This document shows, in pieces, positions 1-64,000 of a stretch of DNA of 64,000 nt. The stretch covers positions 434,001 through 498,000 of the forward strand of contig JAUKUA010000002.1 of NCBI GenBank assembly GCA_030549175.1, given 5' to 3'. The notes under the pieces were generated by a model. It saw only the letters and a list, made by a program, of their open reading frames with translations, searched no databases and was not told where the DNA came from. The stretch is from Lasiosphaeris hirsuta. Lineage: Eukaryota; Ascomycota; Sordariomycetes; Sordariales; Lasiosphaeriaceae. Within the stretch, counting starts at the first letter, position 1. Each line of letters starts with the position of its first letter. The position numbers were made by a program, and so were the translations under genes.

Positions 1-469
1 GACTGGCAGAAGCGAGTAGACATTAAGATACCATAGGTGACGTAATGAGTAATGATAGCCAAAGTTCAGATGGAGGGTTGTGAGGGGCTGAGCCGACCCT
101 GAGCGAGGGTGAGTAATGCCATGTGGGCGAGGTACGAAAATGGGAATTTCGTGTGCCCAGATTCGTGTCACATTACAGTGAGACGATACACGAAGCCTTG
201 ATTGCCATTTACACCACTGGCCATTTTGCCCTGCATTTCTCCATCGTGTTTCCTATCCTGGACAGGCTCCCCGACTGGTTTGTAGCGGCCACGCAGCCGG
301 ATGTTCTTCCTGTTGTCGGACGTCGAAAGGTTCGTTGTGTGAGCTCCCGCTAGGAAGAATAAAAAAGAAGGGAATGAATCTAACCTCCGTCCTTCTCCCT
401 CCATCCTTGTATGAGCTAGCAAGACGAACCCGCGAGGTTGGCGAAGGCACCAACGAACGCCACCAGCCC
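1..469. other. No gene recognised
   Basis: Only short overlapping open frames without family motifs. Upstream exons of the decayed P450 that follows could lie here, but I cannot recognise them. Confidence 0.3.
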
Positions 470-760
470 TATGCGGCCGCTCGGCTCTGGAAGGTCGCAT
501 TAGTGGAGAAACCCCTGGATTGGCATCGGCTAGAGAAGCTCCCGTATCTAAGTGCCTGCGTTCATGAATCCATCCGGCTCTCTCACGACATTGTCACGCG
601 GGATCCGAGGCTTGCGCCAGACACGGAGCCCCAGTGCCGCGGGTGGGTAGTCCCAAGGAATACACCTGTTTCAATGACCACGTTAGACATTCTTATGAAT
701 GATGAGATATTTAAGGATCTAACGGCATTTCGGCCTGAGGTACGGTATCTTGCATGTTGG
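470..760 (+). pseudogene. Cytochrome P450 remnant
   Basis: The plus-strand translation holds a short but characteristic piece of a fungal microsomal P450. It has a K-helix region with the ExxR motif (HESIRLSH), then a stretch like 'PRNTPVSMTTLDI' and 'DEIFKDLTAFRPE', which is the usual run-up to the PERF segment. Immediately after FRPE the sequence stops resembling a P450, and the Cys heme-binding loop that should lie about 50 residues downstream is not visible in any frame. The N-terminal 300 or so residues are also missing. I read it as a truncated, inactive relic. It may once have belonged with the neighbouring methyltransferase in a secondary-metabolite locus, but that is inference. Confidence 0.6.
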
Positions 761-1054
761 AAGTCTATGTTGAGGAGACACTCTGCGCTCTCTCTTCAGC
801 GTCGCCATAAGATTCGCAACACCGCTCAACTTAAATTAGCCACACCAACCCAAGCAACCATTAGCAGCTCGGGTTACGCAACTTATACAGTCAAGGTCGT
901 TCACCGAGCGCCGGTACCGGTCGAACAACATGGAGCGAGAACTAGAGTTTAGTGCGGAAATAATAAAGAGGATGTACGAGTTGTAAGGCGAGAGTCCGAC
1001 ATCTACCTTCGACTCATCGCACTGCTTTTCATACTAATTGGGTCCAGCATGAGG

Positions 1055-1927
1055 TCAGAATTCAAACCTCATCTCCGACCGCGCCGTCGCAATTCCCGGG
1101 ATCCAACTCATCAGCCACAGCACAATCCTGGCAAACATCGGCATGGCCCTCTCATTGGCATGCTCCCAATGTCTCACCTCAGTCCGCACTCTCAGCTTCT
1201 CATGCACCCCCGCCAGCTCAGACCCATGATCCACCGATGACACAAATACCGCCCCTGTCGAAGTAATTGGCTTACTGACTCTCCCTTGCATGAAGAGAGA
1301 GAACCTGCCCATGACATCGGCCAGGATCTGCCCGGTCGCAAACCGATCACAGATCCTCTTCACCAACTGCCCCACCTCTGCCTGCTCAATATACATCAGC
1401 AACCCTTCCATTACCACGACGGTCGGCCGGTCTGCCGGGATCTCCTCCAGCCACGCATCGTCCGTCACGCTCGCCGCCACCAGCTCGTAGTCACCCTCGG
1501 GCCTTGGCAAGAGGTCCTGGCGCAGCTCCACCACCTCGGGCAAGTCGACATCAATCCAACGCGTTTTCCCGCCTGAGCTGAGACGCAGCGCGCGACTGTC
1601 AAGACCACACCCGAGGTTCAAAACCGTCGCGCCGTCGGGATGCGCGTCGAGAAACTCGCGCGTCCATGCATCAAGCAGGCGACAGCGGAGAGCGACGAAA
1701 ATGTCAAAAGTCTTGTGCGTCGCTGGCGGGACTTTGCGCCCGAGTTTGTCCAACGTGTGCTGGGCCCAGGGATCGCCGAGGATGCGTTGCTCCGGCGGAT
1801 TGGCGCAGTCGCGGGCCCGGCTGGTCAGGGTGACGAGCATGGTTGAGGGGACAGGCGCGAGGGCTGGTTCGGGTATTATCCCGGCCTGCGAGGCCATGGG
1901 ATTGGTATCTGGCGATAAGTCTGCCAT
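1055..1927 (-). CDS. TcmP/LCMT-type SAM-dependent O-methyltransferase
   Basis: A 290-aa single-exon protein. The SAM-binding motif I is clear (VLNLGCGLDSRA), followed by an acidic strand end (WIDVDLPEVVELR) and a post-II motif (VVVMEGLLMYI). This order is typical of the leucine carboxyl methyltransferase / tetracenomycin polyketide methyltransferase family, which moves a methyl group from SAM to a carboxyl or hydroxyl oxygen. The open frame extends 45 codons further upstream through a TA microsatellite. I chose the ATG at 1927 because the upstream residues are low complexity and the family begins close to this point. The C-terminus is complete. The substrate is unknown. The adjacent P450 remnant hints at a former secondary-metabolite context. 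Confidence 0.75.
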   Translation of the reverse strand: MADLSPDTNPMASQAGIIPEPALAPVPSTMLVTLTSRARDCANPPEQRILGDPWAQHTLDKLGRKVPPATHKTFDIFVALRCRLLDAWTREFLDAHPDGATVLNLGCGLDSRALRLSSGGKTRWIDVDLPEVVELRQDLLPRPEGDYELVAASVTDDAWLEEIPADRPTVVVMEGLLMYIEQAEVGQLVKRICDRFATGQILADVMGRFSLFMQGRVSKPITSTGAVFVSSVDHGSELAGVHEKLRVRTEVRHWEHANERAMPMFARIVLWLMSWIPGIATARSEMRFEF

Positions 1928-2023
1928 GTTGTGATGTTTGGTGGTTGAGGTGGGTGAGTTTTTTGCGAAGTGGAACGTCGGTGGAAGTGCGGCGGGGCTT
2001 GGCTCGGACAGGATGCCTCGGAC

Positions 2024-2043
2024 ATATATATATATATATATAT
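2024..2043. repeat. (AT)10 microsatellite
   Basis: Ten AT dinucleotides about 100 bp upstream of the methyltransferase ATG, probably in its promoter or 5' UTR. Confidence 0.9.
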
Positions 2044-3229
2044 GCGATACAGTCAGGTCCACGGTATTCGGATATAAAGCGGATTTTCAGCGGCCGGCGA
2101 GGAGTCAAAAATTGCTCGCATAACCAGCATTCGGCCTACCGCTTTAGGTAGCGCCGTCGTGGGTCCCACACCGCGGGGATTGTGGGTCTACATCTAATGC
2201 TGAGTGCTACACAAACTTGACATCTGTCATGCTCTGTCTAGGAAGGCTGTATGCCGGGATTTAGGCCACGCCTCCGAGCTAGACCTTTACGCATTTTTTT
2301 GAAAGAGACCGTCTCGGCGCATCGTAGCGATCGTCTCCGGGCACCGTAACCTCCGTACATAACTCTAAAAACAGTCCACATTTTTGGAATGCTTCCCGGC
2401 ATACCTGACCTACGAACACGGGTTGGTTGGGAGTGAGTACATAGGCAGACGTCTTCAACACCCGCTTCGCACCCTCTCTGTGGTCACCGTTACGGGCCGA
2501 GGCAGGATCTACTGTTCCGGCAGACGCAGCGGGGACTAGGGCCGGGGTATAGGGACCTTCGTTCGATGCGTATGCGTGCTATATGATAGCTCAGGACCAT
2601 GAACACGCTCAGCGCTGGCCAAATCAGATATATTACTAATATTACCTAGACTCTCACCGGAACACGATACAAGTCTCGTCTCCAACAGAGTGCTGTTCAA
2701 GCTTTTCCGGCACCGTCTGCAGATCTTCCTTCAACACCTCATCCAATCAAACACACACTCCATCTCCACGCTATCCTCCTCCTCTCACCTCCTCTACGCT
2801 GATGTTCGGTGAGGCATACGGGCCCCCAGGTTCTACCATAAGATCTTCCAATGGTAGTAGGTTGTTGGTTGTAATATAAAAACGCAGGATTTGGAGAAAA
2901 GTGACGATACACTTGAAGTTACAGTTGTGGAAAGGAATAGGAATTTAAAGAATAAGATATTACTACCCATTTTCGAGAAACGGCCCTATTTTAGACAAGT
3001 TTTAGACATACTCATCTTGAGCTGAAGTAATCCCCAAGCTGCTACGGTATAGCCTCGCCAAAGAGTAGTAATCAGGTTAGTAGATCTTGATCAGGGCCTA
3101 AGTAAGCCCTGAGCGGGGGCGAGCGGCTACAGGTGTTGACCATAGGTATCGTTGCGCTCTCTCTGCTCAAGATGGGGGTTGCGGACGTTGATTGTACCTA
3201 GCTTCGCTAGATCTGAAACTGTTTATTTT
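2044..3229. other. Intergenic, no gene recognised
   Basis: AT-rich in places, with no open frame of recognisable family and no clear repeat. It separates the 5' side of the methyltransferase from the 3' end of the CHAT gene. Confidence 0.4.
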
Positions 3230-5686
3230 CTACTGATCCGCAACTAAACACTCCCAACTCCCGTACAAAACGAATAGGGCCCAGAAGTAGGGTTCCGGCT
3301 TCTTCTTCCGTACGGCTAGCGCCGCTCTTTGAACTGCTTTGGCGACGTCGAATAGCACACAGCCCGACACAGAGCCTGCTCCGCCAATGTTAGATGGAAA
3401 CGCGGCAAACAGTTCTTCCATAAAATTCTTCCCCGCCGCATCTGAACATTTCCACAAGGTGCCGAGGGCTGAATTAACCCCCGCAAGCATGAGCATTGGA
3501 AGCAACCCCGTCGGCTCCTCCCCTGTCCTGAGCTCCTGTTTTGCGGATTCGCAGGCAATCATGATAAAGAGCACGACCCCGAGACGCGCCTTTAGGATTT
3601 CACGGGCGGTAAGGTTTCGGCTGGGCGAGGTGGTGTTATCGTCTGGATTCAGGACCAGGGCTGATTTCAGCGGATCGGAGGCATTGAACACTGCGTGGCC
3701 ATGGTAAATGGCCAAGCCAGGTTGTTGGGTCGCTGTCAGAAACGTTTTCTTGGTCACGTTCTTTCCAATATACGGATCGACGCCCAGTCGCTCCGCTAGA
3801 CTCCTCGACGATAACTCTGAAGCCGGCCTGTCGCATGACGGATTCCCAAACACTGCAGACTTTTTCAGTTGCGCTGGAACCCCTGGTCGCCGGAAGAGGC
3901 AGTGATGTAAGACCGCAAGGCTAGGCGCATAGACCACAGGGTTGCGCTCAATCAAGAGCTGGCCATCGATTTGAAGCGCGTGGAGAGGCAGACCAGCCAG
4001 AACTCCAGCGGGGCAGAAGACCAACACATCTCCAGAACCGCTCTTAGTTGATAAAGGTGCGACTAGAGTGTCCAATTCTCTCAGTCTTTCGTTCGCACGG
4101 GGTTGCCGTAAGTATTCAGCCTTGAGGTTTGACTGCATCCAAAGCCTGACTTCCCTTATAGAGAGGGGGAGCTTCGCAACCGCTGGCTCATGGCCGGGTC
4201 GAACCGCAAACATGTAAATGGAGTTCTCGATAACGACCCAGTCAACGCAGACAACATCCTCGCGAGCGGGAAACATGGCTTTCAGGCGGCCCTCGGTCAG
4301 GCTGGCCATTCCCCTGAACAGACGCATGTCGTACAACGCTTCCACGCTGCTCATCTCTTTGCGGCACTCGACAAGCTTCTGTCGTATCGAGAGCCTGTCA
4401 TGCAGAGGTGCCAGCTTGCACTGACGCACCAGCTCGGCCTCCCGATCTAGCAGCTCACGAGCCCGACCGTTGCCGTGGGCCGTGCCCAACATGGAGCCGT
4501 CGATCGGCTCTTCAAAGCTGAGCAGGTCGAGGAAGGCTCGGGCTTTACCCCTTTGAACCCAGCACCAGGCGTCACCCGTCTGCCCTGCTGCAAGGTTGAG
4601 GCTAACACCAAGCGTATAGATGCATGCCTCTCGCTCCACTAAAGCGGCTTTGTGCCGGAGCATCTCCTCGTCCCTTTGAAGGGTCATGTCGCTCCGCATG
4701 ACATTCAAGACTTCTTCAGCCGCAGCTATCTCTTTGAGCGCATAACCAAGGGCTTCCGTTTGGCCCAGGCGATGGGCATGCTCCCACACCAAAGCTTTAT
4801 TGTACCGGCACCTCACGAACTGGAAACCCATGCCCCAGTCAAGCATATTTTTCTCCACATTCTCCCAATCCCCTAAGAGGCCGTTGAGGATTTTCTCGAT
4901 ATCGTCGGTAGGCATGTCCCTGGCGAGGTATGCTTCATAGATCCAGAGCTGATAGTTCAGCGCCTTCTTTTGCTGTGCTTTCGCTGCTTGCCGATTCATA
5001 TTAACTTGAGAAAACAGGGACTGTGCGAGATCCAGGCAGCTGACTGCGGTCGCAAATTCGCCTGCCCTGGAGTGCGCGTCTGCGGACCGAAACTGAATGT
5101 CGGCCAAGGCTGCGATCTGCTCCTTTCCCTTCGGCAGAAACTCGAGCAGGTCCGTAGCCCTTGCCAACCAAGCTAGCGACTCCTCAGCGGCTACCTCTTT
5201 TTCGGGCGAGGCAATCCGCTCGCTCTTGATGTTCTCAACTTGAGATAGAATGCCAAGCATCTCAATCTGGTCATCCACTTGCCGTCCGCCTCCGGTCTTC
5301 TCAACCCAGCCAGTCACAAAGGCGTTAAACTCGTCGAAGTCTGTAGGTCGAGGGGCTTCCCCGGATACCAGTTGGTCTCGCCAGGCAATAGTCAGGCCCT
5401 TAGCTGCCATCCAAGATAGTTCAACGTTTTCCATGGCCTGGGCCTTGTCCAAGGCCGCCCGGGCCCAAGCAATAGCAACATCCCAGTCTCGCTGGGCCGA
5501 ATAGATGGTCGAGAGTAAAATTTCGCACTGGAAAGAGAGATCTTGTCGAGCTGTCACGGCGAGAATCGCTTTCAACCCCTCCGCAACCGCTTCATTTTGG
5601 TCGCCTCGCAGGGAAGCTTGGGCAAGTGCAGAGTATCGCATGAGAAGGGCGGATTCATCCGTATTGACGGATCCAAGAGAAGACAT
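3230..5686 (-). CDS. TPR-CHAT domain protein (caspase-like protease fold)
   Basis: An 818-aa protein in one exon. Residues about 20-400 are helical repeats of TPR type, with a TPR-like stretch (WCWVQRGKARAFLDLL) just before the catalytic half. Residues about 520-815 form a CHAT domain (caspase HetF associated with TPRs), a clan CD cysteine-peptidase fold. It shows the substrate-pocket strand (VFCPAGVLAGLPLHAL), the catalytic His region (IYHGHAVF, H662/H664), the catalytic Cys in ACESA (C712) and the downstream GVNSALGTLWKCSD strand. Both catalytic positions are present, so it may be an active protease. CHAT proteins in bacteria and fungi activate partner effectors by cleavage, often leading to cell death. 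It is transcribed away from the gene at 6298 across a 0.6-kb shared promoter, and a HET gene follows. Physiological target unknown. Confidence 0.85.
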   Translation of the reverse strand: MSSLGSVNTDESALLMRYSALAQASLRGDQNEAVAEGLKAILAVTARQDLSFQCEILLSTIYSAQRDWDVAIAWARAALDKAQAMENVELSWMAAKGLTIAWRDQLVSGEAPRPTDFDEFNAFVTGWVEKTGGGRQVDDQIEMLGILSQVENIKSERIASPEKEVAAEESLAWLARATDLLEFLPKGKEQIAALADIQFRSADAHSRAGEFATAVSCLDLAQSLFSQVNMNRQAAKAQQKKALNYQLWIYEAYLARDMPTDDIEKILNGLLGDWENVEKNMLDWGMGFQFVRCRYNKALVWEHAHRLGQTEALGYALKEIAAAEEVLNVMRSDMTLQRDEEMLRHKAALVEREACIYTLGVSLNLAAGQTGDAWCWVQRGKARAFLDLLSFEEPIDGSMLGTAHGNGRARELLDREAELVRQCKLAPLHDRLSIRQKLVECRKEMSSVEALYDMRLFRGMASLTEGRLKAMFPAREDVVCVDWVVIENSIYMFAVRPGHEPAVAKLPLSIREVRLWMQSNLKAEYLRQPRANERLRELDTLVAPLSTKSGSGDVLVFCPAGVLAGLPLHALQIDGQLLIERNPVVYAPSLAVLHHCLFRRPGVPAQLKKSAVFGNPSCDRPASELSSRSLAERLGVDPYIGKNVTKKTFLTATQQPGLAIYHGHAVFNASDPLKSALVLNPDDNTTSPSRNLTAREILKARLGVVLFIMIACESAKQELRTGEEPTGLLPMLMLAGVNSALGTLWKCSDAAGKNFMEELFAAFPSNIGGAGSVSGCVLFDVAKAVQRAALAVRKKKPEPYFWALFVLYGSWECLVADQ

Positions 5687-6297
5687 GTTAGGCGAGGATC
5701 AAGACTCCATGCCAACGCGCGGGGGTCTTTGGTGACCCGTAAGTTGTGCTGGTGTTCTCATTCCATGGGGGAAGATGGGGAGGCCTAGCGGCGGCGACGG
5801 AAAGTCAGTAGCCACTCACTTGATGTCGCACAAAAAAAAATTGAAAATTTCGGGTGCGGGGTCTCCTGTTTGGCATGGCCTATTTGTACAGTATGCTCAG
5901 GCTATAGTAATATGCATTGGACAGCTGTGCATGTGCAACAAATTCTTTTTTCTTTTTTTCATTTGGCTTTAGGGCCGAGTCTATCTACTGGGTACCTCAT
6001 GGTTTCTGGGCGGGCAGACGGGCTGGAGAAGCCGGCGCGCAATGTTTCGATTCCTCGCGACCCAGAGAAAGATACCGGGAGCAATGATGTCGAGCCAAAG
6101 AAGCCAACCCTCTGAAAAGCCCTGGGTCAATGGACGAGCCAGCCAGGGGCTTAGTATGTATCTATATGTTGAGCCCACTGTGCAAATAACCCACCTCTTC
6201 CACTATCACGTGTCTTGACTTGGCAGTTCACATTGCAGCATTTCTCCTCCCGCATCCCCTCATCAGCTGGATCTCAAAAACGGGCCAAAGGCCTCGA
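5687..6297. promoter_or_regulatory. Shared divergent promoter region
   Basis: About 610 bp between the start codons of the CHAT gene (minus) and the unknown gene (plus). It contains A-tracts near 5830 and T/C-rich stretches near 5945 but no recognisable coding sequence. Co-regulation of the pair is inferred from geometry only. Confidence 0.4.
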
Positions 6298-7086
6298 ATG
6301 TTTACGGACAACATGGAGACACTCTCAAGCAATGATCTTCAGCTCAATCTAAACTTCGAAGCCGATGTTGATGCCGAGGAAGAGCTCGCCGAAGAGGAAG
6401 AGGATGAATTTGTCGACCCCTCTCTCATCACCGATATTGAGATCAGAAAATGCCGCCTGCTAGCGACCATACAATGTGTCGAGTACGGCGCCATCTCCCT
6501 GAGCCCAAACAACACAGCTCCGGGCATGCTGCTGTGCATCGACTTCATCTTCCACCCTCTCAAGACTCGCGTGAAGGAAGCCTACGTCGAGATCAGCCTA
6601 AACAAAGGTACAATCGCAGTGCTTCAACCCGAGAGCATCGACGACGACGAGACGACCGAGACGGTACGCCAAAAGCTCAGCGGCAACTTTACGATCGGCT
6701 ACGCTCCCGCCGGTACCGAGGGTGCGGTTGGCGCTGAGCGCGAGAGCGAGAGAGAGAAGACGTCGGAGCGGCGTATTCGGGGATCCGGAGTCCACACCGA
6801 TCGCGCCGTGTGGACGTTGCGGGAGAATGGCGGGAACAAAAAGGGCATCCACCTCAAGTTTATGGCTGTGTTGATCGTACAGCCCCGAGCCCCCGACGGC
6901 AGTCTCGAGGTGGACCTAGAGATTCGAGTCAAGCTTGGCCCATCGATTGGTAACGGACTAGGTATCAGGCGCATCCTCGCACGCAGCACAAAACGGTTTG
7001 ACGGCAAGACGACGTCCGGCTTCCGTCCTGCCGAGTTGGACATTAGCAAATCATGGTTTAACAAAATCTTAAGGCTAGAAGCGTAA
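6298..7086 (+). CDS. Uncharacterised fungal protein paired with CHAT protease
   Basis: A 262-aa single-exon protein of a type that recurs in fungi but has no assigned function that I know. The N-terminus has a very acidic run (residues 20-37, mostly D/E). The middle is strand-rich (ATIQCVEY, LLCIDFIFHP, EAYVEISL). Near residue 200 there is a recognisable block 'AVWTLREN' then 'KKGIHLKFMAVLIVQ', followed by another strand (LEVDLEIRVKLG) and a basic C-terminal tail. The pattern suggests a beta-sandwich. No signal peptide or membrane helix is visible. The frame is open slightly further 5' but without an ATG. The ATG at 6313 is an alternative start. Its divergent pairing with a CHAT protease makes it a candidate protease substrate or effector. 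I do not recognise gasdermin motifs, but the size is similar. Confidence 0.7.
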   Translation: MFTDNMETLSSNDLQLNLNFEADVDAEEELAEEEEDEFVDPSLITDIEIRKCRLLATIQCVEYGAISLSPNNTAPGMLLCIDFIFHPLKTRVKEAYVEISLNKGTIAVLQPESIDDDETTETVRQKLSGNFTIGYAPAGTEGAVGAERESEREKTSERRIRGSGVHTDRAVWTLRENGGNKKGIHLKFMAVLIVQPRAPDGSLEVDLEIRVKLGPSIGNGLGIRRILARSTKRFDGKTTSGFRPAELDISKSWFNKILRLEA

Positions 7087-7515
7087 TCCCAAAAGGGGGA
7101 GTGGCAATAGGGCTGTCACAGTGTGTTGGGGAGCCTAATGGTGGTTCTGTGGCCGGTGGAGAGTGTCCGTCTCGATGTCACAGACATCTCATAGTTGTTT
7201 TTGGAGAAGCGCTTCCTGATGATGAGAGCATACCGTCAGCGCCTACATCACTCTCGCCAACCACGCCACTTGGTGGAAGGTGTGGAAGCCACGGATGGGC
7301 GGAGGATGGAGGTCAGCAGAGGTTGATAGAGCGGATTTTGAATACCCGGCCCCGTAGCAGCACCGGTATTTTCAGCGGTGTTATCTATCCAACAACCGAT
7401 TCCTGCACGCCCATAGCAAGCAACCGCGTCATTTTCGTGGCTCTGCTAAAGGTTTGTGATAAAGTCTATAGTGTCCCCTACCCTCATGGCATCTTCTATC
7501 GTCACGATAACCTCA
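7087..7515. other. Convergent intergenic region
   Basis: 430 bp between convergent genes, probably holding both 3' UTRs. No gene recognised. Confidence 0.4.
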
Positions 7516-9585
7516 CTACCGTAGCGAAACAATAGTTTTCCCCACATTTACCAATTCTCGGAAATAAGGATAGTCCTTCGCGGAGAACTGGAAAATGCCA
7601 ACCCTTTGATAAAGATCGCTCCCCTCGGCACATGTTAAAACCAGACCATCCAGAATCGTGTCGGCGGTAGACAAAACACACAGGACTACCTGCGGCACAT
7701 CATCTCCCTCAAGTGGCGCATCGAAGATGGCGTCGAAATCCCGCTCCCCAAACCCTTCGAACCGCCTCCCCTCTGTCGCTACGCCTCCTCCTTCAATGAT
7801 AGGAGCATTGTGAATGAGGCTCAGGACCCGTAGTTCCTTTCGCGAATCCACAGGCTTATATTCCGCCTTGAATAGCCAGCCCCGCACACGTGCGACAGCC
7901 TCTTTCACCTCCCCAAAAATAGCATCGGGGTCATCTGGCGGCACGACGTCCAGGCCCACCAGCTCCGTTCGCGGAACATGCAGCGTTAGGCCCGGCCCGT
8001 CAGATCTCCTGACGAATACGCCACCGTAGGAGAGGCTACCATCAACCGAGGCCCACGACCAGCTCGGCGCGCCGCGGAACGCTGCCGGCCGGGGGAGGCG
8101 CGAGTTGGTGCGCCACAGGAGACCGCCAATTTTGATGTGCTCTTTCCACATCCCAGCGACGTAGGTGTGTAATGACTCTTGTTGGAAGGCCTTTGCGATG
8201 CCTGCCACAGCTGCCAGCTTGTCGGTCGTGCGTGTGAGTCCCGCATCGGTATACGCGGCAGTGAAATTGTCCCAGTGAGACTTCCACCTCTTCAGGTCGC
8301 CTTCGTCGCCGCTGGCAGCCAAGAAGTTCCAGTTGCGGGGCACCTCGCCGTGCAGCGTCCGCTTACAGTACGTCCAGATGGCCAAGTCGTCAAATCGGTT
8401 GGCAAACCCGGTGCTCTCGAGCCACAGGCAACGCCCGCACTCCCAGGCTAGCTGCGTGTCTCCCAAGTAGACGGTACGGCGCGAGAGGAATCTCTCCTGC
8501 CAGATCCAGCCTCGCTTCAGCACCGGCGGCCGCCGCTCCGTCAGGTTAAACATGCGACTCCCGAACCCGTTCGACCGCGACAGGTACATGAAGATGCGCC
8601 CGAGGCTGGGGTGTTCAATCGAAAAGGCAGCGCGGTAGAGCCCCAGCACGTTGCGGCTAGTTAAGCACACGTCTGTTGCGGAGCCGCCCACGGCGGCGAA
8701 GTTGAGAGTTGCGTTCTGGTACACAGCAGCCATGCGGCCGGCTTCTCTCTTCCAGTCCGCCTCGCTACCCTGGATAATACACAGCGTGTCAATCCAGATG
8801 TAGCGGATGCCGACGGCCGCTGCGACGTCGATAGTCTCCCGGAACTTGCGGTACAGTGCGTCTAGTGGAATGGTCTGCTGAAGCCGTTCGATATTTTCCG
8901 CCGTGAGCTTGAACATCTCGGCCGTTCCCCAAACATGGCTCACACTCGCGTACGAGATGGATGCTGCCTCGGCCACCTCCAGGTCCTGTGTGTGGACGAG
9001 CTTGAGTGACCCGTCCTCTTGGATATGAAGCAGCCGCGTGGGCAAATCGGACCCGAAGTTACGGTTGCAGAAATCTCCATGCTTGGTTCTACACCTCATC
9101 AGCCAGCTGGCGATGTGCGACGCCACCCACAGCCTCGTTAACGCGGGTGTCGTAGTCGCATTCGTAGGGCACCAATGAGGGTGGCTGAACAGCGTACCGT
9201 TATCAACTATGTGAGGTATGAACGAAGGAAAGATGGGTATCCCTGGGTCTTTCGTGGTAATGACCAATTCTCCAAGTGGTGACTGATCCTCTGTCACGAT
9301 GTCCAACTTCATTGGCGTTTTTCGATCCTTAACAACAAGCTGCAGATGCGCCTCTTGCCCCTGAGACGGTGCCTCGCCGTTTGCGATGGCGGATTCCTGG
9401 ATCTCGGACAGAATGATGGAGCAAATGGGGCAGCCGCCCTGTGATCTTGCGATCACTGAGCTTATGATGCCAATGTTTTCTGATTCAGAACTGTTGAGGA
9501 CGCTCGAGATGGCTTCGCTGCATCTTTGACACCAATTGCTTTCGAGTGAGCCACTTGGGTCTTGATCGGTAAAGCTCGACTCCAT
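7516..9585 (-). CDS. HET-domain (heterokaryon incompatibility) protein
   Basis: A 689-aa protein with a classic HET domain at about residues 210-360. The ordered motifs are YASVSHVWG, then YIWIDTLCIIQGSEADW, then MAAVYQNATLNFAA. HET domains are cell-death-inducing modules (TIR-like in structure studies) used in fungal non-self recognition. Upstream of the HET domain are two CxxC pairs (CQRC near residue 20 and CPIC near 65), common in HET proteins and possibly a zinc site. The C-terminal 300 residues are HET-associated sequence with no separate NACHT, WD40 or ankyrin domain. I chose the ATG at 9585. The open frame continues 34 codons upstream, but those residues are hydrophobic and unlike the family. 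Together with the CHAT gene it forms a putative allorecognition/cell-death island. Confidence 0.88.
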   Translation of the reverse strand: MESSFTDQDPSGSLESNWCQRCSEAISSVLNSSESENIGIISSVIARSQGGCPICSIILSEIQESAIANGEAPSQGQEAHLQLVVKDRKTPMKLDIVTEDQSPLGELVITTKDPGIPIFPSFIPHIVDNGTLFSHPHWCPTNATTTPALTRLWVASHIASWLMRCRTKHGDFCNRNFGSDLPTRLLHIQEDGSLKLVHTQDLEVAEAASISYASVSHVWGTAEMFKLTAENIERLQQTIPLDALYRKFRETIDVAAAVGIRYIWIDTLCIIQGSEADWKREAGRMAAVYQNATLNFAAVGGSATDVCLTSRNVLGLYRAAFSIEHPSLGRIFMYLSRSNGFGSRMFNLTERRPPVLKRGWIWQERFLSRRTVYLGDTQLAWECGRCLWLESTGFANRFDDLAIWTYCKRTLHGEVPRNWNFLAASGDEGDLKRWKSHWDNFTAAYTDAGLTRTTDKLAAVAGIAKAFQQESLHTYVAGMWKEHIKIGGLLWRTNSRLPRPAAFRGAPSWSWASVDGSLSYGGVFVRRSDGPGLTLHVPRTELVGLDVVPPDDPDAIFGEVKEAVARVRGWLFKAEYKPVDSRKELRVLSLIHNAPIIEGGGVATEGRRFEGFGERDFDAIFDAPLEGDDVPQVVLCVLSTADTILDGLVLTCAEGSDLYQRVGIFQFSAKDYPYFRELVNVGKTIVSLR

Positions 9586-10789
9586 AATAGAGCCGAAGAT
9601 ATGAGCCAGGAAAAATTGCACAAAAAATTGACAAAGGTTGCTTGGGAAGAAGAGATGTCCTTTTTGCCGTAACGCTTCTCTCGTCACTTTTTAGGGGGCT
9701 TGCGCAGAAAACCCCGCATCAGGATCTCGTGTTGAGGATCCGATGGAAGCCACTAGCAACTATCATCGGGAGCGGCGTGGCTACCTAGTTGGACAAATAA
9801 GAGCTTCTTATCCTAAGCCAAAAGAGGCTCCTCCACCCTTTTGGCCAGCCCAACCGGAAAATCCCCACTTCTCGTTTGTCACAGACAGCAGGGTCAGCGT
9901 GCTTAGACGCATTGGTGGCGCTTGTAGTATTCTCGTGGCATCGAATAGGACCGAGCCACGACCCACCCTAGGATCGACCACCGGCGGCTGACTTTGACAG
10001 GCGTTCCTGTAACCCCCGATGATCCCTAACATATGGCTAATCAGACTATGGTACGCGCAGCAATGATGAAAAGTCTAAATCACGGCGCCGTATGATCATC
10101 GCAAGAGGCCAATTAGCACCAGCACCTTTCCACTCAATTATTCCCTAACGATTGCTGAAAGGCACCTATAGGCACAATAACCGAAGCTGAGAACCAAAAA
10201 AACTGCTACTTCCGTCCAAGTCACCGAGAAATACTTCAGCCCCCTAGCGTATAGAGAATTCAGTTCCGGAGGGGCGGAAGCTAATCCCATGGATCAGATA
10301 AATGAAATTAATGACAGCATATCACGCCGACAAAGGGAACGCAGCGCGAAAGGGGGTGACCCACTCGGTACGGGACACTCCTAACACCACAGAAGACGCC
10401 CAGAGGCCAGTTCGGGAAACCCACTACGAGGTCTAAGAACGTGCCTTTACTGATGACCAGTTCATCAAGCTCCGGAGACCCCCCAGTGGCAGCCAGAAGA
10501 AGTGCAACGGCGTCGGGAGACGTGTGCTGTCGTAGTTCTCGAAGCTCTCCCACCGCTCGGACACCGGACCGTCCACCGTGAGCAAGTAGACGTGGCGGTC
10601 CTAGATCTCCTCCGGATGGGGAGGTGTCTTACCGGTACCGTCTCTACCTTATTCTCCATTACTCGCTACATAATCCTTCACATCGCCTTCTTTACACTCA
10701 AAGGAACTTCGACAGCTCTCGACGCCAAACCATACTTACATCCCAGAGCTATATCCCACAGAGAATAATAAAGAGCCTCTACGATGATG
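9586..10789. other. Intergenic with a possible gene relic
   Basis: No intact gene. On the minus strand, about 10600 to 10440 translates to fragments such as 'DRHVYLLTVDGPVSE' and 'TPLHFFWLPLGGL', interrupted by a stop. This looks like the remains of a coding gene whose family I cannot name. Confidence 0.3.
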
Positions 10790-11185
10790 TGACACAGGCC
10801 AGGAACAGTGGGTCTGGGGTATGGCAATCACAAGGTGAATAAATAGGTAAAGATCAGACTACAGAGCTATGATCAATTCGCGACTTCAACCGTACGACCA
10901 TTTACATCGGCAATACTAAAGGTCAGACTCAGAGCTTTCATATAAGGTAAGGGAGATAGCTGTTATAACGTAAGGTAGTAGTAAGTTAGGGAGGTATTGA
11001 TATAGGGAGATGGAATGATACGAAAGAAGATAAACATAATACTTCGTAGTATAAGTTAAGAGAAATAGAAGGGTTCATAAGGTTATATTACCCCTTAACT
11101 TCACTGAAGTTCAGCTAATAATCTTTCTAGGGTCTGTTTCTAAAAAGGACTGGGGAGCTTCTTGCTCTCGAGGATCCGTCACAGC
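10790..11185 (+). repeat. LTR-like repeat, RIP-mutated copy (forward)
   Basis: About 400 bp that matches, in inverted orientation, the segment 14030-14497. It starts with TGTGACACAGGCC and ends near GGATCCGTCA, which fits an LTR with TG...CA ends. Compared with the other copy it carries CpA-to-TpA and TpG-to-TpA changes (for example cataagg against cacaagg, and ctaataat against ctgataat), the signature of RIP. A gag-like open frame starts about 215 bp downstream, as expected after a 5' LTR. Confidence 0.65.
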
Positions 11186-14029
11186 GTCCTAGTCGCCTCG
11201 GCGAAAACCCTGGACGTTAAACGATACATTACATTCAACAGCTCTTCCTCCTCTTTTTATTTTTTCGAAAGAAACGGACCAATCATACACCTGGGACCTG
11301 CTACCCCAAAAACACCAAGCCCTCATCACCACCTCGTTCGCCTCCGGGCACTCCTCTACATCCGCTGACAACCTCGCGCTCCACCTACGCGGCTCCCAAA
11401 ATGGCGCCCGAGCAACGCCCCCCCAACGCCAACCTCACGAGCTTGTTCCTACAGCTCAAACGCGAACGCGAGGCCGAGCACAACGCGATGTGTACGGTCT
11501 TCGAAGCTATGACCAAGGCCCTAGATCAGGGCCTTAGCCAAATCCCCGCGGAAAAAGCATACGAAAGGTACGCAAACCCGATCGCGCAAAGTCTCTAAGA
11601 GATCCTACACAGTCTGGCGATAAGCCAGACCCCCAAAATCCCAGGCTAGGAAGCCCTCCTAAGCCTGACACAAAGTACGGCTCTATTAGAGCCAGTACAC
11701 TACCAACAGGCCGCCGAAAGGAGGCTACGCTCACTAACCCCCTATCACGCCATGGCCAATGACGACACGACTAGCGAAGGCACACCCTCGCCACCCCCCC
11801 TTACGCCCGGGCCATAGGCCCGAGTACTCCTATGTCTAACCAGAAGGCATAAGCTAAATAGGAGACAGTCGTGGCCAAGGGCTATAAGAAGGTTGGTTAG
11901 GCCAGCGTAGCCGTTGGCGCTACTAATTAGATTAGAATAGTAGACCTTATCTACATACTACCTAAGGCTGCGGGTAAGACGGCTACCAAACCCCCCTAAG
12001 GTCCTAGGAGCCCTAAGCCCTAACTATAAAGGTTAGTACTTAAGGCCCCGGAGGGCTATCCATAAAATAAGGCCTCCGTGGGAGAGGTCTTATAAGGCTT
12101 AGGTACTACCCTAAGTATAGTTTTAACGACCGTCTATCCCACGGTAAAGAATAATAAATAGACCGTCACCTTAAAAAAGAATAAAGACAAGGACAAAGCT
12201 ATAGAAAAGGCTTCTAAGGCCGGCCTTTCCCTAGCCAAAGGTAGAGACTAAGACTCCTACATTATAAGTAAAGTCCCCGAGAAGGTACCGACCTTATAGG
12301 GGCTAGAGACAACCGTGACAAAGCTAATGATCCGCTAAGAAGCTACCGTTACTATAGGTACTATGCTAGTCAAAGCCGTCAAGACTATTTACGGTAGCTA
12401 GATTATATTATTTAATATAAAACCGAAGACTTCCTTCTTCAGGGTCTTTAACTCGACAATAGCGCGTTACCTAGAGCCGAAACGGAGAGTTCTTAACTAC
12501 ATAAGATGTTTCGAATTCTACTAGTAACGGGATTATATGTCTAAGCCGTACTATAGAAAGTACGGAAAGTAGAAAGATAGGTACGTAGACGGCTATATGT
12601 AGCCTCCTTAGTACTTTAACTACCTAGGACTATATAAACCTGAGCTATAGTACTTATATTTAGTAAGGCTAGTAGTTAAGGACGGTAGTCTCGTATTCTT
12701 AATAATAGAGTAAAGAAAGGCTACTAAGATAGTAGATATAAAGGCCCGGGATTAGTTTAGACGTACTGTCAAAACAAAGGAAGTACCTAAGGCGGAGCTA
12801 CTAAGACTGTTAAAGTTTACTACTCTAATAGACTTGAAGAATATTAAGATCGATAAAGTATAAGAGGATACTAAGGCTTAGGTAAACAAGGAGGCTATTG
12901 AATGATAAGGCCTCGTTAAGATAGTAAAGGAAGATAAGATTGTCTCCCTAAACTTTAATAACCTTATAAAGGATATTTAAGTCTAGGGGACCTATATTAC
13001 TAAGGGAGAGACTATCTCTTATACCTATTATATAAGCCCCGCCGCCTAAGATAAAAGAAGCTAAACTACCTCTCTCGAGATATTCTTTCTATAAGACCTT
13101 ATAAGTATCTCCCCAGAGTTTTTACTACTTAGAGAAGTCTTAAAGTCGGTAAAACCCAATATTTACAACATAACCTCCCATTCCCCCTGTCACACTGGTA
13201 GGCTCACCTAAGGTCAACAGGGTCACTGACCTCCTTGACCGAGCCATACACCAGCGGCACGAACCATACACACACCCATTGACCTACGAGCATCTATCAT
13301 AGATCACGTGGATAAGGGAACCATCACAGAGAGATAGCCACAGTGTGGTTCAACCTCAGCAACGTGTGGCTAATGGCCTATTCAGCCGGCACACAGGACA
13401 GCGGATTCTCCTAAGCGCCCACGGGTCGCGACGGGATGCCCAGAACCACTCACAAGCCAGAGCAGCCATACAATGGATCTCGCCCGTGCTAGGCAACGTC
13501 ATCAGACTTCAGATTTGTCATGGACAAGCCACTCAACCTCAGCATCGTGGTCGGAGCCTGCAAAGTCAGCCCAGACCCTGCAGCTGGTCTTTCAAATCAT
13601 GGACCTTCCCGCTATCGCTGGCATTCCTTTGGAAGACCTGGAACCCGACGTTCTCCGGAGTCTAGCTTCAGTAGTGACAGGTGGCCGCGACCCCCGCGTG
13701 TGAGTCACGAAGGGAACCGTTGCTGTGACAAACGCTAACCTTGGGACTTAGCGGCTTGTGGCCAACGTAAGTACCAAGGACGTGAAGGAACACCTACAGC
13801 GATGGACACCATGCCACTAGAGCTGTATGGATAAGTACTAATACCGGCCATGGACCAACGTGTGATGGGCCGGCTTCACTTGGCTTGTAGCCACGGATTT
13901 ATAGGGCGCGAGAGACGGGCGGCTAGAAAGGAGATTCGGGACCGACGGGCGGCTAAGAAGATCCTTCAGGTATTTTTGTATCCTTGTATCTTGTACATAG
14001 TCTTCCATAAGTAGGACAGGTGCGCTGCG

Positions 14030-14497
14030 ATGGATCCTCGAGAGGAAGAAGCTCCCCAGTTCTCTTTGGACAAACCTAGAAAGATTATCAGCTGAACTTC
14101 AGTGAATCTGAGGGGTAATACAACCTTGTGAACCCTTCTGTTTCTCCTGACTTGCAACTGCGAAGCATTATGTCTTATCTTCTGTTGGATCATTCCATCT
14201 CCCTGAACCTCCTTCTCCCTGACTCTCCACCACTTTGCATTACGACAGTTAACTCCCTCACCGTTCTGTTCTAAACCTCTGAATCGGACCTTGTGCTTAT
14301 TAGCCTTGCGAAGATCAAGTCCCTAAGTTCGTCGTGTGAAAGCTCTGAACTAGACCAACAGCAATTGTCAGGGTGGTTCGCTGAACGGTTGAGTCGAGAG
14401 TTAGGAAAAGGTTAAAGCTCTGCAGTCTGATTCTCCATTTGATATCTCACCTTGTGGTTGTCACACCCCAGACCTTCGTGGGCTGGCCTGTTTCACA
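14030..14497 (-). repeat. LTR-like repeat, inverted non-RIP copy
   Basis: Reverse-complement partner of 10790-11185. On the minus strand it begins TGTGAAACAGGCC at 14497, directly after a run of 11 G (plus-strand C run 14498-14508), which would serve as a polypurine tract for a 3' LTR. It lacks the CpA-to-TpA changes of its partner. The two copies face each other, so they are not the two LTRs of one simple insertion. Confidence 0.6.
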
Positions 14498-15687
14498 CCC
14501 CCCCCCCCGCTACCGTAAGACCTTACTAAAGTAAGTAAGGCCTAAACCTTAAAAGAAGCTAAGGTACTTATTTACTAATACTAAGTAGACATAGCCTTAC
14601 TAAAATATATATTTGATAAGATAACGGAAGTGTGTAAACACTTTAACTACTAAGATACCTTAACGATAAACTAGGCCGTCGACATATTTAGAAGGAGAAT
14701 TAAGAAGGTAGAAGCTATGATCCTTATAACATATAGGAAGATCCTAGCCAAGGTAATAGTCCTAAACATACGGGATATAATAGACGAAATGCTTAGAAAA
14801 GAGACGGAGGCCCGGCTAACAACCTCTCCTACATACTCCATAGTACCAAGTAGCTACGAGGACTAAACACTACTTAATAAAACTATGGCGGTATATTCGG
14901 ACAGAGTGTATTAAATAACCATGGAAGCTAAAGGAAGGTTTAATCGTACGCTAGGAACATAAGTTCCTAGAAGAGCCCGTGTTTCTCATATCTCCTATGA
15001 AGCCCGTGACTCCGAGGTAGCCTACCCGTTTAAGAAAAGAGCCAGGGAGCTCTAAGGAGTTGGAGGACAATAGGAACGTGAGAAAAAGTAAGAACGACAT
15101 GAAGAAGGTTCGTTTTAAACAAGTGTCTGTAGAAGATACGGAAGAGGAAGATAAAGGATTTATCATAGCTTAGAAAAGTTACTCGATAAAGGATTAAAGT
15201 AGTGATAACTCGAGTGATGAAGGAGCTTTGCAGCTCGCAGGGTTGCAAGCGACAAAGGACAGTATCCGCCAGTGTATCAAGGTCGTCTCTGATGCGGATA
15301 AGACTGCTGATATCGAACGGCGGAACGTTTTCGAAGACATCACCATGGCCGACCTGGGATACCACTTCTCAATCTCTACTATTGGCACCTTGTCACGGCC
15401 AGACGGATCCATGTTACAGGGCGATCACGTCATGTAGGAAGACAGCTCACCAGTCAAGATTACCAGGCAACTATTGAAGCTATTAAAATGCTAGATTTGC
15501 AGTACCAGCAGAGTTCTCAAGATGGCAAGGAAGAAAAAAACCGCGAGTCTCCTGCTCAAGACGCCGAGGAAGAGAAAAATCACGCGTCTCCTGCCTCTGG
15601 GGCAAAAAGAGGGCGAGGGGAAGCAAGCAGGTTCAATTCGCGGTACGGACGTGGATACCAGCTTCCAACACTCCAGCAGGGGGGACA

Positions 15688-15800
15688 GCATCAGGAGGAT
15701 CAGGATAGGGAGGATCAGGATAGGGAGGATCAGGATAGGGAGGATCAGGATGGGGAGGATCAGGATGGGGAGGAACAGAATCAGGAGGAACAGAGTCAGG
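15688..15800 (+). repeat. 15-bp tandem repeat
   Basis: About six copies of a 15-bp unit (GGATAGGGAGGATCA and variants) inside the gag-like frame. They encode an acidic repeat of E-D-Q-D-R/G type in one frame. Confidence 0.85.
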
Positions 15801-15895
15801 CTCCCAAGGATAGATAATGCTTGGATAACTTGGTGAAAGGTTAGTCCAAATGCAATATACCATCTTACAAAAAAGGGGGAGTGTGACCGCTATCA

Positions 15896-17258
15896 ACAGC
15901 AGGTGAAGGGTTAAGGATGAACTTGCCAGGTTGCGCTTATTTCGATCACACCACAAGAAGCAGGTTCAACTGGTTAAATTGGATCGTCCAGGAGAAGAGT
16001 CGGTTCAGTTGTCACTTGTCATTCAGTCATTTACTCCCCAGAAGTCCACCGGCGACATGATCCCGTGCCAGGTCCAGTTCACCCTACCGGCAGCCCTGGA
16101 AGCCAAGGCCGTCACTGCCGTCATCCTGACACGTCAGGGTATTGCTTTGCAAAAGGAGAGGCGAATAATTGCCACGATTGTGCAAAGGACAGCTTTGAAA
16201 GCTTGGAATCATCTTCGTGACCTGAAGCATCTTTGTGACCCGATGACTCGTCGTCCCACGAAGCGGTCCATATTCGGTCTTTCCTACGCTTTTTTCGCGC
16301 CGTTGTTGAGCATTGCGCGTAGGTCCATGGCGCCGGTTGGGGGAGGGAACAAAGTGGCTAGCAGGCAAAGCGGCTGTGGAAGTGCATACCCGGGGAAAAA
16401 TCCCTAACCAGCGATTCAAGGGGGGAGACAGATTTAAATGGGCATCCTACCAACCTGAAGGCTCTGCAGCAGTTGCAGTCCGTTATGCTGCAGCCCATGA
16501 GTATGCCAAGCTTTGGCTTGTGATGCAGCTGGAAGCTTGGAGCCCGTCCACTTGGCTGGTTGCCCAGTCGCGAGTCTGCGACTCAGCCACACAGCCTAGA
16601 AGAACTCCATTGGATCCCAAAAGTGCGGTGAGAGGGAGAGGAAGAGCTCTGGTAATTATCATATTCTCGGATGGGACGCTAATAGGTTAGGGTTATAGGT
16701 ACTAGCGTCACGGCAGCTAAGATCAGATCAAAGACTGTTGGTGCCAGTGAATGGATCATAATAGGACCTGGGGCCCGCACAATAACTTTGAAAGGTAGGT
16801 AGTGCACAGTCCAAGTGCAAGTGGGCAACCGTGGGCAAATTCTGAGCTGGTATTTGAGTCGCCAACTTTGACCCTGCACCGCCTCAACCAACTCATCTTC
16901 TCAACACCAACTCGACTGACTGCACGAGAGAAACAAAGCACAGCAAAGCCTTTTCTAGGTAGTCATATTCACCTCTCAACCTTCACCAAAGAATACAGCA
17001 CTATCACCTTGCCGAAGGTACCTCCTCCGGGGAACCAAGTCAACCGGTTTGTCAGCTCCCCCCCCCTACCAACCCCAACAACCACCCGGTCATCAACCTC
17101 ACCAATATTGAAATCATTATCTGCACGAAAAAAAAGAAAAACTAGACGAGGAGCCAATAACACCATACTATAGAGAAAAAAGAAAACCCCTCTCCCACCA
17201 CCGGTTGTATCTCCTCTCAGACAATCTCGGCATCCACAAGTCACAACAAGCCTTGAAA
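15896..17258. other. Intergenic, probable promoter near the right end
   Basis: 15900-16700 has open frames without recognisable motifs, probably retroelement flank. 16900-17258 is C/A-rich with pyrimidine stretches, as in fungal 5' UTRs, and leads into the gene at 17259. Confidence 0.35.
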
Positions 17259-17789
17259 ATGTTCGGCTTTATCAAGAACTTCCTATACAACAGCCTGTAC
17301 ACAGAGGCTGTGGGCAATGACGGAACCCCAGCTGCTGCTTCGACGGACAAGTCTCGTTCAACCACAACCACCGAGCAGTCGCGCGAGACCTTCTATATCG
17401 GGGATGCTCTGGAATTAGACTTGGAGACTGAGGCCGAGGTGAAGGGTCACCAGCATGATGAGAACGAGTCCTATCGGGCTGAGGTTGCCTACGTCGACCC
17501 TCGCCCTACCCACGATGACAGAAAGCCCGACGACGTTGACAGCTTCCACGACGACCCGGAAAGCTTTTACCGCATGGAAACCCCGATCGAGGCGAAGCAG
17601 GTTTCTCTTCTTTCAGAGGCTGAGGCACGCGAGAGTCTTGACAATATTCTCAAGTACGGATATCGCCGGGCCAATGCCATGAGAGTACCCAAGCGGGCCC
17701 AGCGAGCTCAGGCTTCAGCAGGACTCGGAGGTGTTGCAATGACTGGTGCGAGGTCTCAGCGCTCCGATAGAAGCTTTTTTTGGGGGTAG
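17259..17789 (+). CDS. Hypothetical acidic, disordered protein
   Basis: A 176-aa single-exon protein that I do not recognise. The first 16 residues (MFGFIKNFLYNSLYTE) could form an amphipathic helix that binds membrane. The middle is rich in D, E, H and S and probably disordered. Residues about 120-145 (SLLSEAEARESLDNILKYG) form a helix, and the tail is basic with A/G. The ATG at 17259 is preferred over an in-frame upstream start because the upstream residues look like 5' UTR. The C/A-rich leader supports transcription. No partner or pathway is suggested by context. Confidence 0.55.
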   Translation: MFGFIKNFLYNSLYTEAVGNDGTPAAASTDKSRSTTTTEQSRETFYIGDALELDLETEAEVKGHQHDENESYRAEVAYVDPRPTHDDRKPDDVDSFHDDPESFYRMETPIEAKQVSLLSEAEARESLDNILKYGYRRANAMRVPKRAQRAQASAGLGGVAMTGARSQRSDRSFFWG

Positions 17790-18299
17790 CTACGGTATTT
17801 GGTTGGGGGTTGGGTCTGGGGTCTACAGACTGGCGCACACGGAATGGGGACACCCTTGGGTTGAGTTGGTGTGTGTGCTAGAGGTCTAGGACAAATAAGA
17901 AAATTAGTCACAATAGATAGGCCAGCCGATTTGCGTTGATTCGACACCCTTTTTCCTGTGTTTGGCTTCGTATTTGCGTTGTGTTTGACGATGGCAATTT
18001 CTAGGGGGCCAGTAGTCAACTGTATTCTGTGGTATTGTTTGCGAGTCTAAGCGCGTGTTCTAAACCGACGTGACCGTGGGGTGTTTGAGAAACCTGTCAG
18101 CGGAGAGGAACGGGGACGAGCAGCTAGGTCAAATTAGATTAGGGTGAATAAGCCCTTATAGTCAGCGATCTAAGGTAACACTATCCAACATGTCCTGAGT
18201 TCTTCCGGCCAGTCGATTGCTAGGATCAAGGAGTGGCTGGAGTCTTATGATCATGACAGATGTTGGCGTACCTTTTCGGGATGTGCAAGGGTCGAGCGA
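17790..18299. other. Intergenic, no gene recognised
   Basis: T/G-rich 3' flank of the preceding gene. No open frame with family features. Confidence 0.35.
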
Positions 18300-19285
18300 T
18301 AGGGTTCGTCCTTACCATCACGATGCACGCACGTTGTCAAGGCCGGCGACCGTAACAACGCCGTGACATTCACACTTCAGAATACGGCTGGCAAAGTTGG
18401 CAGATACGTAACCCTCAGCCACCGATGGAATTCCGAAACCGAAAAGATTTCGACGACCCGAGCAAACGCCTCTGAGAGGCTGCACGGGCGTGGACTCGAC
18501 AACCTCCAATGCTATTCACCAATGTTTTCGTCCTCGCAGCGAAACTCGAGATTCCCTACGTGTGAATCGACTCGCTTTGCATCATCCAGAAGGACGCTGA
18601 GGATTGGGACATGGAGGCTGTACGAATGGCCGATTACTATCAGAGGTCCGTGTTTACCGTTGCCTCTCCAGAGGCCGGGCCTAACATCGGCCTCTTTGGA
18701 AGCGTTGAAACTGCAGTGGTCAACGGCACTCACCAACGGCTAGCCACCGTTCCCACTTGGTCCTGAGCCTCCATCTACACCCAAGTGAAATGGGACGACT
18801 ACACCAGCGACAAAGCTGTAAAGACGTGCAAGCTTGATCAAGTCATCCATCGCACGTTTGAGGAATACAACGCGGGCCTGATCGATACCGACCCGCCATG
18901 TCGCTCGCCGAAGGTCCACTAGAGGTTCTCCCGGGTAACCGCGCCGAGGGGGTCAAAGACAACCCCCGCAAACGCTTCCCCATTCTCTGTCTGCACGCTA
19001 AGCTGCAGCCCGTGATCTTGGGGGAATACTTCCACTCTGAGCAGGACAAACAAATCAGCCAGTTTCTAGCGTCGCGCGTAGACGATTCCGGTGTCGAGAA
19101 TTGGAGGATGGTGGCTTCACCGTTGGACGGGGAGCGCATTGCGGGATAGGCATCCGTTGAGCATCCGGATTTTCAGTTGCCAAAGGTTACTACTGCCATA
19201 CAGCTGCAGCCTGGAAACCAAAACCTTTACGCGTTGCATATCTCGACGATTCGAAACACTAGGGGTGGAATCTCATTGGGGTAGC
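18300..19285 (+). pseudogene. HET-domain gene, decayed
   Basis: Translation in shifting plus frames recovers HET motifs in order. YVTLSHRW lies near 18405 in one frame. 'PYV-stop-IDSLCIIQ' at about 18555 lies in another, followed by 'KDAEDWDMEAVRMADYYQ' and 'VFTVASPEAGPNIGLF'. The TGA at 18563-18565 sits where the family has Trp (normally TGG). A further TGA near 18763 and at least one frameshift break the gene, so no full-length product is possible. Remnant coding sequence continues to about 19285. It is a relic of the same family as the intact HET gene at 7516, but the two are clearly diverged. Confidence 0.8.
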
Positions 19286-21700
19286 TAGCGTGGAGTCATG
19301 TCGTTTACAATGTACTCTTTGTGAGGGCTGTGCAAACCATTGTCAATGGGTACGAGCGGGTTGGCGTTGGCCGATTATTTGGTCAGGAGATAGAGAAGGA
19401 GATGGGAAAAGCGGTGATGGAGATGGTGCGGCTTGTTTGAGATGGGTTCAGGTTTTAACGCAGCTCAACAGGTACTGGATCTGCATGTAGGCATTGGATG
19501 ATTCGTGGAACTGTCTAGTTGTCCAAGCCTGCCAATTCTGCGCGGGCGTACGCTCCCAATTACCTGTAATTCTGGACTTCTCGTTCACATCCAATGCTCC
19601 CCGGGCCACCTTGCATCAATGGGAGGGTACGTTGGAGTTACCCTTTGAGAACTAGCGATAGTTTTATTGAGTCTGTTAACGGTGGTTGCTAGTATGGTCA
19701 AAGGGAAACAGTATTACTTGGTGGAGACTGGTGCCTTGAACTGGGAAGGTAAATAATATATAAGTGGCCACTGCACCCTCGTATTCGAGGATGTGGCTGA
19801 TAGTCCCCCACTAGGACTGCTGAAGCCCGCGTGGCCACAGGCCGATGCGAGCCGACGCACACATCTATTATAGAGGCCCTCCCAGACCAGTTAGATAACT
19901 ATTAATGAATTTATCAACTGTTTTCCTGCTCACTTCCACCACACCTGCTCTCTTCTTGTGGCACCCTCTCTAAGTGCTCTTTAATACTACAATAACATAC
20001 GTACGACGTAGGTATCGATATTATGACTAAAACGTAAGAGTAGAAAACGTACTACCAGTACGTCATTCATGGGAATAGTTGATTTGTTAGAAGCTAGAAA
20101 ACCGGACCTTATACATATAATAAAGTCACTACCCTTTTCCTCGGAAATAGCTGACAGAGCCCGAGAGGTTTTTACCGAGGAGACTACTATAAACTTTGAG
20201 GACGAAGCCTTTAGGAGGGAAGATAGTTATAATATATAACTACCTAACCACTGCTCCCTCAGCTTTACAATACGAACGGCTATGCTCACAGTTTATCTAG
20301 CGGAGTGACTCTCAGGCAATAGATACTGCCTCCCAACCGCCCTTTCCAACACATAGCCAAGAGAATATCCCCAGAGGAGATTCGGCAAATGGTATCGCTG
20401 TACGGGTTGGAGCAAACCTGGGATTGGCATTTTAATCTTGGCTGTACATTCGGAAAAATCAACACGCGTCGGCACCTTTTTGCTGCCGTGGAAGAGTTTC
20501 GAGACCGTACCGTTCGGACAAGCGACTCGGAAATAAGATAGGAAGGGCGTGTTCAGGAAATCCGTGGGCTATTTGCCCTGTGAGAGTACGGAGAAGCAAT
20601 CGCTGCAGCTTCACGCGCCCTAACGAACCTTCCCAAAAACCAGAGGAATAGAAAACTTCGGCTTCTCGAGCAGACGAAAAATGAACAGTGAATAGAGCCA
20701 GGGCCTGAACAATGGGAGTGAATGGAAATGCACAGACCAGATGCGCGTGGGTAGCAGCGCAGACCAGTTTTGGTCTGGTCCAGTTTGGGCAAATTTGGTC
20801 TGCATTCAAGGACGGGGAGGAGTTTGGAGTTGGGCTCGGATAAGCCAAGATACCCGGTGGATGAATAGGGGATACCTGGCGAGAAGGCATTCTGGGACCT
20901 TTGAGCTAGGATTTAGATCTAGTTATGTGCAAAGGTAAAATTCTGCTGCCGTCGCCCTCTATTAGCATTTGGTCTAGACCCGCTGCTTCCATGTCTGTTG
21001 GGTACGAACCCTTCCATTTTGCCCAGTTTAGAGCCCATTTGTTTTTCCTGTGTTGGGATATGAGAGCGATGATGGAAAAATGGATTATCCTCTGGGTCGA
21101 GTATGGTGTCGACCTCCAGACGGCCTCCTCGGTAAAAACTGTGCGAACCATTTGTGGGATTTGGACGAGTACCTCCATGCATAGTGATTGCAGGTCTGAA
21201 TTGCACCGGGACAATCTTTTATGATTAGGTAGGTAGGTATGATTGCTGTCCGTGCTGATTTGTTACAGACATGACCATCACCCCTGCTTTCCACAAATGT
21301 CCACATGTACTCAGCTGCCTCAGCCTCATGCCCACTGAGCTCATAACCCTTGGACATGGAACTCACGCTAATCCGGTATATGATGCAGTGCTACTAGTCA
21401 TTTTATTCATCTATATTCCCATTCATCCCCCCCTTGGTCTCTCTGCTCCCCTTCTCCAACACCCAGAGGGATTTCCCGTGTGTGTAGTATCTTTGTCCTT
21501 GATGGCCAGCGGATGAACAATCGGGACCTCGAAGCCCGGTATAAAAATGGGGAAGGCCCTCTGAAGTAACAGTAATGCCTTTTCTTCATGATGGAAAGGC
21601 CTTATGGAGGCTTGAATATCCCTCGGGAGTGTTCCGCGCTAACAAACAAACTGGGGCTGGATCGTAGTTGGAATAGGCAAAGATAGTCAACCACCACTGG
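19286..21700. other. Gene-poor, partly RIP-like
   Basis: No supportable gene. 19960-20240 is rich in TA and poor in CA/TG and looks like RIP-damaged repeat. The rest has short overlapping frames without motifs. Confidence 0.35.
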
Positions 21701-22165
21701 TCACCAGACAGATGTGATGACGGCCGCAGAAATAACCAGGATAGCAATGCTATGGGTCGCTCTTGCCCAGACTACATCTCCGAGCATGGCGATAACCCGG
21801 CGGATAGGAAGGCCCAGACTGTTGGGGATGTGAATAGTGATGTTGTAGATTCGAATAGCGACAGTAGGCTCGCCCCATCCTCTAGCCATTGCCATCTCGC
21901 GCGGCATGATATCTGGATTCAATCACGGCAACAGGTTAATCATGCTGGGTCTGCATTGCGCGAGGATGGGGAACAACTCGCTGTTCGCAATGTCGCCGAA
22001 GAACCACTCGGCCATAGTGGGCCGTCGACGGATCTCGAAGAGCACCATCGGCGGGGGTCGACGGGGAAGGAAGTGGTAGCGGCGTTGGCGACGTGGCTCC
22101 ATTTTCTCAGGCTCGAATGGAGTGAACTTTATGTTGCAATATTCTTCTGGCTGTGTGCAAACTGC
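21701..22165 (-). pseudogene. Possible broken gene with one nonsense codon
   Basis: On the minus strand one reading frame runs from about 22160 to 21701, broken only by TGA at 21923-21925. The part before the stop is Arg/Pro-rich then 'AEWFFGDIANSELFPIL'. The part after it includes 'IMPREMAMARGWGEP' and ends in a hydrophobic stretch (HSIAILVISAAVITSV) that could be a membrane helix. A TGG-to-TGA change would explain the stop (INLLP-W-LNPD). An AG acceptor-like site lies near the 5' limit, so earlier exons may exist. Family unknown. It may be a pseudogene or a mis-assigned frame. Confidence 0.35.
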
Positions 22166-22739
22166 TTAGTCGCGAATTTAATGTTGTTGTGTAAACGCTG
22201 CTTTATTGCATAAGGTAAGGTGCTATGTTGAGAAGCTGCTGATGACCAACGTTTGCCTGTCTCAGGTGCCTAGGCTTTCCATCTGATGTTGGCCTATTCA
22301 TATTGACAGCCTCCCTGTCGGAGGAGGGGGGGCCTTTGCCCCTATTCCAGGGTTCTGAATCTATCATAGCACCAGGCCCCCAAGGTAGAAAAATCCACCG
22401 TGCTGTCGAATATAAGCCAACGTACGAGGCAATTGTTACAGCATCTCTGGGATCTGGACCACCTGAGGACTGGGGGCCCAACGTGTACTAATGCACTGTA
22501 AGGTGTCTTTTATCTATTGTGCTATTGTATTGTGGAGGTAAAAGGACCCAATTGTCAATGGTAGAAAAGGCAAAAGGTGATAGGCTAGCCTGTGGGCTAG
22601 CCTATGCAGCAGTGAATGGTGGTCAAGATGCGGCGCCCTGTGTCCACGGTCGGGCAGGAAGATTGTAGGTAGGTATATATTTAGCTTATCATCTGGATTT
22701 CAGAAGCATTTCCAAAACATTCACGGATGGAATCCAGCA
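22166..22739. other. Intergenic, no gene recognised
   Basis: No recognisable coding features. A short inverted duplication (GGCTAGCC-type words) lies at about 22580-22605. Confidence 0.3.
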
Positions 22740-23248
22740 AGTAATTGCACCCTGCCTTATTTCTTGTATCACCCGGACTCGCATTTATTTTTCCTCCCTT
22801 TCACTTGGCCCCAACTTCACGCTCTGCGGCTCTGGGACCCACGTGTGACTTCCTCGATCTAGGAAACACAGGCTTAGGATCCACCCGTGCCTTCGGTTTC
22901 TTGTCGACGCAGGACCGTGACGCGCGTGTAACTTCTTCCACTCACAACATACCGCGTCGGGGTCAACCCTACTACGTCTTACGCAAGCCCAAAACCCACG
23001 TCTAGCTTCCCCGACTCACAGAATAAATACCACGTCGGACCACACATTGTCTTGCAAGCCCAGGACCCACACAGGAATTTCCCATTTCATCAGGGCACCC
23101 AAGGGCCGCGGGTGACTTCCTCAGCGCACATCCACAACGCAAAATTACAGCGTCTACAGGAAGGAGCAGGACTTGGACTTGTCCACCACCAAAACCAACG
23201 ATACCCATCTCCAACAGACAGGTTCGGGGTCAACAACAGAACACAGCC
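22740..23248 (+). repeat. Degenerate tandem repeat upstream of 23249 gene
   Basis: Related words of the type 'ACCCACGTGTGACTTCCTCGA' recur at about 22838, 22919, 22992 and 23108, spaced 70-115 bp apart. Each is preceded by AGGACC/AAGCCC-type sequence. This is an old tandem duplication in the promoter or leader of the next gene. Confidence 0.55.
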
Positions 23249-24427
23249 ATGGCGAGCACCAACTGGGAAGATCTCGTCCCAGCCCGCTTATCCCTCCAGG
23301 AGGTGGCTAACGAACTGGCGAATGATGACATCCCGCATATGCACTTGGATTCGCTGCCCAGACACCATGCGCGAATGATCCGCTCGAGATGGGAGGCCAA
23401 GCAGCAAGCTGATAAAGATCGCAAGGCAGAGTCCAAGGCACAAGTTGATCAGAGTGCTGCCCGGATCAGGCACTGGGAAACCACCGCGGAAAAGACGGCC
23501 CAGCGCCACCTCGCCGAATACCAAGAATACGACGAGGAAAATGCCCTGGCTATCGCCTTGGAGCGGTCACACGTTACTGCAAAGGAGGAGCAAAGCCGCA
23601 CCCAGTCCCCGGAGCTAGAAGAGACCGACCGACTCTGGAAGAAATATCACGAGGCCATTCGCGAGCTGATTGATGATGAGGTTGATTCCCACGCTCAGGC
23701 CCGGCCTGAGCTCTACCATCCGGCTCCCATCCGTTTTGGGCGTGGCACTCAGGCCAAAGATTATGTAGAGCATGAGTCTCCCTTCCTTGAGGCCCAGCGC
23801 AAGTCCATTCTCAGAAACCCGACTGGCTCGGCAACTCGGGCCCGCTCCGCGAGCTCGTCCAGCAACAAACACGTCAAGTTCAGTGACCCTGCCATCACAG
23901 CAATTTCGGACAAGGGAATCATGCCTGACACAGATAATGAGAGCAAGATGAGTTCAGATCACGCATGCTCTCATTCTCCCCGGGTCACCACCCCATACCC
24001 GAGAACCTGGAACGATTCTCCGCGACCTCAAACCCCGCCCCACTGCGAGGCCAATACTTTCGCCGCAGCTCCAGCCTCTCTGGAGCAACGACAGCATCCA
24101 GCTCACGGCTATCGCCGTCCTTCATTTGGAAGACCAGGCCAGTCGGCTTGGGCTGAGCCTGCCGAGCCAATCTGCTATACATACACAGAACGTGTGTATG
24201 TTCAGCCGCCACCTCAAGCTCCGTACTGTGCTCCGTCCTGGGCTGCTCCGTATCCCCGGTATCCCACACCTCCAGCTGGCCTAGGATACGGACCTTACCG
24301 CAGCTCCGGGACTCAAACGCCCCCCAGCAGAGGCACCACTGCCGGCACACACGACATCAACTCAGGCTACGGATATGTTTGGGCCGAGCCTTCGTACCAC
24401 ATCCCCGGGGCCTACCCACCCTACTGA
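23249..24427 (+). CDS. Hypothetical coiled-coil / Pro-rich protein
   Basis: A 392-aa single-exon protein of unknown function. Residues about 30-145 are charged and helical (many E, K, Q, A), probably a coiled coil. The middle contains 'AQRKSILRNPTG' and 'KHVKFSDPAIT', a KSILRN...VKF layout like that used by short docking motifs for protein phosphatase 1 or kinases. The last 130 residues are rich in P, Y, S and G (for example VYVQPPPQAPYCAPSWAAPYP) and disordered. No membrane segment or signal peptide. The start is the first ATG after a C/A-rich leader with degenerate repeats. It is probably lineage-restricted, and could be an RNA-granule or scaffold protein given its composition, but that is speculation. 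Confidence 0.6.
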   Translation: MASTNWEDLVPARLSLQEVANELANDDIPHMHLDSLPRHHARMIRSRWEAKQQADKDRKAESKAQVDQSAARIRHWETTAEKTAQRHLAEYQEYDEENALAIALERSHVTAKEEQSRTQSPELEETDRLWKKYHEAIRELIDDEVDSHAQARPELYHPAPIRFGRGTQAKDYVEHESPFLEAQRKSILRNPTGSATRARSASSSSNKHVKFSDPAITAISDKGIMPDTDNESKMSSDHACSHSPRVTTPYPRTWNDSPRPQTPPHCEANTFAAAPASLEQRQHPAHGYRRPSFGRPGQSAWAEPAEPICYTYTERVYVQPPPQAPYCAPSWAAPYPRYPTPPAGLGYGPYRSSGTQTPPSRGTTAGTHDINSGYGYVWAEPSYHIPGAYPPY

Positions 24428-25384
24428 ATGGCAAGGCCTATATAAGAGTAGCGCGTTGAGTCTGCTGGAGTCTCTAGACCGCTCACTCCACTCCAGGGAG
24501 GCACTGGGTCAGACCGTCGACTTGGTGGTTGCTCAGAGAGAGCACTTGCCTCGGACGGTTAACCCGGGACCCCCATCAACGCGCCCTAAGAGGTTCATCC
24601 CGCTAAAGGCAATTAACTAGAGGAGCGAGAGGACGTAGAGGGGCAGAGATACACGGAAAACGGAGGTATTTACCTCTGGTAGAACAATACATCTACCCTA
24701 TTTAACTCATAGCCGGGAGCAAAGCAAGTGACACAAGGCATTCAACCCAGTGAAGATGATGATGGGGTAGCACAGTCTAATTTCCAACTGTTTAGGGCCG
24801 TATGCCCCGTATCCATCTCGTTGGCTCGTCCCTGGGTCCCGGGTTGTTGTGAGTGTCCGCGTTAGCCTATGATCAAGGCCAGAAAGCCAAACGCTTCCGG
24901 CGCCTCGGGAGCTTCTCCGTCACCGGCAATTGAGTTTGTCAGCTAGGTGGTGATTCCCACTGCTGTGTGTCCCGAGAGGAAGACAATACAGATTTAAGCC
25001 GGGACTCCCACCTTCGACACCTAGGATGGCCTGAGGTTCAACTTCCCGCCAGATTTCATCGTGGTTGCCCTTTCATGGCGGTTGCCCCCGGCCCGTCTCC
25101 TATCCGCGACCAGCACATTTCAAACATCATTCCCCCGAGGAAAAATCATCTTTCAGCCACGACATTATTCTTCACTCCGCGTTATCGACATCAAATATCC
25201 GCAGCCCTCTGCAGCTCTCTGCAGCTCTCTGATGTCTTTTGCGTACCTAACTCAGGTCATACTTGCTGCCGCTCTACTTGAGCACCTGCTAGTCTTCCCT
25301 CTTGACACCGGCCACTCCTCTCCACCCTCTCAAGTACTCCTCTTCTGCCCTCTCTCCACGCAACGCCCTTGACTCCCCGAAAAT
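24428..25384. other. Intergenic and 5' leader
   Basis: No gene recognised in 24428-25000. 25180-25384 is C/T-rich with a short tandem 'GCAGCTCTCT' (25206-25230), as expected for the leader of the next gene. Confidence 0.4.
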
Positions 25385-26617
25385 ATGGGCACTCAACAGC
25401 CCCAGAACAGTCGCAAATGGCTCAAATGTCTAGCTAATGGACTTGCCATCGCACTTTGCCTCTGCCCTGCGGCTCACCTGATCGACACGCCGTCGAAAGA
25501 CGACCTGAAGAGCGCCGCCCAGGAGATCAGGATGAAAAGAAAGGCCAAATCCAAAGCAAGGCTCGCACAATGGCAAAGCAAGCCATCAGCGCCCAAGAAT
25601 CAACGGCGAAACCAGCCGTTGACAGCTCAAGAGTCGATGGCAGTCCAAGGGCCGTCTATCCGGGAGCCAGCGATCCCACAGCTGAAAACTCAAGAGCTGT
25701 CGGCCGAAGAGCTGACTGCCAGCCAAAAGGATGAATACATCAGGCAGTGGGCCATGGAGGCCTTGGACGCGGCACGACTGGCCTCGGACGCGGCTGAGAC
25801 TGACAACGCGAATGGATCCACCAACAAGGCTACCGCATCTAATAGCGCGGCCAAATGCGAGAAGAAGACTGCTAGTTCCAATATCACGAGTAAAGCTGAC
25901 GACACGAAGAAATCCGGCAAAGCCACCGGGTTCAAGAGACTTAGCCAGAAGGACCCTCAGAGCCCTGCTCAGAAGCCTGACAACAGCCCATTTCCACAGC
26001 AACACAAAAGTCACGACGGGGAAAACCGCCAAAAGCAGCAGATTGGCAAGAAAGGAGGTCATCCCAAGCAGGAAAAGAAACCACGCATAGTCTCTCCTGA
26101 GATGTTTCAAGAGCGATGGCTAGATCCGACTCGGGCTGTCCCAGCTCAATTCACTCGCCCAACCCACGTTGGCGATGCGGCCCAGGACCGCAAGACCGGC
26201 CCGCCACCCAATCAGAAACCGACCATCTTCACACCAGACAACAGTGATTGCAGCTTCTCATCTGCCCCCAAGCCCCGAGGAGTCCCGCTCAGCCAGTCCG
26301 CAGGCGACATGGCCGGCAAAGAAGAGTTGCCACCAAATGTCTATCTTCTTGACACCAAAATTGACGATGTTGGCATTAGCCACAAGATTCCTAGAAACTT
26401 CCCCCTAGCTTCTGACAACCACGCCAGAATGCCCGTCGGATTGCGCTCGCCTCCGGCGCCGAAGAGGCGCGGCCGCTCCCTGAGCACGACCCAGGCATCC
26501 GCGTGCGGCTCAGGCGCTTCCGACCGAGCCGTTGTGATGACTCCCAACTCTCCCACCATGGAGGAGAGACGGCTCGCCGCTCAGTTTCGGCAGTCTGACT
26601 GGGAGTGTATTGTATAG
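25385..26617 (+). CDS. Hypothetical basic, disordered protein
   Basis: A 410-aa single-exon protein that I do not recognise. Residues 13-32 (WLKCLANGLAIALCLCPAAH) form a hydrophobic segment that could be a signal anchor. The rest is low complexity, rich in K, Q, S, P and A, with basic clusters (KRKAKSKARL, GKKGGHPKQEKKPR). A more ordered, perhaps functional motif lies at about residues 230-245 (VSPEMFQERWLDPTRAVP), and a short block near the C-terminus (MEERRLAAQFRQSDWECIV) may be a conserved tail. Composition and single-exon structure resemble those of the genes at 17259 and 23249, but I see no shared sequence. Confidence 0.55.
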   Translation: MGTQQPQNSRKWLKCLANGLAIALCLCPAAHLIDTPSKDDLKSAAQEIRMKRKAKSKARLAQWQSKPSAPKNQRRNQPLTAQESMAVQGPSIREPAIPQLKTQELSAEELTASQKDEYIRQWAMEALDAARLASDAAETDNANGSTNKATASNSAAKCEKKTASSNITSKADDTKKSGKATGFKRLSQKDPQSPAQKPDNSPFPQQHKSHDGENRQKQQIGKKGGHPKQEKKPRIVSPEMFQERWLDPTRAVPAQFTRPTHVGDAAQDRKTGPPPNQKPTIFTPDNSDCSFSSAPKPRGVPLSQSAGDMAGKEELPPNVYLLDTKIDDVGISHKIPRNFPLASDNHARMPVGLRSPPAPKRRGRSLSTTQASACGSGASDRAVVMTPNSPTMEERRLAAQFRQSDWECIV

Positions 26618-27501
26618 AGAGGACGGGAGGAGCTGGAGGCTCGTCGACGGGAGGAGGCTTTGGAAGCCTAACAGATTGGGACTGGGTTGGATTGTTGTGT
26701 CTATGACGTGGAGTGCTGGTTTTGGCTTGTAGAGTGGGTGTTTGGACATGGCATGGTCAGGAGATGTGACTTTGGATTGGGGATGTTTGCTAGCATCTGT
26801 GGCATGTGGGAGCCATGAGTTTTCCGAGGTTGATGATAACCCCTGTCTTGTACGACCCGACCATAGATGACACAAGTGATATGAGGTAATGCATACTAGT
26901 ATCTTGATTGCGATTGCGTATCTGTTTAGTCAACGACAAGACCGTTCAGAGTGATAACATCGATCAAACATGTTTGAATACCAGTTTGTCGTCACGACGG
27001 GCGGCAAACCCTTTCTGTCCTTGACTACGCAGAGTTATCTTATTTGAGGTATACACCTAGGTATAAATAGCTGAATGGGTCCCTACTCACATATCTTAAA
27101 GTCTGCCCGGGTTATCTAATGAACTTATTCGACCCCGTTAGAACTATCTCACTTGCTTCCTCACAACCGTCTTGGTGGATGTAAATCCCAAGATGGCATA
27201 AGCAGATGACAATAAGGGAAGAGAATTATATCTCCTTACCCAAGCTATTCTCATATATATGCTTACGACAATTTGAAGTCCACACATTACCCCTTTTTTT
27301 CTCCTCAGCCGCACTGGCAGTAAAAATCTGCGGCGCCCCACCTGACAACCCTCCAAAGCAAGGGCAAAACAACACGACGCCTTCATTGGCCTTCGACTCG
27401 GCAACATCGAGAAAGGGGGCTGTGATTACGCGGGGCTTCTTCCAACAGCCGCTGTCCTACCAGCCAGCAACAACACTGGCAGCAGCAGAGCCGGCAGCAC
27501 A
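26618..27501. other. Intergenic, no gene recognised
   Basis: A T/G-rich 3' flank followed by an AT-rich stretch at 26880-27290. No recognisable coding features. Confidence 0.35.
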
Positions 27502-27969
27502 GTGGTGTTGGTAATTGGTTTAGGGTGCCCCCTATTGTCATCGGGGGGTATTAACACCAAGACCGACACCGACACCGAAACTGACAGCGTCAGGGGGACC
27601 AACAATACCTTTACCAACCCGAGTCCCCGCCGAGCTGCTCGGCTTTCGAGTCACGAGTCCGCAGCCCCTGTCGCTGGCCCTTCTTCCAAATCGGACAAGC
27701 CGGCCAAGTCAGCCAAGAAGGCCAACAGGAAGAAGCCAGAGCTGAGCGACTACGCAAAGCAACGTGCGGAGGAGGAGCAGATCAGGGGCACCAACAACAC
27801 CCTTGCCGCCTGGTTCGGCAATATCCCAGCCACAAAGCCGCTGGAGATAATGGTGTCGACATCAAAGAGAAGGTACCTGGTGGAGGGTGAGGTCGGGACG
27901 AACCGCGGGCCCCCGGCCTCACCACTGACTCGACCGGGTACCTTCGTTACCCAGCCACTACCACACTAG
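27502..27969 (+). CDS. Possible small hypothetical protein
   Basis: An open frame of up to 155 codons with no ATG at its very start in a strong context. The translation has a T/D-rich start, two 'RGTNNT' copies about 65 residues apart, and a Lys/Pro-rich middle (KPAKSAKKANRKKPEL). It could be a genuine short gene or an exon. Nothing identifies a function. Confidence 0.25.
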   Translation: MVLVIGLGCPLLSSGGINTKTDTDTETDSVRGTNNTFTNPSPRRAARLSSHESAAPVAGPSSKSDKPAKSAKKANRKKPELSDYAKQRAEEEQIRGTNNTLAAWFGNIPATKPLEIMVSTSKRRYLVEGEVGTNRGPPASPLTRPGTFVTQPLPH

Positions 27970-28897
27970 CCTCACAGTGGACGAAGAACGCACTCATAAG
28001 ATTCAATGTCATACGCCCAGCCTTTGATGGCTTCCAGTTTCTCGAAGATTGTTGTTTGGGGACTTCTTATATGATATCTTCGGCCGCGAGAGTCGCTAGG
28101 ATGTTGAGAAAGTACTCCGAGACCGTAAGTAAATAAGACTCTTCCATCCCCCTCATAGCTAATTCTAATATAGAAATCAGAGTCTTGGCGCATAGTACTT
28201 TCGTCAGTTGTCTCTTGACAAGGTCAAAATCAAAGTGTCAGCACGCACCAACCCTTCTCCGGAATAGTAGGTTAGGCACAAGGAGCGGCCGGCGTATCCA
28301 ATGGCGTTTCAATCCAGACTTACATAGTCGGGGATCATTGATGAGATGGTGGGCTTTTGGGGTTGAATTTGGAACAATGTTTTGTTTTTCGGCAACGCGT
28401 TAGGGGGAACACATAGAGTATCGAAGTCCTTGATCCATGTATAGCAGTAGTAGCTCGAAAATGCATCGAGATTCTCTTCTTTAGGACAATAGCCCAACCA
28501 ATGAACAACCCTTTATCTCGGGGAGACATGAAGTCCATGGCAGGTACCAGTAACAATTGCGCTCGGATCCTTTGTGCAACCAGAATGCGACGCTGGCGCG
28601 GTTCGACGAATAAGAGGCAAGCTCGACCGTCCGGTTCCCCGCGCCAAGAGCCTGAACCGCGCCATCGCGATGACGGACAGCAAAAGGCGTTCTTCGTTGC
28701 TTCTTTCGCCGCCAGTCACGTAAGACAGCATCCACCCTCGCAGCGCCGCCAAGTCAGCCCTTTGCACAACCACCAAACAGCCAGTCATATTCGGCGTCTT
28801 TACTTGGCCATCATTTTCGTCCTCTCGGGACCCAACATCGACCCATCACACCGGTCGCCGAGAGCGTCGACGGAAAATCGCGCACTCGGCTAAAGTG
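27970..28897. other. Intergenic, no gene recognised
   Basis: Overlapping open frames on both strands without motifs. It leads into the promoter of the LaeA-like gene. Confidence 0.3.
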
Positions 28898-28915
28898 CCC
28901 CCCCCCCCCCCCCCC
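28898..28915. repeat. Poly-C tract (18 C)
   Basis: A run of 18 C just upstream of the presumed start codon of the LaeA-like gene. It makes the upstream frame length-variable, which is one reason to prefer the ATG at 28970. Confidence 0.9.
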
Positions 28916-28969
28916 GAGGCCACGGCGCCGGACCTCACCACCAAACGACAGAGCTGCCGCCGTCACACC

Positions 28970-30509
28970 ATGGCCGGCCAGCTCGATAGCGCCTCCCCAA
29001 GCCAGCTGCCACACCGGTCGAAGCCGGCAGAGGTGACAGAGCAGCCTCCTTCGTCACTGGCACCCGCCATCGGCGATAATGCCGGAGAAGCTGCCGAGAG
29101 CGCGGCCAGCGCCGGCAGTGATGGAGCTGCGCCGCCAAGCCAGGAATCGGCGCTAGAGGCGTCTGATCCTCGCGGCCTTGATACCGACTCTGTTGGGGCG
29201 CCGAGTAGTTTCTCCATTGGCCTGAGTGTGGGTGCATCACAGGACCTGTGGCCTATGACAACTCACTCGCTAACAAAAGCGGTATTATTCAGGTTGACAA
29301 TGGGAGAGATGGTGACATCTCTGAGCATGGAATCCAGCGACCGTACGTGCTATCGGCACATGACCGCACCCTAGTAGAGTTGGCCGACTTTCCGCTAATA
29401 ACAATAACCGGAAGTTGAAGCTCGTCTAGCGTCTCCGCAACGTCTAGTGTTTATCAGTTTGTGGAAGAGTTTGGGAGGACGTATCACGCGTACAAGGAAG
29501 GGAGTGAGTTTACCCCTAGGGGTACCAACTCGATGAGAGCCGAGGACTGACTAGAGTAGAATATTTCATGCCAAATGATATTGTAAGCTTCATCAACGCG
29601 ATATGGCATGGTCTCGAGACTAACAAGAACTCAAGCCCGAACAAGAACGTCTAGATCTCCAACACTCAATAGCAGTCCGCCTCTTTGGCAAACTTGCCCT
29701 CGCCCCCATCAAGACCCCCAAAAGAGTCCTCGATATCGGCACCGGTAACCCCCTCCCTCCCCCTCCCCCTCATTTCCCATTCCCCAACTCCCGCTCACAC
29801 CCTCCCAGGAACCGGCATCTGGGCCATCGAATTCGCCAACGAGCACCCGGAATCCGAAGTCCTCGGCACCGACCTGAGCCCAATCCAACCAGACTAGTAC
29901 ACCCCCCCTACCCCTTATTCCGCGCCCCCTAACCCTTTCCCTCTCCCCAGCATCCCTCCAAACTGCCACTTCGAGATCGACGACGCCGAAGACGAGTGGG
30001 TCTTCTCGCACCCTTTCGACCTGGTGCACTCGCGCTTCATGTGTGGCGCCTTCAGCGACTTCCCCAAGGTGTTCCGGTCGGCGTTTGCCAACCTGGCGCC
30101 GGGCGGGTGGGCCGAGTTCCAGGACTACTACGTCAAGATGCAGTGCGTGGACAGGTCGCTGGCGGGCACGGCGCTGGAGCGGTGGAATGACTTGCTGCTG
30201 GATGGGGTCGCGCGCCTGGGCAAGAACGGGCTGGCCGTTGCCAAGTTCAAGCAGCAGATGGTCGAGGCTGGGTTTGTGGATGTCGTGGAGAAGAAGTTTG
30301 CGCTGCCGGGGAATGCGTGGGCCAAGGGCCGTGAGGAGAAGATCCTCGGGACGATGCAGATGATGAACATCATGGATGGGCTACATGGCATTTCGATTGG
30401 CTTGTTTACCAAGGTGTTTGGGATGAGTGTGGAGGAGGTTGAAGCGCTGATTGAGGATACGAGGAGGGATTTGCAGGATAGGAATATCCATTTTTACTAC
30501 GTCGTGTGA
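28970..30509 (+). CDS. LaeA-like SAM-dependent methyltransferase
   Basis: A multi-exon gene. The supported 3' exons are about 29430-29503, 29560-29582, 29636-29744, 29809-29896 and 29951-30509. Introns are 29504-29559, 29583-29635 (branch CTAAC), 29745-29808 and 29897-29950. Family hallmarks appear across the joins: [10 protein letters not shown] then KYFMPND, then [16 protein letters not shown], then [20 protein letters not shown] (SAM motif I), [26 protein letters not shown] and [10 protein letters not shown]. LaeA-like proteins are nuclear or cytosolic methyltransferases, some of which regulate secondary metabolism. The 5' end is uncertain. The ATG at 28970 (good context) opens an S/A/E-rich N-terminus, but I cannot join it cleanly to the 29430 exon: the frame reading '[14 protein letters not shown]' meets a TGA at about 29416. 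There may be another intron, or a frameshift. Confidence 0.75.
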
Positions 30510-31956
30510 GCATTCCCTCCCCCTATTGCCGACTCCCGGAAGATCGCTGACCAGATAGCGACAAGTATGAGCGTATATGGGCGGAAACCAGAATAAAGGG
30601 CTCCAAGTTGTTCGAGGTCGTTCTGAGCGGTGAGTCTTTCGACTCAAGCTCAACTTTGGCGGCGGTGTTGAGATGCTTATGAGCTCTCCAACCTTCTTGA
30701 GTCTTAGGGGCTTCCTGGTGAAGCACGGTTAATATCCATTTTCTTCTACCCCCGGCATGAAAAAAGGGTTCTCATTGAACATAAACAGCCCGGTGGCTGT
30801 CAGCTGTACATTCCTGTTGCCGGTAAACAGAAGAGTCAATAACCGTCGACCGCTTATGAACATAAGATTTCGGCCATACAATTGCTTGCCAGTTACACCT
30901 ACTGCCAACACAAGAGCGGAGACGGAATGTGTCGGGTTCGCCCCACAGCGTGATGATTGTGGACGGCTCTGCAGAGCAGCGCTGGAAAGGCCAAGGCGTT
31001 GCTACCCGAGGGTAACAGTTTGGAACTCCAGTTACGTACCTTACCTAGGGAACTAATTAGTTGAACTCGGGCGTGCTACAGATATACCAACATAGCCTTG
31101 TGCAATAGTGTCATCAAATTGGTGGGGGCATTTGGCCCGGCAAGCCGCCCGTGGTGTGGTAACACAAGATCGCGGCTCGAGTTACACCAGGGGACGTCTA
31201 CATATCTCCCCCAAGAAGCAGCGGCCGCACAGCATGTTATGAGAACACGGTAAACTTCGTCAATAACCCATATGTACATAAAACTACAGCGCGATCGGAC
31301 GCGGGTCCCTCGTTGTCTCCTCTGCTGCGCCAGTTCTTGGCCATACCTACTCATTTCGTGTAATTACAATGATCCGTACAAAAGCCGGATGCAGAACCCG
31401 ATCCATTCCGCGGCATATCACGCGCGCTCAAACGGTGGGTGTGCATCGTCGGCCAACTTGAATGCTCTCCAAACCCCCTTTCTCCGGCGCGGCATGCATG
31501 CGTGACATGAGAATCATGACCAGCGACTCCCCAAATAGAAAGAAAATAGGAAAGGTGTCCAACAGATGTCCCCATTTGTGGGAAATGCTGTAAAAGTCGT
31601 AAAGCTTTTGTGGAAAATAAAAAAGAATGCAGGTTGCTCCGTTCTATGCTGAACCTCGAGCCGAGCCGAGCTGAGCTCATGAGGAAAGTCTTGTTCATCG
31701 TCGTGAAAATGGAAAGGCCGGTCCCCATATCAGCCCACCTGCAAATGTCGCACAGAGTTGTTGTCCGGCGTCAGATACGCCCTCCCCGGCAGAGCCTCAA
31801 CAATCGCAAATCAAGCACGCAGGGTTGTCCTTCGTCGCACAGGCATGCATCCCTTATCGTAGTCGCTAATCCATTTGTCGTCTGTCCCACACGGTGGTTT
31901 CTCGTGTTCTCGACGTCAACGCCGTAATTCCTTCTTGGGCTGTGCATGGCGGTTCC
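30510..31956. other. Intergenic, no gene recognised
   Basis: About 1.4 kb between convergent genes. Probably 3' UTRs plus unassigned sequence. Confidence 0.35.
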
Positions 31957-32352
31957 TCACCGAGCCTCACCGTTGTAGCTCATGCGGTGGTTCGTCCTCC
32001 AGTCGGGCTGCGGCTCGGGGTCGGCACCGCCTGGCCTGGACATGCCGAAGCCAGGCATTGACGACCACCGGTTGAGCTTCTTCTGTGCTTTCGAGACTTG
32101 TGGGGATTCGGTTGGCGACGTCGGTGATGCGGGGGATTGCGGCGCGGGGGTGGGCGTCTCCTCGACTGGCGGCATTCTGCTTGTGTTGGAAGACGAGCCG
32201 GTTGTGTTGGGGGAATTGTAGATGTATTCGCCGTCCACGTATATGGCGTTGGACACAAAGGTGGAGCGACGGTGGCGCCGGCGCGTATACCGCTGCTCGA
32301 GACGGAAGAGCTCAATTTTCGCCTGGATGCGGTCGAGAATGTTGAGACCCAT
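31957..32352 (-). CDS. Small conserved basic fungal protein
   Basis: A 131-aa single-exon protein. The N-terminal 45 residues are highly charged and helical (ILDRIQAKIELFRLEQRY, then RRRHRRSTFVSNAIYVDGEY). I believe this pattern is shared by small uncharacterised proteins of many filamentous ascomycetes. The middle is P/T/S-rich and disordered. Near the end a short block (KKLNRWSSMPGFGMSRPGG) is also of conserved type. No signal peptide or membrane helix. The long pyrimidine-rich upstream region (32353-32700) fits a strong promoter and leader. Function unknown. Confidence 0.7.
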   Translation of the reverse strand: MGLNILDRIQAKIELFRLEQRYTRRRHRRSTFVSNAIYVDGEYIYNSPNTTGSSSNTSRMPPVEETPTPAPQSPASPTSPTESPQVSKAQKKLNRWSSMPGFGMSRPGGADPEPQPDWRTNHRMSYNGEAR

Positions 32353-34470
32353 TTTGTTGTGTGGTTATTTAGGATTGTGCAAATTGCAAGACAGGTTAAG
32401 CCAGCGGATGGTGTGTGCGTTGTTGGTGCGAGATGGAAGTGACGCGGAGCGGACGGAGCGGATACAGGTCTGTTGATGTATAACGACTACGGTGGGCTGT
32501 AATTCTTCAATCTCGCTCGGTGGACGATCTTATCGCGTTGTGAGCGTGCCTAAAAGGCCAATTGGCTGTCTGCTTTGTGATTTCAAAATGTCGCGCCGAT
32601 AATTCGTGGATCGCTGTGGTTCGCGGGGTGGCTTTATCTTTGTCGGTTTGTTTACTCAAATGGAATCAATCCAAGAGAATGCTCAGAAAACACAAGACTT
32701 CCAATGACCAACACGGAGAATAAAAAATAAAATGAATGAATGAATGGTGGTTGATGGCTCGGGCAAAAGAGCTCGAGATCGAGGGTCGAGGGTCGAAGAC
32801 GGTGGGGTTGGCTCAAAGACGTTGGCAGGACGGAAGCAAGGAAAAGGAGGGAAGCTGCGAGAGAAATGAGAGGTGAGGGAGCTCCTTGTCTTTTTCCCAG
32901 CTCGCCCGGGTGAGGCTAGTGGAGCCCGCCAATGCTCGCCAGTTAGACGACTGGGCGACAGTTGGGCTATCCGTCCCCACAAAACATCTGCCAAAATGAC
33001 GGCTGCTGGTTTTCCTCGGTTTTTACACACACGTTGATGCACACAGGCAGCTGGCGCATGGCGCGCGATGCTCTTTTCGCACTGATATCGCTGCACGGCC
33101 AGGTGGTGGCCAGGTGGTCCCCTGGCCATTTTCCGATAAGGCGCACTGACGCCTGTTTGGACACCAATTGCTAGCCAGCCCTAGCCTGCCTGGCAGTGCC
33201 TGGCTTTGCCTGGTTCCTCGCTGTTTTTCTTTGGCGGGCGGGAAAAAGCAACCTCTGGCATTCCATCGTCTCATGGGCCATGTCCGTGTGGCTCGCTAGT
33301 GTCCAACCTGCATGACGCCACAACCCCGCTAGCCCGTTTTCCCCTGCTCACACCGTGCCAGTCCCTGCTAGCCCCCCCCCCCCCCGCTAGGGATGCAGGG
33401 GAAGCCAGCTGGGAAGAGTCGCTGCGAACCCCAATCCTCAAAGGCTCGACTTCTTCCCTCAAGAGGGGTTGTTTGCTGCGAGCTGGCGACGGATGTGCCA
33501 GTCTGCAGCAATTGCGTCTTTTTCACCTCCCCCCTCTGGCGGACTGGATGCGCGCCTCAATAGCCAAACGCCCAAAACGCGCAACCGACGTCCCGATGTA
33601 GCCGCCCGACAGCACGTTCACGCAAGAGGATCCGTTCCGCCTGCACGGCTCGCACGTTCACCATCCATCCCGTTCCTTTTCGTCTTCTCGGCGCGCTCGA
33701 AGAATGTCTCACTTAGTCCTTGGCTCATGGTGCCGATGGCTGTCGATGGCGCTTGCGGTTGTCCTTGCCTCCCTTGTTCCCCCACACCGGAGGCCCTGCT
33801 CCTCCCATCTGCAAAGGTTTTCTGTCTGTCTCTTTTTCTGCAGCTGTCGCGCAACACACCCGACCCCTCTCCCGCCCGCTCTCTCTCGCGGTCAAATCGC
33901 GTTGGTTTGAGGTGTGCTTCAATACCAGGCACGCGCTATAGCGGCCTTCCCTTCAATTTGCTGTCCCGTTCGCGTTAATAGATTTAAGCACCGGCTTTAT
34001 TGGGCGTCGTAGCAGATCCGGGGAAAAGGGCATGAGCTCAAATTGACCAATTGTTTGGGGGTCCATGGCTTTCCCGGTCCCGGCGCTGCGGATCTGAAAC
34101 GAATGCGCCACATCTTCAACCAACCTGACTCGGCCCCGCGGTCTATTCCTTGACGCGTGCACTCGCCGCCCCGGCACTTCCGGGCCTCTCCTCGGCCAGG
34201 TTCTCCGGAGTCGGGTTCTACCCAGGTGGAGTGCTCACGTTGTGTATGTGCGTCATCAGTTATCGCGACCCAAGAATCCTTCTCCTATCTACTCCACGTC
34301 GACCCCGAACTATCACATACGACCATACCTACTGGAAAACTCGGGATCCCGTCCGCTCTCCCATAGATAAGCCAGTGAGGGCTAGACTAGTAGTTGGGTC
34401 GGTGACGACCAGCGAATCCCTGGTGTTGTATGTTTTTTTTAGCTGCATTTTTAACCTCCCCTTCCTCTCC
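32353..34470. other. Long intergenic region with poly-C tract
   Basis: No gene supported. It contains a 14-C run at 33372-33385 and GC-rich low-complexity sequence. The left part is probably the promoter of the small basic protein gene. Confidence 0.35.
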
Positions 34471-34478
34471 CTATAGAA

Positions 34479-35258
34479 CTACCATGTCGCAACAAAAGCT
34501 TCTGGGGGAAGAAAGTACAGAGACCTGAAGGCTTCGACGATCAAGAACAGCCGGGCGAGGAAAAGCGCAAGCAAGCCCATGCCGTACAACGCAGAAGAAG
34601 AAAAGAACGCCGCCAAGACCCCGGGCCTCGCGGTGCAGAATTCGCTCGTCAAATATGTTGACCATGTAGAAGACCATGATGAGAAATATTGGGCCCGCTG
34701 CTGTAACGACGGACGAAACCCTCCAGAGAAGCAGTTCCATGTCGTTCGGGAAAGCGAAGTTCCACGCGATGCAGTATATTCCCCCAGAAACCACAGCCCC
34801 TGCGGAGCTGGCGCCAAGTGAAGGGACTAACCGTGTGTCCTTGTCCTCTCCAAACAACGAGCTGCCTGTATCGCGTTGTTTGGAACCGATGTGCAGTTCC
34901 GATAAAAGCCCCAAGAATATTCGGGGCAGCAAGCCACAACCTTTGCCATATCCTCGGGGGAAGCTGCCCGAGCCACCAGCCGGACGACCATCCATGTCAC
35001 CTGCATAAGGGCCAGCAGCTTGACTAGCAGATCGCCCTTGTTCCTATCACCAAGCTCATCCTCAGTCAGCTTCGGCAGCTTGATGAGCCCGCTTTGCCTG
35101 GCTTCCAGTTTGGGCCGCGGTGACGAACCAGACGTCTCCCCGAGTGTGATGAGCGTCCCCAATAAGGCGATGTTGGGATCGAACCCCGACTCTGATTCGT
35201 GCATGCCCAAAAGTTGCTCGGACTGTTCGATGTGTTTGCGGTGCGGCTTCCAAGCCAT
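34479..35258 (-). pseudogene. Fungal multi-TM membrane protein, frameshifted
   Basis: Minus-strand frames together recover a common uncharacterised fungal membrane-protein family. One frame gives 'IKLPKLTEDELGDRNKGD' and 'LVKLLALMQVTWMVVRLVAR' (an intracellular loop then a TM helix). A second gives 'AVVSGGIYCIAWNFAFP' and 'MELLLWRVSSVVTAAGP'. A third gives 'LLALFLARLFLIVEAFRSL' and 'YFLPPEAFVATW', which is the usual family C-terminus. At least two frame changes (near 34950 and 34600) separate these pieces, and part of the middle is missing. The N-terminal TM region is not visible further upstream. I call it a decayed gene. Introns could explain one frame change but not the missing segment. 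Confidence 0.65.
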
Positions 35259-36381
35259 TGGCCCAAACTTATTCCGATGCCTACTTCACGTCGTTTCCAA
35301 ACTCCAGGCGCTCTCGCTCACATAAAGCACGCTCCCACGGTCTCTCCTTTAATGGCTCCCGCTTTGGCTTTCCCTTGCTCAGTGTTTGGTTGCGTTGGAT
35401 TCCCTCGGTCGCGCAGCGCACTAGCTTCTCAATAGACGTTGATGGTGTCGGTGGTCCTTGGATCAAAGATTCAGACTGGGCCTGCTTCTGCGCATCCGCG
35501 TCTGAACTGTTGTTGCAGATTGACGTCTGACCCGGGTGTTTGGTAAGCAGCCCGCTTCATATGTCGCAGGGGCCCTCGATTGCGTCCACCGATATCTCTT
35601 GGAGTGGAGCAAGGCGAACTGCTTCGGCTTCTGCATCATCTGTTTCCCTCGGCCCTGTTCTCGCCTTCTCAAGGAGCGCCGGTGAGTTCAGTGTTACGGA
35701 TATAAAATCGGTCAGAGCTTTGCCGATGATCCCCTCAGCCCTCAGGCATGACCAGTGTTATCAGCATCCATTTCACTTTGCGGAGAAAGAAAATGCAGCG
35801 CCGCCTCACTTTTTGCCCTGTTGTTCTCGGGTTGTGCTGAGATGGCACATTCAGGTGGAGGATGGGCCCTGCGCTGAAATAGGTAAAATCCGTGTAGAGG
35901 AAGACGACAATAGCTGGATCAGGTAGATCAGTTGAAGCCTACCTCAGGCACCAGCGCATCTACGCGTCAAGGATCAGTCAGTCGTTGGCAATAAGGCGGT
36001 TTTGTTTCAGCTTTCCCTTCGCTGGGGAAGTTGTTCGTCCCCAACGACGCAAAGAAGCGGAGGGGTAAATGCCAATGCCCGATAGTGTCACTGGCAGTGA
36101 TCCCCCGCATTGCTAGTGGGCGCTGTACCGTCCGTTTTCATTCCTTTCACGATGCGCTAGCACACTGCTTGGACAAAAATGGATGCTGCCAGACGGCAGC
36201 GGATGCTGCCATCTCTCACTCAGCCAAGTGCGAACCGTTTTTTCAATCTCCCAGAAGGCGGCATTCATGAGTCCTTCTCCACCTGCTCGGGACACCTACC
36301 CGGAGCACTCAATCGGGAAGAAAGCCGATGCGGGTATCTGTGAGACCGAATCTGGCTTTTCAACCCAGCCCACCTAAAGCC
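35259..36381. other. Intergenic, no gene recognised
   Basis: Might hold decayed 5' sequence of the membrane-protein pseudogene. No motifs seen. Confidence 0.3.
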
Positions 36382-37240
36382 ATGACAACCGAACCCCTCG
36401 ACCTCGACCCCCTCAAAGATGAGGAGCGCAGCCTCTTCGGCGACCTGGAATACGCGATCCTGATCTCCTCTGAGCAAGCCCTCGCCTCGACCCCCTCGCC
36501 TTCCATTAATCCCAAAGCCTGCCACTTCGTCGCCAGCCTGCTAGCCCAAGCCATCCCAGCCAACATCTCGATCATCACCAGCACGCAATGGTCTGACAAA
36601 GTCACCCTGGACAACTTTGCCTCGGACACCTGGCAGGTCCTCTCGCGCATCGCGCCCCGCCCGACCACCACGCGCAAGACGTCCCCGTGCGCGCGGTCGC
36701 CCTGCTCAAGGGGTGCGACGGCGAGCTGTAGAAGGACCTCGGGGGCTTGGGCATCTCGATGCGGGACAGCTGGAACCACGACCCGACGTTTGAGATCGAT
36801 GCAGGCGATGACGATCGCGAGGTCAGCTTGGACGAGTGGTTGAACTTCAACTCGTTCGTCGCGCGGCTGTTTGGCGCCGGCGTCGTGCGCGGGTTCTGCA
36901 ATTTCGCGATCTGGGAGATGAGGATGGTGCTGGAAGAGGATGACGTCGTTGAGCTCGGAGCTGATCCCTAGCCTGTGCTCGATGCCCGGATTAGGGTTGC
37001 CTGCGAGGGGCGAAGCGGCGGGGGGGGGTCGCAGGCTGCTGTTCGTGGAGTCGTTGGATAAGTGGCTCACGGAGCCCAGGCGTGGCAGGCCGTACCAGGG
37101 CGGTTCGCTGTTTCTTGGGGCGAGCGGTTCACCCTTGAGCGGTGGGGGCTCTGGAAACGCCGGTTTGGGGACTTGCGCGAGAGCTACGGCGAGGCTATCC
37201 GAGAGCTCGTTGATGAGGCAGTGAAGGCGATGGATCCATC
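36382..37240 (+). pseudogene. DUF3632-type protein, broken
   Basis: The first frame (from ATG 36382) reads 'MTTEPLDLDPLKDEERSLFG' and continues to about 36660. A frameshift then moves to the frame reading 'VRAVALLKGCDGEL-stop-KDLGGLGISMRDSWN'. The stop is TAG at about 36729, where CAG would be expected. This is followed by 'SLDEWLNFNSFVARLFG' and 'NFAIWEMRMVLEE'. A third frame has the C-terminal block 'ERFTLERWGLWKRRFGDL' and 'EAIRELVDEAVKAMD'. These blocks and their order match the fungal DUF3632 family (function unknown). A poly-G tract near 37020 lies at the second frame change. The gene is dead by one nonsense and at least two frameshifts. Confidence 0.7.
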
Positions 37241-37959
37241 GAAAAGGAGGCTGCTGGCGGTTTTATCGTCTAGCGCCTGCTTGGCCCACTGCAAAGCCTC
37301 AGGCTCTCTTCGAGGTAAACCGAACGACCCCCACAATGCAGCCAACACGGCTCTTTTCGAATGACTTGACTAGTGACTCAGCAGGGGCACGAGCGGCCGC
37401 CTGCTATAACCGCCTGCGCTCAATCCGGTCTATCCAGCCTTTCCACCGCTGCACCGACTTCAAACAATGGGTTAGCTCGAACAACGACGGGCGGGTATGC
37501 TAGTGGAGTGCAGTGTACCGTACAGTTCATGCACACCCTGACTCCACGTGTAACGTGTAAGGGGAACCGTCCTCAAAATGCCTGTCCAGTCCAGTTTCTT
37601 GGGACAAGGTCGCGAACCAGGCACACACTTCTTCTGCCTGAGCTGAAGCAGTAAAACGCGCCGTGGCGTCAAGCGTACATGAGGGCTGATTTTGGTGACG
37701 CCCGGGCCGGAACTATTGGATAACAGTGTAACCCCAGAGTGCAGAGTGCCTTTCTCTTTTGGGTGCTGGGCAAATTGCCTAACCCTGCCTGATGGGGGTG
37801 GCTCTCGACTCCGCCCCTTTCGCGCATCAGAGCCTCGCGCCATGGCGTTGGGTCACGTCACAGCTATGCGACCCCAATTTCAGGGACCTGGCCGTCGCCG
37901 ATTAATACCCCCGGGTTGCGACTTTCTTTTTGGCATGAAAAGTTGTTGGTGACACAAGC
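37241..37959. other. Intergenic / promoter of lectin-like gene
   Basis: No gene recognised. The region immediately 5' of 37960 is presumed promoter. Confidence 0.4.
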
Positions 37960-39371
37960 ATGAACTCTCACGCATGGGGTAACGACCTCAGCGAAGGTGG
38001 CCCGGGGCCCGACGGGGATGGGTCGAACCAGGTACTCTTCCAACATTCACATCAAGCGCCCCGAAAGAGCAAACGTTGGATATGGATCACCATTGGAGTG
38101 ATTCTTGCGCTGGGCTTGGGTCTCGGTCTTGGATTAGGTCTCACCCTCGGACGCAGAGCATCAAGCCAAGCAGATCATGAACCGCCACCAATACAGACAC
38201 CACCCGGACCGAAGCCCCCAATAGAACCTCCCGGGGGCGCCGGCGCGCCCGCCGCTCTCCTAGCAGAAACGAAGCTCGCGGCAGTCCACCGGGACGACGC
38301 GCTCGGCAATGACATCCAGGCCGTGTACTATCAATCCGGCTCCGGCTCTTTGATGGTGTCCCAGTGGAACTCGTCCACACGCGCATGGAACGCGACCAAC
38401 GTCAGCGCCGCACTCGACGCCGTAGGCCGGCCCATCCGCCCTCAGAACGGAACGGCCTTGGCAGTCGATCACCCGAACGGGCCGGTGCAGGGGGTGCCGG
38501 ACGACGGCTTCCTCGTCAACGTGCGCTACGTTAGCGTGGCAGATAATCCCGAATATGTTGTCGGGCCCTCGGCGGCTGCGGGGGCATGGACGCTCGGCAC
38601 GCTGTCCAACTACGCGCCACCACCTGTCTCCAAGGGTAGTCAAATGGCTGCCGTCTATGATGGATGTGCAGCCGGTTGCACGGGGGCGTCGGTGTTTCTG
38701 TACGAGAATTCGTCGCAGGAGCTGATCGTGTTCAAGAACGTGTTTGCGAATCGAGACTGGGACCAGTATGGATTTGAAGACTTCACCGGCTTCCGTGTGG
38801 TGCCGGAGCCTGGGGCAGCCCTTGCCATGACGAGGTTCACGCCGACCGGGGAGAGGAAGGAGGCGACGGGGCTGCGGGTGTATGTTGATGTGTCGAGGCA
38901 GCTGCAAGAGTATAGCTGGACTGGGGGGGACGCGCAGTGGGTGCATAGTAAGGATCCCGTCCACTCCCGTTTCCGGTTCAAGTGCCGCGTAACCAGAATC
39001 TAACGCAGAAGGCAGCGTCTCAGCAGTGGCCCCTGAGCGACAAAAATGCCGGCGACGACACGTATCACGCACCGTGGATTTCCGCCACGTCATGGAACTC
39101 GACAGCCGGGAGCGGGCCAAAGAACATCTTACTTGCGCTGCTCTTTCACAACGGCTCGATTGTGGTGCATTGGTTCGATGAGCCAACCGGGTCGTGGTCG
39201 ACGGGGTTTCCCTCGCCAACCAACGTCTCGGCGCTGGCCCTCAACGACGACATGAGGGCGTACTGCGTCCAGAACGGACAGATCAGGGAATACGACATTG
39301 ACCTGTCACGGCCTGACAGCTGGAAGTTCGTTAGCAATGTTACGTCCCTGGCTACGGAAGTGCCGGACTGA
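37960..39371 (+). CDS. Membrane-anchored fucose-specific lectin-like protein
   Basis: Two exons, 37960-38947 and 39016-39371, give 447 aa. The intron 38948-39015 (GTAAGG donor, CTAAC at about 38999, CAG acceptor) restores a single frame. Residues 1-38 are a soluble N-tail, 39-63 a membrane helix with a striking G-L alternation (LGLGLGLGLGL), then a Pro-rich linker. From about 85 to the end there are repeated beta-propeller blades of the fungal fucose-lectin type (for example LAAVHRDD...IQAVYYQ, SLMVSQWNSSTRAW, TWSTGF/GSWSTGFPSPTNVSALALN, IVVHWFDEPTGSW). Many N-glycosylation sites (NxS/T) fit an extracellular orientation, that is a type II membrane protein. In the family each blade can bind L-fucose. 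I have not verified the sugar-contact residues. Possible roles are surface glycan binding or recognition. Confidence 0.75.
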
Positions 39372-42300
39372 GAATGCGTGGATGGGCGAGCGTGAATGTG
39401 TGAATATGCAGGGCAACTCGGAAGTGGTGAAGGTGCGCCGGCTATTCTTTGATTTTCTCACGGGGATCGGGCGGGACATCGGGCAGGAGAGACAGGGCTG
39501 ATGCAGTGGTGTTGACGGGAATAATGCAAGCTCGCGGAGGGTTCCAGAAATGCTGTTGCCTTGTGGGAATGCGGGATGGTGGCTGCAGGTGTATGGGTCG
39601 GCCTGATGCGCGGGAATGGAATCGGAATGGAATCGGGTCTCAGCACAAATATGGACCGAGGGAGGAAGTAGACGGCGCAATGGAGGACACACCCAGGGCA
39701 ATACCTAATACATGTTGTACGAAGTACCGAATTTGAGCGAAATATGAATGGAAATACCGCGACGGGAATTGATTGGGCTTTCCATTGGGCTATTGGCTTT
39801 GCAAATCGAAAGGGTGGCCTTGGTTCCAAAGCAAGCGTCTGGAGTAGGTGCAGTCTGCAGCGTCGTGGGCATCTTGCCCTGGCCGTGCCATCGCGCCTTC
39901 CCGTTCCCAACCCACGTCTCTGAGTTTTAGGCTGCTTCCAAGTCTGCGAACCCCACGCTCCCACCCTCACTCTCAGGTCAGGAGCCCCTAAACCCATGCA
40001 GCACCCTGCCTCAGACATACCTGCCTAGGGCAGAAAGCGCAGGCAGAAAAAGCAGTTGGGTGACTCGGGTGGAGGACTTGGCTGGGGATCCATCCAATGA
40101 TTCATTTTTGATTCTCGTGGCAACTGGTGAATTTCTTGAATTTCTCCTCTAACAATCACAGTGGCAACCAAAACCGCCTCGTGAGTCGCGATCGCCGCTC
40201 GTCTGAAGCCATCGAACACGTTGCTTCCAGTTGCTGCCAGTTCACACACACATATACACTCACATACACAACACACGACGTGACCCCGACCTCCGATCTG
40301 AGCCAATGCCTACTATGCGTCCGATCTCTGCCGTGCAGAAGGCAATCGACGCGCTGTCTCACCGCTGTCTACTGTCCGATGCCCGTTGTCTTCGTCTCAA
40401 TCGCCCATTGAGCGTTCGTCGAAAGCGTGCTTGCCGGTGCGCTGACACTCCGTCGATTGGAGGGTTGACTTCCGTTTCGCAAACTCCCGTGGTCGACACC
40501 GCTTTTCTCGACCCATAGTTCCGATGTATTGGCACCTCTTGCGTAGAAACCTATGGCGCGTCCGTCACCATGGTGCGGGTCAAAACGGAATAACAGGTTG
40601 GGGTTTTCTTCCTGCACAACGCAGTGAATCGACGCTCGAATCACAGACGGACCCCCCACTGACAGCCCACTGAGGACGCTGCAGTGCTCGCTTGTGTCAC
40701 CGTGCGTCTTGCTGGTCCCAAAAACACAAGCTTCCGGCGCACACTTCCCCGCCTGCGTTCCCGTCCTGCAAGAGGACGAACCTAGTTCGACGGGCCATCC
40801 AATCCACTGCGGCAGCCAGCTTTTTCTAGTGTCAACCTGCGAGTGCCTGCGAGTTGCCTGCGTGTCTCTCTGCGTGTGTGTCTGCGAGTCCGCGCATGGC
40901 TGAGGCCCCAAGGCTCGGACTTGATGCGGCTTACCATGCTGCCTCAGCTGAGTGGTGTGTGAGCCCTCGCCATATTGCATGCACCCTGAACACCTTGGGC
41001 CAATTCGGCGCCCAATTGATGTGGCGCTGTTCGTTCCAGGATGGGGCCACTGGGGCCCAGCAACAATTGCAATTGGCACCGGCTAGCCAGAGACCGCCAA
41101 GCGTACCCTGATGACGCCGAGACGCGGGGGGGCGATACACGGCCTGCGACGTTGCGCGATACCACAATACCAACAGAACCCACAGCGGCGACGGCAGCGG
41201 CAGCGGGGCAACGGCGATCGGGCGACTAATCTGGTCGACAGCACAGCGACGAAAAGAGAATCTTGGCCGGATCCGTCTGAGGGCCACAGGGCCAACTGGC
41301 CGGGTCTTCTCCCGTCTTCCGCTAGAGGCAATGGCGCTTGCTTGGTGGTGTGGGAGTGACAAAGGGCTGACGGTAGTGCAACTGAGAAAAAGGTCAAGGC
41401 CTGACGAGAAGGGGCTTGCCGGGCAACGAAACGGTAGCGGGGGGGTCCGCAACGGGGATTGGGCAAGGACAAGGTGGCAACATGTCCACTAGTCTCCGGC
41501 AATGACATCGCCGGCCCAATCTCCGCCCCTGCCGGGCGGGATCCCCAAGAAGGGGCGTCCGCGGAGGCATCGGAATGGTCGGATCGCCCGGACCGGTGGG
41601 CCTTGTGCTGGGGGTTGGCTGGTGGAAGGTGGGAGGTACCCACCGTGTCACACAGACTCAGGTGCCCACGACATCGCCCTCGTCCTGCCTGGTCTTGCCT
41701 GCTGGGGGCCATGGGGCCATGGAGCCTTGTCTGCAACGTCGAACATCACGCTTGGCGGACGCGATGGTGACGGCCGTCACTTGGCGGCGAGCTGCGCTGA
41801 CCAGCAGGGCGTGAGTGCCAGCCACTTCCGCACAATCACCCTATTTATGGCAGGCCACTAGGGCTGTCCTGGGTCGTCCTCCCCATGCCACGCATTCGAA
41901 CGTCGTTATTGCTGCGCGATTGCACGGATTAGCACGCCTGCACCATGGTGCCATGCAGAGGGGTGGCGTAGCTGGTTGGGCCCAGAATGCGCCTGCTTGC
42001 ATGTTGTACCGTGGCCGAGTGCTCTATGAGATATCACATTCTGCCGACGTCTTCGAGAAAGAAAAAAAAAATTGGCCAAAAAAGAGACGGGCTCGCAACA
42101 GCGCCCGCGTCCGTCGTTCCGCAGTCGCGGGTGCCGCCAGCGCCGCCAGCAGGCCTCGAGTCTGCCAGCGCCGTCCCCAGAGCGCTGCCATGGTGTGTGT
42201 GAGATGCAAACTGCAGCCGGCCCATCCCGGAAGGGGCAGCGGCGGGTGGTCACACGACGGGCCGACGTTGCCTCGTTGAGCCTCTGGGGACGGATTCCGG

Positions 42301-43347
42301 CCATGTACGAACAGGGCAGATCTTGCAGCGACCCATGCGGAGAATCCGCCCTGTAGGCCCAGTCACCTCTCGACACATGGTGCCGGCTGCACACCAGGGC
42401 CATGCGTGTCATAGTGTAAGCGGCACCGCCCCGATCACTATTCGCCTGTTCGTCCGTTGCCGCGCTGCTCCCCCGGGTACCGGTGGGCGTCAAAGGGCTG
42501 AACGACTCAAATTTGTCAAAAGTTACCCAAGAACCCCCCTCGAGCTCAGTGATCCCTCCATTCGTCTCTCTCGCTTCCATCTGGAAAACGCCCCGGTGAA
42601 TCAGCCCGCCACTCCTTCACTACAATTGCTCACTCCCCATGATCTATCATGAAACAGGTCATTTTCCCTGCCGGAGTCATCGAATCCCACTCGCCAGCTC
42701 GCTATGAACATATACTTAAGTGGCGGCATCCCACCGACGTCCTCGCTCAGTGACATATCTGCGACCTGGATATTATCGATTCGGCCAACACAAGCCACAG
42801 CAACAATTCGGTGCGCGCACCACGACTCGACGAATACCCGACCCCAGGGAACGGGCCAGAGCTTGTCGACGCCAGAGCCTTCTTTGCTTTTTTGCCTCGC
42901 CGCCTTGGCTCCTCCGGGGAACTTTACAAAATCGCCCGTGGGCAGCCTGCCCCTGCTCAAAGATCAACAGATCGGGAAAGGTCCCGTTCGAGTACGAGAC
43001 AGCGACCCCCAAATCTCGCCAAAACTTGCGTGGCGCTGTCGACACCCAGGTTGCGTAACAGCAAAACCGCCAGCTGCGTTGCACATCGCTAATCCTCATC
43101 TCCAACTTTTGGATTTTCTTCCGCCAGACCGTCCTCCACCTGCGGTGAAAGTGTGAAGCCCACCCCATCACCCACCACCTTGCCCGCACACGAGCCCAAC
43201 ACTCTCTCATTCCCGAACGACCACGACAAAATATACCGCCCTCGAACACCCAGAGAAAGCAGGGACGTCGTCGCTGCGTCGGTCCTCTGCGGTAGCTTCT
43301 AGACTCGCCTTGCCAAACGAAGCAATTGCCCGCCGGCTTTTCCCCTA
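39372..43347. other. Long gene-poor GC-rich region
   Basis: Nearly 4 kb with many overlapping open frames on both strands but no family motif or convincing splice chain. It has GC-rich low complexity (for example around 41180-41215) and an A-run at 42064. The last 600 bp probably contain the promoter and leader of the acetyltransferase gene. A non-coding transcript cannot be excluded. Confidence 0.35.
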
Positions 43348-44511
43348 ATGGATTCCCTGGACGACACCGAGACCGCACACGCGACCGGCGTTTCGTTTCC
43401 GGCCGGAAACGACGACTTCCGTGCCGCGCGAGACTATTGCGCCCAGGCCTGCCGGCGCTTCAATGAGACGCCCGAGGATGCGCTCCCCGAGGTGCGGAGC
43501 GGCCGCTTTCTCGAGTTTGTCTTCCTGCCGTTTGGGATGAGGGTGTTCCTTGCTCACTTATTCTTAGCATCATTCGGCCTGCGCGAGATCGTAGTGACGA
43601 CTCGGGCGCCGCGGTTACGCACGATATGACGTTCCGTAACCCGGCGCTCAAGGCGCAGACGCCCTTTGTGAAGCCGCCGTTCTACGTCGACTACGGTCTG
43701 AGACTGCGTATCGGCGGGTCTACCTTTATCAACCGCAGCTGCATGATTATGGACACGCCGGTGGCAGACGTGATCATCGGTGAGCGCTGCAACATCGGTC
43801 CCAATTGCTGCATCGTTAGTGTCGGTCATGCGTTGCTGGCTGAGGAGCGTGCCGGCAAGCAAAACAGCATTGGCAAGCCCATCACCATTGGTGATCACGT
43901 CTGGATTGGGGCGAACGTTACTGTCTTGTAAGTCTATCGTCCTGATCGTGGGAGACGACTCCCCTCACTCCTCGCAGAGCTAATAGGTGATATCTAGAGG
44001 TGGTGTCACCATTGGTACTGGCGCTGTGATTGGTGCCGGCAGCGTGATCACTAGAGACATTCCGCCTCGAACGATGGCTCTTGGTGTGCCAGCCCGCGTT
44101 GTTCAAAACTTGAACGAGGTTGGTGTCGGTTCGACCGACTACCACAACACTGTCAACACGCTGACCGAGGCCATGGCTCATGGCCGCCGGCTCGACCGTA
44201 AGGGGGAGCTTGAGCTGGTGAGACTGGCAGCCAGCCTCAACAGCCTCCAGAAAAAGAAGAAGGCCCAGCAGCAACAGCTTACGATGGGGACCCCGCCAGA
44301 TATGGATCTGGACCGTATTCCCCAGAAGCGACGAGGGAGCGAGCAGCACGATTGCCCAGACAGGAGCTGTTTGAGATCGGACCTTATGGCCATCCTGGCC
44401 GTCACGGTTGTGGCCTTGGCTATCGCTCTCGGGTTGCTCACGGCGGGCATGCTGTTGGGGTCAGGGAGGTTTGCCATCATCGTTGACCCGTCGATACCGT
44501 CGCTGGCTTAG
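43348..44511 (+). CDS. Maltose/galactoside-type O-acetyltransferase with C-terminal TM helix
   Basis: Three exons, 43348-43514, 43568-43927 and 43998-44511, give 346 aa. The introns are 53 and 70 bp. The N-terminus is a maltose-acetyltransferase-type helical domain ([21 protein letters not shown]). The core is a left-handed beta helix of hexapeptide repeats, with [32 protein letters not shown], the catalytic-His region ([13 protein letters not shown], family general base), [16 protein letters not shown] and [22 protein letters not shown]. The family transfers acetyl from acetyl-CoA to a sugar hydroxyl. Unlike usual LacA/NodL/Maa enzymes (about 200 aa), there is a 120-residue extension. It holds a charged coiled segment ([14 protein letters not shown]) and a hydrophobic helix (about 303-330, [16 protein letters not shown]), which suggests tail anchoring. 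The first intron's donor (GTTTGT) is weak. Confidence 0.8.
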
Positions 44512-44522
44512 GGTTCTATACG

Positions 44523-44529
44523 TTACTAT

Positions 44530-44575
<46 letters not shown>
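44523..44575. repeat. (TAC)n trinucleotide microsatellite
   Basis: About 17 TAC/ACT units starting 11 bp after the acetyltransferase stop codon, so within its 3' UTR. Confidence 0.95.
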
Positions 44576-44579
<4 letters not shown>

Positions 44580-45557
44580 ATACTGCCACCACTACCAGTA
44601 TGAATGGGAGGTAGCATTGCAGATGGGAAAGGGCACTTGATATTGGTACCACGGGGCGAGAGCGGGGAAGCTGTTTTTGGTCGGGCTGGCGTTTGGTCGT
44701 ATTGAAAAAAAAAAAAAAAGACACCCAACTGAGCTACAAGGCTCTCTCTCGTATACAGGCTGGCGGGTAGGGATGTGTAGGTACCTTACCGGTCAGGAGG
44801 CTACGTCGGTGTGAACTAGCCAATAATTGTTAATTGGGGAGGGGAGCGGGAAGAGCTGGACGGGTAGATTCTTGGAGTTTGGTGGTCCGCGTTGCTTTCC
44901 GGCATATGCAGTGTGCCCGTATCTGCATGTTTTGCCTGCAGTTGGTGTGAGAAGGTGCTAGTAGCTACCGATGCATGAAATATACCCCCTTGTTTAGAGA
45001 CCTGCGGCGTGTCATAGGTGTTTGCGTGGGGTTGGGCCTGGGGTGTGCTCGAATACCGATGCTACCTCACTGCTTCTCTTCCACAGACGGTTGTCGTGTG
45101 ACCGCGCGCGTTACACGGCGCGGGTACAGGGCACGGGACGTGGCTCCGGTATATACCCGTCATGGTGGGGCATATTGATACGGTTTGAACGTACGCTGGG
45201 GTGAGTTTGGTCTGCCCTAACATGTACATTACCGGGACCCATACTTCGGTTCGGCCTTGCTTATAGGTCGTGATCCAAGCTGCGGGTACCCCTACCATAC
45301 CCACCACGATAACGACCCGGGACACAGCCCCAACACCCACTACCACATTCAGATGTCCCTGCAGCTGTCATCATGTCGCTTGGCACCTTCTATACCTAGG
45401 TCAGGGCCTTGGCCTGATAGTAGGCACATGTACCTAGATTTAACAGCCTTGTCATATAGCTTATTGGTACCTGCTTATACTATACATTATAACACCCAAC
45501 ACCCTCAAACAACACCCAGGACCTGGCTCAACTGCTGGCGGGCGTGGTGTGATTGCG
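44576..45557. other. Intergenic, no gene recognised
   Basis: Includes an A15 run at 44705-44719. No coding motifs. Convergent 3' flanks. Confidence 0.4.
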
Positions 45558-46393
45558 TCACCCATAGTGGGGGTCTCTGGGCCTAGTTTTGATGGTGACG
45601 AGCTTGAACAGGACCTCGTACCGGTTAGAGGCTGAGCTGCCAGTAGCCGACAAGAATATCTCGAGGTTGCCGACGGGATATAGGCGGCCGCCGACGCGCC
45701 AAATGGTGGTGGGTGCTGCTGTTCGGTATACGATTAGCGTGGGAGCTTGGGGAGTGCGGAGCACGGAGATACATACTCTCGCCGTTGGCGGCGATCCAGG
45801 CCCAGCCGACGGCTCCTGTCGCGGTGTCGATAGCCCACTGCAGCTATGTTAGTCGGGTGTCAGTCTAATAGGAGGTTTTCAAGGGGGAGCTTACAATATC
45901 GGACTCGACGGTGTCGGGGCCGACGGAGATGGGGACCGAGTACGGCGCTGCTGTGCGGAGGTTAGAAGAGGACAACTGGGAAGAACTAGATGGATATCGG
46001 ATAACGAGGGCAGGTACTTGCTGCCACCTACAATCAGGGCAAGTGACCCACTGTTTTTTTGGGGGTTTTTTTATTACCTGGTTAGGAAGCATAAACTTGG
46101 TCCTACACATCACTAGAAGAGACAACTTACTAGGAATTCTTCATCTCCTGGGGAGTACCATTAGCACCTCCCAGCTTGCCGAGCGCAAACCCAAGCGCCG
46201 AGGTGGTGCCCGCGAGCGAGAAGCGCAGCGCCGCACCCGACGTTGCGCCCGCCGGGAGGGCGTAGACGAAGCTGCTGGCCTGCGAGAGGGATCCGATGGC
46301 GGGGCCGTTCGAGTTGTAGATGTAGCCAATCGAGACGCTCGTGTCCTTGCGGAAGACCTCGATCTTGGTGGACTTGGTGAGGAACCTGTGATG
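45558..46393 (-). pseudogene. 5'-truncated multi-exon gene, unknown beta-rich family
   Basis: Four consistent minus-strand exons can be read: 46393-46131, 45985-45895, 45843-45777 and 45718-45558. The donors are GTAAGT, GTAAGC and GTATGT, and phases match throughout. The product reads 'TKIEVFRKDTSVSIGYIYNS', 'FVYALPAGATSGAALRFSLA', then 'PYSVPISVGPDTVESDI', 'QWAIDTATGAVGWAWIAANG' and 'TIWRVGGRLYPVGNLEIFLS', ending at 45558. This is a beta-rich domain I believe to be widespread in ascomycetes, function unknown. The family's N-terminal part is not recognisable beyond 46393, where TCACAG precedes the first readable codon. That could be an intron acceptor with a distant 5' exon, or a breakpoint. 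I list it as a probable remnant. If a 5' exon is found it is a normal gene. Confidence 0.55.
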
Positions 46394-46941
46394 GCTGCAT
46401 CAAGACAAGCGGTTCCACCTCTAGTCGATAGCGCCACAAAACTTGACAGAAATGAACTTAAAGGGAGCCTTAGCGCTTGGATGATGCCCGCTTCATTTGA
46501 TTTGCAGCCGGGAACGACCGGGCCAGCCGAACGGCTCCGTCCACCTGCCGACTCGCAGCTCACGCCGCCTCTCGAATACAGGTACGCCTTCCAAGGTAGG
46601 AGGAACTTGCTCATCAGAAATCAACCCCGGCTTACACGTTTGGCTTCAGAGATGTACTTTCCACTCCCTTCGACCGGCATATCCAAATACAGAGTGGATA
46701 TATATTCTTTGAAAGTCAAGATCCTTATTTAGCATCTTCACCTCACTTGCAATGTTGGGGTAGGTTGCATTTGTTTGATCGTCAATCGTTTTTATTTTGC
46801 TACTAGTGCAATGGTTATGTGTTGGAGCGGTGCAGTCGTACTGCCAGCCCGCTGTTAGTTCCAATCTCAACCGTCGACCGATCTCTATGGTTATATCTCC
46901 GCCTCGATGCCCACCGTTTACTTGGTTTCGGTGGCGGGCTT
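46394..46941. other. Unassigned sequence
   Basis: Either a missing 5' exon and promoter of the truncated gene, or unrelated sequence that replaced it. No motif recognised. Confidence 0.3.
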
Positions 46942-47997
46942 CTAGGCGTTCTTCCGAGCGCGCCGCTTGCGGTTCTTGCTGGCCGACTTCGACATGGTCG
47001 CGTCAGCCTCGGTTTCTATGGCCGTAGGAGCGGGGCAGGGAGCCCCAGCCTCGCCCTTCAACTCCTTAGCCATGGTCCAAGCCCGCTTCGGCATCGCATA
47101 GAGCATGTCGAGGAACTCCTGGTTGCCCCAGTGGAGGGTGTAGACATCCTCTGAGACCGGACGAGGACTATCGAGCTGGCGCGAGCAGAGATTCCTGACC
47201 GTGGGAAGGTTGGCGTCGAAGCCGAGCACGTCCTTCATGATGGTGGTGAGGTGGGCCTCAAGCTCGGCAATCTTGACCTCGTGGTTCTCATTGCCGGGGT
47301 GGAACTTGCCCTTGTACTTGTGTAGAGTCTTGAGGGCGAGCGTCTCCGTGTCCTTGCATTTGCAATCTTCTTTGAAGTGCTTGTCGCTGAAGAACACGCC
47401 AAAGAGAGCCCACCAAGCCTCGCGGTAGACCGGAGCCTGGCTGGTCAGGAACTCGTTGTCTTCGGAGTGCACAGCTTGGAGGCGCGCCATGGCCGCAATG
47501 TACAAGGCGTTCTCGGTCTCGGGGAGCCAGAACCGGTTGGCGCTGTGGGCAAAGGTGCCGTCCTCCTTGAAGACAGGGAAACTGCAGAGCTTCTCCGCCA
47601 TGTTCAAGAACCAACCATCCTGACCATCGAACCATGAGGGCTCCTCGATCAGCCGGAGGTGAGCAAGCTCAAGAGCTTGCTTCATGTGCTCGGCGTTGAT
47701 GTTCTTGTCGCCAAGCGCGGCAAGGCCCTCCAGGGTGGGAACCCAAGTGTCGAGCTTGACGTCCTGGATATTCGGGAGGTCGGCTCGGAGCTGGCCGTAC
47801 ATGGTCTTGGTGATGGAGCGCAGGTACTTGCCAAGGAAAAGTCGGATGTCGGGCGCGCAGAGGCCGGCACCCTTCATCAAGAAGGTAAGAAGGACGAAGC
47901 GGCTAACCTGCTCATCCTGGATGACTGCGTCTGGCGACTTGGCCTTGGTGATGGCATTGCCACCCTTGGTGGCGGATCCGATCACGATATCAACCAT
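46942..47997 (-). CDS. Hypothetical protein, basic C-terminus
   Basis: A 351-aa single-exon protein I do not recognise. It looks like a folded helical protein rather than a disordered one, with aromatic-rich segments such as EPSWFDGQDGWFLNMAEKL, YREAWWALFGVFFSDKHF and VYTLHWGNQEFLDMLYAMP. It contains a CKCK pair (residues about 215-220) and ends in a basic tail (NRKRRARKNA) that could be a nuclear localisation signal. No signal peptide or membrane helix. The ATG at 47997 follows a plausible leader. I see no link to neighbours. Confidence 0.65.
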   Translation of the reverse strand: MVDIVIGSATKGGNAITKAKSPDAVIQDEQVSRFVLLTFLMKGAGLCAPDIRLFLGKYLRSITKTMYGQLRADLPNIQDVKLDTWVPTLEGLAALGDKNINAEHMKQALELAHLRLIEEPSWFDGQDGWFLNMAEKLCSFPVFKEDGTFAHSANRFWLPETENALYIAAMARLQAVHSEDNEFLTSQAPVYREAWWALFGVFFSDKHFKEDCKCKDTETLALKTLHKYKGKFHPGNENHEVKIAELEAHLTTIMKDVLGFDANLPTVRNLCSRQLDSPRPVSEDVYTLHWGNQEFLDMLYAMPKRAWTMAKELKGEAGAPCPAPTAIETEADATMSKSASKNRKRRARKNA

Positions 47998-49851
47998 GGT
48001 CGATGTTGCGGGCTGAGGTTGGTTAGAGGTGCTGGTGATAAGCTAAGTGGTTGGTGTCTCGCTCGCTTGGTTGTGAAGAGTTGTTCTTGCAAGTCCAGAG
48101 AGTGTGAGAGTGCTGCGAAAGCCTATGAGGAGAGGAGAGAAAACCGCGATCGAGGCAAGGAATATTGGCTGTTATATACTCACAAAGTTGGCCGCCACGA
48201 AGCAGTTGGCAGCTCCCAAGACAAAGGCAATGAATTGAACAATTGAATTTGAACAGCGGCTTTTGTCACAATAAGGATGGCACAAGGTGATTATTATGCA
48301 TCTTTGATGCAACAAAGAGACCAGAGTGTCTTCGAAGGCTATGTTCATCCCAAGGCGTGTCTATACTGTTTGAGCTGCTGAAGAGGTCTCGTGATGATTG
48401 GGCTTTCGCATGGGAAAAAACACGCTGAAATAGACCCAAGTTCCACGTCGCGTGTGCCAATTACGCTCAGCCTGGTAACGGACTCAAACTCCAGGATGGC
48501 AGACTTGAATATATGATATAGGTAAAATTCCATAAAGATATATATGATTTAATTGTCAATGTCCGACCACTTACCGTGAGTAATATGGGCACTCAAGCAT
48601 CCAAAACAGCGGGTGTGGATGGATGGGTAGTTATGTGAGTTTGCCTCCCCCAAGTTGCTGACCCAGGCTTGCCCAAACCACAAACATACCGTGACCATAT
48701 CAAATGCCAAATATGTCATCAAGTAAAAGTGGAAGACTCTACTAGTAATTGAGATACAAACTGTGGCAGCTACCGTCGTGCCACACAGCATGGAGGTAGG
48801 GTAAGGAAGGTTTGGTGATCCCGCAGTCACGACGATTGAAGCCAGCCTCCTCGTTCGCGTCATGTCCCGTGGCGCATAAAGAGGAACTAATTTGGGCGCC
48901 TCACTTGTAGTCATGTGGTAAGTTATCTTGGCGATTATGATGTTGCTAGGAGCCAGCATAGACCGTGGCTTCAATCCTAGAGCGACGGTGGACATAATTC
49001 CTAGTACCCACGCGCGTGGTGGTAATGCGTTAGTGAATTGTGGCCCCCGATACGTATTTCACTACTCCCATATGAAACCATGTCAAAGACATCTCCCAAT
49101 TACACAACCATGAATGCTCACCATGACCATTCGTCACATGCATGCCAGTATAGCTCGTGTGTAAAGCTTTCCAATATAACAGAACTTGAACTATATAAGC
49201 CCGTACGCCCCTGCTGCAAAGGTCCAACTGATTATCACTAGCCGAAGTGCACTCACCTGACTTGTCAACTGCGAAATTGGTTGTTGACTGCGTATGAGAA
49301 AGAGTCGTTTTATTGACGCCGTTCTATTGACGCCCGCTCTTTAACACCTTGATACGGGTACAGTATCGATACAGAATCGATGGACTAGACTAATAGATAA
49401 GTAGGTAGATAAGAGGATGAATGGGCAGTGAATGGCTTCCTCACGGCCCAAGCGCCCACCTGGGTCTACATCTTGCGCCCCGGCCGGGAGCCATTCCTAA
49501 CCTCCTCCTCTTCGTCACCCAATTTTACTCCACTCCACGGAATACAGCACAATTGCCAGTATTTACGTGATTTGAGTTAGGGTCGCCAGATAGCCCTATT
49601 ACACCTGTGAACAACTGCGCAACACAATGGAATGCCACGACATCTGTGAACCGAGTCCTGAAACAGAGGGGGAATGGAAAGACACAGAGTAATCCTGCTA
49701 ACTTTGATTAGTTCAGTAACGCGATGGAAAAGTACCTCAGCTAATAGGTGACAGGCCACCCCAACTACCCCCTGGTACGAATGGTACGAATGGTACTATC
49801 CAGGAGGTAGAATCATCATCGAGCATATCGACTCAACCATGCAAAGAAACC
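47998..49851. other. Intergenic, no gene recognised
   Basis: Promoter side of the preceding gene, then AT-richer DNA with only short frames. A short direct repeat (GGTACGAAT) occurs at about 49774-49795. Confidence 0.35.
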
Positions 49852-50938
49852 GTGGACCAGCCGCCAGGAAAACCACACCCCATGCTTGCCCGTTGGGCAG
49901 CACTTGCAGAAGTCTTCTGTGTTGCCGGAGGATTTGGCGAGTATGACCGGCACCTGATTCCTCGCCTCACCTCGGAGATCGGCGTGGTAGAGGCGGGCAT
50001 CTACGGAAAACACAGGAGACACCGATCCAGACGCAGACTCTTGCTGAGGGACACGCTACAGAAAGTCCGAGAATGTGGCATCTACATCTCCCCATTTGTT
50101 CGAAACACGACGCTAGAGGTCCTTGCTCGACAGCCTGGAAGACGGTTGGATATGCTGCAGTACTTAAAAGATAGGTAACTTGCCGCTGCCGCCCCATACT
50201 TGACCGGGAGTTGAATTATATTCAGCAAGAATGCTACTAATCACGTCTCAACCTCATCACTCGTCAGAACGAAACATCCTCAGACTTGGCTGGGCTTCGC
50301 GGTATCGTGCGAGTCGTCTCTGCTCGCTGAAGCGCCTACGATACTATGGTGGTCTATCTCCGGCTGAAGCAGCTGTTGCTCAGCAGCCGGATACGACCGC
50401 TATCCAGCTGGGAATATGGGCTTTCTGGCGAGTCTCGAGCATCAGAGCTGACTCTCCCGATTTCGTTGTCTATGTGCGGCTATGGTTTGATCCGGATACG
50501 ATTTACCAGCCAGAATCAAGCCCACATCTCAGACTATACCACGTGAGTGAAGCCCCCAACGTGGAATATCTCGGAGGTCGGCCGTGGTAATGAGGTTCTC
50601 TGACTGACTTTTTTGAATCATGGGTGGATGGCAAGGTGCAAGATTTAGAGCCTACCGCAGAGTATAAGATACTATTGTCCATTATACTGCTGACCCTCCC
50701 ACCGAAACGCCTGAATGAGATGGGATGCGTGCGGTTTCGAGGGAAGGGAAATGAGAAGTACAATGCTAGTGTAATTTGTTCCGGTAAGCACAAGTTCCAT
50801 CAACCTGCCTCATTTTGACTGACACCTATATGCTAATACTTTTTTTCCACAGCCATACTGTATCGAGTATTACGTAAAGTAGGATATGTTTACCTTTACC
50901 TACTTTTACCTCAACTGAGAATCAGTACGGTGGAGTAA
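49852..50938 (+). CDS. Hypothetical protein, four exons
   Basis: A consistent splice chain gives 289 codons: 49852-50174, 50230-50542, 50636-50783 and 50853-50938. The introns are 55, 93 and 69 bp with donors GTAACT, GTGAGT and GTAAGC. The last intron has a strong polypyrimidine tract and CACAG acceptor. Readable segments are 'GGFGEYDRHLIPRLTSEIG', 'QKVRECGIYISPFVRNTTLE', 'IQLGIWAFWRVSSIRADSP', 'DFVVYVRLWFDPDTIYQ' and 'EMGCVRFRGKGNEKYNAS'. I do not recognise the family. The 5' end is unsure: the frame has no ATG at 49852 and stays open upstream, while ATG 49882 is in frame. An upstream exon may exist. No individual stretch is long, so this rests mainly on the fit of introns and phases. Confidence 0.45.
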
Positions 50939-52094
50939 AGAGACATCGGGATCTCATTTGATGGGGGGAGCGGCCCGATGGTAATGAAGAACGAGCAAGT
51001 GGTGCACTGTGCTTCTCACTCAGCGACTGGACTTTTGGGGCACCAATGGGGTAGATATTTCGGTGAAAAGGGGACTTGTGTTGCCGCCTGCAGAATGGGG
51101 CTAGCGAGGGCAGAATAGCTGGATGAGGAGCAGCATCTTTGGGAGGTGGCCAACGCGGCTCGCAGAATCTCTTGTCTATAGTAACCCAACGGCGGTCCAA
51201 TAGACAAGGTTAAATGATGCGACTTCTCACAGCGGGGATATCAAAGAGGTATCCGCCCGAGGGTGAGCTGCAAGATGTGGTAATCAAAAACTGGGAGTTG
51301 AAGCTAAATATATCGAGGGGGTTGGCGCAGTCTCTCCTGGAGCGCAAATGGAGAGCAGAGGTGACCGGTATGGAGGGGCTTGAACTTGCGGCCGTCGACG
51401 AGGCCGAGCTCAAGGAGGCGGCAGGTGTCCGAAGAAGCGTCAGAACCTGATGAGTTACAATCTGCGTCCGAAGTTGCAGAGATGTCAAGGTTAGATCTCG
51501 GGTCTGGCTTCCAGGAAACACTGGTGCGCCACGCTGAGGCGCTGGAAATATTTACGGAACACAACGCTGGCCAGGGATCTGTGCCAGGGGCGAAGACAAT
51601 CATTTAGATTCTACAGAAGAGTGAAACTGAGAATCTGGGGCAGGGGTCCAAGGCAGAGCCCCTACCTAGAAACACTGCCAAGGAGTTATGGCCGCGGGGG
51701 GTTTGTTCGAGGATGCCTTGAGAAAAGCCCAATCGCCTTTAGGAGAGCCCAATCAGGCGGGGTAAGAGCCAGTCATAAGTGGCGGAAAGATGCACTCGGG
51801 CCAATTTCCTGACCACCAAGTGCGCCCACATAAAACAGGACCAATGATGATTAGATCCCCTTGACAAAGACTGCAACCCCCACAAAGTGCATAGTTACTA
51901 GCCACGTAGTAAGGTATTGCCATTTGTAATTTAATGAGGCTTTTAATCTTGCGTCCTTCTACTAAAACCGTGAGAGAAAATCTGCGGGATCGGGTAGCTA
52001 ACACAGGTCGGACTCTGAATTCCAAGGTTCTCACTTCTACTCTTGAACAAGTCTTGGAGCTCAACTATTGCGTTGCATCACGGTCGGTTGTAAG
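50939..52094. other. Intergenic, no gene recognised
   Basis: Short open frames on both strands at 51210-51610 without motifs. Confidence 0.35.
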
Positions 52095-54425
52095 ATGTCT
52101 ATTCAAGCGACTGTGGGAAGTTCCGGCCTTATCGCAGCCGGCATCAGCTTCGGTGATGTCGCAACGCTTTATACACTCGGCAGGCGAGTTGGGAACTGGA
52201 TCACGGCAGAGAATGGCGACAAAGAGTTGCTAGCTCAGCTTGAGGAAGACGAGCTGAGCGTCCTACAACGCCGTGGCCTCATCGACATCACCCGCTTCCA
52301 AAAACGATGGGACTGTCGCCTACGGTTGCTGGAAAATAACAAACCTCGGCGCATCACGGGAAGATCGGTGGAGGAACTGCTCCGCAGTAAATCCCAGTGG
52401 ACGGTAATGATGATTTGCGTCGTTGCTGCCCTCGACGAGTTTGCTTCTAGCTCCATGGTGCGCAGTATCTGCAAAGCTTTGCTTCACCGTCTGTTTCCGA
52501 GCCAGGACGGGATTGATATGACCGAAGACGTGTTGAACTCCAACCTGGGGATGAGGATCGAAGCCTGGCGGTCAGCGGGAACAGTCAGTTGCCTGTCCAG
52601 TCGAATCAAACCGCGCAGAGGGTTTCATGTTGGCATACAAACTGAGTGGGGATTCTAGGTCCGAGAAATGAACGTTTCTTGTCGCAGTAAGCGGAACGAC
52701 CTAATGAAGGAGGGTCTAGTTGTACAAGGCTTCATGCCGGTGGCAGAGACTGCCGAGGTTGTGGAATTTCTGCACTGGCTAATCGCCCAGGACTCGACCG
52801 AGATGTTTCGCACGTCGTCTTCTGATATTGCCGCCATTGGCTGCTGCCTGAGCTCACTCAGTTTTGAGAGTTTGACCGTTGAGAACTTTGGCCGTTCTTC
52901 AGGCAGAGAAACTAACTGCCGCTTGATCTACGACAGCACGCCGCTGTATAACGGCTACGGGGTAACCTCGCAAGACGGGCGGCGGAAGCTAGGCTCACGC
53001 GAGCTCTCTACCGTCGTCTCGCTCACCCAGCCAGAGGAAACATTTTCTACCTTTCCAATAACGCACGCAATTGCTCAAAAATGCCGCTTAGCTTGGGAAC
53101 GAGGGAGCGATGCGGGAAAGTACGTTGCCCTCGAAGGGAACAATTCACATACTTGGGAGGAGCCGCCCTCCAGTGATCTCACCATGTGCTTCACAAACAA
53201 AGGCACCAGCGTAACAGTGTTACGGGGGAGGAAGGACCCGAAGGCTTGGAGCCTTGTCTCGCTCCTCGCGATTTTTGCGAGCCAGGAAGTGTGTGATATT
53301 TTGACAGAGGTGGTGGGAAGGGAGAGCCCCGACGCCATTTCCCAGGTAGTTCGAGTTATCAACACACCAGACTCGGATCCGGCGGCCCTTGATGACCCGG
53401 ACGTTCGCGATACCTTCACCGTGTGCCAGGCATTCTTTATGGGCTACTACTACAGCATCTTCTCCGCCGTTGTCGACACGTCGACTCTCGAGGTGCAAAC
53501 CGTCTCGGGACACTGGGGATACCGGTCGCCCGAGTTCCTCAACAAAATGGCCCAGTTTTTACGTCGCACAACCAACTCGACAAAAACCAATCGGATCAGC
53601 TGGGAGGTAGCGAGAACACACGTGCTTTCCCTTGTAGCAAACCTGTACGCCAACATCGAGATTAACATCCCCAAGACCACATCCAATGCGCCACTCAACC
53701 ACCAGGAAACATGCGTCGGGGTCATCGGAAAGAGGATCATCCTAACAAACAGCCTGCTCAACAACTGCCAGACCGTGGAAGATATCTTGCGCTTTGTCAT
53801 TCTCGACTGTGATGCCGGGGGCATCCCCCACACCCCAGGGGGCCTCGTACTCACTGGCATCCCGCCGCGACGAGACACCTGGGAAGGTGAGACGCCACCC
53901 ACCGCAACCGAAATAGCTTTCTCGGGCCCCGACGAGGACTGCACTCGGCATATCGAAGCGGACTGGGACGCAGTGCCCGAGCACTTGCTGCTGTGCATCC
54001 GGTACAAGGGGCGAAGGGTGGGATCACTCAACCCAGCCTACGCCGACATTGCCTTTTTCCGAGCCGACGCGGCAGCAAGGCAGGTTCAGCATGCAAGGTT
54101 CTTTGAGAGGACCCCCTCTGATACTACTGTGGATGGCTTCGTGGGGGCCCACCCGTGCGAGCTTGACGACTTTACTATCTCGGGCCGGCTCGTGACGCCA
54201 GGACGCCATGATCCGAATAAACCGGTTGCCGTGCACACAGCAGGCAGTCCTTGCTTCCGGTATGCTGCTAATGCATGGTATACTGAGCTGGGAGACACGG
54301 TGTTTGTTGATGACGACAACTTTGGGCAGGCATTTGAGAATTGGAGCAGCTGGAAAAACAGCAGTGGTTTGGCACGAAACTTTGTCACGCTTATTGGTAC
54401 CTACCAGTCTGAGAGAGCCGTTTAA
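52095..54425 (+). CDS. Uncharacterised conserved fungal protein, two exons
   Basis: Exons 52095-52583 and 52659-54425 give 751 aa. The intron 52584-52658 is 75 bp with donor GTCAGT and acceptor TTCTAG. It contains an in-frame TAG, so without splicing the gene would look like two ORFs. Splicing joins 'IEAWRSAGT' to 'VREMNVSCRSKR', a continuation I would expect in this family. The N-terminus (SSGLIAAGISFGDVATLYTL, GRRVGNWITAENGDKELL) is a pattern shared by uncharacterised ascomycete proteins of 700-1100 aa. The C-terminal half is folded and beta-rich (GYYYSIFSAVVDTSTLEV, DILRFVILDCDAGGIPHTPG). It has no signal peptide. The short hydrophobic patch at the start is amphipathic rather than a clear TM. 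Function unknown; some relatives may be immunity-like, but I cannot show it. Confidence 0.7.
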
Positions 54426-55017
54426 GTTGAGCCAATGACATATGGATGGTTTGAATTGTCGTGTTGCTGTTCGTGCGTTGAAACTCCGTAATTTAGCTTT
54501 TAGTCTCGCAGCCAACAACCACATTCGGCCTAATCGTAGCCACCATATGTCTCAACACTTAACGTGAGGCCAGAGCACCATTAGTACAGTACCTACCTAC
54601 CTAGATACATACCCCCGCAGCCCGCCTTGTCGGGGCTTCATAGGTAGGTACCTAGGTAGGTATCTAGGTGATGTCCTTCTTGGAATATCCCGCACTAAGA
54701 AACAAACCCTCAGATCTTTCTTTTCTATTGGGGTCTTCTGATCTTATTTCCGCTTTGAATAAGGCACCTTTTGGAAATAGATGTGGCTTTGGAGATCCCT
54801 ACAAGGACTCCAAGTCAGAATCGGACATTGCGAGGTACCGCTAGATGGATCCTAGCCCCTAGGAGACCTCGTATATTCCGCCTAGGTGCCTGCTAAATTC
54901 CTACTGTAAGTGGTAGGTACCTTAATTGCAAGATGTATATTACTAGGGCATGCCACTACTAGGCACATGCCCATGATGATAGCACTTTATTTGTGTTCGC
55001 CTTCAAGTCGCCTGCCC
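54426..55017. other. Intergenic with foldback repeat
   Basis: No gene recognised. Contains the inverted repeat listed separately. Confidence 0.4.
54588..54672. repeat. Inverted repeat of TACCTA words
   Basis: The left arm (ACCTACCTACCTAGATAC) and right arm (GTAGGTACCTAGGTAGGTAT) flank a GC-rich loop near 54615-54640. They could form a hairpin or cruciform, or act as a bidirectional terminator between convergent genes. The same AGGTAGGT word recurs singly elsewhere in the window (for example 21224). Confidence 0.6.
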
Positions 55018-56511
55018 TCAAACACCCAACCGCACCCCCCGACTCCCAGCCTCACTGATAAACTCAACCCACTTCCTCAACCCATGCCCCTGCTCCCCGT
55101 TGTACGTCACCGGCGCATCCTTCCGCCCAGCAGCGTACATCTTGATGGTCGGAAACCCCCTAATATCACGATCGAGCGTATCGTTGTGATCAAGATTCAT
55201 CGTCGCCACCGTCAGCCGACCTCGCTCGCCGGCCGCCAACTCAGCCAGCTTCCTCCACTGCGGCGCCAGCACGTCGCACCCGGCGCAATCGTCCCGGCTG
55301 TACTCTACTACCACATCCCGATCATTGTTCAACACTACCTCCCGGTACGTCTGCCCGACAACCTCGACAAGTGGCCCGTCATCCTCAGGGACCGGCGCCG
55401 ATTTGAGCGTGGGCTCGAGCGTGCGGGCGAGGTACGCGTCGATAAACGCCGCGATGTCGGTGAGCGATGGCGCCGAGAGCGCCGCCCACGGGTTGGGCAG
55501 CAGAGGGTACTTGAGGTTCAGGGCGAGGCTGTGCAGCGCGAGGGCGGGGAAGACGCCCCGGGGCAGGTGCATGTCGGCGAGCAGGCGCGGGAAGTCCGGA
55601 CCCACGACGGTAGTGAAGGTGATGGTGGGGTGGGCGCGCGCCAGCGGCGTGAGGGCCGTTGCGGCTTGCGCGGCCGAGGTCGCGGATGGGAGGATGAGGT
55701 ACGCTAGAGTCGTGTCGGGATTCGAGAGGAAGTCGTTGTGGGTTTCCCAGTGGACTTCCGGTACCAGGGGCTGCGTCGCCGTGTGGATGGAGTCGCGTAA
55801 GGTGGTGGAGGTCTGCCAGGCTTGGGGGCCGAGGAGGGTGCGTTCTTCGGCGACGTGCTTGAAGACGAGGGTGCTGGGCGTGGTCACGCCTCTGGCTTCG
55901 ATTACTGATTTATCCGTTGTTACGGAGAAGACAAACTGGTCTTTTAGCTCCCTCGCAACAGCCTCAAACTTTTCACGAGATTCAGAGTCGGCCGAGTCCA
56001 AAAAGGCAGCGACAACGACGCTATTCTCGCCTCGCAAGGACCGTAGCAATGCCTCACTATCTGCAGAGCTGACTATCGGCAGATGTTGTCGTCTAAGGAA
56101 GTCCAGAATGTCCTTCTCCCGCAGCGGACCGTGGTAAAGCTTGAAGTCGTCTGGGCCGTTGAACAGAAATAGACTTGGAAACCGGGGTATGCGAAGCTTC
56201 TGGCAGAGTTCCACAACCGCATCTTCATCATCGATGTCGAGTCTAGCGCACCTGATCCCAGAACCAGCGGCATCGAGAGTTCTGGACAGCTTTGAAAGCG
56301 TGTTAGTGTCTGTGCCGGGTAAAGCTATCCGGAATGTGTGGTGACTTACCTGGTCGTAAACAGGAGCAAACCGCACCCAATGCGGTGCCTCGGGGTGGAA
56401 GATGGACATCAGGACTGTGTCATGGCGACTGATGAACTCGACGGCATCGTTGCCGCTGCCAAACTCGTACTGGAAAGTGCTTGGCAGGGGAGTGAATTCT
56501 TTTTTAGTCAT
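55018..56511 (-). CDS. PDI-like thioredoxin-fold protein
   Basis: Exons 56511-56350 and 56289-55018 give 477 aa. The 60-bp intron (GTAAGT donor, CTAAC branch, AAG acceptor) removes an in-frame insertion that is unlike the family. The layout is that of a protein disulfide isomerase with about four thioredoxin folds. The first domain has lost the CxxC: where PDIs have WCGHC the text reads HPEAPHWVRFAPVYD. The last domain keeps a redox pair, CAGC (C389/C392, in DDCAGCDVLAPQWRKL), with the cis-Pro motif RGFPTIKMY. There is no obvious signal peptide and no HDEL-type retention signal (it ends RGVRLGV), so either it acts in the cytosol or an upstream leader exon is missing. Its 5' end faces the 3' end of the Cys-rich precursor, so a role in that peptide's disulfide chemistry is conceivable but unproven. 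Confidence 0.75.
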   Translation of the reverse strand: MTKKEFTPLPSTFQYEFGSGNDAVEFISRHDTVLMSIFHPEAPHWVRFAPVYDQVSHHTFRIALPGTDTNTLSKLSRTLDAAGSGIRCARLDIDDEDAVVELCQKLRIPRFPSLFLFNGPDDFKLYHGPLREKDILDFLRRQHLPIVSSADSEALLRSLRGENSVVVAAFLDSADSESREKFEAVARELKDQFVFSVTTDKSVIEARGVTTPSTLVFKHVAEERTLLGPQAWQTSTTLRDSIHTATQPLVPEVHWETHNDFLSNPDTTLAYLILPSATSAAQAATALTPLARAHPTITFTTVVGPDFPRLLADMHLPRGVFPALALHSLALNLKYPLLPNPWAALSAPSLTDIAAFIDAYLARTLEPTLKSAPVPEDDGPLVEVVGQTYREVVLNNDRDVVVEYSRDDCAGCDVLAPQWRKLAELAAGERGRLTVATMNLDHNDTLDRDIRGFPTIKMYAAGRKDAPVTYNGEQGHGLRKWVEFISEAGSRGVRLGV

Positions 56512-57078
56512 GGTGAAAAAGGGTTAATCCCTAAAGGTAAAGCTGAGCAGGCAATCTCGCAAGTGAGTTACTAACGTACGACTGGCGGCGACGTGGATAA
56601 GGATATCTACTTTAGTAGCCTCCGTCTCATGGAGGAGAGCTTTTAATGCAAGGGCGGATGTGAAACTTTATATGTCACCATCACCAACTCAGCACACGAC
56701 GCTCAAGCATCCTTGATACCGGGTAATTATTGAGGTATCATGCACCACGAGGCTTCGCCTCCCCGCAAGACTCACCCGGACTGACGGCAGACTTTATCCA
56801 GGTTTGCCAAAGAACTGTGCTGCGGGGTGCTACAGCGGGAATGGTATCAAGATCTTATCTGCCCAGTCCTCACATCCCTAATAAACTGCTTGGAAAAGTG
56901 GCACAGGCCGTTGTCTCGGCGCCTGTGCTGGCACCATCACATCAACATGGACCGCTTGACTGCAAGGCAAAATAAATTGCCCTAGGTGATAAGTGGAATC
57001 GAACAAGTGAAAAAGCATCTAGTACCCCTTTCGTACACCCCATTCTTCAACCTAAGCCATAATTATGCCAGTCTGGTC
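56512..57078. other. Intergenic, no gene recognised
   Basis: Promoter of the PDI-like gene and 3' flank of the precursor gene. Both genes are on the minus strand. Confidence 0.4.
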
Positions 57079-57731
57079 CTAAGCCTCCTCGGCAGTCCGG
57101 GCCGTGATCTCGTCGGTCTCGACCTCCTGAACCGCCTCGACCTTTCCGTCCTTGGTGAGGCGATTGTAGCAGCGGGGCTTATTACCACACGACCCGCCAC
57201 CGATGCCAATCCATCCCTGGCGGCGCTCCACTTCCGGACTGGGCTCCGAGACGGGCTCCGGGCTGGGGACCCCCGGCTCGACGACCCTAGCGTAGCACGC
57301 CGCCTTGGTGCATGTCTGTCCGCCGATTCCGAGCCACGCGCGCCGGGTAAGGCCCTTCTCGGTGAGGTCCACCTCCTCGACCGCCTCGACCTCGTCGTTC
57401 TGGGTGAGGCGGTTGTAGCAGCGCGGCTTGTTGCCGCACGACCCACCGCCGATGCCGATCCACCCCTGGCGGCGCTCCACTTCCGGACTGGGCTCCGAGA
57501 CGGGCTCCGGGCTGGGGACCCCCGGCTCGACGACCCTAGCGTAGCACGCCGCCTTGGTGCATGTCTGTCCGCCGATTCCGAGCCATGCGCGCTTGCCGAC
57601 AGCGTCTAGGGGGGTTAGCTTCTGGCTGGTGGGAGTTATGGCTACTACTTGGACATACCAGTGGGGAGCGCTGTCAAGGTCGGGGCTAGGATGGCGGTCA
57701 GAGTAAAGGCAATGATGGCCTTGGCATACAT
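57079..57731 (-). CDS. Secreted Kex2-site repeat precursor peptide (putative RiPP precursor)
   Basis: Exons 57731-57659 and 57605-57079 give 199 aa. The 53-bp intron has GTATGT, GCTAAC and CTAG. Residues 1-20 are a signal peptide (MYAKAIIAFTLTAILAPTLT). Dibasic Kex2-type sites lie at K29-R30, R69-R70, R112-R113 and R152-R153. Each is followed by a module: type A at 31 and 114 (AWLGIGGQTCTKAACYAR, C-x4-C) and type B at 71 and 154 (QGWIGIGGGSCGNKPRCYNR, C-x5-C). The spacers are acidic and Pro-rich. Residues 31-92 and 114-175 are identical. Fungal dikaritin precursors have this architecture: secretion signal, repeats, Kex2 sites. Two UstYa-type genes lie just beyond its promoter. Alternatives are a mating-pheromone-like precursor or a secreted Cys-rich effector. 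No toxicity is implied by the sequence. Confidence 0.8.
57091..57588 (-). repeat. Two 249-bp intragenic repeats
   Basis: Copy 1 (57588-57340) and copy 2 (57339-57091) each encode one A module, spacer, Kex2 site, B module and linker, although the last linker has diverged. The A-module and spacer DNA is nearly identical, while the B modules differ by about nine synonymous third-position changes. Confidence 0.85.
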
Positions 57732-58548
57732 TTTGTTGGGAAGGTTGAAGAGTGAGTGTTGGAAACTATTTGAGCTAGCTGCTGTTGATAATGTAGATGG
57801 AATGAGTTTGCGAGTTGCTGGTACCGGTGCTGGTTGAAGCTTGCTGATTGCGAGTTGCAGCTGTGAGTTGTAGCTGTGAGCTTGCTGAGGTGGCTTGATG
57901 GCGATGATGATGTGAACGTGGAGACTCTGAAGCTTCCATTGTCCCTCCTTAAATGTCTTTCCTATCGTCACCTTCGGGGAGTAATGACGCCTAGTAACTA
58001 CACCTTGGTGAGAAGGGCCATATTCGCATCAGCCTAGTCATCTGCCGCAAGGCATTCTCAACTTCCTCCCCAGCGCCGCCGTTGATGATGTAGATGTGTC
58101 TCGGTGGCAGAGCTCATAACGCGGCTGCTTTGCCTCCATATCCTGCTATCCTATCACGATCAGCCAATATTCTGACCTTCCGCAGCGTATGCTGGCACTT
58201 TCCAATGTCGGTACTTTACATTTGTTCGCCAAATAACATTCAGGAATGGACGCCACATACTCATTGCGGCTGTGGTCGCGCGGCTATTGTCGAAAGACAC
58301 GGCCTGCCGGGGGCCCAAGGCGGACTGTGGGGTTTCCGGCAAACAAGGAAATGTGGCGGTGCGAGAGGCAGTGACAGTCTTGACAGCCATCTTATCCGGA
58401 CTCGAGAAGGCAGTCCTCGAGAATGGCATCAGTGGGAAGGTGGGTAAGGCGCCTCAGATATGTCTCCAGTGTGCTCCCGCCATGTTTCCCCGACACTGAC
58501 ACTCCGACTTCTTTTCATGTCAGACTCTACAGAACTCGAAATCACAGC
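57732..58548. promoter_or_regulatory. Divergent promoter, precursor / UstYa-like 1
   Basis: About 0.8 kb between start codons facing away from each other. A TATA-like word lies on the minus strand at 57947-57955 (CATTTAAGG), about 215 nt upstream of the precursor ATG. The geometry favours co-regulation of precursor and oxidase, but no specific operator was recognised. Confidence 0.4.
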
Positions 58549-59588
58549 ATGGCAAACAAGCTTCACCAAAACGCTCTCGACGAGGAGAAGCTCCTCGACA
58601 GACAAAGCCAGGATGACTTCTCCCGGGGTGATCTCACTCGGCCAAGAGACAGGACTCTGAATGGCTTGGGAGTCTTTGTTCCACAGCTCTCGGCCAATCT
58701 CTCTGGCTTCCTCGTCCTTTTCTTTGCCAATCTCTTGTTTTGCATCCTCCTGGTCAGGGCAACCGCCACCAGCAGGACCGCGCCGCCAAAGCCAGAAGAG
58801 CCGTGGGAATACTATTGTACGTTTCGATGTGGCATTAGTATCATGATGTGTTCCCGCTAACTTGACCCATAGCACCCCTCCACTCCCGGCTCAACCTCCC
58901 CTTCCACACGCAGCAGATCGACGCCCGGCTACTCCCCAACATGTCGTCAGGGGGCATGGCCATCTTCAGCTCACCGCCCAGTCCGGCGGTCGACGCAGCG
59001 TGGGCGCGCATGGAGAAGAACATGATCATCGGCCTCTCGCGCGACGAGCTCCTCGCTCTCGGAAAGGACCCGTCGGCGGCCGTCAAATTCTCGCCCTCCT
59101 GGCCGGATGCAGGCGCAGGGGAGAAGTACCTGGGTGTACTGGACGTGTTCCACCAGATCCACTGCCTCAACATGCTCCGGACGAATCTCGTAATAAATTA
59201 TAACTACTATTGGGGGGATGAGTATGGCACGACTCCGCCCGTGTTCCGCGACATCCACCTGAGCCACTGCGTGTCGGTGCTGCTGCAGAGCATCGCGTGC
59301 CACGCCGACCTGGGCGTCGTCACCCACGTGTGGCGGTCCGACACGCCCGTGCCGTATCCCGACTTTGGCATTAACCGGCAGTGCCGCGACTTTGACGCCT
59401 TGGTGCGGTGGCGCGACGAGAATGACATTCCCGAATCGGCAAAAAAGTTTTCCGAGTATACCGACGTTGCCAAGGGGGATGTCGTTCAGCCCCCAGAGGA
59501 GGGGATCGAGGGTTTGGATGCCTTGGCTGACGAGGTTAGGGATGGTGAGCCCTTGAGGCGGTTCAAGATCCAGGGGTGCAACGCATGA
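58549..59588 (+). CDS. UstYa/DUF3328 family oxidase-like protein 1
   Basis: Exons 58549-58816 and 58873-59588 give 327 aa. The 56-bp intron has GTACGT, GCTAAC and ATAG. A soluble charged N-tail (1-45) is followed by one membrane helix (51-69, LSGFLVLFFANLLFCILLV). The lumenal/extracellular domain carries both family signatures: HQIHC (H183-C187, in VFHQIHCLNMLR) and HLSHC (H218-C222). UstYa-type proteins in ustiloxin, phomopsin and asperipin pathways catalyse oxidative cyclisation or desaturation of Kex2-released peptides in the secretory pathway. The HxxHC pairs are thought to bind metal. Between the signatures is the usual Tyr-rich strand (NYNYYWGDEYG). The C-terminus has an acidic extension beyond the common family end. 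It lies 0.8 kb from the precursor, divergent. Confidence 0.85.
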
Positions 59589-60373
59589 GCCCTAGGCTTT
59601 CCCTGTGTGTAACTATATAAGGCGGGGTAGATAGTTCTGTAAGATATCTGAATCAAGCCTGCGGCGTACCACATATACCTCAAGCATAACGGGCCCGAGC
59701 CCGGCAGGTCGTCCCACCGCTGGTGCTGTGCTACCTATATTGCCGAGGAATTTCTCAGCTTTATTTTCCGTGCTATGGTTGATAATAGCCTTCAACGCGC
59801 CGCCGCCACACGGCCGGTGAGGCTGTGCCGCAATGCTGCGTTATCAAATCCAGCCGGCGAAAGGGCTAATCAAGCCAGTAGTCTCGGCATTGGTCCATCG
59901 GATACCCCAACGAGATGCGTGTGTTTCTTCACTCCGGCTCTTTAGCAGAGTGCCGGGAAAGGACCTTTCCACACCACATTCACACCATGGCTATGTATTC
60001 ACTACAGCATGGCGTAGCTGAGGCGTAAACAATCCTTCATTTCAGTAGGCAGAGCAGGTATGTAAATTGTGGCCGGCTGGTGCTTTGACATCACGTAATG
60101 CATATCAACGAAGTAGCGAGACAGCCCAGGGATCCCTTGGTGCGTGTTGAACGCTGCCAACATAGGTAACTATATCCTAGGGAATCTAAGCCACAGTAAG
60201 GCATACTACTGCAGCCTCCTCGAAACGAGATATGGTGTGCCCATAGAGTTGGTAGCAGAAGGCCGTGTTGGTGAACTTCATGTAGAATCGTCCATGGCGC
60301 CTCATATTATGTATCTTCTGGGTTCCACTTGCAACTCTCCTTTTGATCTCTCTTTCCACAGTATCCCTCTGTA
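59589..60373. other. Intergenic / promoter of second UstYa-like gene
   Basis: About 0.8 kb with no recognisable coding sequence. Confidence 0.4.
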
Positions 60374-61382
60374 ATGCCTCCCACAATGCCCTCATACTCT
60401 CCCGTCAGTCCTAGCTCTCCGGACTTTGAGTCTTGCTATGGCGACGAAAAAGACGAGCCACTCCTGCGGCCTAACCATGGCTGCCGCTCCAAACAGCCAA
60501 GACAATGGAAAATGCTCGCCGCGACAGCCATAAACCTCGTCATATTCACCACTTCACTTATGCTGTTCATTTGTTCGCGTTCCTCCGGGTTGAACGCTGA
60601 ACTTCGAAAGGCCTCGACGTGGAGTAAGCGCCTCTACATTCTCCTTGGTAATTAGTGCACATTGAAAGTACTGACCTATCGCAGGCCCGATCCACGACCT
60701 CGTCGACTTCGGCCTCCACACCACCGTCGTCCACGGCAGCCTCTTCCCCAGCACGCCAACCCCCTCGGTGCCCCAACAATTCCCAAACCCCGCAGCCGAC
60801 GCCGTGTGGGATGAGTGGGAAACCACACGGATCCTGCCCATCACGCGCGACGACGTCGTGCGGCTGGGCAAGGACCCCGAAACAGCCGTCCGGCTCGACG
60901 CGGCCACGTTCGGGCTCGGCGAGGACATGTACGCGGCCGAGCTGGACGTGTTCCACCTGCTGCACTGCCTCAACACGCTGCGGCAGCTCGCGTACCGGGA
61001 CTACTACAACGAGACGTACGAGCCGCAGGCCGACATGGACAAGTCCACCTTTTACGAGGTACACCTGAACCACTGCGTCGGCATGCTCGCCGAGGCCATC
61101 CAGTGCAGCGGCAACGCCAACCTGGCCACAGTGCACTGGTTCGAGGGCTTCCGCGGCCCGACGCCTGATTTTAGCATCGAGCGCAAGTGTGTTGACTTTG
61201 ACGGGCTCACTGACTGGCGCAAGAAGAACACCATAGATTTAGGTCTGTTTACGCGTGCCACGGCGAAGATGCCGAGGGGTCAGAAGAAGGAGGCTGACCC
61301 GTTGCCCAAGTGGTGGCCGGGCGGCTGGAAGACAGATGCTAAGTGGGATGGGGGGCATGAGCACACCAGTAGCAGCGTGTGA
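60374..61382 (+). CDS. UstYa/DUF3328 family oxidase-like protein 2
   Basis: Exons 60374-60623 and 60685-61382 give 315 aa. The 61-bp intron has a GTAAGC donor, CTGAC branch and GCAG acceptor. The N-tail is S/P-rich and acidic, the membrane helix is 47-67 (MLAATAINLVIFTTSLMLFIC), and then comes the conserved 'WSPIHDLVDF' entry to the domain. The signatures are HLLHC (H174-C178, in VFHLLHCLNTLRQLAYRDYY) and HLNHC (H210-C214). The region after the second signature (LATVHWFEGFRGPTPDF, then RKCVDFDGLTDWRKKN) is typical of UstYa proteins. It differs from protein 1 in most positions outside the signatures, so the two probably do different steps. ATG 60386 is an alternative start. Same strand as protein 1. 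Substrate inferred from the neighbouring precursor only. Confidence 0.85.
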
Positions 61383-61929
61383 CGCAAAACAAATAAGCCC
61401 GGTGGAGAGTAATTCCCAAGGCTAGGTACTGCTATATATAGAAGGTTAGGTACGGCAGCTTGATGTGCCTGCTAAAAGTAAAAAAGAAACTCAAACAGAA
61501 ATGGTTTATTCTCAAACGCCGCGCCCGACATTGTTGAGATTCTTGATGGGGAATTCATTTGCCTGTATCATTTTGGGAGAGTACTGAGGGACCCATTCGT
61601 ACCTAGAATTATATAATCCAACCATCAATAACCTCAAAAGGCGCGTGGCTACCGAGTGAATTTAATCTGGCCCAAACCCTCTCCTGGGCTAGGTGTTCTG
61701 TTGACTGTGGGGTTGTTCTGTTGCCTGGCTGGACCACTGCCCTCTAAATTCTTTTTATTCTTGACCATCGCCGAACCGCCTTTCCCACTCTCCTTCACAT
61801 CAGCAGCTACCACACCATGTTGATTGACATCTAACCAGCCAACACGAGGCCGAGTGTTGGGGCATCATGACCGCTCACGCCGAAGACTGCTGGGGTTAGT
61901 TTGGTAGCACCTTCTTCATAGTCAACGGG
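61383..61929. other. Intergenic, no gene recognised
   Basis: 3' flank of the second UstYa-like gene and unassigned sequence. Confidence 0.4.
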
Positions 61930-62345
61930 AGATTATATTACGAACAACCACGACTACGACTTGTTCAGAGATATTATTGCTAAACTCCCCAACCTCAACG
62001 AAGTCGTCTTATCCAACTATGAGTCCAGATTCGAGTCTGGCTCCGATACGGTCGACAGTTCACCGCACGATTCTATACCCTCTCGGCAAGCTCCCATCAC
62101 GCCAGGGTTCAAAAACGAAGAAGGCGAACGTCCTCCGCGCCATACTTCAAGGCATCCAGGCCGCTGAGATCTCACTCAACTCCTTCCGCACTGAGTGCAT
62201 GCGCTTTGGTTTCTTTGGCAAGGACTCGTTTGGCCTACACAACATTACCCATCTCTTCGGAGACTTAACGCGCTCCGAGGTGGATATCCTCTTCAAAGAT
62301 TATCAGAACCACGACCATCGGGTTCTTGGTCCGTCACAATAGGCG
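61930..62345 (+). pseudogene. Broken F-box/LRR-like gene fragment
   Basis: One plus frame reads 'LFRDIIAKLPNLNEVVLSNY', which resembles a leucine-rich-repeat strand in fungal F-box-type proteins. After about 62040 the sensible reading shifts to another frame (TKKANVLRAILQGIQAAEIS, ECMRFGFFGKDSFG, LTRSEVDILFKDY), ending in a stop at about 62341. The N-terminal F-box and further repeats are absent. It is probably a frameshifted relic. The family assignment is tentative. Confidence 0.4.
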
Positions 62346-63247
62346 ACTGATACAGCTATGTCTACAGAACCTGCGCCTCATCGAAACTTCGTGGATAGAG
62401 CTATTGCCACAGCTCAAGACCGAATTTGACACAGTTCATATGCGAGAAGGCTCCATTCGCGGTATGATCTGAGGGGAGAATGAACACGCAGAGACAAACG
62501 GGTTCGAGGAAACATATATTTGCGAAACACAAGGTTGGCACTAATTTGGTCTTGCCATTATCAAGTAGTTCATGTCCCCGGATGCAAACTGAATGCTCGC
62601 TCAATGGCGAGACTATGTTAACCCCCCCCTCCCCTCCCCATCCCCCCAATACAGTTTCTAGGGGCAGTACAGCGGTAAATTCATGCGCAGGAGAGCGTTG
62701 AGATGGGTTAGGTCTCTTGTGTGTTGATGCTTGGGGAGTGTCTTCTGCTACTAGGTTGCCGCACAAGTCGGGTGCCGGGCCGGGAGTAGATAGAGCCCTC
62801 CGTGGAGGTGTCAGAGGTTCTCAGTAGCTGCGGATATAAGAGTAGGTACTTTTGGTTCTCTGCATCTTGCAGAGCAGCTCTCCTCTCAATACAATAACTT
62901 CTTCAGTACCTTATTGCTATCTATCTTCTTGTGTTTGAGCATCCACTTAAAAGGTGTCATTGGGCCACACAGCCGGCTAATACAAACTGGAATGCCGTGG
63001 GGTGATAAGCGCAGACGGCAGAGGCGACAGTCTTGAGGCGATGCACTTGGATAAAGTACGACCTACCTCGGTACTAGGGAAAATGCCTTGTGAGCAGCGC
63101 CACATTTCAGTCTTGGAAGATGCCATACTAATACCCCATCAGCCCCTGGATTGAAAATAGGGTCGTAGTGCCACTTGCCTTGCTTATATGAAGCGCAATT
63201 AGTTCCCGAGACTCGACTCTACATTTAGGCCGGCTCAACCTCAAGAC
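62346..63247. other. Intergenic, no gene recognised
   Basis: Includes a C-rich tract at 62620-62648. A possible promoter for the partial gene that follows. Confidence 0.35.
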
Positions 63248-64000
63248 ATGATGCGTCCATCCCTAGGTGTCTTCCTCTGCATGACATGCACCGCACACGC
63301 TCTTCCGCCTCTCCCTTCCAATACCTGTCCATCTGCCTGCGCCGACTCGCCTCCCTCGGAATGGACCGTCCACAACTACGACGACCTCAAAAACTGCAAA
63401 GAAGGTCTCATCTTTACACCCGCCGAACTTGACCACCCAGATCATCCACGCCGGCTGCGGGCCTGCACACCTACCGCGACAGGAACAAATACCCAGGTCT
63501 GCGGTCCGCCGTCGCCAAGTTCCAAGATCAAAGCCGTCGCCTCGGTGCAACTCACAGGGGCCCACAACGGCCCCGACGCCGCCGCCCAGGCAGCGCCGGC
63601 GTCCCTCTACGGCGCTGTGGCTGCCATGCAAAGCTATCATGAGCGGGACACCTGCAGCCATGGCAGGCCCGTTTACGGGTACTACCGGGGCGCGCTGGCG
63701 GGCGTCTACCTCGGCGATGCGTTTGACCCGATGTCGTTGGCAGCGCTGAGCGAGGCGTTGCTGAGCAAGATCAAGCGGGGTGCTGGGACTTGGACGGCGC
63801 AGGTTTGTGGAGACGGAGGAGGACCGACCCTTAGTTTTGGTTTTGTGGTCAACACGTCGGGTAATGTCACGGCTGTGCGGGAGGCGGTCGAGACTTGGAC
63901 GCGCGGGGGGTGTTGGGGTGGCTATGAGATGGAGGAGAGGGTCGATGTTGTGGTTTGGGAGACTGCGGAGAAACCGGGGGCCTTGGGGTCGGCCGGGGCT
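63248..64000 (+). CDS. Partial gene: killer-toxin-like GH18 chitinase N-terminus
   Basis: From ATG 63248 (or 63251) the frame stays open for 251 codons to the end of the window. It starts with a signal peptide (VFLCMTCTAHA). The mature part has a Cys-rich N-domain (SNTCPSACADSPPSEWTVHN, then DDLKNCKEGLIF, then RLRACTPTATG). Next comes a region with 'LYGAVAAMQSYHERDTC', 'YGYYRGALAGVYLGDAFDP', 'WTAQVCGDG' and 'TLSFGFVVNTSGNVTAVREAV'. I recognise this layout as the N-terminal half of fungal subgroup-C (killer-toxin-like) chitinases, where LysM and GH18 domains follow. Those domains lie outside the window, so the assignment rests on the N-domain only. The enzymes in this group act on cell-wall chitin. 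It is not obviously connected to the peptide cluster. Confidence 0.6.
   Translation, partial: MMRPSLGVFLCMTCTAHALPPLPSNTCPSACADSPPSEWTVHNYDDLKNCKEGLIFTPAELDHPDHPRRLRACTPTATGTNTQVCGPPSPSSKIKAVASVQLTGAHNGPDAAAQAAPASLYGAVAAMQSYHERDTCSHGRPVYGYYRGALAGVYLGDAFDPMSLAALSEALLSKIKRGAGTWTAQVCGDGGGPTLSFGFVVNTSGNVTAVREAVETWTRGGCWGGYEMEERVDVVVWETAEKPGALGSAGA

Follow-up and report, generated by a model that had tools for sequence, protein, structure and literature searches.

A predicted dikaritin-type RiPP cluster with alpha-pheromone-like, two-Cys cores in Lasiosphaeris hirsuta

A 4.3-kb cluster of one precursor gene and two UstYa-family genes was found on both strands at 57079..61382 in Lasiosphaeris hirsuta, within the 64-kb stretch of DNA analysed as a whole (the window). 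Judged from its sequence, the cluster is interpreted with moderate confidence as a dikaritin-type RiPP cluster with a predicted product and with two-Cys cores that resemble the alpha-pheromone of the same genome. The extent given in the original prediction held at both ends, the precursor stop lying at 57079 and the second UstYa gene ending at 61382.

The precursor gene (57731-57079, minus strand, stop codon included at 57079) encodes 199 aa. Exon 1 (57731-57659) encodes the signal-peptide-like segment MYAKAIIAFTLTAILAPTLTALPT and is followed by a 53-nt GT-AG intron (57658-57606) with CTAAC near its 3' end and by exon 2 (57605-57079, stop included), which carries all modules. Under this splice model the N-terminus is hydrophobic, with a Kyte-Doolittle mean of 2.08 over 15 residues, and its hydropathy makes a signal peptide likely. 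The NCBI model P0001 (281 aa) is spliced differently upstream of the modules and is without the signal-like segment, while its modules are identical.

Four modules behind dibasic sites, KR once and RR three times, were recovered as predicted by a repeat scan of our own (not published code), and they are of two kinds, each present twice. On the minus strand, core A (AWLGIGGQTCTKAACYAR) occurs at 57535..57588 after KR and at 57286..57339 after RR, and core B (QGWIGIGGGSCGNKPRCYNR) at 57409..57468 and 57160..57219, both times after RR. Modules start with AW and QG and are about 40 residues long. Each opens with the core, of about 18-20 residues, and ends in an acidic tail, which after core A takes the form of a PEP-rich acidic spacer. 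The core fronts read WLGIGGQTC and WIGIGGGSC, each of the four cores holds one Tyr and two Cys (C-x4/5-C), and the proposed motif W-[LI]-G-I-G-G-x-[TS]-C-x4/5-C-Y fits 4/4 modules. Repeated STE13-type XA/XP dipeptides after the dibasic site are absent. The C-terminus of the core has no closing dibasic site, unlike that of the resident pheromone and of five other precursors of this genome, which counts against the RiPP reading.

Elsewhere in the 64-kb window and 30 kb of flanking DNA no second ORF of the precursor type occurred, nor did any in 5 shuffles of each of 27 stretches, although this control without UstYa genes is small, consisting of the rest of the window, the 30-kb flanks, and 3-base-block shuffles. 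The core had been called unfamiliar, and it stayed so: among 801 protein database candidates the precursor had no relative but itself, and in a text search three core strings were absent from the papers searched and the fourth occurred only in an unrelated paper.

The two neighbouring genes, predicted to encode one transmembrane helix and two HxxHC motifs each, proved to belong to the UstYa family, with PF11807 matches of 3.2e-50 and 3.3e-46 and one N-terminal hydrophobic stretch per protein. UstYa-1 (58549..59588, plus strand; exons 58549-58816 and 58873-59588) encodes 327 aa with HQIHC and HLSHC, and UstYa-2 (60374..61382, plus strand; exons 60374-60623 and 60685-61382) encodes 315 aa with HLLHC and HLNHC. 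The H, H, and C of both motifs were invariant in 23/23 aligned sequences. An 817-bp divergent region (57732..58548) separates the precursor's start codon from that of UstYa-1, and the two genes may be controlled jointly from it. UstYa-1 has 47 relatives in the protein database, including those of Niveomyces insectorum (53%) and Trichoderma asperelloides (60%), and set against a precursor with none this argues mildly against a conserved precursor/UstYa pair and against the RiPP reading.

A PDI-like gene (55018..56511, minus strand) lies on the same strand as the precursor, about 570 bp downstream, and may, tentatively, be a further member of the cluster. Its product has Thioredoxin_6 and Thioredoxin domains, with CAGC in the latter, and an N-terminus that is not signal-like; among the matches listed, relatives of at least 47% identity were found only in Echria macrotheca, Cercophora newfieldiana, and Cercophora sp. 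LCS_1. The Pfam scan, which covered part of the window's ORFs and proteins, detected neither a tyrosinase nor a transporter domain, and no P450 in the vicinity of the cluster, and this too weighs against the RiPP reading. The sole P450 match of that scan was at 182-952, distant from the cluster.

Pairing of such precursors with UstYa genes recurs in this genome. UstYa exon matches occurred at 21 places in 44.4 Mb (our own grouping of 41 matches), and at 5 of the 20 other places (L019, L020, L030, L032, and L034) a Kex2-repeat precursor likewise lies no more than about 2.5 kb from the match. These five resemble the cluster in that arrangement and differ from it in having no Cys in their cores and in having the conserved part immediately ahead of the dibasic site instead of behind it. 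In the survey portion of PMC7329392, a DUF3328 gene was close to 22% of 7878 such precursors but hardly ever to mating factors, 98.6% of 216 putative fungal pheromones being without one nearby. The family is described as catalysing dicopper oxidative cross-linking in the relevant section of PMC12186524, and UstYa enzymes also act in non-RiPP pathways according to the corresponding section of PMC12048977, which tempers the RiPP reading.

The dikaritin-like assignment of the original prediction stands as far as the anatomy is concerned. Kex2-type repeats, adjoining UstYa/DUF3328 genes, and a core Tyr are shared with ustiloxin, phomopsin, and asperipin-2a (ust-RiPS), as a signal peptide would be under the present splice model, and fit the definitions given in the pertinent parts of PMC7329392 and PMC12048977; the likeness to the resident alpha-pheromone had been missed. 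Dikaritin repeats are typically 13, 14, and 8 residues long in the examples of PMC7329392, whereas the cluster has two Cys per core, a core of about 18-20 residues fronting a module of about 40 with an acidic tail, and no tyrosinase among the ORFs scanned.

The resident alpha-pheromone gene, with 3x WCTIRGQSCW, is located on contig C1, separate from the cluster contig, and the possibility that the precursor is itself the alpha-pheromone of this genome was thereby ruled out. Like precursors of the Ccg-4/Ppg1 type, the precursor has a core directly after KR, two Cys per core, and an acidic PEP-rich spacer (behind core A), and in all four modules W..I.G.[ST]C stands in the same register behind the dibasic site as in the resident pheromone. 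The pheromone core W-C-x3-G-x2-C-W is not matched, as Leu/Ile stands at position 2 in place of the first Cys and Thr/Gly at position 10 in place of the last Trp; a new Cys-Tyr lies downstream, the KxKR end is missing, and the gene differs further by its two UstYa neighbours and by the intron after the signal-like segment.

Among 7028 dibasic-anchored sites, only the four cores reach 5 identities to WCTIRGQSCW; none of the other 7024 attains that number or a score of 29, and 1 reaches 25. The cluster cores score 29 and 25 against the pheromone core and the five other precursors (one module each) -7 to 2, and shuffled cores gave p 0.002-0.02, where core A and core B are copies of each other and hence not independent. 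Close repetition of W..I.G.[ST]C was found only in the precursor and the pheromone gene among 44 places. Without the dibasic anchor, 4/337,521 unrelated 10-mers score at least 29 and 12 have at least 5 identities. Module B with its spacer scored only 28 against the pheromone module, and the order of the spacer added nothing to the likeness (p 0.30).

Aligned over its whole length, the precursor scored 82 against the pheromone precursor, compared with 22-34 for the five other precursors, and exceeded 1000 core-block shuffles (maximum 80) and 1000 full shuffles (maximum 71). However, an unrelated PEP-rich ORF scored 136 and another ORF 71, so composition drives much of this score. The alignment was set aside as proof of kinship in favour of the comparison of dibasic-anchored cores.

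Descent of the precursor from a copy of the alpha-pheromone precursor is suggestive only, because the likeness was spotted first and tested afterwards, and it is at most roughly an even bet. The fuller course, in which a duplicated alpha-pheromone precursor lost the first Cys and last Trp of its core, gained the downstream Cys-Tyr, and came to lie beside two copper oxidases, turning a mating signal into the scaffold of a cyclic RiPP with a disulfide, is put forward tentatively and is rather unlikely taken as a whole. A dikaritin-type cluster without such descent, which forms part of the preferred reading and is not additional to it, is possible but likewise doubtful. It would put W..I.G.[ST]C down to convergence, or to chance, in short peptides rich in Gly and Cys, in keeping with only 5 identities over 10 positions, the equally scoring unanchored 10-mers, the PEP-rich inflation of the whole-precursor score, and a precursor intron that has no counterpart in the pheromone frame, open from its ATG. 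Convergence or chance fits poorly with the identical register in all four modules, the absence of an equal among the 7024 other anchored sites, and the low scores of the five other precursors.

Regarding the origin of fungal RiPP precursors, it was proposed in 2020 that some stem from pheromone-type precursors, with one half-way case cited in PMC7329392. By the description in that paper alone, the Rutstroemia Ccg-4 homolog PQE12560.1 is likewise a pheromone-type repeat precursor near a DUF3328 gene, two genes away, for which a pheromone-to-cyclic transition was proposed; it mixes pheromone-like with other Tyr-containing fragments, whereas in L. hirsuta every one of the four cores is altered and a separate gene encodes the true pheromone. 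If descent is true, L. hirsuta would offer a nearly complete case of the path from pheromone to natural product, in which the ancestor type and its descendant occur together in a single genome. A pheromone-like precursor beside two modifying enzymes, with the true pheromone gene persisting elsewhere, makes the 2020 proposal directly testable.

The likeness could also point to an unmodified secreted peptide, probably from a duplicated alpha-pheromone precursor, whose Kex2-cut modules are closed by a disulfide only and function in mating or hyphal signalling or as an effector, with the UstYa pair acting on a different target. The core right after the dibasic site with its pheromone-like residues, the want of precursor relatives beside the 47 of UstYa-1, the adjoining lineage-restricted PDI-like gene, and the rule in the PMC7329392 survey that pheromone-type precursors have no DUF3328 partner all agree with this peptide, which is nevertheless judged rather unlikely. 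Against this reading, two UstYa genes lie within 4.3 kb of the precursor, one of them divergent from it, and the only UstYa match on the pheromone contig is about 590 kb from the resident pheromone gene. Moreover, the cores have lost Cys-2, the final Trp, and the KxKR end, and are therefore unlikely to be accepted by the pheromone receptor.

Core B is under selection. Its two copies differ by 9 silent and 0 amino-acid changes (pS 0.66, pN 0), while the spacer behind it (codons 93-111) has a pS of 0.47 and a pN of 0.41, so core B has been conserved as a peptide. Silent to replacement codons were 9:0 in core B and 2:12 in codons 93-111 (Fisher p 6.7e-5), and 9:0 against 2:8 with the narrower spacer of codons 93-107 (p 7.1e-4). 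The same pattern, together with a frame open across four modules and two open UstYa frames with intact motifs, makes it very unlikely that the locus is a relic, decaying or silent, in which what was once a precursor beside UstYa genes no longer yields a product, as the missing relatives and the NCBI model without a signal-like segment might suggest.

For the dikaritin-type cluster, the N-terminus suggests that the precursor enters the secretory pathway, where Kex2 would cut at the KR and RR sites and release the two module types, each about 40 residues long. A disulfide would most likely form between the two Cys (C-x4/5-C) in the ER/Golgi; the thioether, raised as an alternative in the original prediction, was dropped, as the cluster offers nothing for it beyond two Cys per core. 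Going by family chemistry, the two membrane-bound UstYa-family copper oxidases would oxidise core side chains, the likeliest target being the Tyr that adjoins the second Cys or the front Trp. Trimming of the tail, for which the lone Arg following the core is a possible site, would then yield a small cyclic peptide for secretion. We know of no disulfide-carrying UstYa substrate peptide, and two-Cys cores would extend the substrates of the family to such peptides. Computed monoisotopic M, disulfide form, and form with a further -2 H were 1712.801, 1710.786, and 1708.770 for AWLGIGGQTCTKAACYA, and 1868.903, 1866.887, and 1864.871 for AWLGIGGQTCTKAACYAR, respectively. The corresponding values were 1965.894, 1963.878, and 1961.863 for QGWIGIGGGSCGNKPRCYN, and 2121.995, 2119.979, and 2117.964 for QGWIGIGGGSCGNKPRCYNR, while the full modules had a computed M of 3909.892 and 4435.117.

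A dikaritin-type cluster is present in the window, with two UstYa (DUF3328, PF11807) genes beside a precursor of Kex2-type repeats. Three dikaritin features were found on testing, and the repeats, the UstYa pair and their HxxHC motifs occurred as the original prediction had claimed; definitions and statistics for this class were drawn from the available text of PMC7329392 and PMC12048977. The precursor (57731-57079, minus strand) comprises 199 residues and one 53-nt intron. Its hydrophobic N-terminus, likely a signal peptide, is followed by KR-AWLGIGGQTCTKAACYAR (core A), RR-QGWIGIGGGSCGNKPRCYNR (core B) and both again (RR, RR), with acidic spacers. UstYa-1 (58549-59588, 327 aa) and UstYa-2 (60374-61382, 315 aa) lie on the plus strand. 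Each has a single intron and encodes one hydrophobic helix at the N-terminus plus two HxxHC motifs; the two scored 171.5 and 158.4 bits, respectively, at a Pfam cut-off of 25. The motif residues were unchanged in 23 of 23 aligned sequences (21 hand-picked from 47 UstYa-1 relatives, plus the two window exons). Precursor and UstYa-1 are divergent, with start codons 817 bp apart.

What is unusual is the core, in an otherwise known cluster type. It had been called unfamiliar, and this held: the protein database contained no precursor relative, and the core strings had no relevant literature match. WIGIGG, WLGIGG and GIGGQTC were not matched at all in a search that covered papers without their supplementary files (tables of PMC7329392 may list this or similar types), while GIGGGSC matched solely in an unrelated paper. 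The sole database protein matching the precursor was its own entry, B0H67DRAFT_550033 of Lasiosphaeris hirsuta. The NCBI model (281 aa) is spliced differently from our model of 57079-57731, starts further upstream and drops the signal-like segment. Gene callers are known to overlook RiPP precursors of such build; because of this, and because this one was annotated without its signal-like segment, the missing relatives are weak evidence. UstYa-1 had 47 relatives in the protein database, the best named being from Niveomyces, Trichoderma, Ophiostoma, Hypoxylon, Cordyceps and Thozetella. Its identity to Diplogelasinospora and Echria, which we take to be the two Sordariales among the named relatives, was only 41 and 39%, respectively. 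These 47 relatives, versus none for the precursor, count mildly against the putative conservation of precursor and UstYa gene as a unit.

The precursor consists of two 83-codon units in tandem. Core A and its spacer (codons 31-70; 57469-57588 vs 57220-57339) differ by one silent change between units, as if recently homogenised, and this one change against nine in core B points to gene conversion or unequal exchange. The 20 codons of the core B copies showed nine silent and no replacement differences (pS 0.66, pN 0; chance of zero replacements among nine 1.7e-6 by site proportions), whereas codons 93-111 after core B had a pS of 0.47 and a pN of 0.41. Silent to replacement differences were 9:0 against 2:12 (Fisher p 6.7e-5); in the second unit the final few codons form the protein C-terminus and are perhaps not homologous to the spacer, and with the spacer limited to codons 93-107 the contrast was 9:0 against 2:8 (p 7.1e-4). 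This contrast indicates that core B, unlike the spacer, is maintained as a peptide.

The canonical alpha-pheromone gene was located on contig C1 at approximately 4998.2-4998.7 kb; it starts MKFTLPLT, carries three KR-WCTIRGQSCW and lies about 590 kb from the sole UstYa match listed on that contig. Aligned at the dibasic site, WLGIGGQTCT and WIGIGGGSCG are each identical to WCTIRGQSCW at 5 of 10 positions (W, I, G, C and either Q or S). The likeness was spotted first and tested afterwards. The test took in 29 stretches (315 kb), whose six-frame ORFs contain 7028 dibasic sites. The four cores scored 29, 29, 25 and 25 against the pheromone core, while among the other 7024 sites none had five identities, none reached 29 and one reached 25. 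Core shuffling gave p values of 0.004 for core A and 0.01 for core B; when W and C were kept in place, these became 0.011 and 0.02. As the cores are copies of each other, their tests are not independent. With core A shuffled ahead of its own spacer, p against the pheromone module was 0.0024; module B scored only 28. Without the dibasic anchor, 4 of 337,521 unrelated 10-mers scored at least 29 and 12 had at least five identities. The codon pattern W-x2-I-x-G-x-[ST]-C, which also admits a few other residues at the [ST] position, occurred at 44 genome places compared to 31 for the reversed control, and clustered only in the pheromone gene (3) and the window precursor (4). None of the tested alpha-pheromone gene features was found in the precursor; its cores nonetheless look pheromone-like.

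In the available text of PMC7329392, a DUF3328 gene is reported near 22% of 7878 precursors and almost never beside pheromone-type precursors, and one is reported beside a Rutstroemia pheromone homolog; cyclic peptides are proposed there to have arisen after linear ones, e.g., pheromones. The words cysteine, Cys and disulfide are absent from its main text. In Sordaria macrospora, as far as the available text of PMC3472292 reports, young fruiting bodies express the pheromone gene ppg1 strongly and show differential expression of a cluster that contains three DUF3328 genes. The pro1 mutant has higher ppg1 expression but lower expression of the cluster, so there is no simple joint behaviour.

Across the genome (44.4 Mb, 14 contigs; Sordariales), in which the window occupies C7:434001-498000, 41 UstYa exon matches were grouped by us into 21 places. 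The stretches around the remaining 20, mostly 9.5 kb, were scanned for repeats between dibasic sites, and a Kex2-repeat precursor stood beside the UstYa match at five: DATQYYD-KR (L019), TVIPDKQKYE-KR (L020), DGIKIKAVNTY-KR (L030), RHHKGKKTNG-KR (L032) and RQGGKKVTFLPKDY-KR (L034). Counting the window, this gives 6 of 21, perhaps an undercount as introns or other site types could conceal precursors. None of these five carried Cys in the repeated core; the one Cys in L030 is located in an irregular segment ahead of the second repeat. Further positives were two frames at the window precursor and one in L032, overlapping the same repeats, and frames of 71 (L017) and 107 residues (L032) had only two similar segments each. 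The scan returned nothing in the remainder of the window or in 30 kb of flanking sequence, none in shuffles (27 stretches, five each), and no repeat precursor at C13:706-715 kb and C11:3845-3860 kb, which hold several UstYa matches each.

In the alpha-pheromone and window precursors the dibasic site comes first, then the conserved part and then a variable spacer; in the five other precursors the conserved part lies, oppositely, ahead of the site. Unlike in the pheromone and these five, no dibasic site closes the window cores, and the acidic tail may therefore be retained or act as a recognition segment. Anatomy, selection and likeness are demonstrated here, and we infer each chemical step. The precursor would most likely be secreted, cleaved by Kex2 and trimmed by Kex1 as known precursors of the same build; a disulfide would form within each core, UstYa-1 and UstYa-2 would oxidise its Tyr or Trp, and the acidic tail would be removed, perhaps at the lone Arg after the core. 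According to the available text of PMC12186524, the UstYa family uses a dicopper site for oxidative cross-links.

Approximately 4 kb past UstYa-2 and outside the window, a zinc carboxypeptidase M14 (PF00246, 2.3e-20; L014, a flank, 2584-3345, window ~65584) was found, which could be a candidate trimmer of basic ends. A PDI-like protein (55018-56511, minus strand) combines a Thioredoxin_6 domain with a final Thioredoxin domain bearing CAGC; it lacks a signal-like N-terminus, and its N-terminal third had no Pfam match. Among the matches listed, only Echria macrotheca (65%), Cercophora newfieldiana (49%) and Cercophora sp. LCS_1 (47 and 34%) had relatives above 30% over most of its length. At 63203-64000 (plus strand), a Cys-containing protein without Pfam match looked secreted by eye. 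A CHAT-domain protein (3230-5698) and a HET-domain protein (7516-9690) are encoded on the minus strand, both of types tied to fungal cell death or incompatibility.
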